Shown here: one piece after another, positions 1 to 26,895 of the stretch
How positions within the stretch are numbered: position 1 is the stretch's first letter
Layout of the letters: each line of letters begins with the position of its first letter
From: a virus
Length of the DNA stretch: 26,895 nt
Virus record (IMG/VR): IMGVR_UViG_3300006917_001358
Coordinates: 1-26,895 of that record
Direction: 5' to 3' (one strand)
Program-made: the position numbers and the translations under genes
The notes under the pieces: model-generated
The model's input: only the letters and a program-made list of their open reading frames with translations
The model's database searches: none
Told to the model about the DNA's origin: nothing

Positions 1-1
1 A

Positions 2-2092
2 CCTGGCTTAGAAATTAATGCTAATGGTCTTATAAGAGGGTACGCAGAACCTCCATTCATTGATGTTAACTTGCCAACTGTTATTACTACTATTAGTGCA
101 ACTACTGCTTCTAACAATGCAATAACTTGTCTTAGCACTACCGGATTTAGAATAGGTAGACCAGTAATATTTACAGGTACAAGTTTTGGTGGGTTGACTG
201 CAAATGAAACATATTATATACAATCTATTATCGATGAAAGTAAGTTTACAGTCTCTAATACTATTGGCGGTCCTGTTGTTCCACTCTTTGATAATGTTGG
301 TTCAATGACTGCAACACTAACTACGATTTCTATTGGTCAACCTACAATCAAAACATATAGTTTTACCTTGAAGTTAGAAAGTCCATTAGGTGGTGACATA
401 CGTTCTTACTATATTACTGTAGTAAATCAAAACACTCCTATTAGTCAAGGTGGTCCAGGTAGCCCACCCAACAATAGAATACCTACAGTGTATAACACAA
501 GACCTCAAACATTTAATATTACACAAGACCAACAAGATTATGGATACTATGTACTGCCACCAGATGGTAATGGATATACATATACACCATTGGAATATGC
601 GTATATAGGTCAATTGGATAGTGATAACTATTTCAGTTTTAGAATTTTAGGACATGACTTTGATAGTAATCCATTAGAATATATCTTTGCTGATTTACCA
701 TTAGGATTAACAGGTAATTCGGGTACAGGTTGGATAACAGGTACACCTGTTATTGCGCCTGATAATATCAGTGAATACACATTTAGTGTAGCCGCTAGAA
801 AAGCAAGTAATCCATCTATATCAACTCCGTATTTTAGATTCTCATTTAGATTATCTAATGATGTTATTGGCAGAGTAGAATGGATAACACCTAGCGACTT
901 AGGACAAATATATAACGGAACAATTAGTAATAAGAGCGTTGTTGCAACATCTGATCTAAGTTTATCTTATAGATTAGTATCAGGCACACTACCACCAAAT
1001 CTTACATTATTAAGCAACGGTGAAATTACAGGTGTAACTGCATATCAGCCAACTAGTACATTCTTAAATCCAAATGAGTCAACTACATTTACATTTACTA
1101 TACAGGCATACTCACCTGAGTTTTCAATTGTAAATGCATCTAGGACTTTCACATTAACTGTTACACAAGAATTTAATCAACCAACTGATACATTATACAT
1201 TAAATGTGCACCTAGCATACCGGACAGACTACTTTTGTCTACACTGTTAAACAATGATACATTGATACCAACTGAGTATTTGTACAGACCAAATGATCCT
1301 TATTTTGGAAAAGCACAAGACGTAACATATGTACATGCATATGGAATATATGCAAGTAACTTTGATGAATATGTTGCATCAGTAACAAAAAATCACTATT
1401 GGAGAAATATCACATTAGGAGAATTAGCAACTGCGGTCGCTAAAAACGAACAAGGTGAAGTTATTTACGAAGTTGTTTATAGTAAAGTTATTGATAATCT
1501 TATCAATCCAAAAGGTCAAAGTGTAAGCGAAGAAATATATTGGCCACGTTTCATTGATTTGAACCAAGGCCCATGGTACACTAGTATAACCGACATATAT
1601 ACAAGTTATGAAACATATCAAGGTGTGCCTACATTCTATACGAGTTTGACTCCAGGATATGCTAGAATACTTTATCCAAACAGTTTACCAAATATGAGAA
1701 ATCGTGTTGGTCAAGTATTGGGTCAAGAATACAATTTTAGATTGTTACCACTATGGATGACCAGTCAACAAGCAGATGGTAACACCTTAGGATTCACTCC
1801 TAGTTGGGTAATTTGCTATACTAAACCTGGGTTCTCAAGTATTGTAAAAAACAATATAGAAACTAATTGGAAGAATGTGTTAGGGAACGTTAACAAGTTG
1901 AATACTATAAATTTCCAAATTGATAGATTTAGTGTTGATAAGAGCATTACGTACAACTATGACAAGAACGTTAGCCCACCCGCGTGGACAGGATTACCTA
2001 GTGCAAGCCCTGTACCTGATCCATTGGATAGCAAAGATTTTTATGTTTTATTCCCACGAAAAACTATTTTACCGGATGAAACGCAGTACTAA
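2..2092 (+). CDS. Large tail-fibre/baseplate-type protein, C-terminal part (5' truncated)
   Basis: The reading frame is open from base 2, so the gene begins upstream of the window. A TTG at 71 could be taken as a start but has no Shine-Dalgarno sequence and lies inside the continuing frame. About 696 codons are visible. Near the start is a module (frame positions about 150-330) with a GGLTANETYYIQSIID core that also occurs twice in the next gene. Further on, two stretches look like putative Ig (He_PIG/cadherin-like) domains: one contains LPLGLTGNSGTGWITGTPV, the other SGTLPPNLTLLSNGEITG. The C-terminal third is Tyr/Trp-rich with no family I recognise. Size, Ig-like domains and the neighbouring tail protein point to an extracellular virion component, probably a fibre or a baseplate-attached protein. 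The exact structural role is inferred. Confidence 0.75.
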   Translation, partial: PGLEINANGLIRGYAEPPFIDVNLPTVITTISATTASNNAITCLSTTGFRIGRPVIFTGTSFGGLTANETYYIQSIIDESKFTVSNTIGGPVVPLFDNVGSMTATLTTISIGQPTIKTYSFTLKLESPLGGDIRSYYITVVNQNTPISQGGPGSPPNNRIPTVYNTRPQTFNITQDQQDYGYYVLPPDGNGYTYTPLEYAYIGQLDSDNYFSFRILGHDFDSNPLEYIFADLPLGLTGNSGTGWITGTPVIAPDNISEYTFSVAARKASNPSISTPYFRFSFRLSNDVIGRVEWITPSDLGQIYNGTISNKSVVATSDLSLSYRLVSGTLPPNLTLLSNGEITGVTAYQPTSTFLNPNESTTFTFTIQAYSPEFSIVNASRTFTLTVTQEFNQPTDTLYIKCAPSIPDRLLLSTLLNNDTLIPTEYLYRPNDPYFGKAQDVTYVHAYGIYASNFDEYVASVTKNHYWRNITLGELATAVAKNEQGEVIYEVVYSKVIDNLINPKGQSVSEEIYWPRFIDLNQGPWYTSITDIYTSYETYQGVPTFYTSLTPGYARILYPNSLPNMRNRVGQVLGQEYNFRLLPLWMTSQQADGNTLGFTPSWVICYTKPGFSSIVKNNIETNWKNVLGNVNKLNTINFQIDRFSVDKSITYNYDKNVSPPAWTGLPSASPVPDPLDSKDFYVLFPRKTILPDETQY

Positions 2093-2095
2093 ATA
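2088..2095 (+). promoter_or_regulatory. Late-promoter-like box (ACTAAATA)
   Basis: ACTAAATA overlaps the stop codon of the preceding tail gene and lies 17 nt before the start of the next one. It matches six of eight positions of the T4 late -10 element TATAAATA. A weak CGGA follows before the start codon, as also happens downstream of the box at 19018. Confidence 0.35.
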
Positions 2096-2112
2096 CTATA
2101 CGGAATTGAATT

Positions 2113-3843
2113 ATGAGTACAATTAACACTAATGGAATAAACGTAAATTATCCCGTACCTGGAATTAATAATAGTTCGCAGGGCTTTAGGGATAACTTTG
2201 CATCAATAAAATCTAATCTTAATACAGCCGCCTCGGAAATAACTGACTTACAGAATAAAGCAGTTTTAAAGGCTGCATTGGACAATGGTACTTTAAATAA
2301 CGATATGGCAGGGGCATTGATAAGTAATGCCACAACAAGAACATTCAGAGCCAGTACTTATAATTTAGGAAATGCACTAAGTGGAACAGTATTAGTAGAC
2401 GTAAGTTTGGGCGATGTACAATACGGTAATATAGCAGGTAATGTAACATTACAGTTTGGTGGATGGGCTCCAATAAACACAGAGAGTTCAGTCATATTAA
2501 AATTAGGAATCAGCAATGCCAACGCCGTTGTATCTTTCCCTGCTGAAGTAGTATCATCAAACAATAACTTTGGTGTAACATTACTTGAAAATTATGATCC
2601 TCTTTCTAATGTTGCAACTATTACGGCACCATATGGTGTCACGCAATTAAATTATCAATTAAAAACATTAGATTGCGGTAACACAATATCTATCACCCCT
2701 TTAAATAGACCATATCAAACAACACAAATCCAAACTAGAACACCACCTACTACAGGTTACTTAGGTGATGTTAACGGTGATGTAGCAGTAGGCGAGAGTA
2801 TAGGACAGGTCACAGTAACTAATACTGCAAACGTACCGACAGTTCTTACTGCAAATGCGGCCCAATTTACAGGTTCTATAACAGCAAACGTATTAAATGT
2901 GACAGCAGTAGCATCTGGTACAATTCAAGCAAACATGTTACTGTTTGGCACTGGAGTAAATGCTAATACTTATATTACTAGTTTTGACACTGGTTCAGGT
3001 GGAGTAGGTAACTATATTGTAAGCCCAACACAAACTGTAGCATCTACTACAATATATGCTAAAACAGGTATAACTGGAAATGTATTGACCGTAGGTGTTC
3101 AAACATCAGGTACAGTTCAAGCAGGTATGAGATTATCTGGTACAGGTGTGACAGCCAATACTTTTATATTAGAAAATATATCAGGTACAGGTAGTGGATC
3201 AACATGGCGTGTTAGCGAGGATCAATTCACAGGCAACACTACAACTACAATCAACGGTAACATTGACAAGATAACATCCAACTCAACTTCTGGTTTCTAT
3301 TTGGACATGCCTGTTGTGTTCACTGGTAACGTGTTTGGCGGTGTAACTGCTGGTACAACTTACTATGTTAAAGACGTAATAGATAGCAACACGTTTAGTA
3401 TTACGGCGACTCCAGGTGGAAGTGGATCAACATTTACATTGTCTAATGCGTCAGGTACAATGAATGCTATGCCTATTACATATGTATATGTATGCACTGA
3501 TGACTATAACGGTAACGTTGTAGGTCCAAAGAGTGTAGGCAATACTTACACTGTAGTCAACAGAATAATGGTAGACAACACTACTGGATTAGTAGAAAAC
3601 AGTCCAATCACATTCTCAGGTAATGTTATTGGTGGATTGACCGCAGGTACAGTGTACTACATCAAACAAGTTATTGATGTAAGTTCTGTTAACGGTAACA
3701 TCACCATAAGTCAAACTCGCACAAACGGTATTGCAGGCCCCGAATTTGAGTTATCAACTGCAAATAGTTCAGGCAACAGTTGTGTTGCATATAGCATTGT
3801 TGGTACTGACATTTGGAAACGAATCCAATTATCACCATGGTAA
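2113..3843 (+). CDS. Phage tail fibre-type structural protein with duplicated modules
   Basis: The 576-residue product starts [17 protein letters not shown], followed by a segment (about 14-110) of a type I recall from tail proteins of aquatic T4-like phages. It is Asn/Thr/Gly/Ser-rich, low in charge and beta-rich. Two module types are duplicated in tandem. Module A spans about 253-315 and 318-381 (SGT-x-QA-M-x-L-x-GTGV-x-ANT-x-I). Module B spans about 393-450 and 491-560 ([20 protein letters not shown] in the first copy). Module B is also present in the gene upstream. Such repeated beta modules are usual in phage fibres and can be swapped by recombination. It probably forms part of the tail or fibre; the receptor is unknown. 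Confidence 0.75.
3297..3790 (+). repeat. Duplicated fibre module B (two copies; third copy at 150-330)
   Basis: Two copies of a roughly 60-codon module lie at about 3289-3470 and 3583-3790. The shared core reads GG-(V/L)-TAG-T-x-YY-(V/I)-K-x-V-I-D, preceded by P-(V/I)-x-F-(T/S)-GNV. A more divergent copy lies in the previous gene at about 150-330. The copies are related in protein sequence and partly in DNA, so they arose by duplication or exchange. Confidence 0.7.
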
Positions 3844-3847
3844 AATA

Positions 3848-4081
3848 ATGGAACATCCTTTCATTAGCGACTTATCAGATAAAAACTTAGAAGAATTACA
3901 AGAAAAAATTGGCGACTTGACAAAGAAGTTAAACTTTGCCTATCGCATGGGTAACGGGCCTATGATCCATCAGATAAATATGGTAATAGAAAGTTACAAA
4001 TCAGCCTACAACAAAAAAATGGATGAGTTGATGAAAAAACAAAACATCCATGCGCAGGTTAATATTCAAAAAGAAAAATGA
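3848..4081 (+). CDS. Small conserved phage protein, coiled-coil-like
   Basis: The product has 77 residues if translation starts at the ATG at 3848. The same frame is open further upstream, but that part overlaps the previous gene and is a shadow of it. The product is highly charged and helical: ISDLSDKNLEELQEKIGDLT followed by Lys-rich helices ending in QKEK. I recognise no catalytic motif. Its stop overlaps the next start by 4 nt (ATGA), which implies translational coupling. It resembles short uncharacterised proteins of T4-like phages near tail or structural genes. Function unknown. Confidence 0.7.
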   Translation: MEHPFISDLSDKNLEELQEKIGDLTKKLNFAYRMGNGPMIHQINMVIESYKSAYNKKMDELMKKQNIHAQVNIQKEK

Positions 4082-4665
4082 GTACAAGAATAGAAAAAGA
4101 TTTTTATTTCCAATGCGCTACGCATTTTGAAGGTAAGTTTTATATTAATTTCTATGAAATAACGGCATCCATGATAGTTGAGACTGAATCCATACGTGAG
4201 CAAAATGTAGCGATGGAACGAGTTGAATATTTTTTAAGTAATGTACTAGAGAATAGCATTTTTGTACATCAATCAGAAACAAACGTTATTGAACAATACG
4301 AGCAAGCAGGAATAAAAGTTTGCACGACACCTGAAGAACCATATGATCAAATAGTATCAATGATAATATTATTAAAGTTAAACGCTATAATGGAAGGTAG
4401 GCTATCAATTACCGACATGATAATGGGTTCTAAGTTAAGCAACGGTGTTAGGTTCAGTGTAGTACCCGAATTAGCAGAGAACATATTTCACGGTAATCAT
4501 TGGTGGAATGAACCATGCACAATAATGAAAGACACTACTAAAACTCCAAAACGTAGAGAAAAGATAGTTAAACTCTTTAATGATGAATGGACTGAAATAG
4601 GGCTTACTTGGAAAGATAAGTCTAAGAATTCGGACAAAGTGGTACTATTAGAACCCGAAAAGTAA
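4078..4665 (+). CDS. Hypothetical phage protein
   Basis: The 195-residue soluble protein has no signal peptide or membrane segment. It has an acidic N-terminal half and a basic C-terminus (KDTTKTPKRREKIVKLFNDE). I do not recognise the family. It starts within the ATGA overlap with the preceding small gene and ends just before a strong promoter-like sequence, so the two genes form the end of a transcription unit that may continue from the tail genes. Coding status is supported by the overlap, by length and by normal phage-like composition. Confidence 0.7.
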   Translation: MSTRIEKDFYFQCATHFEGKFYINFYEITASMIVETESIREQNVAMERVEYFLSNVLENSIFVHQSETNVIEQYEQAGIKVCTTPEEPYDQIVSMIILLKLNAIMEGRLSITDMIMGSKLSNGVRFSVVPELAENIFHGNHWWNEPCTIMKDTTKTPKRREKIVKLFNDEWTEIGLTWKDKSKNSDKVVLLEPEK

Positions 4666-4674
4666 AAATTTATG

Positions 4675-4703
4675 TTGACAACCTTACTATATTCATGTAT
4701 TAT
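4675..4703 (+). promoter_or_regulatory. Sigma70-like promoter TTGACA-N17-TATTAT
   Basis: A perfect -35 (TTGACA, 4675-4680), a 17-nt spacer and a five-of-six -10 (TATTAT, 4698-4703) lie in a short intergenic gap. The expected start of transcription, near 4709-4711, is immediately before the ATG at 4712, and no Shine-Dalgarno sequence is present. It is the best host-type promoter I see in the window and suggests early expression of the next genes. Confidence 0.7.
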
Positions 4704-4711
4704 GCTAGTAC

Positions 4712-5218
4712 ATGATAACAGATAAATTTGGTCAACAAGTATATTCAGAGCAGGATCTATGTGATTTTTATTTTAAAAATCCTGATCTTCAATTACATTC
4801 AGTTTTGGTTGAAACCCCCATTACGTTTAGCCGCGACCTAGATTTAGAAAATATCCCAAACCTTATACACTATCAATTAGAAAATATAACTGTAGACCAA
4901 TTTGACGATAAGTGTAGGAACAATTGGTTCATGCCAAAAGAATATATGGACATGGACATTGCCCAATTTGTATTAGAGCAATGTACTACAGACGCAGAAT
5001 TGCAACGTGCAGGCAAAGAACTATTGATGTTCCAAGAGCGTGATATGTTCATATTACTTAAGTACCTTAAGTATTTGGTAGACACAATGAGACAAAACAA
5101 CATAGTTTGGGGCGTAGGTCGAGGGAGTAGTGTAGCAAGTTTTGTATTGTTTTTGCTAGGGGTACACCGTATAAATAGTTTGTATTATGACCTCTCAATA
5201 GAAGAGTTCCTAAAATAA
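4712..5218 (+). CDS. Stand-alone fragment of a DnaE/Pol III alpha-type palm, lacking catalytic aspartates
   Basis: The product has 168 residues. Its C-terminal 60 residues align by eye with the C-family DNA polymerase (bacterial Pol III alpha) segment that contains the GRGS motif: WGVGRGSSVASFVLFLLG (133-150) followed by YYDLSIEEFLK, compared with the family pattern VGPGRGSxAGSLVAY...YDLLFERFLN. The helix before it (ELLMFQERDMFILLKYLKYL) also fits. The family's catalytic PDFDxDF motif should come about 15 residues later, but the protein stops at the FLN equivalent and the next frame encodes something unrelated. It therefore cannot be an active polymerase. It could bind nucleotide or DNA, or interfere with the host replicase; that is inference. 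A near-consensus host promoter sits directly upstream. Confidence 0.6.
   Translation: MITDKFGQQVYSEQDLCDFYFKNPDLQLHSVLVETPITFSRDLDLENIPNLIHYQLENITVDQFDDKCRNNWFMPKEYMDMDIAQFVLEQCTTDAELQRAGKELLMFQERDMFILLKYLKYLVDTMRQNNIVWGVGRGSSVASFVLFLLGVHRINSLYYDLSIEEFLK
5170..5177 (+). promoter_or_regulatory. Late-promoter-like box TATAAATA inside the polymerase-fragment gene
   Basis: A perfect match to the T4 late -10 element lies 51 nt before the ATG at 5229. The downstream gene has a strong Shine-Dalgarno sequence (AAGGAGA, 5217-5223). The box may simply encode Arg-Ile-Asn-Ser, so the promoter role is uncertain. Confidence 0.4.
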
Positions 5219-5228
5219 GGAGAAAAGT

Positions 5229-5582
5229 ATGGCAAAATATAGAACAGCATTGGGCAGAACAGTAGATATGACTGTACTAGCCGCTAAAAACGAAAAGGTA
5301 AGAGCAGTAGGAAATATGAAGGTAAATGCACGTGGTGACACTATTGATAGTCATGGGCGTGTAATTACCCCAGTAACTCAAAAGGTTGGTGAAGCATACG
5401 CAAATACAGTTAAGAATAAAACAGCACAACCAAAATCTAGAGCCGCACAACCACCAACACAACCCAGAGTTACCAGACCCGTTGTAAAAGAAGAATTAAC
5501 AGAGCATGAGCGTGAATTAGAAGAAAGTTTTGATGATGATTTAGAAATTGAACAAATTAAAGCAAAGGAACTAAAGAAATAA
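5229..5582 (+). CDS. Hypothetical basic/acidic phage protein
   Basis: The 117-residue product has a basic N-terminal half (KYRTALGRTVDMTVLAAKNE), a Pro/Gln-rich middle and an acidic helical C-terminus (EHERELEESFDDDLEIEQIK). An excellent Shine-Dalgarno sequence (AAGGAGA) fixes the start. Its stop touches the next ATG (TAAATG), so it is co-translated with the GroES-like gene. It looks like a conserved small T4-like phage protein. I cannot assign a function. Confidence 0.7.
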   Translation: MAKYRTALGRTVDMTVLAAKNEKVRAVGNMKVNARGDTIDSHGRVITPVTQKVGEAYANTVKNKTAQPKSRAAQPPTQPRVTRPVVKEELTEHERELEESFDDDLEIEQIKAKELKK

Positions 5583-5948
5583 ATGATAGAGAAAACTAAA
5601 GCGTTTGCGGGGCACAAAATTAAACGTTTGACCCCATTGAATGATACTGTAATTGTTTCTGATATGCAGTTCGATGAAAGAATTACACATGGTGGTATTG
5701 TATTGTTAAATGACGATATGAAGTCAGCAGGTATCAGACCTCGATGGGCAAAAGTATATGCTGTAGGCCCTAAGCAAAAAGATATACAAGTAGGACAATA
5801 TATATTAATTTCACACGGTCGCTGGACTAGAGGCATTAAAATTGTTGACGAATCCGGTGAGAAAGTTATCCGTAAAGTAGACACAAATGACGTATTAATG
5901 GTAAGTGACGAACCAGTATATGATGAAACATTAAGCGATAAGGTATAA
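5583..5948 (+). CDS. GroES-like co-chaperonin (T4 gp31-type role)
   Basis: The 121-residue product carries the cpn10 fold signature: an N-terminal strand RLTPLNDTVIVSD (15-27), a mobile loop ending in GGIVL (37-41), then AKVYAVGPKQKDIQVGQYIL and a final VLMVSDE strand. The I-V-L tripeptide is the part of GroES that docks on GroEL. It is longer than GroES (97 residues), with a longer loop/roof region (LLNDDMKSAGIRPRW) and a C-terminal tail. T4 gp31 replaces GroES so that GroEL can fold the large capsid protein; the same job is inferred here. It lies directly after the previous gene and one base before the next. Confidence 0.85.
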   Translation: MIEKTKAFAGHKIKRLTPLNDTVIVSDMQFDERITHGGIVLLNDDMKSAGIRPRWAKVYAVGPKQKDIQVGQYILISHGRWTRGIKIVDESGEKVIRKVDTNDVLMVSDEPVYDETLSDKV

Positions 5949-5949
5949 A

Positions 5950-6570
5950 ATGGCAACTTGGAAAGTAGAACCAACATTTAAGAAATCAGTTATTGAACGC
6001 AACTATCTGACAAAGGATGGTAACACTGTCATGGTAGAAACGGGCTGGCGTTGGGGGGAATTTCTAGTCTATACAGACGATGATAATCCCCCCAACATTG
6101 AGTCCGGTGTTGATATCTATGATTGTGATTATGAAACTGAATTAGTAGAAACGTTTGACGGCTGTTGGGAAGATGTTGATTATGACGATTGTGATGATGA
6201 AACACGTGAATGGCTAGAAGAGTTCTTTGAAGAGAATAGTTGGCTAGACTTAGAAGAACATGGTTGGTCACAAGACGAATGTGAAATGATTATTGATTGT
6301 GATTTGAAGATTACAAAAGTCAATGATGATGGTACTGAAGGTGAAGAAATCATTACAGGTGATGCTGAAGAAACAACAGAAGCAACTAAGATTGCGCCCG
6401 GCTCAACATGGCCATTTGCTAATGCTTCAGAACCAGTAGAGTATGCAACTTTTAAATGTACTAACTGTGATTTTGAAACTGAAGAAATCGATGTGTTAGT
6501 AGAAAATCCCAATGATGATGATAAGGGTGCTTTCTTGTGCCCAGTGTGTGATAGTAAAGTTGAAATGTAA
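5950..6570 (+). CDS. Acidic protein with C-terminal zinc ribbon
   Basis: The 206-residue, very acidic product has two parts. The N-terminal part (about 1-125) is Trp/Asp/Glu-rich, with WRWGEFLVYTDDDNPPNIES typical of a conserved but uncharacterised family in marine T4-like phages. The C-terminal part holds two CxxC pairs (C170, C173, C197, C200), a likely zinc ribbon. The acidic body could mimic nucleic acid, and the ribbon could contact polymerase or DNA; both are inference. It starts one base after the GroES-like gene. Confidence 0.75.
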   Translation: MATWKVEPTFKKSVIERNYLTKDGNTVMVETGWRWGEFLVYTDDDNPPNIESGVDIYDCDYETELVETFDGCWEDVDYDDCDDETREWLEEFFEENSWLDLEEHGWSQDECEMIIDCDLKITKVNDDGTEGEEIITGDAEETTEATKIAPGSTWPFANASEPVEYATFKCTNCDFETEEIDVLVENPNDDDKGAFLCPVCDSKVEM

Positions 6571-6579
6571 GGAAACAGT

Positions 6580-6885
6580 ATGAAATGGTTTGATAAGTGG
6601 TTCAGAAATAAGTGCATTCAAGCATGGAATGAAAGAAATGAAATTGGGGAAGATTCACCTATACCGATAACCAAGGCTGGTCTTGTTCGTGGTGGAGGTC
6701 AAAGTATTGACAGCCCGGGAATGAATTTTACAGTGTATCGTGCAAGCGGTGGTCATGTCATTGAGACTAGAACATATGATAGGCATAAAGACCGTAACAA
6801 CCACGGACTTCATATCATCACAGATGATAAGGATATAGGTGATGAGATTGGTAAGATTATTACTTTTGAACAATTAAGGAGTTAA
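6580..6885 (+). CDS. Hypothetical phage protein
   Basis: The 101-residue protein has a Shine-Dalgarno sequence (AAGGAAA) that fixes the ATG at 6580. It opens with aromatic/basic residues (MKWFDKWFRNKC), has a Gly-rich stretch (LVRGGGQSIDSPG), and ends in ITDDKDIGDEIGKIITFEQL. The overall look is a small beta-rich soluble protein. I recognise no enzyme motif. It is flanked by co-oriented genes with little spacing and so belongs to the same operon as the zinc-ribbon and Bax-inhibitor-like genes. Confidence 0.65.
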   Translation: MKWFDKWFRNKCIQAWNERNEIGEDSPIPITKAGLVRGGGQSIDSPGMNFTVYRASGGHVIETRTYDRHKDRNNHGLHIITDDKDIGDEIGKIITFEQLRS

Positions 6886-6887
6886 AC

Positions 6888-7577
6888 ATGTTTTATACAG
6901 AAAGCATCGGCACAACATATAAAAGTGCAAGTGAGATAAACACTGCTATGGCAGGTGTTTATAAGAATATGAGTTTGGCTGTACTAGTCAGTATGGCAGT
7001 AAGTTATATGGTTGGTACTAGCCCTGAACTTATGCAATTCTTTTTTACAGGATTCATGAAGTGGGTAACTATCTTTTTACCGTTAGTAGCAATTATCGGT
7101 GTTTCAGTATTATTGAATGCTAGTCCAACAAAGGGTATGGCATTAGCATGTTTGCATGGCTTTGCCGCATTAATGGGTTTGAGTTTTGCTACTATATTTG
7201 TAGTATACCAAATGGGTAGCATCTTTACAGCGTTTATGAGTGCTGCCGTATTATTTGGAGTGATGAGTTTTTATGGATACTTTACGAAGAAAGATTTGGA
7301 TAGCGTTGGTAAGTTTATGTTTGTTGGGCTCATTGCTATTATCATTGCCAGTATTATCAATATTTTTATTGGTAGTAGCCTATTTGCTATGGTTATCAGC
7401 GCCCTCGCAATCATCATCTTCCTTGGACTTACAGCCTATGACACGCAGAAAATTCGTGAAGAAGTTACCTATGATCATTCTGGGATAGCAGAGATCCGAG
7501 GGGCATTGACATTATACCTAGATTTCATTAATATATTCTTGTCGTTACTACAACTATTTGGTGGCAAAAAAGAATGA
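6888..7577 (+). CDS. Bax inhibitor-1 (BI-1/YccA/YetJ)-family membrane protein
   Basis: The 229-residue protein has about seven hydrophobic segments and no signal peptide. It has the family's C-terminal signatures: TAYDTQKI and LTLYLDFINIFLSLLQLFG. The two Asp residues in these motifs match the di-aspartyl pair that gates calcium leak in bacterial YetJ. AAGGAG (6876-6881) is an ideal ribosome site for the ATG at 6888. In bacteria, relatives are inner-membrane proteins linked to calcium leak (YetJ) or to the FtsH protease (YccA). In a phage it could alter membrane physiology or FtsH activity, or delay lysis; that is inference. Its stop overlaps the clamp-loader start by ATGA. Confidence 0.85.
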   Translation: MFYTESIGTTYKSASEINTAMAGVYKNMSLAVLVSMAVSYMVGTSPELMQFFFTGFMKWVTIFLPLVAIIGVSVLLNASPTKGMALACLHGFAALMGLSFATIFVVYQMGSIFTAFMSAAVLFGVMSFYGYFTKKDLDSVGKFMFVGLIAIIIASIINIFIGSSLFAMVISALAIIIFLGLTAYDTQKIREEVTYDHSGIAEIRGALTLYLDFINIFLSLLQLFGGKKE

Positions 7578-8497
7578 TGAACAAACTTTGGGTAGAGAAG
7601 TATCGTCCTAACACAGTAGATGAATATGTGTTTGTTGACGATAGACAACGTGAACAAGTATCTAGTTGGGTTAAAGATGGGAGCATCCCGCATCTATTGC
7701 TCAGTGGTGAACCAGGCACAGGCAAGACAACTCTTGCTAAAGTACTGATTCACGAATTGGGTGTCGAAGATTTTGACGTACTAGAAATTAATGCTTCACG
7801 TGAAAATGGTATTGATAACTTACGTGATAAGATTAATGGCTTTGTACAAACAATGCCCTTTGGTAAGTTTAAAGTCGTATTGTTAGACGAGGCTGATTAT
7901 CTAACACAACCTGCGCAGGCAGCATTGCGTAATGATATGGAAGCATATCATATGACTGTGCGTTATATATTGACTTGCAACTATCAGCATAAGATTATTC
8001 CTGCATTAAAGAGTCGATGCCATCAGTTCCATATTGCTAAAACTGATTTGACAGAGTTTACTGCACGTGCGGCAACTGTTCTTGTTACTGAGAACGTAGA
8101 GTTTGAATTAGAGACATTGGATACATATGTACGTGCTACATATCCTGATCTACGTAAATGTTTGAATCAACTTCAAGTAAACAGTAACACAGGTAAACTT
8201 GTACCGCCTCATGCTGAGGGATTGAGTGAAGATGAACTATTGTTATCTGCTACCGAGTTATTTAAGCAAGGTAAAATCTTAGAAGGTCGTCAGCAACTTA
8301 TGCAATTTATTGCGCTGTATCCTACACGTATTGAAGATTGTTATAAATGGATGTATGATAATCTTGATCTTTGGGGTAAGACTAATCAAACACGTGACGC
8401 AGCCATTATTCATATTCGTAATGGTCTTGCAAACTTGCCATTAGTTGGTATACCCGAAATCTGTTTGGCTGCTACTTTAGTTGAACTCACTTCATAA
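7574..8497 (+). CDS. 44: Sliding-clamp loader ATPase subunit (T4 gp44/RFC small-subunit type)
   Basis: The 307-residue AAA+ ATPase starts with the RFC box LWVEKYRP. It has Walker A GEPGTGKT (45-52), Walker B VVLLDEAD (101-108), sensor-1 ILTCN (132-136) and the SRC arginine-finger motif (147-149). T4 gp44 has 319 residues, so the protein is complete. With a gp62 partner, not seen in this window, it opens the gp45 clamp and loads it for DNA replication and, in T4, late transcription. Translation is coupled to the membrane protein upstream by ATGA; a second in-frame ATG at 7577 is an alternative start. Confidence 0.93.
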   Translation: MMNKLWVEKYRPNTVDEYVFVDDRQREQVSSWVKDGSIPHLLLSGEPGTGKTTLAKVLIHELGVEDFDVLEINASRENGIDNLRDKINGFVQTMPFGKFKVVLLDEADYLTQPAQAALRNDMEAYHMTVRYILTCNYQHKIIPALKSRCHQFHIAKTDLTEFTARAATVLVTENVEFELETLDTYVRATYPDLRKCLNQLQVNSNTGKLVPPHAEGLSEDELLLSATELFKQGKILEGRQQLMQFIALYPTRIEDCYKWMYDNLDLWGKTNQTRDAAIIHIRNGLANLPLVGIPEICLAATLVELTS

Positions 8498-8500
8498 TCA

Positions 8501-8508
8501 TATAAATA
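8501..8508 (+). promoter_or_regulatory. Late promoter-like TATAAATA, 7 nt before the next start codon
   Basis: A perfect T4 late -10 octamer lies in the 18-nt gap after the clamp-loader gene. The usual start point, about 6 nt downstream, would leave a leader of only about 2 nt before the ATG at 8516. No Shine-Dalgarno sequence is present. Confidence 0.6.
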
Positions 8509-8515
8509 AGCGACT

Positions 8516-8791
8516 ATGCGTTACTTAATGATTACATTTTTTAGACAGCCGGGTGGCCAAATTAATGAAGAAGTTAAAGCAGCCAAACGTGTTAGAAATT
8601 CAGATAGTTCATCATGCAATATTATTGTTGATTACGGAACCAAACAAATTGTAAAGTGTGTGGTTGAAGGTAAAGTGCATGATACTGATTTTGATAGAAT
8701 GAATCAGTATTATAAAAAGATTTACCCTAAACTAATAGAACAACTTGAAAAAGAAGGGCCTATTCAGGTCAAGGCTAGAGAAACAAAGTAA
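8516..8791 (+). CDS. Small conserved phage protein
   Basis: The 91-residue soluble product begins MRYLMITFFRQPGGQINEEV and ends in a Lys-rich helix. It resembles short uncharacterised proteins located next to clamp-loader genes in T4-like phages. No catalytic motif is visible. The start has no ribosome-binding site and sits 7 nt after a perfect late-promoter box; the Met at codon 5 is an alternative start. It is followed directly by a Rho-independent terminator. Confidence 0.7.
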   Translation: MRYLMITFFRQPGGQINEEVKAAKRVRNSDSSSCNIIVDYGTKQIVKCVVEGKVHDTDFDRMNQYYKKIYPKLIEQLEKEGPIQVKARETK

Positions 8792-8816
8792 ACGGGGCCT
8801 AAGCCCCGTTTTTTAT
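8791..8816 (+). terminator. Rho-independent terminator
   Basis: The stem AACGGGGC (8791-8798) pairs with GCCCCGTT (8803-8810) around a CTAA loop, and a run of T follows. It sits between two convergent genes, so it ends the plus-strand transcript and, more weakly, may stop transcription coming from phoH. Confidence 0.9.
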
Positions 8817-9595
8817 GAGTACAATTTTAGTACGTGTTCTATAATCTTATGTCTCCTTATATCAGTAATATCAAACTCGCAACCAATCATACCCGGTACT
8901 TTATTTTTAGATAATTTAGAAGTTAGGTCAAGTAGGCCGTTTTCTGGGGTCCTTCTATCAGTTTGTTCTACGTCCCCTGTAATGATAATCTTACTGCCTA
9001 CGCCTATTCTAGTCATCAACATTTTTAGTTGAGTAGGTGTTGCGTTTTGCGCCTCATCTAAAATAATCCAACTATGTTTAAAGTTACGTCCTCTACAGAA
9101 CGCTAGTGGAGTTATTTCAATTACTTGCTCATTAAGCATATATTCAATTTCTTTTGTACTATAGTACTCCTTTAGTATGTCTATAAGTGGTCTTACCCAC
9201 GGTTCCATTTTTTCATTCAAACCACCTGGTAAGAATCCATGCTTTTCATCATCAACCGCTACAGCAGGTCTGGTCAAGATAATACGGTCACAGCGTTTTT
9301 CACGCATAGCCCGAATAGCAGCCAACATAGCAAGATAAGTCTTTCCCGTACCCGCAGGTCCTGATACTATTACGATATCTTTTTCCGTGTCGTTGAGAGC
9401 GAGAATGTATTTTTCTTGGTTAACTGATTGCGGAATCAGTTCTATGGGCCGTCTTGTTTTGGCCTGCTTTTGTGCTTGGTTGAAATCTATTGTTTTAGAT
9501 TCTTTCATGTAGAATGTTTGACTTTCATCGAATTGTTGATAGTGTGTATGTCTGTTGTCCTTATTTCTGAGTGCGCCAGTCTTTCTTTTACTCAA
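8813..9595 (-). CDS. phoH: PhoH-like P-loop ATPase
   Basis: The 260-residue protein has the PhoH ATPase core: Walker A GPAGTGKT (79-86), the ILTRPAV motif (106-112), Walker B WIILDEAQNA (176-185), a LKMLMTRIG helix and ITGDVEQTD. The N-terminal 60 residues are a basic, polar extension. PhoH is common in marine phages; its role in infection is unsettled, and links to phosphate limitation or RNA metabolism have been proposed. The start is a TTG (9593-9595) preceded by AGGAGAG at a good distance. It is transcribed opposite to its neighbours from a leader of at least 50 nt that contains an inverted repeat. Confidence 0.92.
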   Translation of the reverse strand: MSKRKTGALRNKDNRHTHYQQFDESQTFYMKESKTIDFNQAQKQAKTRRPIELIPQSVNQEKYILALNDTEKDIVIVSGPAGTGKTYLAMLAAIRAMREKRCDRIILTRPAVAVDDEKHGFLPGGLNEKMEPWVRPLIDILKEYYSTKEIEYMLNEQVIEITPLAFCRGRNFKHSWIILDEAQNATPTQLKMLMTRIGVGSKIIITGDVEQTDRRTPENGLLDLTSKLSKNKVPGMIGCEFDITDIRRHKIIEHVLKLYS

Positions 9596-9619
9596 GTCAA
9601 TCTCTCCTATTTTACTTGA

Positions 9620-9642
9620 TATGAGGATGACATATCCTCATA
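9620..9642 (-). promoter_or_regulatory. Inverted repeat in the phoH leader
   Basis: A perfect 9-bp inverted repeat, TATGAGGAT / ATCCTCATA, with a 5-nt spacer lies 25-47 nt upstream of the phoH start codon. It could be an operator or an RNA hairpin close to the ribosome site. No T-run follows, so it is not a terminator. Confidence 0.6.
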
Positions 9643-9644
9643 CG

Positions 9645-9652
9645 TATTTACG
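9645..9652 (-). promoter_or_regulatory. Possible late-like box for phoH (CGTAAATA on minus strand)
   Basis: On the minus strand the sequence reads CGTAAATA, six of eight matches to TATAAATA, just upstream of the inverted repeat. It would give a leader of about 40-45 nt containing the repeat and the ribosome site. Confidence 0.3.
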
Positions 9653-9698
9653 GGGTGTTCTATCTTAGCATGTAGATACATTAAGAATAATAATATCA

Positions 9699-9706
9699 GA
9701 TAAATA
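9699..9706 (+). promoter_or_regulatory. Late-promoter-like box GATAAATA (distal copy)
   Basis: Seven of eight matches to TATAAATA. It lies in the 170-nt divergent gap, 59 nt upstream of the ATG at 9766. A second copy follows at 9753-9760. Apart from these boxes and the phoH leader elements, nothing else is evident in this gap. Confidence 0.4.
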
Positions 9707-9752
9707 TTAGACTAAGCTCGGATTTTTAACTTTCTAGCATAGCCCCTAAAAA

Positions 9753-9760
9753 GATAAATA
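9753..9760 (+). promoter_or_regulatory. Late-promoter-like box GATAAATA, 5 nt before the start codon
   Basis: Seven of eight matches to the T4 late octamer. Only 5 nt (CTAAT) separate it from the ATG at 9766, so a start of transcription at the usual distance falls on the A of the ATG. No Shine-Dalgarno sequence is present. Confidence 0.55.
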
Positions 9761-9765
9761 CTAAT

Positions 9766-10359
9766 ATGAAAAAAGTCGCAGATAATTTTTTTAATGATAT
9801 TGATTTCGTCAGTATCACCGATACCATAAAGGGTATCATGACCAGCGATGGGTCAATGTCTACTATACTAGATTTCGAGCGTGTATTAGACGAAGCAGAC
9901 TTATATGCTTTTAAGAATTGGCTAGTAGGGGAACTAGTACAGGGTCCAGACGTTGGGCGCTATAGCGTAACTTGCGTATTCATGTGGCCTTATAAACTAA
10001 TGCCCGATCCAAGAGGTGCTAAAAGACTAATGAAGATTGGGTGCAAACTTAAATTTGCTAAGTCTAAAGTTAAAGTTCCTATTCAAATACAAGATTATGA
10101 AGATTTTGTGCCGGGTACACGTTACCCTAAGGCTGTAGAAAAGAAAGTTTGGTTTGTAGAAATTGAGATTCCATTAGAATTAATGGATGATATTAAAGAA
10201 GGTTCTATTGATTTGGCCGACGCTACTATTGACCTTGAAGAAATTGAGAATGCATATGATGAGGACCTAGATAAAGAGGGTACTCAGGAGCAAGATCAAG
10301 AATCAGCACCTGACCAAGATATGAATATGGGGGCAGGTGCTCCACCTCCAGTAGCCTAA
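9766..10359 (+). CDS. Conserved phage protein with Pro/Gln-rich tail
   Basis: The 197-residue soluble product has a folded N-terminal part (about 1-135, ending VWFVEIEIPLELMDDIKEGS). It continues into an acidic helix and then a low-complexity tail rich in Gln, Asp, Met, Gly and Pro. It looks like an uncharacterised protein of marine T4-like phages. It is followed after 8 nt by another conserved phage protein and then by the holin, suggesting late expression. No catalytic motif is visible. Confidence 0.7.
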   Translation: MKKVADNFFNDIDFVSITDTIKGIMTSDGSMSTILDFERVLDEADLYAFKNWLVGELVQGPDVGRYSVTCVFMWPYKLMPDPRGAKRLMKIGCKLKFAKSKVKVPIQIQDYEDFVPGTRYPKAVEKKVWFVEIEIPLELMDDIKEGSIDLADATIDLEEIENAYDEDLDKEGTQEQDQESAPDQDMNMGAGAPPPVA

Positions 10360-10367
10360 GGAATATT

Positions 10368-10910
10368 ATGAACAGAATACTTACAGAAGGCTTAGACTAT
10401 GAAGATATGCAGGGACAGGTAGAACCTAAAGTCACTGTAGACGAGTACGCCGCTAAAATGGGTAAAGACAAAGATATCGTAACTGTTACCTTTGTTGTTA
10501 ATTCTAAACTTGCCGGCGATGATTTGGTTAGTTGGTTTGAGCGCGGCTACGATTTTGTATTAGATGCAAGCGTAAGCGAAGGTGAGATTGAACCAAACAA
10601 ATACTTAGTATTTGTAGAAATGAATCGTAGACTTGCAGTACCAGAAAGAATTATTGAATTACTAGAAGATTTACAAACGCTAACCGGATTAAAATTAAAA
10701 GATTGGACTGTAGAAGTTGATGATGAAACATATGATGCTGATATAGATATATTAAAGCAAGTCATCATACTGAATCCAAATGAATATAAGATAGAAGAAG
10801 AACAAGAAGAAGAATTAAACGAAATGCGTACTATTGCAAACCTTAGTACAAAGAAAATACATTCTGACAACGAGTATATAACAAAAATAAAAACCATGGC
10901 GGGGATGTAA
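10368..10910 (+). CDS. Conserved phage protein with possible N-terminal processing site
   Basis: The 180-residue product belongs, from memory, to an uncharacterised family of marine T4-like phages; a typical segment is DDLVSWFERGYDFVLDASVS. It begins MNRILTEGLD, with an L-T-E tripeptide at 5-7 that fits the T4 prohead protease rule (L/I-x-E). This is the weakest of the leader candidates. The C-terminal part is Glu-rich, then basic. A Shine-Dalgarno sequence (AAGGAA) precedes the ATG. The next gene begins 1 nt after its stop. Confidence 0.7.
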   Translation: MNRILTEGLDYEDMQGQVEPKVTVDEYAAKMGKDKDIVTVTFVVNSKLAGDDLVSWFERGYDFVLDASVSEGEIEPNKYLVFVEMNRRLAVPERIIELLEDLQTLTGLKLKDWTVEVDDETYDADIDILKQVIILNPNEYKIEEEQEEELNEMRTIANLSTKKIHSDNEYITKIKTMAGM

Positions 10911-10911
10911 G

Positions 10912-11427
10912 ATGGAGCGTACAGTTTTAACAAAGCGTTACGAAGAAGAGGAAATGATGGTCGTCGGTCGCAACGATGAACATTATACGTCAATGGTTGA
11001 TGACAAGGAGTTTTACGGACAAATGCAACAACGAAACGAACAAGCCAACCAAATGTTAAACCTCACACAGGCAGGTAACAATGCCGCACAGAACGCTGAG
11101 GTATTAGTTAAAAATACAAACGAAGATTGGATTAATAAAAAGTGGCGCCCTAGCATGGGTTGGATGTATATGGCCGTTTGTATTTGTGACTTCATTATTT
11201 TCCCAGTTCTTTGGTCATTATTACAAGCAATTAGTAAGGGTCAAGTAACAGCACAATGGCAACCAGTAACACTTATGGGTGCTGGATTATTCCATATCTC
11301 TATGGGTGCAATTCTAGGTATCGCAGTATACGGTAGAACAAAAGAGAAGTTGGCAGACGTACCTAATAATGGTGCTCCTGCAGGTTCACCCGGAATGTCA
11401 CTACCAGGCTTGAACTCACTCAAGTAA
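10912..11427 (+). CDS. Holin of the 3TM (GTA-type) class, two clear membrane segments
   Basis: The 171-residue product has a polar N-terminal 70 residues, then the signature NKKWRPSMGWMYMAV (75-89) typical of the 3TM/gene-transfer-agent holin family. Membrane segments lie at about 84-106 and 117-139, followed by a Gly/Pro/Asn-rich tail. Holins open the inner membrane at the end of infection. No endolysin or spanin is visible beside it. A sigma70-like promoter for the DnaJ gene overlaps its last codons. Confidence 0.75.
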   Translation: MERTVLTKRYEEEEMMVVGRNDEHYTSMVDDKEFYGQMQQRNEQANQMLNLTQAGNNAAQNAEVLVKNTNEDWINKKWRPSMGWMYMAVCICDFIIFPVLWSLLQAISKGQVTAQWQPVTLMGAGLFHISMGAILGIAVYGRTKEKLADVPNNGAPAGSPGMSLPGLNSLK

Positions 11428-11439
11428 GTATGCTATAAT
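11410..11439 (+). promoter_or_regulatory. Extended -10 sigma70-like promoter before dnaJ-like gene
   Basis: TGCTATAAT (11431-11439) is a perfect extended -10 (TGnTATAAT). A fair -35, TTGAAC, lies at 11410-11415 with an 18-nt spacer. Five nt separate TATAAT from the ATG at 11445 and no ribosome site is present, so the mRNA would be leaderless. Confidence 0.65.
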
Positions 11440-11444
11440 ATTGA

Positions 11445-12245
11445 ATGGATCATTATCAGACATTGGGCGTTAGCAGAAATGCTACGCCCGATGAAATTAA
11501 AAAAGCCTATCGTAAACTAGCAAGTCAACATCATCCTGATAAAGGTGGAGATACCCACAAGTTTCAGGATATCCAAACTGCCTACGATACATTAAGCGAT
11601 CCACAAAAGAAACAACAATACGATAACCCTAATCCTTTTGGAAACAGTGGGCAAGAATTCCCCGGTGGCTTTAGTTTTAATTTTGGTGGAGACAACATCA
11701 ATGACATATTCAGTCAGATGTTTGGTGGCAGACCAAACCCCTTTCAAAATCAAGGTAGACAAGTATATAGAACTAAAGTAACTGTGCCATTAGAAGATGC
11801 ATATACTGGCGCTAATCATACATTAAAATTACATACACACGAAGGACTTAAGGTAATAAGCATTGATGTACCTAAAGGCGTAGCAAGTGGTGCCCAACTT
11901 AGATATGAGAACGTATTAGTATCGGGTAGTTTGATTGTTGAATTCGTAGTCATGCCCCATTTAAAATACGATAGGCGTGGACAAGATTTATATAGTAATC
12001 AACCCATATCTGTATTAGATTTAATTGTTGGCACTAAGGTGCAATTTACTACATTAGGTGGAAAGACATTGGATGTTACTGTAAGACCAAACACTCAACC
12101 ATATATGCAACTGCGCATACCAAAAGAAGGTATGCCCAATGATCAAGGAGGGTACGGAGACCAAATACTATTGATTAAACCCTTCATTCCTGATAATATA
12201 TCAAATGATATCATTGAGAGTATCAATAAGTTCAAAGCAAAATAA
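11445..12245 (+). CDS. DnaJ-like Hsp40 co-chaperone without zinc finger (CbpA type)
   Basis: The 266-residue protein has an N-terminal J domain (1-60) with HPD at 30-32, required to stimulate Hsp70 ATPase. A Gly/Phe-rich linker follows (about 63-105, GGFSFNFGGDNINDIFSQMF), then a C-terminal substrate-binding domain (VYRTKVTVPLEDAYTG onward). The Cys-rich zinc region of DnaJ is missing, as in CbpA. It should direct host DnaK to chosen substrates, for example replication or virion proteins; which ones is unknown. It has its own near-consensus promoter and directly precedes the ClpA-like gene. Confidence 0.9.
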   Translation: MDHYQTLGVSRNATPDEIKKAYRKLASQHHPDKGGDTHKFQDIQTAYDTLSDPQKKQQYDNPNPFGNSGQEFPGGFSFNFGGDNINDIFSQMFGGRPNPFQNQGRQVYRTKVTVPLEDAYTGANHTLKLHTHEGLKVISIDVPKGVASGAQLRYENVLVSGSLIVEFVVMPHLKYDRRGQDLYSNQPISVLDLIVGTKVQFTTLGGKTLDVTVRPNTQPYMQLRIPKEGMPNDQGGYGDQILLIKPFIPDNISNDIIESINKFKAK

Positions 12246-12248
12246 ATA
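12241..12248 (+). promoter_or_regulatory. Late-promoter-like box AATAAATA before clpA-like gene
   Basis: Seven of eight matches to the T4 late octamer. It overlaps the dnaJ-like stop codon and lies 18 nt before the TTG start, leaving room for the AAGGA ribosome site at 12254-12258. Confidence 0.45.
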
Positions 12249-12266
12249 CGTAAAAGGAAATAAACA

Positions 12267-14546
12267 TTGAATAACTCACCTGAAATTGAAAACATTATTG
12301 AGCAGGCGATAGCCAATGCTAAAGATCGTAAACATCAGTATGTTACTATTGAACATTTATTGTTGGCATTGGTTACACATCCTCCCTTCAAGAAATGTTT
12401 GAACACTTTTAATGTTGATACTGATTTAATGGTTTCAGAGATAGAAGCATATCTTAATGGGTTACATGCTATTGAGAGTAAAGACCCTGATGTTATGCCG
12501 CGCAAGACAAATAGCCTTGAGCGTACTATGAATCGCAGTGTGACACAAGTACTATTCACTGGTCGTAGACAAGTTCTTACTATTGATTTGTATTTGAGTA
12601 TCGCCGCAGAAGGTAATAGCCACGCACATTATTTCTTACTGAAATATGGTGTTAACAAACAAGACTTTGTTCCGCACTGGCAGAAAACTTATAAGGGTAG
12701 TGATTATGGTAATAAACTTACTGATAATCAAGCCGATGAAATCCTTGAAGAACACACAATTAATCTGACTCAACTTGCACGACAAGGTAAGTTGGAGCCT
12801 GTCATCGGTCGCCATAAAGAGATTGACGATATCATTAACGTATTGGCTAAACGATTTAAGAGTAACGTATTGATGGTTGGTGTTCCAGGCGTTGGTAAAA
12901 CTGCTATTGCAGAAGGTATCGCATTAGCAATTGTAAACAATGAAGTTCCTGAGTTCCTTGAGGATCATGAACTATACAGTCTTGAGATTGGTAGTTTGCT
13001 TGCAGGCAGTCGCTATCGTGGTGACTTTGAAGAAAAGGTAAAGCACGTTATTGATGCATTGAATACTAAGAAGAGAGCGATTCTGTTCATTGACGAAGCA
13101 CACACTATGCAGAATGCAGGTAGTGGTAGCAATGGCAGTGTTGACTTTGCTAATATGATTAAGCCTGCAATTACTAAAGGCACACTTAAAGTTATCGCAA
13201 GTACAACATGGGAAGAGTTCTACGAAAGTTTTGAGAAGGATCGTGCATTGATGCGCAGATTCTATCGTGTTAGCATTGATGAGCCTACAGAAGAAACTAC
13301 AATTCGTATTCTCAGTGGATTGGCTGCAAGACTTAATGACTTCCACAAAGTTAATATTACTGATGAGGCAATCAAAGCCGCTGTAGAAAATGCAGGTCGT
13401 TATATCAATGACCGTAAGAATCCTGACAAGAGCATTGACTTGCTTGATGCAGCCTGTGCTAAACAGAAAGTGTTGGGTAACGAAGATGCAATCATTACTA
13501 AGCAATTAGTACATGACCAAGTTGAGAAGTTTACTGGTGTACCTGCTGACAAATTGAACAGCGATAATTTTGATAGGATTCAAAACCTTGATATCAATGT
13601 TAAGAGTAAGTTGTACGGACAAGATGAAACTGTTGAAAAGGTTCTTGAGCGTGTTTACGTTTCATTTGCCGGTATTGGTAATGAAACTAAGCCAACAGCA
13701 AGTTTCTTATTCTTGGGTCCTACTGGTACTGGTAAAACAGAACTTGCTAAACTATTAAGTAAAAACCTCGACATGCCATTACTCAAGTATGACATGAGTG
13801 AGTACAGTGAAAAACATAGTGTTAGTAGTTTGATTGGTCCTCCTCCTGGTTATGTTGGCTTCGGTGATAGTCAAGTGCAAGGTGGACGTTTGATTAGTGA
13901 CCTAAGTAAGAACCCACATGCCATCATGTTGTTTGATGAAGTTGAAAAGGCTCACCCCGATATCTTCAATATCTTCCTACAAATGCTTGATGAAGGTACT
14001 ATCACCGGTAGTAATGGTAAGAAGGTCAGTTGTAAGAATACTATCATTATCATGACTAGTAATTTGGGTAGTAGCGATAATGAGCGTAACAATATTGGCT
14101 TCGGTGACATGGAAAAGAGTGGCGAGGATGATCGTGCATTGAAAGAATTCTTCAAGCCTGAATTTAGAAATCGTCTTGACCTTGTATGCAAGTTTAATAA
14201 ACTTGATATGTTATCTATTAAGAAGATTGTTATTAAATTTACAGATGAACTTAAGAAGAGTTTGCTAGATAAGCATAACATCACTCTTAACCTTAGTGAA
14301 CCGGTAGTTGAGTATTTGGCTGATAAGGGCTATGATAAGAAAATGGGTGCTAGACCCCTAGCACGTAAGATTGATGAAATGATTCGTGTTCCACTATCTA
14401 AAAAGATTTTGTTTGAACGTATCAACAGTGCTAATGTAATGGCTGTACTAAATGAAAATCAAGAAATTGATTTTAGTGTTTCACAAAAAGTAACTGCAAT
14501 GGTGGGAGAAGATGGAATCATTCAAGTTGAACCTGGAAGACCGTGA
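12267..14546 (+). CDS. clpA: ClpA-like AAA+ unfoldase with ClpP-docking IGF tripeptide
   Basis: The 759-residue product is practically the length of E. coli ClpA (758). An N domain (1-140, substrate/adaptor binding) is followed by D1 with Walker A GVPGVGKT (205-212) and Walker B LFIDEAH (273-279). D2 has Walker A GPTGTGKT (484-491), LFDEVEKAH (555-563), the GPPPGYVG pore loop and the GARPLAR sensor-2. No ClpB-type middle domain is present. I-G-F at 610-612 occupies the place of the ClpA IGL loop that docks on ClpP. No ClpP gene is visible here, so it probably borrows host ClpP. The start is TTG with AAGGA upstream. Its end overlaps the next gene by 35 nt. Confidence 0.92.
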   Translation: MNNSPEIENIIEQAIANAKDRKHQYVTIEHLLLALVTHPPFKKCLNTFNVDTDLMVSEIEAYLNGLHAIESKDPDVMPRKTNSLERTMNRSVTQVLFTGRRQVLTIDLYLSIAAEGNSHAHYFLLKYGVNKQDFVPHWQKTYKGSDYGNKLTDNQADEILEEHTINLTQLARQGKLEPVIGRHKEIDDIINVLAKRFKSNVLMVGVPGVGKTAIAEGIALAIVNNEVPEFLEDHELYSLEIGSLLAGSRYRGDFEEKVKHVIDALNTKKRAILFIDEAHTMQNAGSGSNGSVDFANMIKPAITKGTLKVIASTTWEEFYESFEKDRALMRRFYRVSIDEPTEETTIRILSGLAARLNDFHKVNITDEAIKAAVENAGRYINDRKNPDKSIDLLDAACAKQKVLGNEDAIITKQLVHDQVEKFTGVPADKLNSDNFDRIQNLDINVKSKLYGQDETVEKVLERVYVSFAGIGNETKPTASFLFLGPTGTGKTELAKLLSKNLDMPLLKYDMSEYSEKHSVSSLIGPPPGYVGFGDSQVQGGRLISDLSKNPHAIMLFDEVEKAHPDIFNIFLQMLDEGTITGSNGKKVSCKNTIIIMTSNLGSSDNERNNIGFGDMEKSGEDDRALKEFFKPEFRNRLDLVCKFNKLDMLSIKKIVIKFTDELKKSLLDKHNITLNLSEPVVEYLADKGYDKKMGARPLARKIDEMIRVPLSKKILFERINSANVMAVLNENQEIDFSVSQKVTAMVGEDGIIQVEPGRP

Positions 14547-15237
14547 TAAACTGTTCTTTAATAAGTACAAATACCGAGCATCCTGTACTTTATTAGGTGT
14601 AAGATTTACGTATTATTGCACTACTCTTAAAGAATTCCAAAAGAAAATAGAAAGACGTAAACAAGATCCATGGCATTATGGAAGACAGTATTCCAATGAA
14701 GAGTTGGACCTAAACGCTATTGAGTTCTTTATTCGTTGGCGCAACACATACAAAAAAGATACAATCATACGTATTGAATATGATACCTTTGCAGTATTTT
14801 CTAATGACCTAGAATTGCTAAAAACATTGGAAGAAATTGATTCCTATGATATTGAATACACTCAAGCAAACGTTATTGCTCCCGGGGTAAAATTCTTTAA
14901 AAATAAGCCCAACTATGATTATAGAATATACCTTAAGGGCATTAGACTTGACAGTGATAAGGTTGACCAAATATCTTCATTTGTAGACAGTTACAAAGAC
15001 CGAGATAGTGTCAAAATCTCAGGTGCTTTAGTAAATGCAGTGCGAAATGGCAGAATAGCGGCTAGCCGCTGGATGCATAATAGTTACTATATAGATTATA
15101 AAGATGAAAGTATGCTAACTTTATTGAGACTGGTATTTCCCGGGGTACTTTCATCCAAAATCTACAAATTAGAATCTGAACAGAATAAGCATAAATACTC
15201 TGAGAAAATGGAGTATTTAGATGGCGAAAATAGTTGA
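14512..15237 (+). CDS. Hypothetical phage protein overlapping clpA-like gene
   Basis: The 241-residue basic, Tyr-rich soluble protein contains alternating charged and aromatic stretches (FNKYKYRASCTLLGVRFTYY; IEFFIRWRNTYKKDTIIRIE). I do not recognise the family. The ATG at 14512 lies inside the clpA-like gene (35-nt overlap, GGAGAAG upstream), so the two are co-translated. Its own end overlaps the next small gene by 17 nt. Confidence 0.65.
   Translation: MESFKLNLEDRDKLFFNKYKYRASCTLLGVRFTYYCTTLKEFQKKIERRKQDPWHYGRQYSNEELDLNAIEFFIRWRNTYKKDTIIRIEYDTFAVFSNDLELLKTLEEIDSYDIEYTQANVIAPGVKFFKNKPNYDYRIYLKGIRLDSDKVDQISSFVDSYKDRDSVKISGALVNAVRNGRIAASRWMHNSYYIDYKDESMLTLLRLVFPGVLSSKIYKLESEQNKHKYSEKMEYLDGENS
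15190..15197 (+). promoter_or_regulatory. Late-like box CATAAATA inside the preceding gene
   Basis: Seven of eight matches to TATAAATA, 23 nt upstream of the small gene at 15221. The same 23-nt spacing is seen for the boxes at 16889 and 19018. It could be coincidental coding sequence. Confidence 0.3.
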
Positions 15238-15391
15238 AGATGTTCTAGTAGTAAAATTCAGTAAAATTGTCAAGGATAACGAGGATAACAAAGAAGTTAT
15301 TGCTAGCCGTGACATTCAGCAAGCACTAGAACAAGTAGCCCAAGAACTTGTGGGTGATGGTGTAATTGTAGAGGTTATGGGGGCAGAATAA
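15221..15391 (+). CDS. Small phage protein, 56 residues
   Basis: A short open frame encodes a 56-residue product beginning MAKIVEDVLVVKFSKIVKDN and ending VIVEVMGAE. GGAG at 15210-15213 provides a ribosome site. The start overlaps the end of the previous gene by 17 nt, and the stop overlaps the next ATG by one base (TAATG). It has alternating hydrophobic strands and an amphipathic helix, which supports real coding. Function unknown. It looks like a type of short protein kept next to decoration-like proteins in T4-like phages. Confidence 0.7.
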   Translation: MAKIVEDVLVVKFSKIVKDNEDNKEVIASRDIQQALEQVAQELVGDGVIVEVMGAE

Positions 15392-15777
15392 TGTCTCAGA
15401 CAACTACGCTGATATTATTATCACAAACTACATATCTGAATCCCGGTAACGGTGCACCTTATACCGTTACGGGAAATAGTCAGCCTGCAGCCGCTTATTA
15501 TTTAGGTAATCAAGACCTACAAACTGTTAATATTAGTTTAACTAATTGTACGGGAAACATTGTTATTGAAGCCAGTCTAGCAACTGACCCAACGAATAAT
15601 GATTGGTTTGATGTATATCAGTTAGAAGCAAACGCTAATGCGACACCAAATAGTGCTCCTCAAATCGCAAGTAACGCTAGAATGTATACCAATGTTGAAG
15701 GTAACTTTGTTTATTTAAGAGCAAAGGTAGAGGATTTTCAGGGTGGTGTAGTTAATTACGTAAAGTTGACTTATTAA
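15391..15777 (+). CDS. Small beta-sandwich virion protein, probable decoration/tail-associated
   Basis: The 128-residue protein is rich in Thr, Asn and beta-branched residues. Segments such as LQTVNISLTNCTGNIVIEAS and GNFVYLRAKVEDFQGGVVNY recall a beta-sandwich family found among structural proteins of marine myoviruses. It has no signal peptide. Coupled to the preceding 56-residue gene by TAATG. A virion surface or tail-associated role is likely; the exact position is inferred. Confidence 0.6.
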   Translation: MSQTTTLILLSQTTYLNPGNGAPYTVTGNSQPAAAYYLGNQDLQTVNISLTNCTGNIVIEASLATDPTNNDWFDVYQLEANANATPNSAPQIASNARMYTNVEGNFVYLRAKVEDFQGGVVNYVKLTY

Positions 15778-15778
15778 A

Positions 15779-16225
15779 ATGACTACAGAACTTTTTAGAA
15801 AATATATTGATATTATTAACGAGTCTGCTAATTTAAGTGTAGAACAATTAGCCACCATTAGCGATGAAGCCTTAGACAAAGCATACGGATATGGTCGTAG
15901 CAGTCCAGGCAATACGTTTGGTTGGCAGGCTAATCTTAAATCAGCAGAGTTTGCTAAGAAAGCCATTGAGTCCGGTATCACAGATATCGATCAAATTGCA
16001 GATGCAATACATAAGGGTTGGAATGTTACTGCTAAAGCATTTGTTCAGAACCCGGAACAATTTGATGACACAGAAAAACTCAAAGCAGCCGGCAAACTTG
16101 AAGCAAAACTAGCACAACGTGAAAAATTAATGAATATTAATTATGCTCAACTACCTGATGATGAGCAGGAAAAAGATCGTGTAGTTGCTAGAGTATTATT
16201 ACAGGCGTTGGCAGGTAACAAATGA
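15779..16225 (+). CDS. RyR-domain-like protein with internal-protein-type leader
   Basis: The 148-residue product has an N-terminal leader, MTTELFRKYIDIINE, ending in I-N-E at 13-15, a possible prohead-protease site. The C-terminal half (about 73-145) resembles the RyR repeat found in ryanodine receptors and in many bacterial and phage proteins: an HKGWN segment and then INYAQLPDDEQEKDRVVARVLLQAL split over 119-143, compared with the family's PYxxLPExEKExDR. The function of RyR domains in phages is not known; a ligand-binding role is speculative. It starts 1 nt after the previous stop and overlaps the next start (ATGA). Confidence 0.6.
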   Translation: MTTELFRKYIDIINESANLSVEQLATISDEALDKAYGYGRSSPGNTFGWQANLKSAEFAKKAIESGITDIDQIADAIHKGWNVTAKAFVQNPEQFDDTEKLKAAGKLEAKLAQREKLMNINYAQLPDDEQEKDRVVARVLLQALAGNK

Positions 16226-16869
16226 AACAAATAGTTGTTATGCCCGGTGGGTTTCATCCATTTCATGCAGGTCATTATGCATTATATAAAAGTGCATTAG
16301 AAGCCTTCCCACAAGCAGATGTATATGTGGCAGCAACTAACGATACTAAAACAAGACCTTTCCCCTTTTCAATTAAAGAGAAACTAGCAAAACTTGCAGG
16401 TGTTGAATCTGGACGTTTTGTTCAAGTGAAAAGTCCATTTAAAGCAGAAGAGATTACAAGCAAATATAATCCTGAAGAAGATGTACTAATATTTGTACGT
16501 AGTGAAAAGGACAAAACAGAACAACCTAAACCAGGTGGTACTAAGAAAGATGGTAGCCCTGCATACTTTCAACCATGGACAGGCAAGAATCTACAACCAT
16601 TTAGTAAGCATGCTTACATTGCATACTTACCAACAGTAGAATTTGGTCCTGGTATCAAGAGTGCTACAGAAATACGCAACGCATGGCCTAATCTTAACGA
16701 TAGACAAAAGACTGCAATGGTTATGAGTCTATATCCATCTACACAAAAGAATCCTAAACTAGCAAAGACCGTTGTTAAAATGCTAGACATAGGCATGAGC
16801 GGCGAGTTAGAGGAAACTACTGAAGAAACAATTGTTTCCGAAAGTACTGATTATCTTCCAGAAAAATAA
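16222..16869 (+). CDS. HxGH-type nucleotidyltransferase (NMN adenylyltransferase-like)
   Basis: The 215-residue enzyme has a Rossmann-like nucleotidyltransferase fold: GGFHPFHAGH (9-18) with the H-A-G-H nucleotide-binding motif and KSATEIR (146-152), equivalent to ISSTxIR. The layout fits the NMN/pantetheine-phosphate adenylyltransferase superfamily and a group I recall from T4-like cyanophages. The substrate cannot be fixed by eye; NAD synthesis is one option, a cytidylyltransferase another. The C-terminal 30 residues form an acidic tail. It starts inside the ATGA overlap with the RyR-like gene. Confidence 0.75.
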   Translation: MKQIVVMPGGFHPFHAGHYALYKSALEAFPQADVYVAATNDTKTRPFPFSIKEKLAKLAGVESGRFVQVKSPFKAEEITSKYNPEEDVLIFVRSEKDKTEQPKPGGTKKDGSPAYFQPWTGKNLQPFSKHAYIAYLPTVEFGPGIKSATEIRNAWPNLNDRQKTAMVMSLYPSTQKNPKLAKTVVKMLDIGMSGELEETTEETIVSESTDYLPEK

Positions 16870-16888
16870 TTTCATCACCTGTTTCCTC

Positions 16889-16896
16889 AGTAAATA
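16889..16896 (+). promoter_or_regulatory. Late-like box AGTAAATA before glycosyltransferase gene
   Basis: Six of eight matches to TATAAATA in a 50-nt intergenic gap, 23 nt upstream of the ATG at 16920. A GAGGA ribosome site follows at 16911-16915. Confidence 0.4.
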
Positions 16897-16919
16897 TGTT
16901 TATACTTTGAGAGGAACAC

Positions 16920-17795
16920 ATGGCCCGCAAAAAATCAGAAAAGACTGTACCAGTTGAAAAGGTACAAGAAATCGCCGCAGAACAAGGAGTAGGTACTCCT
17001 GCTAACCCAGTTATAACTGATAAGCCCACAAATCAACAGGGACAAATTCAAGTAAACGTAGACTATTTAAGAACCACACGTGTGCATATTGCTATGCCAT
17101 GCTATGGTGGTATGTTAACTGAATCTACGTTTATGTCATTTATTAAGTGGGCAAACACAGCCCGTCAGTTGGGCATTGATTGGACATTAGAAACAATGGT
17201 CAACGAAAGTTTGATCAGCCGCGCACGTAACACACTTACTGCCAAATTCTTAGACATGCCAGAAGCAACACACTTATTCTTTGTTGACGCTGACATTGGT
17301 TGGGAACCTTGGCACTTGTTAGTATTGTTGAATCGTGATAAGGATGTTATCGGTGGATTATATCCTATGAAGACTATGCCAATCAAGTGGGTAGTTAACG
17401 GCTTTGAAGGTGCTGAAGAAGGACCAGACGGACTACAGGAAGTAAGTAAAGCAGGAACAGGTTTCTTGTTGATGAAGAAGCATGTATTCCAAAAGTTGAA
17501 TAGTCATCCTGCTGTAAAGCAGTATAAAAATGATATCGGACTTGATCCAAAGTATGATCAACACCTAAAGACATATTTTGATACAGCAGTTCGTCAGAAT
17601 CGTTACTACAGTGAAGATTGGACCTTCTGTGAAAACTGGCGTGATCTTGGTGGTAAGATTTACGTTGATAAACGTGTATTACTACGTCATAGTGGCAGTT
17701 ATGTTTTCTGTATGGAAAATCAGCAGTACTTGATGGACAACATTGGTCCAATGTATGTGCAAGAACAAGAGAAAAAGAAGGCTGCAGGTCAGTAA
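16920..17795 (+). CDS. GT-A fold glycosyltransferase-like protein
   Basis: The 291-residue product has a disordered basic N-terminus (1-45). A GT-A glycosyltransferase-type domain follows: VHIAMPCYGGML (55-66), RARNTLTAKFL, and the metal-binding DAD in THLFFVDADIGW (117-128). Later come GGLYP and a possible acceptor/catalytic segment, SEDWTFCENWRDLGGKIYVD. No membrane segment. Phage glycosyltransferases modify DNA, virion proteins or host surface sugars; which applies here cannot be told. It ends just before a strong terminator shared with the convergent gene. Confidence 0.75.
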   Translation: MARKKSEKTVPVEKVQEIAAEQGVGTPANPVITDKPTNQQGQIQVNVDYLRTTRVHIAMPCYGGMLTESTFMSFIKWANTARQLGIDWTLETMVNESLISRARNTLTAKFLDMPEATHLFFVDADIGWEPWHLLVLLNRDKDVIGGLYPMKTMPIKWVVNGFEGAEEGPDGLQEVSKAGTGFLLMKKHVFQKLNSHPAVKQYKNDIGLDPKYDQHLKTYFDTAVRQNRYYSEDWTFCENWRDLGGKIYVDKRVLLRHSGSYVFCMENQQYLMDNIGPMYVQEQEKKKAAGQ

Positions 17796-17800
17796 CAAGA

Positions 17801-17824
17801 AAGCCCCGAAAGGGGCTTTTTTAT
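17801..17824. terminator. Bidirectional Rho-independent terminator
   Basis: AAGCCCC (17801-17807) and GGGGCTT (17812-17818) pair around a stable GAAA tetraloop. A T-run follows on the plus strand; on the minus strand the downstream gene's stop codon is followed by A-rich sequence, the same stem and a TTTCTTG tail. It serves both convergent glycosyltransferase-like genes. Confidence 0.9.
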
Positions 17825-18984
17825 TGTATAAAGTTTTTCTTATTTAATAAGACCTGTTGATTGTAATCAACTATATCTTTTACTCTACTATTGAAATCAA
17901 TAACCTCTTCATTGGACAGTGAGGATAATCGTTTGATTTCTTTAACAATCATAAGTAGGCGTTCAGTCTCATCTACAACCGAATCATAACTTTCATCAAT
18001 TATGCCATCAAACGTTTTGTAGCCTTTACTTCTTAAATGTTTTAGTATATTGTATGTTCCTGACACAATGAACGGATGCTTATAAGCGATTGGTTTATAA
18101 ATCTTTTCTGTAATAAATGTTGGATTGTTATTAAAGAAATACGTTTCAGAAACTACACTGAAATACGATGTAGTATAATAAGGTTCTAGACCAAAATTCT
18201 GTGGTAATCCATATGCTAAATTAAACTCCATAATTTGATTAGTATCTACTATCAGTGGTAGCATGGCGTTTATCTCATTATCATAGTTCAATCTATCTGC
18301 TAGTTTAGGAAATGTGTTTCGCATAAGTTCATGTACATTTTCCTTAACTTGCAATGCAGGAGCATACTTGTGGTAATCTTCTATGGTAGGGCAACTTATA
18401 TGTCCATCCTTAAACAAATCGTATTCATATAGTAAGTGCAGTAATGCTACACGGTGATCTCTAAGCATTCTATTCAAGCATATAAATTTCTTTTTATACT
18501 CAGTAGGTTTAACATGGTCAGTAAATTTATAACTCTTTATCTGTCTCTGCGCTAACTTTTCAAAGTGATCATATGATTCAGTGTGTATATGTTCTGTGTA
18601 TTTTTCTTTAACATAATCACCTAAATCTGTAGAACTAGATATCAGCAATATCTGAGATTTTGGTAGATTTAAGTTATTTGCTATTTCATATGTTACATCG
18701 ACCATGCCATAGTGTGCTTCAGAAGAGCAGTCAATACATAACATAATCTCTCTATTCTGTATAGATTTGATTATAGACTCCCCTAAAATGTCTGCTATAG
18801 ACACTTGATATAAGCCCTTATACTGGGCACATTTTATTATGAATACCTTGTTATTCTTACAAATCGCTGAGTTTTTACTCTCATAAAGATAGTTTAAAAC
18901 GGATTGTCTAAGTTCCTCTACCCTACAACCTCCCCTTAGCGGATCAAATTCTATGTTGGGTATTTTATCTAAGTTAATTATCAT
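17821..18984 (-). CDS. Fucosyltransferase/exostosin-like glycosyltransferase (putative)
   Basis: The 387-residue soluble protein has two suggestive segments: KKFICLNRMLRDHRVALLHL (165-184) and FITEKIYKPIAYKHPFIVSG (290-309). The TEK motif and the following hydrophobic strand resemble the donor-binding region of GT10/exostosin-like GT-B enzymes. The N-terminal 150 residues are less clear. It is on the strand opposite to its neighbours and shares a terminator with the plus-strand glycosyltransferase. It has its own perfect TATAAATA box 5 nt before the ATG and no ribosome site. A glycosyltransferase role is likely, the sugar unknown. Confidence 0.6.
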   Translation of the reverse strand: MIINLDKIPNIEFDPLRGGCRVEELRQSVLNYLYESKNSAICKNNKVFIIKCAQYKGLYQVSIADILGESIIKSIQNREIMLCIDCSSEAHYGMVDVTYEIANNLNLPKSQILLISSSTDLGDYVKEKYTEHIHTESYDHFEKLAQRQIKSYKFTDHVKPTEYKKKFICLNRMLRDHRVALLHLLYEYDLFKDGHISCPTIEDYHKYAPALQVKENVHELMRNTFPKLADRLNYDNEINAMLPLIVDTNQIMEFNLAYGLPQNFGLEPYYTTSYFSVVSETYFFNNNPTFITEKIYKPIAYKHPFIVSGTYNILKHLRSKGYKTFDGIIDESYDSVVDETERLLMIVKEIKRLSSLSNEEVIDFNSRVKDIVDYNQQVLLNKKNFIQ

Positions 18985-18989
18985 GTTTT

Positions 18990-18997
18990 TATTTATA
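18990..18997 (-). promoter_or_regulatory. Late promoter TATAAATA on minus strand, 5 nt before the start codon
   Basis: On the minus strand the octamer TATAAATA is followed by AAAAC and then the ATG at 18984. With the usual -13 to -6 placement, transcription starts on the A of the ATG. No Shine-Dalgarno sequence. Confidence 0.65.
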
Positions 18998-19017
18998 AGT
19001 CATATTACCGTAATTCA

Positions 19018-19025
19018 GATAAATA
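19018..19025 (+). promoter_or_regulatory. Late-promoter-like box GATAAATA (divergent from 18990)
   Basis: Seven of eight matches. It lies 23 nt before the ATG at 19049 and 20 nt from the oppositely oriented box at 18990, giving back-to-back late promoters. Confidence 0.5.
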
Positions 19026-19048
19026 CTACATTAGTACGGATCTAGACC

Positions 19049-20035
19049 ATGAAAATCGAAAACATTATAAATGAGACAACCGCAGGGGCAACTGCATCAG
19101 GTTCAGTGGCAGCGGTGGCAAAGCCAATGGGCGAAACACAAAAGCGAGGCAAAATGGGACCAAAAGTCTCTGGTTTAGAACCAGCAGGCAAGGTCATGTT
19201 TGGCAAAGCAAAGAAGAAAGGCCCATATACAAATAGCATTAGCGAAAGTGCTATTAAAGAAGATGAACTATCTGAAGAGGATATGTTCTTAATGAGAGCC
19301 GAAAAGCCTAAGGTTTTTGGATTTATTCCTAAAGGCCAAAGTCGTGTAGACCACGAAGTTGAAATGGCACGTAGTGATTTAATACAAGCCATGAAAAATG
19401 CTAAAACAGTCTATGGATTAATTAAAGACCGTAGCGAAGATGAAGGTCTTGAGGGTTGGGTACAAGAAAAGATTATTAAGGCAGCAGATTATCTAAACAC
19501 TATCGCAGAATACCTAGAAGGTAAGAAGATGCAAGAAATGCAGGGTGGCGTCGTAGCCGCAGGTGGTGTTGGAGAAGGCATGGGATCAGGTTCTGTAGGT
19601 TATGACAATGCTAAAGCAATTGCATATGCAGCCAAAGATGGCACAAGTGCTGATGTTAAGTTAGGTGATGACACAGTAACATTAGAATATCCTGAAGCAC
19701 GTTTTGCATATGGTGTTTATAAGCAAGCCGTTAAAGACGGTCGTGTAGATGAAATCATTAAAGTATTCTCAGACCCTATCAAGTTCCACAAGATGATGAA
19801 GAAGATGGGCGATATGCTTTATCGTGACCGTAGTAAAGAAATGGCACAGGCTGCGGCACAACGTATTGGTCAACCAGGTATGATGGAAGGTGCTAAGGTT
19901 GATCGCATGGTACAACACATTAAGAAGTCTGAAATGAAAGCAGGCAAGAGTGCTGACAAAGCAGAAGATATTGCTTGGGCTACTGCAAACAAACGTGGTT
20001 ACTTAGACAATAAGAATAAAAAGAAGAAGGATTAA
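19049..20035 (+). CDS. Modular, probably virion-internal protein with capsid-targeting-like leader
   Basis: The 328-residue product begins MKIENIINE, ending in I-N-E at 7-9, then an Ala/Gly/Thr-rich linker and basic stretches. Further L/I-x-E tripeptides (I64-E66, L74-E76) flank a short acidic region. A helical module spans about 100-160 (MARSDLIQAMKNAKTVYGLI... GLEGWVQEKIIKAADYL). A second lies at about 185-262 (LGDDTVTLEYPEARFAYGVY). A basic C-terminal module (283-328) carries KKSEMKAGKSADKAEDIAWA and ends KNKKKKD. From memory these modules recur in marine T4-like phage proteins. The leader, basic tail and neighbouring polyprotein point to a DNA-associated protein packaged in the head; this is inference. 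Confidence 0.65.
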   Translation: MKIENIINETTAGATASGSVAAVAKPMGETQKRGKMGPKVSGLEPAGKVMFGKAKKKGPYTNSISESAIKEDELSEEDMFLMRAEKPKVFGFIPKGQSRVDHEVEMARSDLIQAMKNAKTVYGLIKDRSEDEGLEGWVQEKIIKAADYLNTIAEYLEGKKMQEMQGGVVAAGGVGEGMGSGSVGYDNAKAIAYAAKDGTSADVKLGDDTVTLEYPEARFAYGVYKQAVKDGRVDEIIKVFSDPIKFHKMMKKMGDMLYRDRSKEMAQAAAQRIGQPGMMEGAKVDRMVQHIKKSEMKAGKSADKAEDIAWATANKRGYLDNKNKKKKD

Positions 20036-20037
20036 TT

Positions 20038-22248
20038 ATGAGTTCTATCATCAAAGGTATAATGTCTGAGTTGAGCCACTCAAATAAATTTGATGAGGGC
20101 GCTAGGCTAAGCGACTCTTATTATATTCCTAGAATTATTGCCGGCGACTTTCCTAAAAATTCTGAAATAACAGTAAGTACCAAAAAACGAGAATCTAAAA
20201 CAGGTAAAACCGTTAGAGATTTTGGACTAAAAATTAACCCTGGATTCTTGCAGACAAAACTTTTTTATAAATTAGAAGATATTAAAACAGTAATTGATTT
20301 AGGTGATGATGTTAGAAACAGAGGACAATCAACCGCCGGTACTTTAGGGAGAGCAGCGGTCGGCGGCCTGACATTTGGAGTAGGAGGCGCGGTAGTAGGT
20401 GGCTTAACTGGAAAAAATGAGTTTGATGAATACGGGGTCTACGGGCTTGTTTTTAACGACGGTAAGAGGGCAAAAATTAAATTTCATAAAGATTCTATGT
20501 TAGGGGAGCAACTTAGTAACTTTCTTAATAAAAAAGTGGATTTGGGTTTCGGTGAGGTGCCTCAAAATAAGAGTAAAAAATCAAATAATGAACCACCAAA
20601 ACAACCCCAACAAACAATTAAAAAGACTACCAATACTGCCGATACAAACATTGCGCCAATCTCACCTACACCTGCAACATCTGCTACCCAAACACCAATA
20701 GCCGCAAATACTACAGTATCCTCACCAAATGTTAATACTGAACTACAAAAAAGATTGGCAGCACGTAAAGCAGGAAAGCCAGTGTACTCAGGTGGACTTG
20801 AAGAGGGTGAAGATAGACAAGCAGAATTAGAAATGGCATTACAAAAAGCCAGACAGATAACTAAACAAATCAAGTATGATGATACTGCTACAGATATTAT
20901 TGTACAAATTCAAATGCTTGCAGAAAAGTTCAATATTGATAAAGATTCACTTGAATCAGCAATTGATGATGTATATAATGCAAAGAATCAATTAGAATCA
21001 GCAGTATATGGATTAGATGAAGTATTTGAAGAGGCACTGCAACAATCACGTTGGGACGATGACGAAATGCTAGATGAGAATCTACGCAAGTGGTTCAAAG
21101 AGAAGTGGGTTCGCTTTGGTCCTGATGGTAAGATTCGTGGTGCTTGTGCTAGAGGTGATGATAGTGAAGGTAAGCCAAAGTGTTTGCCACAAAGTAAAGC
21201 ACATAGTCTAGGCAAGAAGGGTCGTGCAAGTGCTGCCGCACGTAAGCGTAGAGAAGATCCTAATCCAGAGCGTAGTGGCAAGGCTATCAATGTCAATACT
21301 AAGAAAAAGTCAAACGAAGCAGAGTTAGACGAAGCCTGTTGGAAAGGTTACCACAAAGAAGGTAACAAGAAAATGTTTGGCAAAACATATCCTAACTGTG
21401 TAAAAAATACTAACGAAGAACAAGAATTAGATGAAATCAACCGTAGAGGCTTTTTAAAAGGTTTGGGCGCAGCCGCACTAGGTGCTGCTGGAATGAAGGC
21501 ACAAGCACAGACTGATCAAGAGCAAGATTTGGGAGATGGATTTGTTTTAGTGACAATACCTTTTAGAGGCCACACACTCAAGGCAGTATTGGACAAACAA
21601 ACTAATACATATTACACCACTAACCGTAGAGCAGACGGTACAGGTGCTATTATTCGTAGCATGGCTCCTTATATTATGGTACGTGGTGATCAAGCATCCA
21701 CTGCTATGAACGTCGGACCTGCTACTTTGGCTGCGATGAAAAAAGCTGGTCTAGAAACAATGCAAGAAGGTGTGGCGGAAGAACAACTAGACGAAAAGTG
21801 TTGGGACACACATAAGCAAGTTGGTATGAAAAGTAAGGGCGGTAAAATGGTTCCTAACTGTGTGCCAAAAGAAAGCGTTGAAGAGGGTCATCAGCAATGT
21901 CCCGAATGCGGTGGCGCAATGTACGAAGCAGAAATGATGAATGAAAAGAAAGATGCTTGCTACTATAAAGTAAAGAGTCGTTATAAGGTATGGCCAAGTG
22001 CTTATGCTAGTGGCGCACTAGTTAAGTGCCGCAAGAAGGGTGCAAGTAACTGGGGCACTGGTGGTAAGAAAAACGAAGATACTGCATATGCAGGTGGTAT
22101 GGGACAAGGTGGCAATGCTGGACAAAGTTATCGTAAGTATAAAGTAAAACCATCAGGTATAGCACAGGGTATTAGTGAGACAGAAGCAGTCAATCGTAAC
22201 GACGGTGACGGTTGGCATTGGTATGACATAAAACCAGCAGGGAAATAA
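20038..22248 (+). CDS. Modular polyprotein with LDE-linkers (probable internal virion polyprotein)
   Basis: The 736-residue protein contains at least six parts. 1-170: beta-rich domain with a glycine zipper (GRAAVGGLTFGVGGAVVGG, 104-122). 180-250: Pro/Thr-rich linker. 254-345: acidic helices. 348-425: basic Cys-containing module, WFKEKWVRFGPDGKIRGACA onward, recalling DUF5872-like sequences. 433-455: CW...YPNCV mini-module. 467-575: domain preceded by a twin-arginine-like signal, NRRGFLKGLGAAALGAAG. 587-609: second CW...VPNCV mini-module. 612-736: CPECGG knuckle and KVWPSAYASGALVKCRKKGA module. L-x-E sites lie at most borders (256, 347, 432, 466, 586, 714), mostly in NEEQ-x-LDE contexts. The prohead protease of a T4-like phage would be expected to cut there; not proven. 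It starts 2 nt after the previous stop. Confidence 0.65.
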   Translation: MSSIIKGIMSELSHSNKFDEGARLSDSYYIPRIIAGDFPKNSEITVSTKKRESKTGKTVRDFGLKINPGFLQTKLFYKLEDIKTVIDLGDDVRNRGQSTAGTLGRAAVGGLTFGVGGAVVGGLTGKNEFDEYGVYGLVFNDGKRAKIKFHKDSMLGEQLSNFLNKKVDLGFGEVPQNKSKKSNNEPPKQPQQTIKKTTNTADTNIAPISPTPATSATQTPIAANTTVSSPNVNTELQKRLAARKAGKPVYSGGLEEGEDRQAELEMALQKARQITKQIKYDDTATDIIVQIQMLAEKFNIDKDSLESAIDDVYNAKNQLESAVYGLDEVFEEALQQSRWDDDEMLDENLRKWFKEKWVRFGPDGKIRGACARGDDSEGKPKCLPQSKAHSLGKKGRASAAARKRREDPNPERSGKAINVNTKKKSNEAELDEACWKGYHKEGNKKMFGKTYPNCVKNTNEEQELDEINRRGFLKGLGAAALGAAGMKAQAQTDQEQDLGDGFVLVTIPFRGHTLKAVLDKQTNTYYTTNRRADGTGAIIRSMAPYIMVRGDQASTAMNVGPATLAAMKKAGLETMQEGVAEEQLDEKCWDTHKQVGMKSKGGKMVPNCVPKESVEEGHQQCPECGGAMYEAEMMNEKKDACYYKVKSRYKVWPSAYASGALVKCRKKGASNWGTGGKKNEDTAYAGGMGQGGNAGQSYRKYKVKPSGIAQGISETEAVNRNDGDGWHWYDIKPAGK

Positions 22249-22249
22249 T

Positions 22250-22405
22250 ATGTTAAAAATAGTAACAGGTTTGGCTGTAGTAGGTCAAAAGAAACAAACA
22301 CTAACAGATGCTAAACCTAAAAAAGGTAATATGGTAACTAATGCAAAGCCAATTGATCCTAAGGTAGATCCTAGTGTTAAAATTAAAAAGGTATATCTTA
22401 AGTGA
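22250..22405 (+). CDS. Small basic protein, 51 residues
   Basis: A short frame starts at an ATG 1 nt after the polyprotein stop (TAATATG). The 51-residue product begins MLKIVTGLAVVGQKKQTLTD and ends KKVYLK, Lys/Val/Pro-rich. Its stop overlaps the GTG start of the next gene (GTGA), which supports translation. No family recognised. Confidence 0.6.
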   Translation: MLKIVTGLAVVGQKKQTLTDAKPKKGNMVTNAKPIDPKVDPSVKIKKVYLK

Positions 22406-22629
22406 GAGCCAGTGAGTTTATTATAGAAAATAAGGGTTTACCAATGCCCGGTACTTACGAACAAGAATACAATATGTTCAAAAGTAAAGGGCCTAGACGT
22501 ATTACTGCTATGACCAATGAAGAACAGATTGAAGAAAAATGGTCTAAGAAATATAAAAATAGTATAAATTGTAATAATCCAAAAGGTTTTAGTCAACGTG
22601 CCCATTGTCAGGGAAGAAAGAAGAAATGA
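22402..22629 (+). CDS. Small protein with leader plus Cys/Lys basic module
   Basis: The 75-residue product starts at a GTG within the GTGA overlap. It begins MRASEFIIE (I-x-E at 7-9) and contains NEEQIEE (39-45, another I-x-E). It ends in a basic module, KWSKKYKNSINCNNPKGFSQ (46-65) and then RAHCQGRKKK, which I recall as a recurrent C-terminal unit in aquatic T4-like phages. If cut at both sites, a 30-residue Lys/Cys peptide is released. The leader DNA is 16 of 19 identical to that of the kinase-like gene at 23756. Probably packaged in the head with DNA; inference. Confidence 0.65.
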   Translation: MRASEFIIENKGLPMPGTYEQEYNMFKSKGPRRITAMTNEEQIEEKWSKKYKNSINCNNPKGFSQRAHCQGRKKK

Positions 22630-22766
22630 CACATTTACAAGATGTAAATATGACATACTTTCAACATATGCGTAGGGCATTGACTATAGCAGGAATATTA
22701 ATTGTACACAGTGTTTTTCCAAACGTTTGGAAAACAAAAGCAACAGAATTATTATGTAGAGGATAA
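22626..22766 (+). CDS. 46-residue protein, DUF6356-like
   Basis: A short frame begins in an ATGA overlap with the previous gene and ends 1 nt before the Dps-like start. The product contains MTYFQHMRRALTIAGILIVH (9-28) and FPNVWKTKATELLCRG. This pattern (YFxHMxxAL... FPxVWxxKAxxLL) matches my memory of DUF6356, small proteins of phages and marine bacteria with unknown role. The central part is hydrophobic enough for membrane contact. The tight overlap supports translation. Confidence 0.65.
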   Translation: MTHLQDVNMTYFQHMRRALTIAGILIVHSVFPNVWKTKATELLCRG

Positions 22767-22767
22767 C

Positions 22768-23211
22768 ATGCTAGCAGAAGCATTAAAAACATTATTATCA
22801 ACAAGTTATGCGTTTGTAATTAAAGCGCAACACTTTCATTGGAACGTTGAGGGTCCTAACTTCCCGCAATACCATAAATTCTTCGGTGACATTTATGAAG
22901 AAGTATACGGTAATGCTATAGACCAAACAGCAGAATATATTAGAACACTAGATAGTTACACACCTGGTAGCATGCGTAGATTTAGTGAACTATCAGTGAT
23001 AGAAGAACAGCCTATGATTCCACGTGCTGAACTCATGTTACAAGAACTAGAAGTAGATAATCAAAAAGTTCTTGAATTACTTAACAACTGTTTTGAACAT
23101 GCTGAGGCAGAAAACAAGCAAGGTATCGCTAATTTTATTGCAGAGCGTTTAGATGCACATGAAAAGCATGGTTGGATGTTACGTAGCACACTTAAAAAAG
23201 CCAGAGCATGA
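22768..23211 (+). CDS. dps: Dps-like ferritin (DNA-protection / iron storage)
   Basis: The 147-residue product starts at an ATG preceded by AGAGGA; a longer upstream frame is only an overlap with the previous gene. It has the Dps four-helix pattern: HFHWNVEGPNF (22-32), H36, D41, YEE (43-45) and D52..AE56. Of the usual inter-subunit ferroxidase ligands, H24, H36, D52 and E56 appear kept. The Asp normally four residues after the second His is Gly here, with an Asp one place later. Dps oxidises Fe(II) with peroxide, stores iron and shields DNA. Its stop overlaps the heme oxygenase start (ATGA), tying iron release to storage. Confidence 0.85.
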   Translation: MLAEALKTLLSTSYAFVIKAQHFHWNVEGPNFPQYHKFFGDIYEEVYGNAIDQTAEYIRTLDSYTPGSMRRFSELSVIEEQPMIPRAELMLQELEVDNQKVLELLNNCFEHAEAENKQGIANFIAERLDAHEKHGWMLRSTLKKARA

Positions 23212-23744
23212 CAATACTAAGAGAAGCAACACACGATAAGCATCGTGAAGTAGAAGCACTGCCTATGATTCAGGCTATAATGAAGGGTCCTACTTTTGAC
23301 CAATATGTCTCATATCTATATGAATTAAAAGAAATTTATAGAGTGATAGAGTTGGCTGCGAGAGGTGCAGATATTCTTAAAGATTTACCTGGCATAGAAC
23401 GCTATGATGCTATAACCGAAGATTTAAATGATTTAAACAATAACTATACAAGAGAGTTGATGCCCGGCACTAAAAAGTATATAGATCATATATGGGCAAC
23501 AGCGTATCATAATCCACATTTATTATTAGCACATGTCTATGTAAGACATATGGGCGATTTATATGGTGGTAAGTTAATGGCTAGAGTAGTCCCGGGTGCA
23601 GGCAGAGCATATAAATTTGAAGATAGACCCGGTATCATCAAAGCATTCAATGAGAAACTAACAATGGATTTGGCTGATGAGGCCAATCTAGCATTTGACT
23701 ATTTCATACAGATTTTTGACGAGTTGTATAAGAGTCAAAACTAA
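23208..23744 (+). CDS. ho1: Heme oxygenase (HO-1 type)
   Basis: The 178-residue enzyme has the alpha-helical heme oxygenase fold. It carries the N-terminal LREATHDKHREVEAL (4-18, proximal His at 12) and the distal-helix motif GDLYGGK (116-122), matching GDLSGGQ of HO-1, including the conserved Asp. It cleaves heme to biliverdin, CO and Fe(II). In cyanophages ho1 accompanies bilin reductases (pebS, pcyA); none is visible here, so iron release from host heme is a better guess. It is co-translated with the Dps-like gene. Its LRE at the N-terminus is part of the enzyme family's normal sequence, not a leader. Confidence 0.88.
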   Translation: MTILREATHDKHREVEALPMIQAIMKGPTFDQYVSYLYELKEIYRVIELAARGADILKDLPGIERYDAITEDLNDLNNNYTRELMPGTKKYIDHIWATAYHNPHLLLAHVYVRHMGDLYGGKLMARVVPGAGRAYKFEDRPGIIKAFNEKLTMDLADEANLAFDYFIQIFDELYKSQN

Positions 23745-23750
23745 TAAATA
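23743..23750 (+). promoter_or_regulatory. Late-promoter-like box AATAAATA, 5 nt before the start codon
   Basis: Seven of eight matches to TATAAATA. It overlaps the heme oxygenase stop codon, and TATGT (5 nt) separates it from the ATG at 23756. Transcription is predicted to start on the ATG. No ribosome site. Confidence 0.55.
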
Positions 23751-23755
23751 TATGT

Positions 23756-24958
23756 ATGAGAGCCAGCGAATTTACCAGTAAATTAAATGAGAGCATGCTG
23801 ATTACAGATGTTCCCAATGAGGATTGGCTGGCTGGAAAAGTTGAATACGCAAAAAGCAGAGGTCGTGATAGTTATGGTGTACCATATATGGGATCAACAA
23901 CTGGTATTGTAAGACCTGAACCTAAACTACCTGTGAGTCTTTTAAAAAGACTACCTGGCATGCGCGGTGAACAACGCAATGTCAGAGAAAAAGACTTAGA
24001 AGCCATAATGAAAATAATGAAAGACACAGGTAAACTTCCATTAAGGCAAAATGGTCAAGAATATGCACCCTTCGTTATGGTGGCCTATAATGGCGAAGCC
24101 TGGGTCAATGAAGGTAATCATCGTATCATGGCTGCGGCTGCATTAGGATGGGACGAATTACCAGTAGAGTTAAAGTATTTTGATGGTGGTGAACGTGTTA
24201 AATCAGGTCCATTATACCCAGATAAGATAGGCTTAACACATCCTAAACCCGGCTCTACTGTTGTAATTAATGAAGTAGATGTAGACGAAGCAGAATCAGG
24301 AACTCCTGAGGCAAAGAAAATCACACAACAACTTAAGGATGCTGGGTATAAACAATTAGGTAGTGGTGCCGACGCAACCGTGTGGAGTAAGGATGAGGGG
24401 CAAGTGATAAAGGTCATTATGCCTGATAGTAAAGATATTACACAAGCCGCATATGTATTTAAAAAGTTCTATGAGTTTTGCACACAACATAAAGACTTAG
24501 CATGCTTACCAAAATTTATACCGATACAAGGTAGAGACTATGTAGAATTTAAATTAGGTAATAAGAATTACATACAGGTTAGTATGGAGCAACTGTATCC
24601 TATTAAAGAAGATAGTTTTGCACAGGGTATAGTTTGGTTCTTTAGTGATTATGTATCCAATGGTGTTAAGTGGGACAAAGTTGATGATTTGTTAGGATAC
24701 CCGCAAACATGGTATGAGTTCCATACTAATAAGGCAAATCAGTTTGCAGAAAAATGGCAAAATTTATCAATGATAAAAGGTAATGAAAGAAAACATTCAG
24801 AGATGCAACTACTATACACAGTAATGGAATTGTTATATAGAACAGGTAAGATTAATAAAATGTTTTGGGACTTGCATACTGACAATGCTATGCAACGTAA
24901 AGATGGTACTATAGTTATCATTGATCCATGGTTTGAAAGATATGAGGGAACATTATGA
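23756..24958 (+). CDS. ParB-like / protein-kinase-like fusion with internal-protein leader
   Basis: The 400-residue product begins MRASEFTSKLNE (L-N-E at 10-12). Residues 75-145 resemble a ParB/sulfiredoxin-like fold with NEGNHRIMAAAALGW (118-132). A V-V-I-N-E tripeptide site (171-173) lies in the linker. Residues 195-400 look like a protein/aminoglycoside-kinase fold: Gly-rich loop LGSGADATVW (201-210), possible ATP Lys K219, catalytic loop WDLHTDNAM (371-379) and metal-binding D390 in IIDPW. T4 packages Alt and T7 makes the gp0.7 kinase, both acting on host proteins; a packaged kinase would be comparable. Activity and targets are inferred. The start lies 5 nt after a late-type box. Confidence 0.7.
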   Translation: MRASEFTSKLNESMLITDVPNEDWLAGKVEYAKSRGRDSYGVPYMGSTTGIVRPEPKLPVSLLKRLPGMRGEQRNVREKDLEAIMKIMKDTGKLPLRQNGQEYAPFVMVAYNGEAWVNEGNHRIMAAAALGWDELPVELKYFDGGERVKSGPLYPDKIGLTHPKPGSTVVINEVDVDEAESGTPEAKKITQQLKDAGYKQLGSGADATVWSKDEGQVIKVIMPDSKDITQAAYVFKKFYEFCTQHKDLACLPKFIPIQGRDYVEFKLGNKNYIQVSMEQLYPIKEDSFAQGIVWFFSDYVSNGVKWDKVDDLLGYPQTWYEFHTNKANQFAEKWQNLSMIKGNERKHSEMQLLYTVMELLYRTGKINKMFWDLHTDNAMQRKDGTIVIIDPWFERYEGTL

Positions 24959-25335
24959 AAATTAGCGAGTTATTAAGAGAAGGCAAATTTGATCCTGACT
25001 TTGACGATCAGGAAGAAGTTCCTGCTGATCCAGACAAAGATAAGGTACCACACTTAGTCATGCAACTTAGAAAAGCATTTGACGTAGATGGTAATTATCC
25101 TATACTCTTTAGAGACAATACTAAAGCAAAATTGTCTATGGATGAGATTGTAGGATTCTTAAAAACATATATGAGTCTTAAACCATTAGAAAGAGAACAG
25201 ATGCAAGATATGGCTGCTAATAGTAAAAAAGATTTCATGCAGTCTATAACTAGTTTTAAGAAAACTATGGCACCTGTGCAGAAAATAAAAGGTGATAGAT
25301 ACATGTCACACTTTGCAGGAGATTTAGACAAATGA
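24955..25335 (+). CDS. Small acidic/helical protein with internal-protein leader
   Basis: The 126-residue product begins MKISELLREGKF, with L-R-E at 7-9, the same place as in two other leader genes in this window. The rest is acidic near the N-terminus (DPDFDDQEEVPADPDKDK) and then helical and basic. I do not recognise the family. It starts in an ATGA overlap with the kinase-like gene, with GAGGGA upstream, and its stop overlaps the nuclease start. It is a candidate virion-internal protein. Confidence 0.65.
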   Translation: MKISELLREGKFDPDFDDQEEVPADPDKDKVPHLVMQLRKAFDVDGNYPILFRDNTKAKLSMDEIVGFLKTYMSLKPLEREQMQDMAANSKKDFMQSITSFKKTMAPVQKIKGDRYMSHFAGDLDK

Positions 25336-25775
25336 AACACTTTATTATAGCATTAATTGCAACATTAGGATTGATATTACCTGCATATGCACAAAAAACA
25401 CCACAGGGTGTTATGTACGATGTTACACTAGTACGTGTAACTGACGGTGATACAGTAGTATTCAAGGCTAGTTTTTTACCAGCACCACTAAAGCCAGAAC
25501 TAGCATTACGTGTGTTTGGTGTTGATACTCCTGAAAAAGGATTTCGTGCAAAATGTCCTAGCGAAGCACAACGAGGTGAGGCTGCATCAGCATTCACTAA
25601 GAAAGCAGTAGCCAATTCAAAAACACATCAAGTTTATCTAATGGACTGGGATAAGTTTGGTGGAAGAGTTTTAGGTGATCTATTACTTGATGGTCAAAGT
25701 CTAAGACAAATGTTAATAGCCAATGGCTACGCTAGAGAATATTTTGGCGAAGCAAAACAAAGTTGGTGTAACTAA
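25332..25775 (+). CDS. Secreted staphylococcal-nuclease-like endonuclease
   Basis: The 147-residue product has a Sec signal peptide (1-20, FIIALIATLGLILPAYA, cut AYA|Q). An SNase domain follows: VRVTDGDTVVF (34-44), ALRVFGVDTPE (58-68) and DKFGGRVLGDLLLDG (107-121). R60, D65, E68 and R112 correspond to the R35, D40, E43 and R87 of staphylococcal nuclease, so the active site looks intact. Two Cys (75, 146) could form a disulfide outside the cytoplasm. It would act in the periplasm or outside the cell on DNA or RNA, perhaps for nutrient salvage or against competing phage DNA; inference. Start overlaps the previous stop (ATGA); AGGAG at 25317-25321. Confidence 0.88.
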   Translation: MKHFIIALIATLGLILPAYAQKTPQGVMYDVTLVRVTDGDTVVFKASFLPAPLKPELALRVFGVDTPEKGFRAKCPSEAQRGEAASAFTKKAVANSKTHQVYLMDWDKFGGRVLGDLLLDGQSLRQMLIANGYAREYFGEAKQSWCN

Positions 25776-25777
25776 GA

Positions 25778-25860
25778 ACATACCCTAGGACCGTTAGGGT
25801 TATGTGCCCGGCTGCTGGGCTACCGAAGGATTCGCTACCCCGTAGGTAAAAGTGAGCATT
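25778..25860 (+). ncRNA. Structured, GC-rich intergenic RNA candidate
   Basis: A hairpin with stem ACATACCCTA / TAGGGTTATGT (25778-25787 / 25795-25805, one bulge) is followed directly by a second stem GCCC / GGGC (25806-25809 / 25817-25820). A third possible small hairpin, CTAC-CCC-GTAG, lies at 25835-25845. The segment is clearly richer in G+C than its surroundings and non-coding. It lacks a T-run, so it is not a plain terminator. It could be a 3'-end stabiliser, a small RNA or a leader element. No known family recognised, and it is not a tRNA. Confidence 0.5.
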
Positions 25861-25879
25861 CATTTCTTGTTCCATATCC

Positions 25880-25887
25880 AATAAATA
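25880..25887 (+). promoter_or_regulatory. Late-promoter-like box AATAAATA
   Basis: Seven of eight matches to TATAAATA, 50 nt upstream of the ATG at 25938. It leaves a leader that holds a hairpin and an AGGGA ribosome site (25924-25928). Confidence 0.5.
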
Positions 25888-25893
25888 TTAATT

Positions 25894-25915
25894 AAACTAA
25901 AAGTATTTTTAGTTT
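25894..25915 (+). promoter_or_regulatory. Leader hairpin upstream of the secreted repeat protein
   Basis: A perfect 9-bp inverted repeat, AAACTAAAA / TTTTAGTTT, with a GTAT loop lies just downstream of the late-type box. As RNA it would form an A-U stem at the 5' end of the message. It may stabilise the transcript; a role as a weak terminator is less likely. Confidence 0.5.
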
Positions 25916-25937
25916 ACAGCAACAGGGAACAATAAAA

Positions 25938-26895
25938 ATGATAAAAAAGATCCTTGTGTTGGCTATAGTTACTGCCTTTATGGGCAGTGTGCCAGCATAT
26001 TCACAAACTACAAACACTAGTACGCAAAGTACAACCGGTGGAACAACTACAAGTACAACAACTCCTATCAACCAAGGAGGTTACACAAGCACCTCTTTAG
26101 TTGATACGAACAGCACTAGCAACAGTACCAGTAGTGTTAACACTACAAATATGACTACTACTAACAATAATAGTACTAGTATGAGTACAGTTAATAGTAC
26201 CAATAATAACAACAATACTAGCACTAGTACCAATGTCAATACCAACAATAATATTCAAAGTGGTACTGTCACTAATATTAACCAAAATACTAATAATGGT
26301 ACTATGACATATAATAACAATAATGTTAATAGTGGTACTGTAACTTATAACAATAATAACAATAATGTCAATACTGGTACTATGACATATAATAACAATA
26401 ATGTTAATAGTGGTACTATGACATATAATAACAATAACAATACGACAAGCACTAACACTAACAATAACGTGATGAGCGGAACCGTTACGTATAATAACAA
26501 TAATGTTTCTACTAACACTAACCACAATATCAATAGTGGTACTCAAACATTTAATAATAACAACGTAAGTACAAGTAATAGTAGAGCCGAAGTTATTAAC
26601 AGCGGCACACAAACATTTAACAACAATAATGTGAGTAGTTCTAACAATACTAATAATAACGTGAACACTAATGTTAATACTGGAGACATGACAAATCGTA
26701 ATATCAATACAACTACATCAAATAACGTAAACACAAATAACAACACTAGCAGTAATACTAACGTTAATATTCAGCAAGGTGAGATGACTAACCGCAATAT
26801 CAATGAAACAACTGTTACGCAGAAAGTCATTCAACCACCACCAACAGCAATCGCTCCGCCTATGATGAGTGTGGGTAGCGATCTTTGCGTAACAG
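25938..26895 (+). CDS. Secreted Asn/Thr/Ser-rich repeat protein (3' truncated by window)
   Basis: An open frame from the ATG at 25938 runs without a stop to the window end (319 codons visible). It starts with a Sec signal peptide, MIKKILVLAIVTAFMGSVPA, followed by YSQ. About 250 residues then consist almost only of Asn, Thr and Ser, with about ten repeats of the type (S/T/N)-G-T-(V/M/Q)-T-(Y/F)-NNNN-V. After a Pro-rich hinge (IQPPPTAIAPPMM) a new segment begins, GSDLCVT, probably the start of a folded Cys-containing C-terminal domain of a kind I recall in aquatic phages. It likely forms a beta-rich fibrous secreted or surface product. AGGGA precedes the start. The long minus-strand frames here are artefacts of the repetitive codons. 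Confidence 0.75.
   Translation, partial: MIKKILVLAIVTAFMGSVPAYSQTTNTSTQSTTGGTTTSTTTPINQGGYTSTSLVDTNSTSNSTSSVNTTNMTTTNNNSTSMSTVNSTNNNNNTSTSTNVNTNNNIQSGTVTNINQNTNNGTMTYNNNNVNSGTVTYNNNNNNVNTGTMTYNNNNVNSGTMTYNNNNNTTSTNTNNNVMSGTVTYNNNNVSTNTNHNINSGTQTFNNNNVSTSNSRAEVINSGTQTFNNNNVSSSNNTNNNVNTNVNTGDMTNRNINTTTSNNVNTNNNTSSNTNVNIQQGEMTNRNINETTVTQKVIQPPPTAIAPPMMSVGSDLCVT
26255..26640 (+). repeat. Degenerate tandem repeats encoding G-T-x-T-Y-NNNN-V
   Basis: Imperfect direct repeats built around GGTACTATGACATATAATAA lie in the Asn-rich gene with variable spacing of roughly 36-60 nt. They are in frame and translate to the repeat unit, so they are coding repeats, not a CRISPR array or integration site. Confidence 0.75.

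What the first reader, a model, noticed from the sequence alone, without database searches (positions are those of the whole stretch)
19049..25335. A family of capsid-targeting-like leaders (L/I-x-E near residue 9) on unrelated proteins
MKIENIINE (19049), MRASEFIIE (22402) and MKISELLRE (24955) all place L/I-x-E exactly at residues 7-9. MRASEFTSKLNE (23756) has it at 10-12, and MTTELFRKYIDIINE (15779) at 13-15. The weaker MNRILTE (10368) may belong too. T4 internal proteins carry a leader of the type MKTYQEFIAE that targets them to the prohead and is removed by protease gp21 after L/I-x-E. A shared leader on otherwise unrelated proteins suggests a set of head-packaged proteins injected with the DNA. 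L/I-x-E alone is common by chance; the shared position and N-terminal context are the real evidence.
Basis: partly seen in the sequence, partly recalled or inferred. Interest (0 to 1): 0.85.

Follow-up and report, generated by a model that had tools for sequence, protein, structure and literature searches.

The report
Phage head-cargo tags and cleavage sites
A large bacterial virus and its relatives appear to mark dozens of unrelated proteins with short end tags ending in Leu/Ile-x-Glu, and to place the same sequence between protein segments, so that they are loaded into the virus head, cut loose by a head protease and injected into the next bacterium.

Summary
The leaders are real and far from chance. 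Across 1,069 protein clusters from 275 related loci, [LI]xE ending at residue 9 occurs in 84 clusters against about 9 per position elsewhere. The consensus M[RK][AI]xE[FI][IL]xE matches the EFIxE core of T4's capsid-targeting sequence. The window is a 27-kb fragment with no protease gene, but 14 of 16 large relatives and Atu_ph07 encode a gp21-type protease, and Atu_ph07's leader-bearing genes cluster in a published virion-protein region.

The same hydrophobic-x-E site also sits at internal module junctions (147 of 160 unrelated contexts, against 2-6% at random positions), so these look like polyproteins pre-marked for cutting. A C-terminal tag ([LIV]xE|xxDYLEEK) replaces the leader in the cytidylyltransferase family (60 C-tag only, 8 N-leader only, none both). 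Buried Tat signals begin 2-5 residues after such sites, followed in several cases by GH19, M48 or TonB domains, suggesting some injected cargo is re-exported.

Packaging, cleavage and injection are inferred, not shown. This is a strongly expanded variant of a known kind (T4 CTS/gp21); I found no description of the C-tag or unmasked Tat signals.

The parts
19049..19075 (+). N-terminal leader MKIENIINE of the 328-aa protein 19049-20035
   Evidence: in about 40 homologs the leader length varies (E at 8, 9 or 10) but [LIV]xE nearly always sits just before the conserved TT(A/S)G start of the body
19880..19888 (+). internal site MME before module GAKVDRMVQHIKKSE in the 19049 protein
   Evidence: [LIVMF]xE before GAKVDRM in 17 of 21 unrelated contexts
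20038..20070 (+). class-2 leader MSSIIKGIMSE of the 736-aa modular protein 20038-22248
   Evidence: MS[NS]I[LI]KG[LI]..xE in 32 of 37 distinct N-termini, 10 clusters
21070..21078 (+). internal site LDE before basic module NLRKWFKEKWVRFGPDGK... (fragment 21079-21333, charge +11)
   Evidence: 40 of 42 unrelated contexts
21325..21333 (+). internal site LDE before module ACWKGYHKEGNKKMFGKTYPNCVK (21334-21435)
   Evidence: 45 of 50 unrelated contexts for CWxGY-type modules
21427..21435 (+). internal site LDE, followed by a Tat signal INRRGFLKGLGAAALGAAGMKAQAQ (fragment 21436-21795)
   Evidence: TIGR01409 over its cut-off; 14 of 15 unrelated contexts have the site just upstream of RR
21787..21795 (+). 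internal site LDE before module KCWDTHKQVGMKSKGGKMVPNCV (21796-21945)
21937..21945 (+). internal site MNE before basic module KKDACYYKVKSRYKVWPSAYASGALVKCRKKGA (21946-22245, charge +11)
   Evidence: 5 of 5 unrelated contexts; module found in 365 phage records
22402..22428 (+). leader MRASEFIIE of the 75-aa protein 22402-22629 (GTG start)
   Evidence: ortholog MRASEFIIE|GNDKEFHTGG... keeps the leader
22528..22536 (+). internal site IEE before module KWSKKYKNSINCNNPKGFSQRAHC
   Evidence: 26 of 27 unrelated contexts
23756..23791 (+). leader MRASEFTSKLNE of the 400-aa two-domain protein 23756-24958 (ParB/sulfiredoxin-like + kinase-like)
   Evidence: the same VPNEDW domain follows either an N-terminal leader or an internal [LIV]xE in relatives
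24266..24289 (+). junction sites INE (ends 24274) and VDE (ends 24289) between the two domains
   Evidence: in relatives the kinase domain stands alone behind its own leader; predicted linker 148-183 has pLDDT about 26-32
24955..24981 (+). leader MKISELLRE of the 126-aa protein 24955-25335
   Evidence: orthologs keep [LI]xE at 7-9 while the residues after it diverge
15779..15823 (+). class-3 leader MTTELFRKYIDIINE of the 148-aa protein 15779-16225
   Evidence: the same leader sits on two different bodies
10368..10388 (+). short leader MNRILTE of the 180-aa virion structural protein 10368-10910 (phrog_13138)
   Evidence: 32 of 32 distinct N-termini end in hydrophobic-x-E before GL[DN][YF]
16834..16866 (+). 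C-terminal tag VSE|STDYLPEK of the cytidylyltransferase-like protein 16222-16869
   Evidence: 60 homologs have the C-tag only, 8 have an N-leader only, none has both or neither

Best explanation
The window is a fragment of an Atu_ph07/RaK2-like, T4-related jumbo myovirus. Its [LI]xE leaders are capsid-targeting propeptides. During assembly the N-terminal peptide (or a C-terminal DYLEEK-type tag) draws the protein into the prohead core. The gp21-type protease then cuts after the glutamate and releases the cargo. The same hydrophobic-x-E site is written between modules, so long proteins such as 20038-22248 are polyproteins cut into basic, often cysteine-paired peptides and enzymes inside the head. 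The cargo is ejected with the DNA: basic peptides probably condense DNA, while enzymes (kinases, acetyltransferases, ADP-ribosyltransferase-like proteins, zeta-type kinases, cell-wall hydrolases) act on the new host. A subset carries Tat signals that only become N-terminal after the cut. Shown here: leader and site enrichment, module boundaries, protease in relatives, tag exchange. Inferred: packaging, cleavage, ejection, cargo function.
For: Positional enrichment 84 v 9.4 clusters and the EF[IL]xE consensus. Positive control: the T4 IP leader MKTYQEFIAE recovered twice in T4. gp21-type protease in 14 of 16 relatives and Atu_ph07. Internal sites at module boundaries: 147 of 160 unrelated contexts against 2-6%. 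The same domains behind a leader or an internal site. N-leader/C-tag exchange, 8 N only, 60 C only, 0 both, 0 neither. Atu_ph07 leaders 12 of 45 in the virion-protein cluster against 1 of 91 sampled elsewhere (PMC6102473). T4-type leaders MKSYNEFISE and MKSFQDFLQE next to cyanophage module proteins. Cargo domains. Domain junction in a disordered linker. T4 CTS biology from PMC9026906.
Against: No virion N-terminus or semi-tryptic peptide was available. The window itself lacks the protease gene. P1' is not restricted (A, S, N, T, G all occur), and internal sites tolerate V/M/F at P3, looser than T4's L/I. Related sequences are not independent samples. The Atu_ph07 leader genes are mostly tandem paralogs, and their virion status is inferred from the cluster, not protein by protein. 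Some leader-like hits are spurious ORFs or chance. Not every module is bounded by a site: DHEVEMA has none.
Confidence: 0.82

Rival explanations
1. The leader and the internal sites are docking motifs for the scaffold/core and are not cut: proteins are packaged but stay whole.
For: In T4 an aspartate at position 10 still allows targeting without processing (PMC9026906), so targeting and cutting are separable.
Against: Conservation centres on P3 and P1 Glu and tracks the body start even when leader length changes. Internal sites lack the N-terminal targeting context. Tat signals buried hundreds of residues inside only make sense if freed.
Confidence: 0.08
2. The tagged proteins are cut by the head protease but are structural or scaffold components degraded or retained in the head, not injected effectors.
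For: T4 gp21 also cuts scaffold and capsid proteins (annotation). The 10368 and 9766 families are named virion structural proteins.
Against: Cargo includes kinases, GNATs, ADP-ribosyltransferase-like proteins, zeta-type kinase, LysM/lysozyme, M48, TonB and superoxide dismutase domains, which have no evident structural role.
Confidence: 0.2
3. The shared N-termini are a chance or compositional effect, or a translation-initiation artefact.
For: [LI]xE is common (about 1% per position), and some matches in the lists are spurious ORFs.
Against: Eight-fold peak at one position, flat controls, shuffle maximum 20 against 78, and a nine-residue consensus on about 90 clusters.
Confidence: 0.01
4. The Tat-like modules (a subset only) are exported from the producing cell to help lysis, not delivered to the next host.
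For: GH19 lysozyme-like domains fit lysis, and two Tat signals lie within 13 residues of the protein start, where they would work uncut.
Against: Most lie at residues 86-917 and need an upstream cut. They share proteins with head-cargo modules, leaders and C-tags.
Confidence: 0.35

Closest known systems
T4 capsid-targeting sequence (IPI-III, Alt) and gp21 protease
   Same: Short N-terminal peptide ending EFIxE on otherwise unrelated proteins; gp21-family protease; T4 residues F7 (targeting), I8 and E10 (processing) have equivalents here; T4 Alt is also cut near its C-terminus (PMC9026906)
   Different: About 90 clusters with the main leader against a handful in T4; three leader classes; a defined C-terminal tag; internal sites at module junctions; embedded Tat signals
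phiKZ/201phi2-1/SPN3US head proteins cut by gp175/gp245-type proteases
   Same: Many head and ejection proteins cut after a short motif ending in Glu, with several sites per propeptide (PMC9026906, PMC10052503)
   Different: Those phages belong to another group; the shared EF[IL]xE leader and exchangeable modules were not mentioned in the passages read
Polyvalent proteins of phages and plasmids (PMC5512222)
   Same: Many effector domains strung in one polypeptide and delivered with the DNA
   Different: Those rely on embedded peptidase domains or stay uncut; here the sites fit the separate head protease
T4-GC119/gp114 proteins of marine cyanomyoviruses (P-SSM2, Syn9, S-RIM8)
   Same: Same CW..NCV, KKDACY and WF-type modules, 60-90% identical, in the neck/terminase gene cluster; adjacent genes have T4-like leaders
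   Different: Module junctions there are less strict (FxE, VDE, some none); annotated only as hypothetical or structural

Membership tests
T4-type capsid-targeting sequence (CTS) | Short N-terminal peptide ending in L/I-x-E at a fixed place on unrelated proteins | tested here: met
T4-type capsid-targeting sequence (CTS) | Residues equivalent to T4 F7, I8, E10 | tested here: met
   F/I at 6, I/L at 7, E at 9 in the consensus; T4 mutational roles; T4 leader found in T4
T4-type capsid-targeting sequence (CTS) | gp21-type prohead protease in the same genome | tested here: inconclusive
   window record is a 26.9-kb fragment with no hit; 14 of 16 large relatives and Atu_ph07 have it
T4-type capsid-targeting sequence (CTS) | Leader directs packaging and is removed in the prohead | not testable with these tools
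   needs virion proteomics or leader mutants
T4-type capsid-targeting sequence (CTS) | Tagged proteins are in the virion | tested here: inconclusive
   Atu_ph07 leaders concentrate in a cluster with 29 MS-detected virion proteins, but the per-protein table could not be read
T4 internal proteins IPI-III (as homologs) | Homologous mature bodies | not tested
   No direct comparison was made; Pfam and PHROGs hits name other families or none
Tat signal peptide | RR-x-FL motif, hydrophobic stretch, curated model above cut-off | tested here: met
   TIGR01409 above cut-off in 7 of 10 proteins scanned, the window fragment included
Tat signal peptide | Located at the N-terminus of the exported chain | tested here: inconclusive
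   in most cases internal; becomes N-terminal only if the upstream site is cut
Polyvalent proteins | Embedded peptidase releasing domains | tested here: not met
   no peptidase domain found in the window's modular proteins

The most novel reading that the evidence does not exclude
These phages run a general cargo-delivery code: interchangeable N-terminal and C-terminal head tags plus hydrophobic-x-E linkers turn any protein or string of modules into head cargo, and the head protease unmasks buried Tat signals so that some injected enzymes (GH19 lysozyme, M48 peptidase, TonB-type domains) are re-exported by the new host to its own envelope.
Probability: 0.4. Interest if true: 0.88.

Novelty: new variant of a known kind. 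Interest (0 to 1): 0.75.

Why it matters
If right, most of the 'hypothetical proteins' carrying these tags in a large class of aquatic jumbo phages, and in cyanomyoviruses, can be read as head cargo by sequence alone. That gives a direct catalogue of injected effectors, a ready set of phage delivery tags, and an explanation for highly conserved short modules found in hundreds of cyanophage genomes. The buried Tat signals would be a new route for a phage to place enzymes in the envelope of a cell it is just entering.

Tried and rejected
Prohead protease in the window record itself: none, but the record is a fragment. The heme oxygenase 23208 also has LxE near its start, but it is the heme-binding LREATH motif. 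The 'GGLNE' inside DUF6321-type modules looked like a site but is not kept in a jumbo relative (MSQ) or in the podovirus P-SCSP1o (LTA), so it was not counted. DHEVEMA modules have no adjacent site, so not every module is bounded by one. The C-terminal ends of proteins at large show no strong [LI]xE peak, so the C-tag is confined to some families. PDB sequence search with the kinase profile found nothing. The AlphaFold model is weak overall (mean pLDDT 62) and was used only for domain boundaries and a rough fold: sulfiredoxin/ParB-like N-domain, kinase-like C-domain. Literature searches found no description of these leaders outside T4, of the C-tag, or of Tat signals in head cargo; subscription papers and supplements could not be read.

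Full report
What the window is. The window is an entire 26,895-base IMG/VR record. Gene content (tail fibre, GroES-like, clamp loader, PhoH, two virion structural genes, DnaJ, ClpA) matches gp288-gp325 of Agrobacterium jumbo phage Atu_ph07. Relatives in IMG/VR are contigs of up to 364 kb. It is therefore a fragment of an Atu_ph07/RaK2-like, T4-related jumbo myovirus; the gene content is shown, the affiliation inferred.

The observation. To ask whether they mean anything I called ORFs on 275 related loci, grouped them into 1,069 clusters and counted [LI]xE by position, one vote per cluster. There is one dominant peak at residue 9: 83.8 clusters against 9.4 per position at residues 21-40. Smaller peaks lie at 5 and 8; position 5 partly reflects the E5 of the same leader. 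[LI]xD, [LI]xK and [LI]xQ show no peak at residue 9. With one random member per cluster, 78 were observed; 500 shuffles gave a mean of 9.3 and a maximum of 20. Among 91 clusters with K/R at residue 2 the consensus is M[RK][AI]xE[FI][IL]xE. E5 (75%) and F6 (60%) were not part of the search, so they are independent support. T4's leader is MKTYQEFIAE, recovered twice in T4 by pattern search. In T4, residues 4 and 7 matter most for targeting and residues 8 and 10 for processing (PMC9026906); F7, I8 and E10 have direct equivalents here.

Other leader classes. The 10368 family (phrog_13138, virion structural protein) has 32 of 32 distinct N-termini ending in hydrophobic-x-E right before GL[DN][YF], with prefixes of 5-9 residues. 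The 15779 leader (xxELFRKYID[IM][ILM]NE) sits on two different bodies, and the 20038 leader belongs to an MS[NS]I[LI]KG[LI]..xE class found on 10 clusters. In the 19049 family the leader length varies but the site nearly always stays just before the body, which fits a cutting site rather than a simple N-terminal motif.

The protease. PF03420 (Peptidase_S77, gp21) is found at E about 1e-25 to 1e-29 in 14 of 16 large relatives; the two without are contigs of 239 and 151 kb and may be incomplete. Atu_ph07 has it too.

Virion evidence. In Atu_ph07, gp053-gp062 start MRWEQLTE, MKWHQLTE or similar, and two neighbours also have leader-like starts. [quoted passage not shown] Leaders occur in 12 of 45 CDS there against 1 of 91 sampled elsewhere. 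Most are tandem paralogs, so the P value overstates independence, and the per-protein table was not readable. In cyanomyoviruses, genes next to the module proteins start MKSYNEFISE and MKSFQDFLQE.

Internal sites. Protein 20038-22248 is a string of short modules that recur, shuffled and mostly 60-90% identical, in hundreds of cyanophage records and more than 550 IMG/VR stretches. Immediately before module starts stands a hydrophobic-x-E. Counting only copies whose upstream 16 residues are less than 40% alike: CW modules 45 of 50, WF 40 of 42, WSxKYK 26 of 27, KKDACY 5 of 5, GAKVDRM 17 of 21, Tat 14 of 15. Random positions in the same proteins give 2-6%. The same domain can follow an N-terminal leader in one phage and an internal site in another: for example VPNEDW after MRAKEFITE|, or after VTE| or LEE| inside a longer chain. 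The window protein 23756-24958 joins two such domains; in relatives the kinase-like half stands alone behind its own leader (MKISELLNE, MKSTDFISE). The window's junction carries INE and VDE at residues 171-178, inside a predicted disordered linker 148-183. Cutting the 736-aa protein at these sites gives two fragments of charge +11. In a podovirus, a stand-alone gene for a related basic module (the DUF6321 type) lies between the capsid and tail genes.

A C-terminal tag. The cytidylyltransferase-like family (window 16222-16869) has no N-leader but ends [LIV]xE|xxDYL[EP]EK. Of 68 distinct homologs, 60 have only the C-tag, 8 have only an N-leader (MFITELFE, MRLLELK, MYISELAE, MFAHELYE), none has both and none has neither. 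This mutual replacement is the strongest hint that both are targeting signals; the counts are of related sequences, not independent events. A cytidylyltransferase-like cyanophage protein (T4-GC190) was found in S-SM1 virions (PMC3037559); its homology to the window protein was not tested. The tag is also on other families, in some together with a leader.

Cargo. Of 101 leader proteins scanned, Pfam and PHROGs find T7 0.7-type protein kinases, amidoligases, GNAT acetyltransferases, GH19 and tail-lysozyme domains, LysM, SLT, VanY, superoxide dismutase, zeta-type kinase and sigma-70 region 4. In one example the LysM domain starts, at its first profile position, eight residues after the leader. 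By eye, several others look like ADP-ribosyltransferases (LYHATS-type starts). This resembles T4 Alt in role; it is inference.

Tat signals. All 17 distinct Tat-like segments start 2-5 residues after a Glu, nearly always that of a hydrophobic-x-E site, two within 13 residues of the protein start and most at residues 86-917. TIGR01409 is above its cut-off in 7 of 10 scanned. Downstream, where a domain is recognised, lie GH19, M48 and TonB domains, all envelope-type functions; the window's own downstream domain is not recognised. The economical reading is that head cutting turns buried signals into N-terminal ones, for export by the next host. A lysis role in the producing cell remains possible.

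How it works, step by step. (1) Tag binds prohead core: inferred from T4. (2) gp21-type protease cuts after Glu: inferred, with strong sequence support. (3) Cargo packaged with DNA: indirect support from Atu_ph07. (4) Ejected and active in the host: inferred from cargo domains. (5) Tat re-export of a subset: speculative but specific.

Verdict. It works like the T4 CTS/gp21 system and very likely is that system, greatly expanded. The internal sites, the C-terminal tag and the buried Tat signals go beyond what I found described.

Noticed in passing
window 16222-16869; homologs: C-terminal tag [LIV]xE|xxDYL[EP]EK, mutually exclusive with the N-terminal leader in the cytidylyltransferase family and present on at least two other families.
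   Followed up: yes
window 21436-21510 (residues 467-491 of the 20038 protein); L151, L014, L099, L052, L141, L102: Twin-arginine signal sequences, mostly inside proteins, each 2-5 residues after a predicted head-protease site and in several relatives followed by GH19, M48 or TonB domains.
   Followed up: partly
window 22702-23211 and 23208-23744: A Dps-like protein (phrog_3636) and a heme oxygenase (PF01126) sit between the leader-bearing genes and have no recognisable leader of their own.
   Followed up: no
L348:2417-2671 (Prochlorococcus podovirus P-SCSP1o): A module of the DUF6321 type exists as a stand-alone very basic 84-aa gene between capsid and tail genes in a T7-like phage.
   Followed up: partly
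L277:39484-49507 (Atu_ph07 gp053-gp062): Tandem array of ten genes with the leader M[RK]W[EHDQN][QD]L[TNI]E inside the main cluster of virion proteins of unknown function.
   Followed up: partly
window about 25939-26895: A gene running off the end starts with a likely secretion signal and continues as an Asn/Thr/Ser-rich low-complexity repeat, following a gene for a signal-peptide-bearing nuclease-like protein (25332-25775).
   Followed up: no
window 17821-18984, minus strand: A 387-aa minus-strand gene of possible glycosyltransferase type among plus-strand genes.
   Followed up: no

Follow-up and report, generated by a model that had tools for sequence, protein, structure and literature searches.

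A probable prohead-processed string of interchangeable mini-peptides in a T4-like aquatic phage

Results

The locus and its genes

The window analysed here is a complete IMG/VR record of 26,895 bases, and all positions given below refer to this window. Judging from its modules and neighbouring genes, we infer that it comes from the genome of an aquatic, T4-like phage, of which it is a fragment. The following features were distinguished, where a slash marks a proposed cut.

19049-20035, plus strand: upstream protein with targeting-like start MKIENIINE/ and further [LIVMF]xE-bounded segments
20038-22248, plus strand: P0001, candidate modular polyprotein with modules common to 369 phage records
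20038-20547, plus strand: N-terminal region A (residues 1-170), weak match to PHROG 888
20806-21078, plus strand: helical module B (residues 257-347), ending in MLDE/, homologues in loci L150, L091, L101 and L075
21070-21078, plus strand: LDE site ahead of module C
21079-21333, plus strand: module C (NLRKWFKEKW..), basic, two Cys
21325-21333, plus strand: LDE site ahead of the first module D
21334-21435, plus strand: module D, copy 1 (CWKGYHKEGNKKMFGKTYPNCV), ending in NEEQELDE/
21436-21795, plus strand: module E, INRRGFLKGLGAAALGAAGMKAQA/Q straight after LDE/, with a DLGDGFVL domain behind it and EEQLDE/ at its end
21796-21885, plus strand: module D, copy 2 (KCWDTHKQVGMKSKGGKMVPNCV)
21886-21945, plus strand: CPECGG unit, ending in MMNE/
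21946-22077, plus strand: module F (KKDACYYKVKSRYKVWPSAYASGALVKCRKKGASNWG), predicted to form three short helices, two Cys
22402-22629, plus strand: companion 75-residue protein with start VRASEFIIE/, linker NEEQIEE/ and module H (KWSKKYKNSINCNNPKGFSQRAHCQGRKKK)
23756-24958, plus strand: kinase-like protein with N-terminus MRASEFTSKLNE/, match to the PHROG 15752 kinase (E = 5e-12)
24955-25335, plus strand: 126-residue protein with N-terminus MKISELLRE/

P0001 is an open reading frame (ORF) with an ATG start that encodes 736 residues. All modules and linkers that a first-pass annotation had named in this ORF were located. The CW..PNCV modules lie at residues 433-466 and 587-616, the WFKEKW module starts at residue 348, the CPECGG unit covers approximately residues 617-636, and the DACYYK..VWPSAY..NWG unit corresponds to residues 637-680. 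The linkers are MLDE/N (345-347), NEAELDE/A (430-432), NEEQELDE/I (464-466) and AEEQLDE/K (584-586), and the matching linker NEEQIEE/K precedes the basic module in ORF 22402-22629, which has a GTG start. The unit previously described as a membrane signal is probably a signal of the twin-arginine (Tat) type, INRRGFLKGLGAAALGAAGMKAQA, whose match to Pfam TAT_signal (E = 5e-4) was just under the cut-off. P0001 matched PHROG 727 (E = 1.7e-47), with modules C, D and F present and module G absent. The N-terminus of P0001 itself is not a clear or canonical capsid-targeting sequence; region A starts with MSSIIKGIMSE/LSHSNKFDE/, in which MSE-11 and FDE-20 are possible early sites where a targeting sequence would end.

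Several neighbouring genes may belong to the same class of proteins. By their sequences, the product of 19049-20035 is probably a further head-internal protein and that of 24955-25335 is probably head-internal cargo. Probable head-internal cargo is also encoded at 23756-24958; this protein combines ParB-like and kinase-like matches with an MRASEF..LNE/ start, and parallels the virion-detected kinase of phage S-CREM2. A 51-residue ORF at 22250-22405 and ORF 22402 share four bases (GTGA) at the GTG start of the latter, which suggests translational coupling. Next to the head-protein cluster, positions 22702-23744 encode a compact pair, first a Dps/ferritin-like and then a haem-oxygenase-like protein. 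The late-promoter-like sequence ATAAATA was not in excess in the window (11 occurrences vs 15.2 expected).

Cut-like sites in P0001

The first-pass annotation had regarded the number of L/I-x-E motifs in P0001 as ordinary, and their linker context and position just before each module as special. Both statements held. The raw count of [LI]xE (9 observed vs 5.2 expected) is unremarkable because P = 0.08, and it was dropped as evidence. The tripeptide LDE, however, occurred 5 times vs 0.18 expected (a count reached in 0 of 5000 shuffles), and the border motif was far above chance in homologues, as detailed below. For four of these five LDEs, the Glu directly precedes a module start (NLRKWF, ACWKGY, INRRGF and KCWDTH), and module F starts after MNE/. 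The broader motif [LIVMF]xE was found 21 times vs 10.5 expected (0 of 2000 shuffles). Some sites, such as LGE-157 and LAE-296, fall within putative domains and count against a cleavage model.

Module families, shuffling and borders

Module families were collected from approximately 170 viral loci, and profiles were built from the viral-contig loci. Modules C, D and F were found in 369 phage records, almost all of T4-like cyanophages. Two extra families were found, G (Pfam DUF6321) and H (in window ORF 22402), and the five families C, D, F, G and H are mutually unrelated. Module E, searched with a single query, gave only a weak result of eight loci.

The first-pass annotation had asked whether homologues shuffle their modules but keep the linkers. 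We found 46 distinct module orders, in which each of the five families follows at least four upstream module kinds. After redundant border contexts had been thinned out (no pair above 50% identity across 14 residues), [LIVMF]xE was present at most six residues upstream of the core in 55 of 65 cases for C (85%), 42 of 49 for D (86%), 38 of 45 for F (84%), 19 of 24 for G (79%) and 25 of 25 for H (100%). The same motif was found in only 25-30% of composition-preserving shuffles of these residues (z 6.6-10.7), and in 21-37% of cases downstream of the modules. The control motifs [LIVMF]xD, [LIVMF]x[KR], [LIVMF]E and [LIVMF]xxE were mostly near expectation, with the exception of [LIVMF]xxE, which showed a mild excess ahead of F (z = 3.8) and of H (z = 2.2).

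Hence, a hydrophobic-x-Glu site is kept at the borders, but the motif is looser than the strict L/I-x-E that had been proposed. The strict form occupied 50-66% of module borders, compared to 79-100% with V, M and F allowed; roughly one-third to one-half of the borders had V, M or F at P3 instead of the L or I of the T4 motif. Over 179 sites, P3 was mainly L (0.49), V (0.25) or I (0.20), P2 was mixed, and P1' was K, N, D, G or A. Among C modules that are 97-99% alike, the upstream sequences are unrelated, yet the site is kept (LDE, MNE, ISE, LEE, INE, LKE); examples are EMLDE/N, KNLDE/D, DGMNE/D, GVISE/N, NSINE/D and PELKE/D. Module G of marine T4-like phages has an internal LNE, which counts against the model.

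Other repeated arrangements were noticed in the loci. A 1055-residue protein (L284:3045-6209) repeats QGVAE/G between different domains (GNAT-like, DnaJ zinc-like, and a Tat signal together with a TonB C-terminal domain); across the collected loci, QGVAE was counted 97 times, spread over 56 proteins. In S-RS29 (L002:3605-5119), a DUF3008-like segment (KSKAQQRFFGMVRAAQKGE) serves as an additional module; DUF3008 is a small protein family of bacteria. A cellular origin of module F was considered and rejected, as its 16 genome matches are all metagenome-assembled, nearly all marine and likely phage contigs.

Predicted structure and composition

Module C was predicted to fold from its second residue into a compact helix-strand-strand-strand-helix (pLDDT 79, pTM 0.60), and module F into three short helices (pLDDT 78, pTM 0.48). 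Foldseek searches of modules F and C against the PDB gave no usable match, and a PDB sequence search returned nothing. Module cores contain two cysteines on average in C, D, F and H and 1.5 in G, and they are net basic (+5 to +19). This composition suggests peptides that may contact DNA or be redox-stabilised.

Stand-alone modules in roseophage-type loci

In the complete 58-kb genome of roseophage CRP-7, G, F and C are three adjacent genes of 84, 47 and 80 residues, which adjoin the large terminase gene. Among 81 loci of this type (CRP-7 and 80 viral loci), 45 hold G, F and C as separate ORFs, none shows a fusion of two modules, and only one has an upstream site before the C gene. A prohead protease of the S77 (gp21) type had no match in the complete CRP-7 genome, or in ten CRP-7-type contigs searched, which may be fragments. 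Fused versions in S-SCSM1, S-SCSM2R and Bellamy also lie just upstream of the large terminase. So a module encoded by its own gene works as a small protein by itself, whereas a fused module has a cut-like site ahead of it.

Targeting-like N-termini and the prohead protease

In T4, the protease gp21 cuts after L/I-X-E, and internal proteins carry capsid-targeting sequences of 10-19 residues and are ejected (PMC9026906). IPII and IPIII of T4 both start with MKTYQEFIAE. We found modules fused directly to similar N-termini of the pattern M[KR]xxEF[IV]xE/, for instance MRSKEFISE/KWS, MRAEEFVSE/KWS, MRAEEFITE/DLRKWF, MRASEIITE/KCW and MKSTEFITETIE/ETAAW. The targeting-like pattern was present in 40 of 210 module proteins, 90 of 1730 other ORFs and 1 of 1516 internal windows. 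A targeting-like sequence starts ORF 22402 (VRASEFIIE/) and many homologues, and module H begins identically after an N-terminal targeting peptide and after the internal linkers EEQIEE/ and EDQLDE/.

An S77 protease was encoded in all ten module-bearing T4-like phage genomes examined, in all five contigs of more than 190 kb in the first set, and in one contig of 285 kb. There was no S77 match in a 209-kb contig carrying such module proteins, nor within the 26,895-base window, which is a genome fragment. The capsid proteins of module-bearing phages have LSE/A, LTE/A, LNE/T or LTE/T at the expected maturation site.

Evidence from virions

In S-CREM2 gp160 (128342-129235), modules C, D and F stand behind LSE/, LEE/ and ISE/, respectively. 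This protein was detected by mass spectrometry in CsCl-purified virions with seven unique peptides and 13.1% coverage, in which termini were not resolved (PMC10665884, Table 3); its authors consider carry-over of non-virion proteins possible (PMC10665884). S-SCSM1_29 is deposited as a 'virion protein', and the paper on the S-SCSM1 genome reports virion mass spectrometry. The published data on gp160 and the annotation of S-SCSM1_29 support the presence of module proteins in virions.

The motif F[LIMV]xE occurred in the first 22 residues of 4 of the 19 virion-detected non-tail proteins of S-CREM2, compared to none of 113 undetected proteins (P = 3e-4). N-termini of this general FLxE kind are found in gp6, gp12, gp13, gp14, gp136 and gp154. 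The virion-detected gp12, gp14 and gp6 (L177), which are annotated as a Cas9-like nuclease, an APH-like kinase and a SAM hydrolase and carry targeting-like FMAE, FLTE and FLEE N-termini, are likely head-internal ejected enzymes. Residues 21-45 of gp160 (L003:3584-4477) and L178 gp145 share AAGATGFTGAAAPEGPVAGYDPLMG, which resembles the N-terminus of the mature major capsid protein, AVGADGFTGAAAPGGPNAGFDPVM, and also occurs in small ORFs of L063 and L007. It is possibly a capsid-protein mimic for targeting.

Twin-arginine units

All 15 Tat units (RRGF..) are located 2-6 residues after [LIV]xE, at ORF residues 13 to 916. Several contain an AxA site (AQA in the window; AKA, AMA, AFA or ANA in others). 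The window unit consists of RRGFLKG, an Ala/Gly-rich stretch and AQA, and would be N-terminal solely after the proposed cut. Recognised domains behind the Tat signal are an M48 peptidase (L092, L289) and a TonB C-terminal domain (L284), which are types that act in the periplasm. The whole plan is displayed in 380 residues by L282, which reads MKANEFLTE/, H, D-like, LDE/, Tat unit and, further on, G. Because these units stand straight after sites deep inside proteins, cleavage would unmask an export signal.

Discussion

At the level of sequence, the modules are small, mostly basic and usually contain two cysteines; each starts after hydrophobic-x-Glu, and they can be swapped or stand alone. We consider it likely that P0001 is a polyprotein which a T4-like aquatic phage processes in its prohead, yielding interchangeable mini-peptides. 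The precursor would enter the prohead core, where the S77 protease of the phage would cut after the Glu of the hydrophobic-x-Glu sites. The freed peptides would remain beside the DNA in the head and be ejected into the host like the internal proteins of T4, on which the steps after cutting are modelled. Since the protease would split the chain inside the new particle, a single gene could stock it with many tiny proteins for the next host. The polyprotein reading of the first-pass annotation is therefore mostly borne out, in so far as modules are shuffled and the site is kept behind unrelated upstream sequence; the contrast with single genes and the Tat units extend it. We found no earlier polyprotein model for these proteins in the literature searched.

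The strongest alternative is an ordinary multidomain virion protein that stays whole, in which acidic LxE segments are flexible linkers or N-caps travelling with the domains. Glu-rich linkers are indeed widespread among the module proteins, cleavage has yet to be seen, and the module families are annotated just as structural, virion or hypothetical proteins. Yet shuffling the linkers at constant composition abolishes the signal, five unrelated families and linker-less targeting-like N-termini share one register, and the site is missing from stand-alone homologues. Moreover, a Tat signal as deep as residue 468 or 916 would be hard to explain in an uncut protein. We therefore regard this explanation as unlikely. 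Even less probable is a scaffold or core protein that is cut at LxE and whose fragments are expelled as waste before DNA packaging, in the manner of T4 gp22 and gp67, whose multiple cleavage fragments mostly leave the head (PMC9026906). Against it speak the strong conservation of the modules, their occurrence as stand-alone proteins in other phages and the recovery of gp160 peptides from mature S-CREM2 virions, although the distinction is not absolute since T4 keeps some core fragments. Cleavage outside the head by some other glutamyl protease, of host or phage origin, with products acting in the infected cell, would fit a window that shows the motif without the enzyme. It is very improbable, however, given that each of the ten complete T4-like genomes tested also encodes S77, that the N-termini look like capsid-targeting sequences, and that virions contain a related protein.

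Under the polyprotein model, the cut would give units with a Tat signal a free N-terminus and, as a weaker step, the host Tat system might export them. Capsid maturation might thus double as an unmasking step, in which the cut frees the Tat signal and the ejected cargo (the M48 peptidase, the TonB C-terminal domain and other domains) is exported to the periplasm; we regard this extension, cargo included, as tentative, and somewhat doubtful. If true, it would be a two-stage delivery, from virion to host cell and from there to the host periplasm.

T4-like cyanophages are among the commonest viruses of aquatic habitats. The model would turn cyanophage module proteins now filed as unknown into named predicted peptides with predicted N-termini. 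It would extend T4 head maturation from propeptide removal to multiple cargo products per gene, built of interchangeable cassettes, and offers a simple rule, [LIV]xE plus a module, for spotting ejected phage proteins in metagenomes.

By their modules, direct homologues are found in the cyanophage T4-GC 119 family (Syn9 gp114, P-SSM2_123, S-E7, S-SCSM1; DUF6321, PHROG 727), which is annotated as 'structural/virion' or of unknown function, and for which the literature searched holds no processing model. The inner-body and ejection proteins of phiKZ and SPN3US (S80 protease) likewise include many head proteins cut after Glu at a short motif. There, however, processing is mainly propeptide removal at another motif (S/A-x-E in phiKZ), and shuffled peptide strings are not described in the literature searched. 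T4 gp22 and gp67 share with P0001 the proposed plan of one precursor yielding several gp21-type fragments, of which some are kept in the head; their fragments are mostly waste, whereas the pieces described here are conserved modules that are separate genes elsewhere. A further parallel is provided by IPI-IPIII and Alt of T4, in which a targeting sequence is followed by cargo and cut by gp21. The M[KR]..EFI.E/ peptide, the L/I-x-E cut, the small basic head-internal cargo and likely ejection appear to be shared, but T4 makes one such protein per gene, whereas here up to five or more interchangeable modules each have a putative site of their own.

Follow-up and report, generated by a model that had tools for sequence, protein, structure and literature searches.

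A putative twin-arginine signal behind a predicted prohead-protease site in the interior of a modular protein of a T4-like phage

The locus described here raises the question of what an export signal could be doing in the middle of a phage protein. The window, by which we mean the whole analyzed stretch of 26,895 nucleotides (positions 1 to 26,895 of IMG/VR record IMGVR_UViG_3300006917_001358), carries at 20038..22248 (+) an open reading frame of 736 residues, whose modules are common to cyanophage and IMG/VR proteins. These short modules (KWFKEKWV..., CWKGYHKEGNKK..., CWDTHKQVGMK... and KSRYKVWPSAYASGA...) match families without known function, and some of them are present in 369 phage records, nearly all from cyanophages. 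The frame begins with a possible N-terminal capsid-targeting leader, MSSIIKGIMSE (20038..20070, +), which ends in MSE and whose role is inferred; it has Met at P3 and matches the T4 leader less well than the MRAxEFIxE type discussed below, and similar leaders occur in L082 (MSKIIEGIQLSE) and L009 (MSNILKGIINE).

Around the site the translation reads ...NTNEEQELDE|INRRGFLKGLGAAALGAAGMKAQAQTDQ..., so that the signal INRRGFLKGLGAAALGAAGMKAQA (residues 467-490; 21436..21507, +) directly follows an LDE site (residues 464-466; 21427..21435, +), at which a prohead-protease cut is predicted. Ile467 starts at 21436, the twin arginine is formed by residues 469-470, and the parts NRRGFLK, GLGAAALGAAG and AQA, the last ending at residue 490 (21507), fit an (S/T)RRxFLK-like motif, an uncharged h-region and AxA, with Asn instead of Ser/Thr before RR. 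The Pfam TAT_signal family (PF10518) matched residues 466-484 with an E value of 5.3e-4 (20.3 bits) and the fragment encoded by 21436-21789 with 1.7e-4 (21.8 bits), both under the curated cut-off of 22.7. The Tat-type signal that the sequence-only reading had placed behind LDE was thus confirmed in the translation, with a family score just short of the cut-off. An overlooked start codon near this RR was ruled out, the five upstream codons containing no ATG, GTG or TTG.

In the primary product, the signal is internal and would become N-terminal only if the chain were cut after LDE466. A further LDE (residues 430-432; 21325..21333, +) precedes the CWKGYHKEGNKKMFGKTYPNCVKN module, and another (residues 584-586) closes the linker GVAEEQLDE (21769..21795, +). 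Cuts at 466 and 586 would release a 120-residue fragment, 467-586, with a small beta domain as the payload (residues 497-573; 21526..21756, +; AlphaFold2 mean pLDDT 93.6). The [LIVM]xE motif is short and common, occurring 16 times in this frame alone. Separately, the recurrent linker QGVAEGSL[DE]E, found at 21769-21795 and in many loci, connects modules of very different proteins and may be a recombination seam besides a protease site.

The coupling of site and signal could be followed in related loci. Among those fetched with ordinary modules of the window frame, Tat segments lay just behind [LIV]xE in L009, L048 and L052/L053. A DNA pattern for RRGFLKGxGAAA, blind to the upstream sequence, recovered 38 stretches from IMG/VR viral contigs, 32 of them distinct after duplicate removal, and [LIVM]xE stood within 7 residues before RR in 29 of the 32, against a background of 8.6% of positions in the same frames; the distance from site to RR was 2 residues in 22 cases, 3 in three and 4 in four. 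The binomial p of 4.5e-28 is too small, since it assumes independence and relatives are not independent, and the common ancestry of the Tat units likewise makes the counts overstate independence. The sites themselves vary (LEE, LDE, VDE, IDE, LSE, VQE, LNE, VNE, LAE), the payloads behind them are mostly dissimilar to one another, and only L132, L137 and L147 lack a canonical site. Loci L088-L118, fetched with a pattern that required acidic residues before RR, were excluded from this count; with them included, 42 of 45 post-Tat contexts have [LIV]xE (they are also among the 213 frames of the “all” set of the general survey). At a site-to-RR distance of two, the predicted cut is followed by I in 22 cases, V in 7 and M in 2, at a position corresponding to the start Met of a normal M-D/N-RRGFLK signal, which fits a putative capture of host signals. 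At E up to 1, the 38-residue Tat module matched none of 50,697 GenBank phage records, and no cultured example was found.

One of the exceptions, L137 (1227-2186, +), belongs to a 1481-residue frame of a 100-kb virus record, in which an internal Tat signal, PDMTRRGFLKGLGAAAG, without [LIV]xE is followed by a metallopeptidase-like HEILHAL motif; perhaps the same trick operates there under another protease rule.

Signals of other types occupy the same position. The hydrophobic-segment survey found Sec-like segments starting from the first residue past the site in L006 (MDE|GWKETLGTAALTGAMALGSAGAQA) and L082 (LDE|NWKNKLAAGALSAAMGLGAMGAANA), and lipobox forms after the site in L023 (LEE|SLKDKLAAAAAAACIAGTPGC) and L054 (LLE|GIKDTAGATAVIACLLTGGSLSGC), with lipobox endings such as TPGC and SLSGC at the same place as the Tat signals. 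Four Sec-like units, used as queries, retrieved 39 loci, 27 of them distinct, in 26 of which, read by eye, [LIVM]xE directly precedes the segment; in the remaining one, L218, ILE lies one residue farther upstream. Note that Glu was fixed by one of the two search patterns and P3 by neither. A strict signal rule, allowing no acidic residues in the n-region, gave 1/968 at [LIVM]xE sites versus 1/2435 at other xxE (p 0.49). The rule was relaxed after GWKD/GWKE segments had been noticed, so the later p value is exploratory: among loci fetched regardless of signals, the counts were 10/1047 for [LIVM]xE versus 3/2531 for other xxE (p 5e-4), and of the three control matches two come from a single segment of L046, while the third corresponds to the L061 site read with a shift. 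In L115 (1789-3080, +), a module with a metallopeptidase-like HELAHCRQHE ends at VDE immediately before a Sec-like segment.

These data bear on the possibility that an internal translation start just before RR yields a separate protein with an N-terminal signal, for which no protease would be necessary. ATG does occur within five codons before RR in 12 of 55 distinct Tat-after-site contexts, and ATG, GTG or TTG in 17 (e.g., VDEADMNRRGFL); however, none of the three is found there in 38 contexts, the window and 37 others, and the conservation of P3 and P1 in the Sec-like cases would be left unexplained. We regard this explanation as scarcely tenable.

A signal-blind search anchored on the GH19 peptidoglycan hydrolase kept 80 loci of 202 relatives, representing 52 distinct contexts. 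All 52 have a signal-like segment: 31 without RR, 18 of Tat type and three recognized by eye after the filter had missed them (L293-L295, [VI]DE|GWREVVAAAIPIAGLG). The segment follows [LIVM]xE in 49 of the 52, the exceptions being L268 (IAD), L297 (EQE) and L300 (FEE). Over 44 GH19 sites (by-eye copies), Glu occupies P1 in 43, L, V or I is found at P3 in 42, and the entropy is 0.16 bits at P1 and 1.69 at P3, with P2 (2.28) and P4 (2.91) varying more; the predicted site pattern is that of the gp21 rule, L/I-x-E, with V also allowed. Glu 32 and Glu 41, which we take to be catalytic, are invariant in the GH19 alignment. The GH19 relative L268, from record G019, keeps its Tat signal with IAD in place of [LIV]xE. 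According to the accessible part of PMC9026906, Asp at leader position 10 stops processing in T4, so L268 may stay uncut.

The sequence-only reading had further claimed that processing at LDE would leave a product whose N-terminus is a Tat signal. Comparison lends this support, because the unit of site and signal stands in front of many unrelated payloads, is also found by searches blind to the signal, and has Sec-like or lipoprotein signals substituted at the same spot; the cutting itself is an inference.

Relatives of the window payload gave a less uniform picture. A five-sequence alignment retrieved 18 loci, which, with L184 left out as cut off, represent 11 distinct contexts including the window. 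According to the sequence-only reading, a lack of RR conservation among homologues would speak against the signal, and this condition applied only in part: RR is kept in six contexts, as a Tat signal after [LIV]xE, one has a Sec-like segment after LDE instead (L183, from the same record as L082), and four have no signal (L168-L172, L180, L182, L185). A signal, where present before this payload, always follows the site. In L168, L180 and L185 the payload is a C-terminal addition to phrog_13484, a “virion structural protein” of the kind “head and packaging” (L182 lay outside this comparison). From these fusions and the signal-less contexts, it follows that the window-type domain travels with head proteins and that the export signal is not its constant companion. 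Its fold had no convincing PDB match (best Foldseek E 0.98; best VIA-align 2 Z 4.2 over 44 residues), although nothing can be concluded from the lack of a listed fold, and of 31 stretches in genome contigs that matched the payload pattern, none was confirmed as a relative.

Pfam on the 45 post-Tat segments found TonB_2 in three (L089, L136, L147), Peptidase_M48 in two (L052, L085) and GH19 in one (L117); the 10 payloads after Sec-like or lipobox segments included three GH19, one of them with LysM, and one Hydrolase_2, and the L024 payload matched phage endolysin families. The majority of the remaining payloads match no named family. The named ones (hydrolases, peptidase and TonB) have predicted envelope functions.

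Chance or hitch-hiking, in which a piece of a host Tat gene, acquired a single time, spread without function through recombination, could be suspected because the modules shuffle freely and the function of the window payload is unknown. Yet the spacing between site and signal remains constant despite the changing signal type, and the enzymes behind the signal keep their active-site motifs (HExxH in L052 and L085; the two invariant Glu in GH19), which makes this explanation very improbable in our view. It is somewhat harder to set aside a real cut exposing segments that are not export signals at all, being instead Ala/Gly-rich membrane-binding or anchoring elements, for instance helices of the SAR type or tethers to the membrane-bound prohead. 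SAR domains are moderately hydrophobic and Ala/Gly-rich, and the non-RR segments of the GH19 contexts are likewise of no more than moderate hydrophobicity (best 10-residue mean about 1.4-2.1), so such a role is possible for them. However, the combination of RR-x-F-L-K and AxA is characteristic of Tat signals and is detected by Pfam, lipobox endings stand at the same place, and the payloads are of envelope type; as an account of the whole, an anchor is unlikely.

The route by which such proteins might reach a prohead is suggested by their leaders. In T4, ipII and ipIII start with MKTYQEFIAE (read from NC_000866.4), and many proteins of related phages start with MRAxEFIxE, which agrees with the capsid-targeting sequence known from T4 internal proteins (criterion: N-terminal, 10-19 residues, L/I-x-E at the end). 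Of the 2877 distinct Mets within the first 40 residues of frames, 157 begin a T4-type leader, compared with 1 of 8542 internal Mets. In some lysins the leader abuts the signal (L229, MRATEFISE|DISRRGFLGG; L260, MRATEFVTE|MDRRGFLRG; L233, VRAIEFLVE|SMSRRNFMKG), and masking may be less tight there, since the uncut extension has only about 9 residues. The window frame has four leader-bearing neighbors, all on the + strand: 19049..20035 with MKIENIINE (role inferred), 22402..22629 with (V/M)RASEFIIE, a leader of the T4 internal-protein type, a kinase-like gene at 23756..24958 with MRASEFTSKLNE, and 24955..25335 with MKISELLRE. Where the gp23 leader was read, it has LLE, ILE and LAE sites, and gp22 is rich in [LIVM]xE. 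Ten of 12 large records carry the gp21 family (PF03420), as do 3 of 31 others that are mostly small and fragmentary; no match to it was found in the 26.9-kb fragment record of the window.

Several other genes of the window can be mentioned here. Adjacent Dps/ferritin-like and heme-oxygenase-like genes (22702-23211 and 23208-23744, by eye) are flanked by genes with capsid-type leaders. An endonuclease-family protein (phrog_452; 25332-25775) and an Asn/Thr-rich repetitive protein (25938-26894) have ordinary N-terminal Sec-type signals, which, judged by eye, indicates unmasked export in the same neighborhood. A 759-residue relative of Clp-type AAA proteases/unfoldases (phrog_4871) is encoded at 12267-14546.

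It could also be supposed that the late cut frees the signals in the producing cell, sending lysins and other payloads to its own envelope and tying lysis to head maturation. Several payloads are indeed lysis-type enzymes (GH19, Hydrolase_2), but the capsid-type leaders route the protein to the prohead, where gp21 acts (PMC9026906, as far as the accessible text goes). Moreover, at least two GH19 copies are present in 8 of the 15 large records searched for them, and the second copy in seven of these (G039-G043, G045, G046) is an open frame of about 205-240 residues without leader or signal; all 11 plain copies read lack both, and on its sequence the plain second GH19 looks like an ordinary lysin. 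The masked GH19 would then be an addition with its own address, which favors, by inference, delivery to the next host. Gated export in the producer seems an improbable explanation.

The reading that we prefer, and consider probable although several of its steps are inferred, is that the window protein is head cargo of a T4-like phage, directed by its leader to the prohead core, where a gp21-type protease would cleave after [LIV]xE to give modules. The cut after LDE466 would make Ile467 the new N-terminus and turn the buried Tat signal into an N-terminal one; no export would be expected in the producing cell, since the signal is internal before the cut. The released fragment would remain in the full head, reach the next host together with the DNA and be carried over the inner membrane by the host Tat system, with a signal peptidase cut after AQA490. 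Related phages would rely on Sec-like and lipoprotein signals to bring to the envelope a set of payloads that includes peptidoglycan hydrolases, an M48 peptidase and TonB/TolA-type domains. What was read directly from the genes is the signal with its site, the coupling of the two and the leaders, together with the protease genes and envelope-type payloads of relatives; cleavage, packaging of the window protein, injection, export and the action of its payload are inferred.

As far as sequence comparison can tell, the arrangement is widespread among uncultured T4-like phages, the window being one case, and because the design is repeated regularly in relatives, these phages are likely to inject proteins destined for export by the host to its envelope. 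A broader proposal, on which we hold an evenly divided opinion, is a general two-address route in jumbo T4-like phages: the leader would bring the protein into the head, and the head protease would remove the leader and unmask a Tat, Sec or lipoprotein signal, so that preformed envelope effectors (wall hydrolases, peptidase, TonB/TolA-type domains and small binding domains) would stand in the periplasm of the next host before phage gene expression, the mask protecting the producer. If true, preformed proteins could be placed at once in the host envelope, for example for wall remodeling, exclusion of rivals or disarming of envelope defenses, with the cargo silent in the producer cell, and the readable rule of leader, [LIV]xE, signal and payload could be used to find such effectors in uncultured jumbo phages.

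To our knowledge, wherever the target of an injected phage protein has been identified, the protein acts in the cytoplasm. The literature searched, including the accessible portions of PMC9026906, PMC5694885, PMC9239132, PMC9527704 and PMC12373910, contained no description of a prohead protease unmasking an export signal; most subscription journals were outside this coverage. The closest known systems are partly similar. In T4, as described in the available part of PMC9026906, gp21 recognizes L/I-x-E before the cut, the internal proteins are packed by their leaders, cut by gp21 and injected, foreign proteins can be delivered by leader fusions, and Alt acts on RNA polymerase in the cytoplasm, where Ip1-3 block GmrSD nucleases (PMC12373910, likewise available in part). 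IPI-IPIII and Alt share with many relatives of the window protein, whose own leader is a weaker match, the MKTYQEFIAE-type N-terminal leader and, by inference for the window-type proteins, the cut after L/I-x-E, head packing and ejection with the DNA. However, the T4 proteins act in the cytoplasm, no second address or export signal unmasked by a cut is described for them in the accessible sources, and the window-type leaders are borne by multi-module proteins with many sites. Proteins ejected by giant phages of the SPN3US type are also head proteins cut by the prohead protease (PMC5694885, part of the text), both properties being inferred for the window-type proteins, whereas “signal peptide” and “periplasm” have no occurrences in the main text of that paper, as far as it was available. 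Secreted and SAR endolysins (the latter named in the accessible part of PMC9239132) also have an Ala/Gly-rich export segment at the N-terminus of a lysin domain, but in the window-type proteins the segment is preceded by a capsid-type leader and a predicted prohead-protease site, and in seven records a plain GH19 is also present. Relative to capsid-targeted ejection proteins, the new element would be an export signal exposed by the inferred prohead-protease cut.

Follow-up and report, generated by a model that had tools for sequence, protein, structure and literature searches.

Gene context of a compact phage heme oxygenase encoded directly behind a Dps-type mini-ferritin, and its possible role in iron release

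Introduction

What use could a phage make of a heme oxygenase (HO) gene placed directly behind the gene for a Dps-type mini-ferritin? This arrangement occurs in the window, the whole stretch of DNA analyzed here, which is a linear 26,895-base IMG/VR record representing a 26.9 kb phage fragment. A sequence-only reading of the window had described the two genes as a coupled iron and heme module without bilin genes, held together by an overlap of four bases.

Results

Gene Layout of the Window

The clamp loader encoded in the window was 53% identical to its counterpart in Pseudomonas phage PA5oct and its relatives, and the nearest match of its ClpA-like ATPase was found in large rhizobial phages. 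The source of the window is an uncultured aquatic phage, a T4-like or jumbo-type myovirus. As shown in Table 1, open reading frames and profile matches confirmed the Dps-HO pair and its ATGA overlap, as well as the DUF6356-like gene reported directly upstream, which ends one base before the Dps start. Overlaps of 4 bp were present at 8 of the 30 same-strand junctions in the window, indicating that the ATGA shared by Dps and HO reflects compact gene order and not a special bond. The overlap is therefore real, but its reading as the sign of a special Dps-HO link was rejected. The T4-type late promoter TATAAATA had three matches in the window versus 4.5 expected, none of them at the Dps-HO pair, and an Rfam scan and a tRNA scan found nothing.

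Table 1. Features surrounding the Dps-HO pair, with positions in the window.
Feature	Position	Strand	Evidence
75-aa gene, leader MRASEFIIEN	22402..22629	+	ORF; tblastn synteny, kept upstream of Dps in more than 20 Dps loci of related phages
46-aa DUF6356 gene	22626..22766	+	PF19883, E 2.7e-7, above cut-off; ATGA overlap with the preceding 75-aa gene
Dps-type mini-ferritin, 147 aa	22768..23211	+	PF00210, E 1.2e-22
Compact HO, 178 aa	23208..23744	+	PF01126, E 3.2e-17
ATGA shared by the Dps stop and the HO start	23208..23211	+	Sequence; present in sister contig too
400-aa protein, ParB-like N-terminal and kinase-like C-terminal	23756..24958	+	PHROG matches; synteny
126-aa protein (g126), leader MKISELLREG, kept downstream gene	24955..25335	+	Synteny
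Staphylococcal-nuclease-like (SNase) protein, kept downstream gene	25332..25775	+	PF00565; synteny

Four other genes of the window were recorded. A membrane protein of the Bax inhibitor-1 family, here in a phage, is encoded at 6888-7577 (PF01027, E 2e-52). The 168-aa ORF at 4712-5218 matched just one segment of DNA polymerase III alpha (PF07733) and represents either a free-standing fragment or a gene that has been split. A repetitive, modular 736-aa protein is encoded at 20038-22248; it contains repeated Cys-Trp ... Pro-x-Cys motifs and an internal twin-arginine-like segment (residues 466-484). Finally, a repetitive ORF at 25938-26894, very rich in Asn, Thr, and Ser and with a signal-like N-terminus, runs off the window end.

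Properties of HO and Dps

HO matched PF01126 with 63.5 bits against a curated cut-off of 23. Its active-site residues were aligned with those of HO structures and comprise the proximal His12 and the distal-helix segment G116-D117-L-Y-G120-G121. The sequence-only reading had raised a possible loss of heme-binding residues; the alignment revealed none, and H12, G116, D117, G120, and G121 were invariant in 31 homologues. In the distal GDLSGG motif, Ser is replaced by Tyr in the window's clade and by Tyr or Phe in most of the family. The predicted model (pLDDT 95, from an alignment of 31 sequences) had the all-helical HO fold, with TM values of 0.82-0.88 to HmuO, HO-1, and cyanobacterial HOs. HmuO of Corynebacterium diphtheriae was the best structural match (TM ~0.82-0.85). 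HmuO and other iron-acquisition HOs are known to supply iron with no bilin reductase involved; they differ from the window HO in being part of heme uptake systems, and their identity to it is ~25%. Judged from its sequence and model, HO most likely opens heme to biliverdin, Fe2+, and CO.

Dps matched PF00210 with 80.8 bits, and its ferroxidase residues H24, H36, D52, and E56 were invariant in 28 phage homologues. The predicted model (pLDDT 95) had a TM of 0.92 to Pseudomonas Dps PA0962. The four-helix fold, the ferroxidase residues, and a similar length are common to the window Dps, PA0962, and Listeria Dps, whereas the window Dps differs from bacterial Dps in belonging to a phage family, in a one-residue insertion between H36 and D52 that is found in its nearest relatives, and in lacking an N-terminal extension, helix A of the model beginning at residue 2. 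E. coli-type Dps binds DNA through a Lys-rich N-terminal tail; many Dps proteins lack this tail, which does not define the family. Given the missing extension, it is doubtful on the model that the window Dps binds DNA as E. coli Dps does, though it may bind by other means, and protection of DNA through binding is likewise doubtful.

Compared with a sister contig, IMGVR_UViG_3300036770_001400 (L002), dN/dS was 0.09 for HO and 0.06 for Dps, indicating that both genes were selected for function. By fold, active-site residues, and purifying selection, both genes look intact.

HO Family and Bilin Reductases

The compact phage HO family was represented by at least 572 stretches in IMG/VR. A scan of ~85,000 prokaryote genomes yielded 12 relatives, all weak and one of them (L182) on a phage-like contig; no clear bacterial donor of HO emerges from these, and the family appears nearly confined to viruses.

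Neither the window nor the sister contig, including ~25 kb downstream there, contained a bilin reductase (FDBR; PF05996). The earlier statement that bilin reductases are absent thus holds for the window, but a 26.9 kb fragment cannot by itself decide absence from the whole genome. The accompanying statement that ho1 genes of cyanophages are usually found together with bilin reductases was wrong with regard to adjacency, since in P-SSM2, P-HM1, MED4-213, and P-RSM6 the reductase lies far from ho1, elsewhere in the genome; a reductase elsewhere was also present in the long HO-bearing cyanophage genomes AG-345-L05/F15. Because of this distance, absence from 27 kb says little on its own. Cyanophage ho1 (P-SSM2, P-HM1, P-RSM6) is likewise phage-borne, belongs to PF01126, and does not adjoin a bilin reductase, but it is longer than the window HO, only ~23-28% identical to it, and distant in the tree, with the reductase elsewhere in complete genomes.

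Within the compact phage HO family, FDBR adjoined HO in 48 of the 49 FDBR-bearing loci. In the HO tree, a quick search without bootstrap in which L106 and L107 sat on long branches, the window HO fell into a phage clade of 28 distinct sequences (SH-aLRT 98), 27 of which came from records without FDBR. The sole FDBR-bearing member was L127, and the FDBR-free records included long ones of 170 kb (G082), 160 kb (G119), 104 kb (G086), and 60 kb (G085). A subclade of 11 sequences that contained the window HO (support 90) had no FDBR in any member. The phage HemO proteins of hemO-pcyA/X (valaS) cassettes, represented by the pelagiphage Mosig EXVC030M, whose HO is 31% identical to the window HO, and by the CB_2 phage, are likewise compact (~175-190 aa) and come from T4-like phages; these HOs are paired with a bilin reductase, whereas the window HO and 27 of the 28 clade members are not. 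A pigment role is accordingly less likely for the window HO than iron release. Searches of the window and of FDBR-free relatives turned up no ferredoxin gene, so the electron donor of HO would have to be that of the host.

Genes Adjoining HO within the FDBR-Free Clade

Peptide deformylase was encoded directly downstream of HO in 10 parsed loci and in L114. HO lay between an upstream NrdA and a downstream NrdB gene in L123, L128, and L142, and L131, which is truncated, retained an NrdB fragment. The order in these four loci was truncated NrdA (~594 aa), non-specific endonuclease, HO, and NrdB; cyanophage P-RSM6 has a comparable nrdA-HO-nrdB order, independently. HO adjoined an IscA-type Fe-S protein in L106 and Dps in the window and sister contig. 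In the second-largest context (seven loci), HO was accompanied by a Pyr_excise-like gene together with a small gene of Zn-ribbon-like type, and no iron protein adjoined it; the remaining contexts had no recognizable neighbor.

Altogether, an iron protein adjoined HO in 4 of 8 contexts of the FDBR-free clade, versus ~3% in the pooled background, a post hoc count of families picked after inspection, for which the binomial value of 6.5e-5 is not a fair p-value. The recurrent iron-protein context is thus no more than suggestive. Near the Mosig HO, a ferrochelatase and several 2OG-Fe(II) oxygenases were encoded. In the FDBR-free relatives G082, G100, G119, and G085, a Dps or ferritin gene is present as well as HO, but the two are not neighbors.

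Dps Loci of Related Phages

Both genes and their ATGA overlap were kept in the sister contig at 87-88% identity, with synonymous sites near saturation. Elsewhere in the sister contig, a gene for a TctA tripartite tricarboxylate transporter (10309-11757, E 1e-92) is followed by a porin/outer-membrane beta-barrel gene (11753-12307). Among 79 records with a related Dps, the sister contig was the only one with HO, so that the Dps-HO adjacency is known from two closely related contigs, possibly from related samples. The proposal of a Dps-HO module, which the sequence-only reading had wished to see looked for in other phages, was therefore rejected as a description of a widespread unit, and literature on phage Dps paired with HO yielded nothing relevant.

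Around Dps, related phages shared an upstream order of genes of the 19049, 20038, and 22402 types, sometimes DUF6356, and then Dps, followed by varying combinations of the kinase-like, g126, and SNase genes. The position directly after Dps was variable. In L006, which lacks HO, the kinase-like gene of the 400-aa type begins 14 bp after Dps; SNase follows Dps directly in L012, g126 does so in L005 and L045, and an unrelated ORF fills the slot in L022. Since this slot is empty or otherwise filled in relatives, HO has been inserted at a variable site.

DUF6356 was detected in 7 of ~160 loci (the window, L022, L044, L045, L060, L070, and L071), in every case preceding Dps in the same orientation, and within 280 bp of it in 6 of the 7, and it was not found in HO-only loci. 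The sister contig lacks it and has another small gene, of the MRHYKF type, in its place; L022 has both. Where it is present, DUF6356 is thus a more regular companion of this Dps than HO is, and from its gene context we regard this small gene as a candidate for a protein that works with phage Dps.

An N-terminal leader of the form M(K/R)xxE(F/I/L)...xE, such as MRASEFIIEN, was seen in the window genes starting at 22402, 23756, and 24955, also in that at 19049, and in Dps loci L003-L045. It was present in 100 of 784 ORFs in Dps-bearing loci versus 33 of 4898 internal Met positions (~19-fold), and in 2 of 553 ORFs in HO-clade phages; Dps and HO of the window do not have it. The leader resembles the T4 capsid targeting sequence with its prohead protease site, and this likeness suggests that the leader-bearing proteins may be packaged in the capsid.

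Discussion

The explanation we work with, and regard as somewhat probable, is that HO releases iron from host heme and Dps buffers it. On this reading, an intact phage HO gene entered the variable site immediately after a phage Dps gene that is older and conserved. With a host electron donor, HO would then open host heme to Fe2+, CO, and biliverdin. As no phage enzyme that uses biliverdin lies near HO or in most related genomes, the useful product would most likely be iron, which could reach iron enzymes of the phage or the host while replication proceeds, and Dps would oxidize and store the excess and so lessen Fenton damage. The iron role proposed in the sequence-only reading remains the best-fitting function, with an HO clade nearly always free of bilin reductase and two proteins that look functional.

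The pair may instead be fortuitous, HO being one of several cargo genes in the slot after Dps, with both proteins useful singly and not cooperating. We consider this a serious though less probable explanation. It is consistent with the restriction of HO to the sister contig among the Dps records, the differing occupants of the slot in L006, L012, L005, L045, and L022, and the routine nature of 4-bp overlaps, and HO adjoins unrelated genes in many other phages. However, both genes and the overlap have been kept in the two contigs despite near-saturated synonymous sites, and elsewhere HO lies repeatedly beside iron proteins.

It is rather improbable that biliverdin is the product that matters, whether it would go to a bilin reductase encoded beyond the fragment or to a phytochrome of the host. 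The CB_2 phage HemO makes biliverdin (PMC11480375), full-length HO-bearing cyanophage genomes hold the reductase elsewhere, and two bacterial HO relatives (L184 and L186) adjoin bacteriophytochrome-like genes. Against a bilin supply stand the FDBR-free clade members, long records included, the adjacency of FDBR to HO in the relatives that have it, and its absence from the window and the downstream part of the sister contig.

Removal of heme as attack or defense, by poisoning respiration or peroxidases or by relieving heme toxicity, would follow from HO chemistry alone, with Dps mopping up the iron and limiting the harm it does. The neighborhood contains no pointer to such a role, and phages generally depend on the energy metabolism of their host until a late stage, which makes it quite improbable. 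Decay or inactivity of the HO gene is very improbable and was rejected: HO has 178 aa versus ~230 aa in cyanophage HO and Tyr for Ser in GDLSGG, but the length and the Tyr or Phe are family-wide in phage homologues, the catalytic residues are kept, the HO fold is confident, and dN/dS is low.

Beyond the proposed buffering of heme-derived iron by Dps in this phage, we tentatively suggest a broader possibility, which we think somewhat less likely to be right than wrong: the whole phage HO clade may have turned from bilin synthesis to iron salvage, freeing Fe from host heme for phage iron enzymes (ribonucleotide reductase, peptide deformylase, and Fe-S assembly), and in one lineage HO may have been coupled to a phage mini-ferritin as an iron buffer. 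In the cited literature, described phage HOs have been interpreted mainly in terms of pigment synthesis, and iron supply has already been proposed as a possible alternative (PMC9983427; PMC11480375). The present analysis adds a clade for which pigment synthesis is an unlikely explanation, together with a recurrent iron-protein context. This well-supported FDBR-free clade with its recurrent iron neighbors offers a defined gene set for the iron idea, in which the pigment pathway is not a confounding factor.

Follow-up and report, generated by a model that had tools for sequence, protein, structure and literature searches.

The gene at 23756-24958 of the window probably encodes an internal head protein of the T4 type, made up of a short leader, a ParB-like domain and a protein kinase domain, in this order. 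The window is the whole stretch of DNA that was analysed, a viral fragment of 26,895 bases. We estimate a probability of about two in three that the protein is packaged, trimmed, probably cut at the border between its domains, and injected with the DNA. In this pathway the 12-residue leader, acting as a capsid targeting sequence (CTS), would take the polypeptide into the prohead core. A prohead protease of the gp21 type would cleave off the leader behind LNE and probably make a further cut in the domain border at VDE/A, perhaps at INE/V (a slash marks a predicted cut). Within the head, the border cut would yield two products, the ParB-like part with about 165 residues and the kinase with about 222, which match in size the separate leader-tagged genes of relatives. 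Both parts would enter the cell along with the DNA, where the kinase, a member of the T7 gp0.7 group, could phosphorylate host proteins ahead of any phage gene expression, with the ParB/sulfiredoxin (Srx) domain as a nucleotide-dependent DNA-binding or nicking partner. The features are the following.

23756..24958, + strand: whole gene with leader, ParB-like domain and kinase domain, 400 aa; ATG at 23756, stop at 24958.
23756..23791, + strand: leader MRASEFTSKLNE (residues 1-12), a putative T4-type capsid targeting sequence with the cleavage-type site LNE/S.
23804..24253, + strand: predicted ParB/sulfiredoxin-fold domain, with the invariant EGNHR at 24110-24124.
24263..24295, + strand: domain border, VINEVDVDEAE, which contains the two [LIV]xE sites INE/V and VDE/A, the latter conserved.
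24281..24955, + strand: predicted T7 gp0.7-like protein kinase domain; Gly loop at 24356-24373, K219, WDLHTDN at 24866-24886, IIDPW at 24917-24931.
23743..23750, + strand: AATAAATA, which differs from the T4 late promoter TATAAATA at one position; 5 nt separate it from the ATG.
24955..25335, + strand: next gene, 126 aa, with a leader-like start (MKISELLREG); it still adjoins the fusion gene in the relatives L002/G001.
19049..20035, + strand: candidate internal protein, 328 aa, starting MKIENIINE/TT, proposed from a weak leader similarity in the sequence; no PHROG match was found for it.
20038..22248, + strand: mosaic of short modules, 736 aa; the modules recur in proteins of cyanophages, among them the virion-detected S-CREM2 ORF160.

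Directly upstream of the kinase gene, a ferritin-like (Dps-type) gene is followed by a heme oxygenase gene (22702-23744; Pfam E-values 1e-22 and 3e-17). At the other end, 25938-26895 encodes a repetitive, extremely Asn/Thr-rich protein with a signal-peptide-like start that runs off the contig.

The initial annotation had described a kinase-type Gly loop and a DLHxxN/IDP catalytic core behind a ParB-like domain. All the motifs it named are in the ORF where it had placed them: INE at residues 171-173, LGSGAD at 201-206, WDLHTDN at 371-377 (D372) and IIDPW at 388-392 (D390). In an alignment of 37 sequences, G204, D372, N377 and D390 are found in every one (37/37) and K219 in 36/37. The annotation had regarded a loss of D372 or D390 in homologues as an argument against a kinase; both are invariant.

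It had also proposed comparing the predicted structure with kinase folds, and the model (pLDDT 81.6) does have one. The N-lobe consists of strands and a helix, and the helical C-lobe ends just after the IDPW metal-binding motif. Among its best matches in a viral fold library are T7 gp0.7-type protein kinases from Enterobacter, Pantoea, Pectobacterium and Yersinia phages. Against the PDB the matches ranked first by VIA-align are protein kinases, and kinases of eukaryotes are matched too, with Z-scores of 8-9, up to 9.1, and an rmsd of 3.7 over 139 residues. According to the model, the C-terminal domain is almost certainly a kinase fold and, with its catalytic residues invariant, very likely an active protein kinase. 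The best PDB matches by E-value in Foldseek include APH enzymes (aminoglycoside kinases), as would fit a small-molecule phosphotransferase of the aminoglycoside/choline kinase type instead of a protein kinase. This is improbable, given that the phage relatives by both sequence and fold are gp0.7-like protein kinases, that VIA-align puts protein kinases first, and that the model, ending where it does, is without the small-substrate-binding lobe of APH.

Sequence profiles place the domain in the gp0.7 kinase family. In the PHROG profile comparison, residues 171-391 are covered by a match to phrog_15752, the family of the T7 gp0.7 kinase, with an E-value of 4.6e-12. A profile built from the 37 kinase relatives recovers the gp0.7 kinases of two Berlinviruses; T7 gp0.7 itself did not pass this search, only its relatives did. 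No Pfam or NCBIfam family scored above its cut-off with the 400-aa protein, and a PDB sequence search with it gave no match; Kinase-PolyVal (PF18762) reached 16.8 bits (E 0.007), below its Pfam gathering score of 27. The window kinase and T7 gp0.7 share the LG(S/N)G loop, VIKV, D(L/M)HxxN(A/I)M and (I/T)DP, and both are without an activation segment or lower C-lobe. The region for shutoff of host transcription, C-terminal in T7 gp0.7, is absent from the ORF, which ends 8 residues after IDPW, and we therefore class the domain as a relative of the gp0.7 kinase domain and not as a gp0.7 orthologue.

The ParB-like domain named in the initial annotation was recovered as an N-terminal ParB/sulfiredoxin fold by structure prediction (pLDDT 90.8). 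All the top PDB matches are sulfiredoxin, Noc, ParB, SbnI or free serine kinase, with Z-scores up to 7.4 over 84 residues. The EGNHR motif (residues 119-123) is invariant in 45 sequences of the domain, so that both the fold and the G-x-H/x-R nucleotide motif of the superfamily are present. Nucleotide binding is a safe prediction from this membership. The same ParB-like domain is found near the N-terminus of an uncharacterised 1185-aa protein of Dolichospermum phage Dfl-JY45, a cultured cyanophage (L208:7698-11255).

The leader resembles the capsid targeting sequences of T4. In the leader comparison, T4 ipII and ipIII start with MKTYQEFIAE/A and ipI with MKTFKEFTSTTTPVSTITE/A (MKTFKEFTST...ITE). 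The window protein, with EFTSKLNE, has a form longer than is typical of its family, and it is nearest to ipI rather than to ipII/III. It has the general character of such leaders, i.e. 10-20 N-terminal residues with an F[IL]xE-like end before the predicted cut. The first ten residues of T4 IPIII are enough for targeting, for which residues 4 and 7 matter most, while 8 and 10 matter most for processing (PMC9026906). T4 IPI-IPIII and Alt have, like the window gene, a short M-K/R-x-x-(x)-E-F-I-x-E leader and an [LI]xE cut-type site followed by a small residue. Among T-even phages the internal defence proteins are diverse and only the CTS is conserved (PMC3012670).

The same arrangement of one leader before unrelated bodies is seen here. 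On the contigs of relatives, M[KR]xxEF[ILVMT]xE heads 119 non-redundant proteins, whose unrelated bodies fall into 29 clusters, and in G009 the leader-tagged genes are arranged in a row. The initial annotation had stated that the gene shares its leader with other candidate internal proteins. This is very strongly borne out in the relatives and only loosely inside the window, where the leader-like starts are MKISELLREG at 24955, MKIENIINE at 19049 and MTTELFRKYIDIINE at 15779. The bodies differ from those of T4, where each IP is one small protein and Alt an ADP-ribosyltransferase; here they are ParB/Srx and kinase domains, and several modules may share one leader. Alt-type ADP-ribosylation was taken up as an analogy only.

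T7 gp0.7 is an early protein, and the window gene could likewise be an ordinary early gene expressed after infection, its leader being a translational or recombinational hook and not a packaging signal. The leaders mark recombining modules and could thus be seams of gene shuffling, and late-promoter boxes are not specific to leader-tagged genes (3/16 against 78/617, not significant). Against this, the codons of the leader vary synonymously among the tagged genes while the peptide is conserved, so that selection acts on the peptide. Further, the leader matches the T4 CTS and marks cyanophage enzymes detected in virions, and a late-promoter-like box precedes the window gene. T7 0.7 has a C-terminal shutoff region and no leader, whereas the window kinase is preceded by a leader and a ParB domain. 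We consider expression as an ordinary early gene very unlikely.

As to the boxes themselves, [AT]ATAAATA occurs at six window sites, including 8501, 12241, 18990(-) and 23743, mostly just upstream of ORFs and very near the start codon. Four of the six copies lie within 40 nt upstream of an ORF (p 4e-6, uncorrected for A+T-rich gaps), and the box is enriched there in 3/4 relatives too. The placement suggests late promoters of the T4 type whose mRNAs have a very short 5' leader or none.

Virion proteomes of cyanophages provide a second line of evidence for packaging. In S-CREM2, a SAM hydrolase, an APH-like kinase, a cytidylyltransferase and a Cas9-like nuclease were reported as non-structural virion proteins, with the authors' caution that abundant proteins could merely co-purify (PMC10665884). 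The first three begin with MKDFDSFLEE, VKRFDAFLTE (the kinase, ORF14) and MKNFSSFLTE. The strict leader is present in 4/52 detected and 0/167 undetected S-CREM2 proteins (p 0.003), for a motif chosen after inspecting the sequences, and for this reason further cyanophage cases were examined. The virion-detected kinase of S-CRM01 begins with MISFDQFLSE, and the cytidylyltransferases of five cyanophages with MKSFSQFLTE, MKSFFQFLSE, MKKFSAFLTE, MKKFSAFLNE and MRFRQFIIE. Experiments have placed the cytidylyltransferase cluster, T4-GC190, among the virion proteins (PMC3037559). The virion-detected kinases (S-CREM2 ORF14 and the PKN8-like kinase of S-CRM01) are similar to the window kinase in belonging to T4-like phages and carrying a CTS-like leader; they differ in being larger proteins of another family (APH/PKN-like) without a ParB domain. 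Taken with the resemblance to the T4 CTS, these cases make packaging of the window protein in the head likely, while it is only from the leader that we infer injection with the DNA. Host takeover by phosphorylation, drawn by analogy with T7, is a tentative step with slightly less than even odds.

The Cas9-like protein of S-CREM2 (OR473000 7704-10313(-), L213) has an internal CTS-like LRFASFMAE/A at about residue 17; a head-packaged nuclease would be an interesting find. ORF160 of the same phage has modules in common with the window ORF 20038-22248, in which short Cys-containing modules are split by [LI]xE/[LI]DE motifs (e.g. ELDEACWKGYHK, EQLDEKCWDTHK and QGVAEEQ). Modules of this ORF are common to 369 phage records, nearly all of them cyanophage or marine.

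The kinase and ParB domains are independent modules. In viral contigs, 55 different kinase ORFs were identified, together with about 60 different sequences of the ParB domain, and the kinase domain is present in more than 50 distinct contigs. The nearest relative, L002, has 79% identity and the same two-domain architecture. In other relatives, either module is joined to GNAT, an AAA/zeta-toxin domain or others. No kinase relative was found among 84,980 genomes of bacteria and archaea, and within that collection a kinase family derived from hosts or prophages is accordingly unsupported. Cultured phages gave only partial, weak matches to the full 400-aa protein and no match to a GNAT+ParB relative. 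One leader-tagged protein of 1092 aa has an AAA/zeta-toxin-like domain (E 1.6e-9) before the ParB module (L082:939-4214). Two other large proteins (L006:1712-5584 and L015:2812-6159; 1291 and 1116 aa) start without the usual leader, with an N-terminal domain (MTRTPGEYVYHAGYLPRGLESVKSKGLIPS...) followed by ParB, a GNAT-like stretch and kinase.

The border between the modules has the character of a protease site. The initial annotation had pointed to an I-N-E at the domain border; this is present, but it is not conserved, as L002 has MNVDEGVVDEAE there, and INE was dropped as the main cut site for this reason. The conserved element is VDE/A (residues 176-179), in the family form [LIVM]xEA. Where a kinase or ParB module starts inside a longer protein, [LIVM]xE is found in 30/32 and 27/27 non-redundant cases, 57/59 together, compared with 20% of random 18-residue windows. 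With P1 as the anchor, about three quarters of the cases have an aliphatic residue at P3, a preference not seen at P2 and P4, and A, G and S predominate at P1'. The motif is retained beside many unrelated upstream modules, and in both the kinase and the ParB model the border residues sit in stretches of low confidence, which are probably flexible; constraints of the fold thus explain the motif poorly. The border motifs could instead be part of the domain start, or relics of fused leaders and not live cut sites, and such relics are possible at some borders. Among the large relatives searched, gp21 and gp23 were found in G003, G006, G011 and G015, arranged as in T4 in both of the genomes read for gene order (G003 and G011); neither was found in the window, a fragment of 26.9 kb.

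A packaged and leader-trimmed protein could also stay uncut at the border, as a two-domain enzyme whose ParB-like part brings the kinase to DNA-bound host targets, e.g. RNA polymerase. A functional pair is suggested by the fusion of the two domains in 8/55 distinct kinase ORFs, with ParB within 6 kb in 10 more. Yet in L016-L019 each part has a tagged gene of its own, with the size of the predicted cut product: a 224-aa kinase that begins with MRANEFAVDEAA and, immediately after it, a 158-aa ParB protein that begins with MRAKEFITEG. The border motif is also kept next to unrelated modules in a stretch where the models lose confidence. An uncut enzyme is unlikely; from the sequence pattern, cutting of the window protein at its domain border is moderately probable.

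The initial reading of the gene as a packaged kinase is supported; it had overlooked the general shuffling of leaders and modules with protease-type borders, and also that virion kinases were already reported in cyanophages. The window protein further resembles the polyvalent proteins, in which kinase, ParB and GNAT are among the disparate domains of one injected polypeptide that needs processing (Iyer et al. 2017, PMC5512222). Two disparate domains, ParB and kinase, are present in one phage polypeptide here, and relatives add GNAT and zeta-toxin/AAA. In the polyvalent proteins a built-in MPTase was proposed for the processing, whereas here the sites between modules are of the prohead-protease type. 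Virion kinases in T4-like cyanophages, CTS-led internal proteins and polyvalent injected kinase/ParB proteins are each known separately. New, as far as the sequences indicate, are a T7-type kinase in a packaged role and the processing of modular effectors by the prohead protease. In the literature searched, no paper connects modular effectors with CTS leaders and prohead-protease sites, an absence that is weak evidence.

For aquatic T4-like and jumbo phages in general, the chances appear evenly balanced that they carry modular cargo, in which one leader serves a string of unrelated effectors, the maturation protease cuts the [LIVM]xE seams in the head, and new effectors are gained by recombination at the seams. 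If the reading of the window gene is right, a T7-type kinase sits in the virion instead of in an early operon, and there would be a second route, besides built-in MPTases, to process polyvalent effectors. The leader would also be a simple sequence handle to predict which unknown proteins of abundant aquatic phages are delivered by injection at the very start of infection, a prediction that is testable at once in the cultured cyanophages with published virion proteomes.
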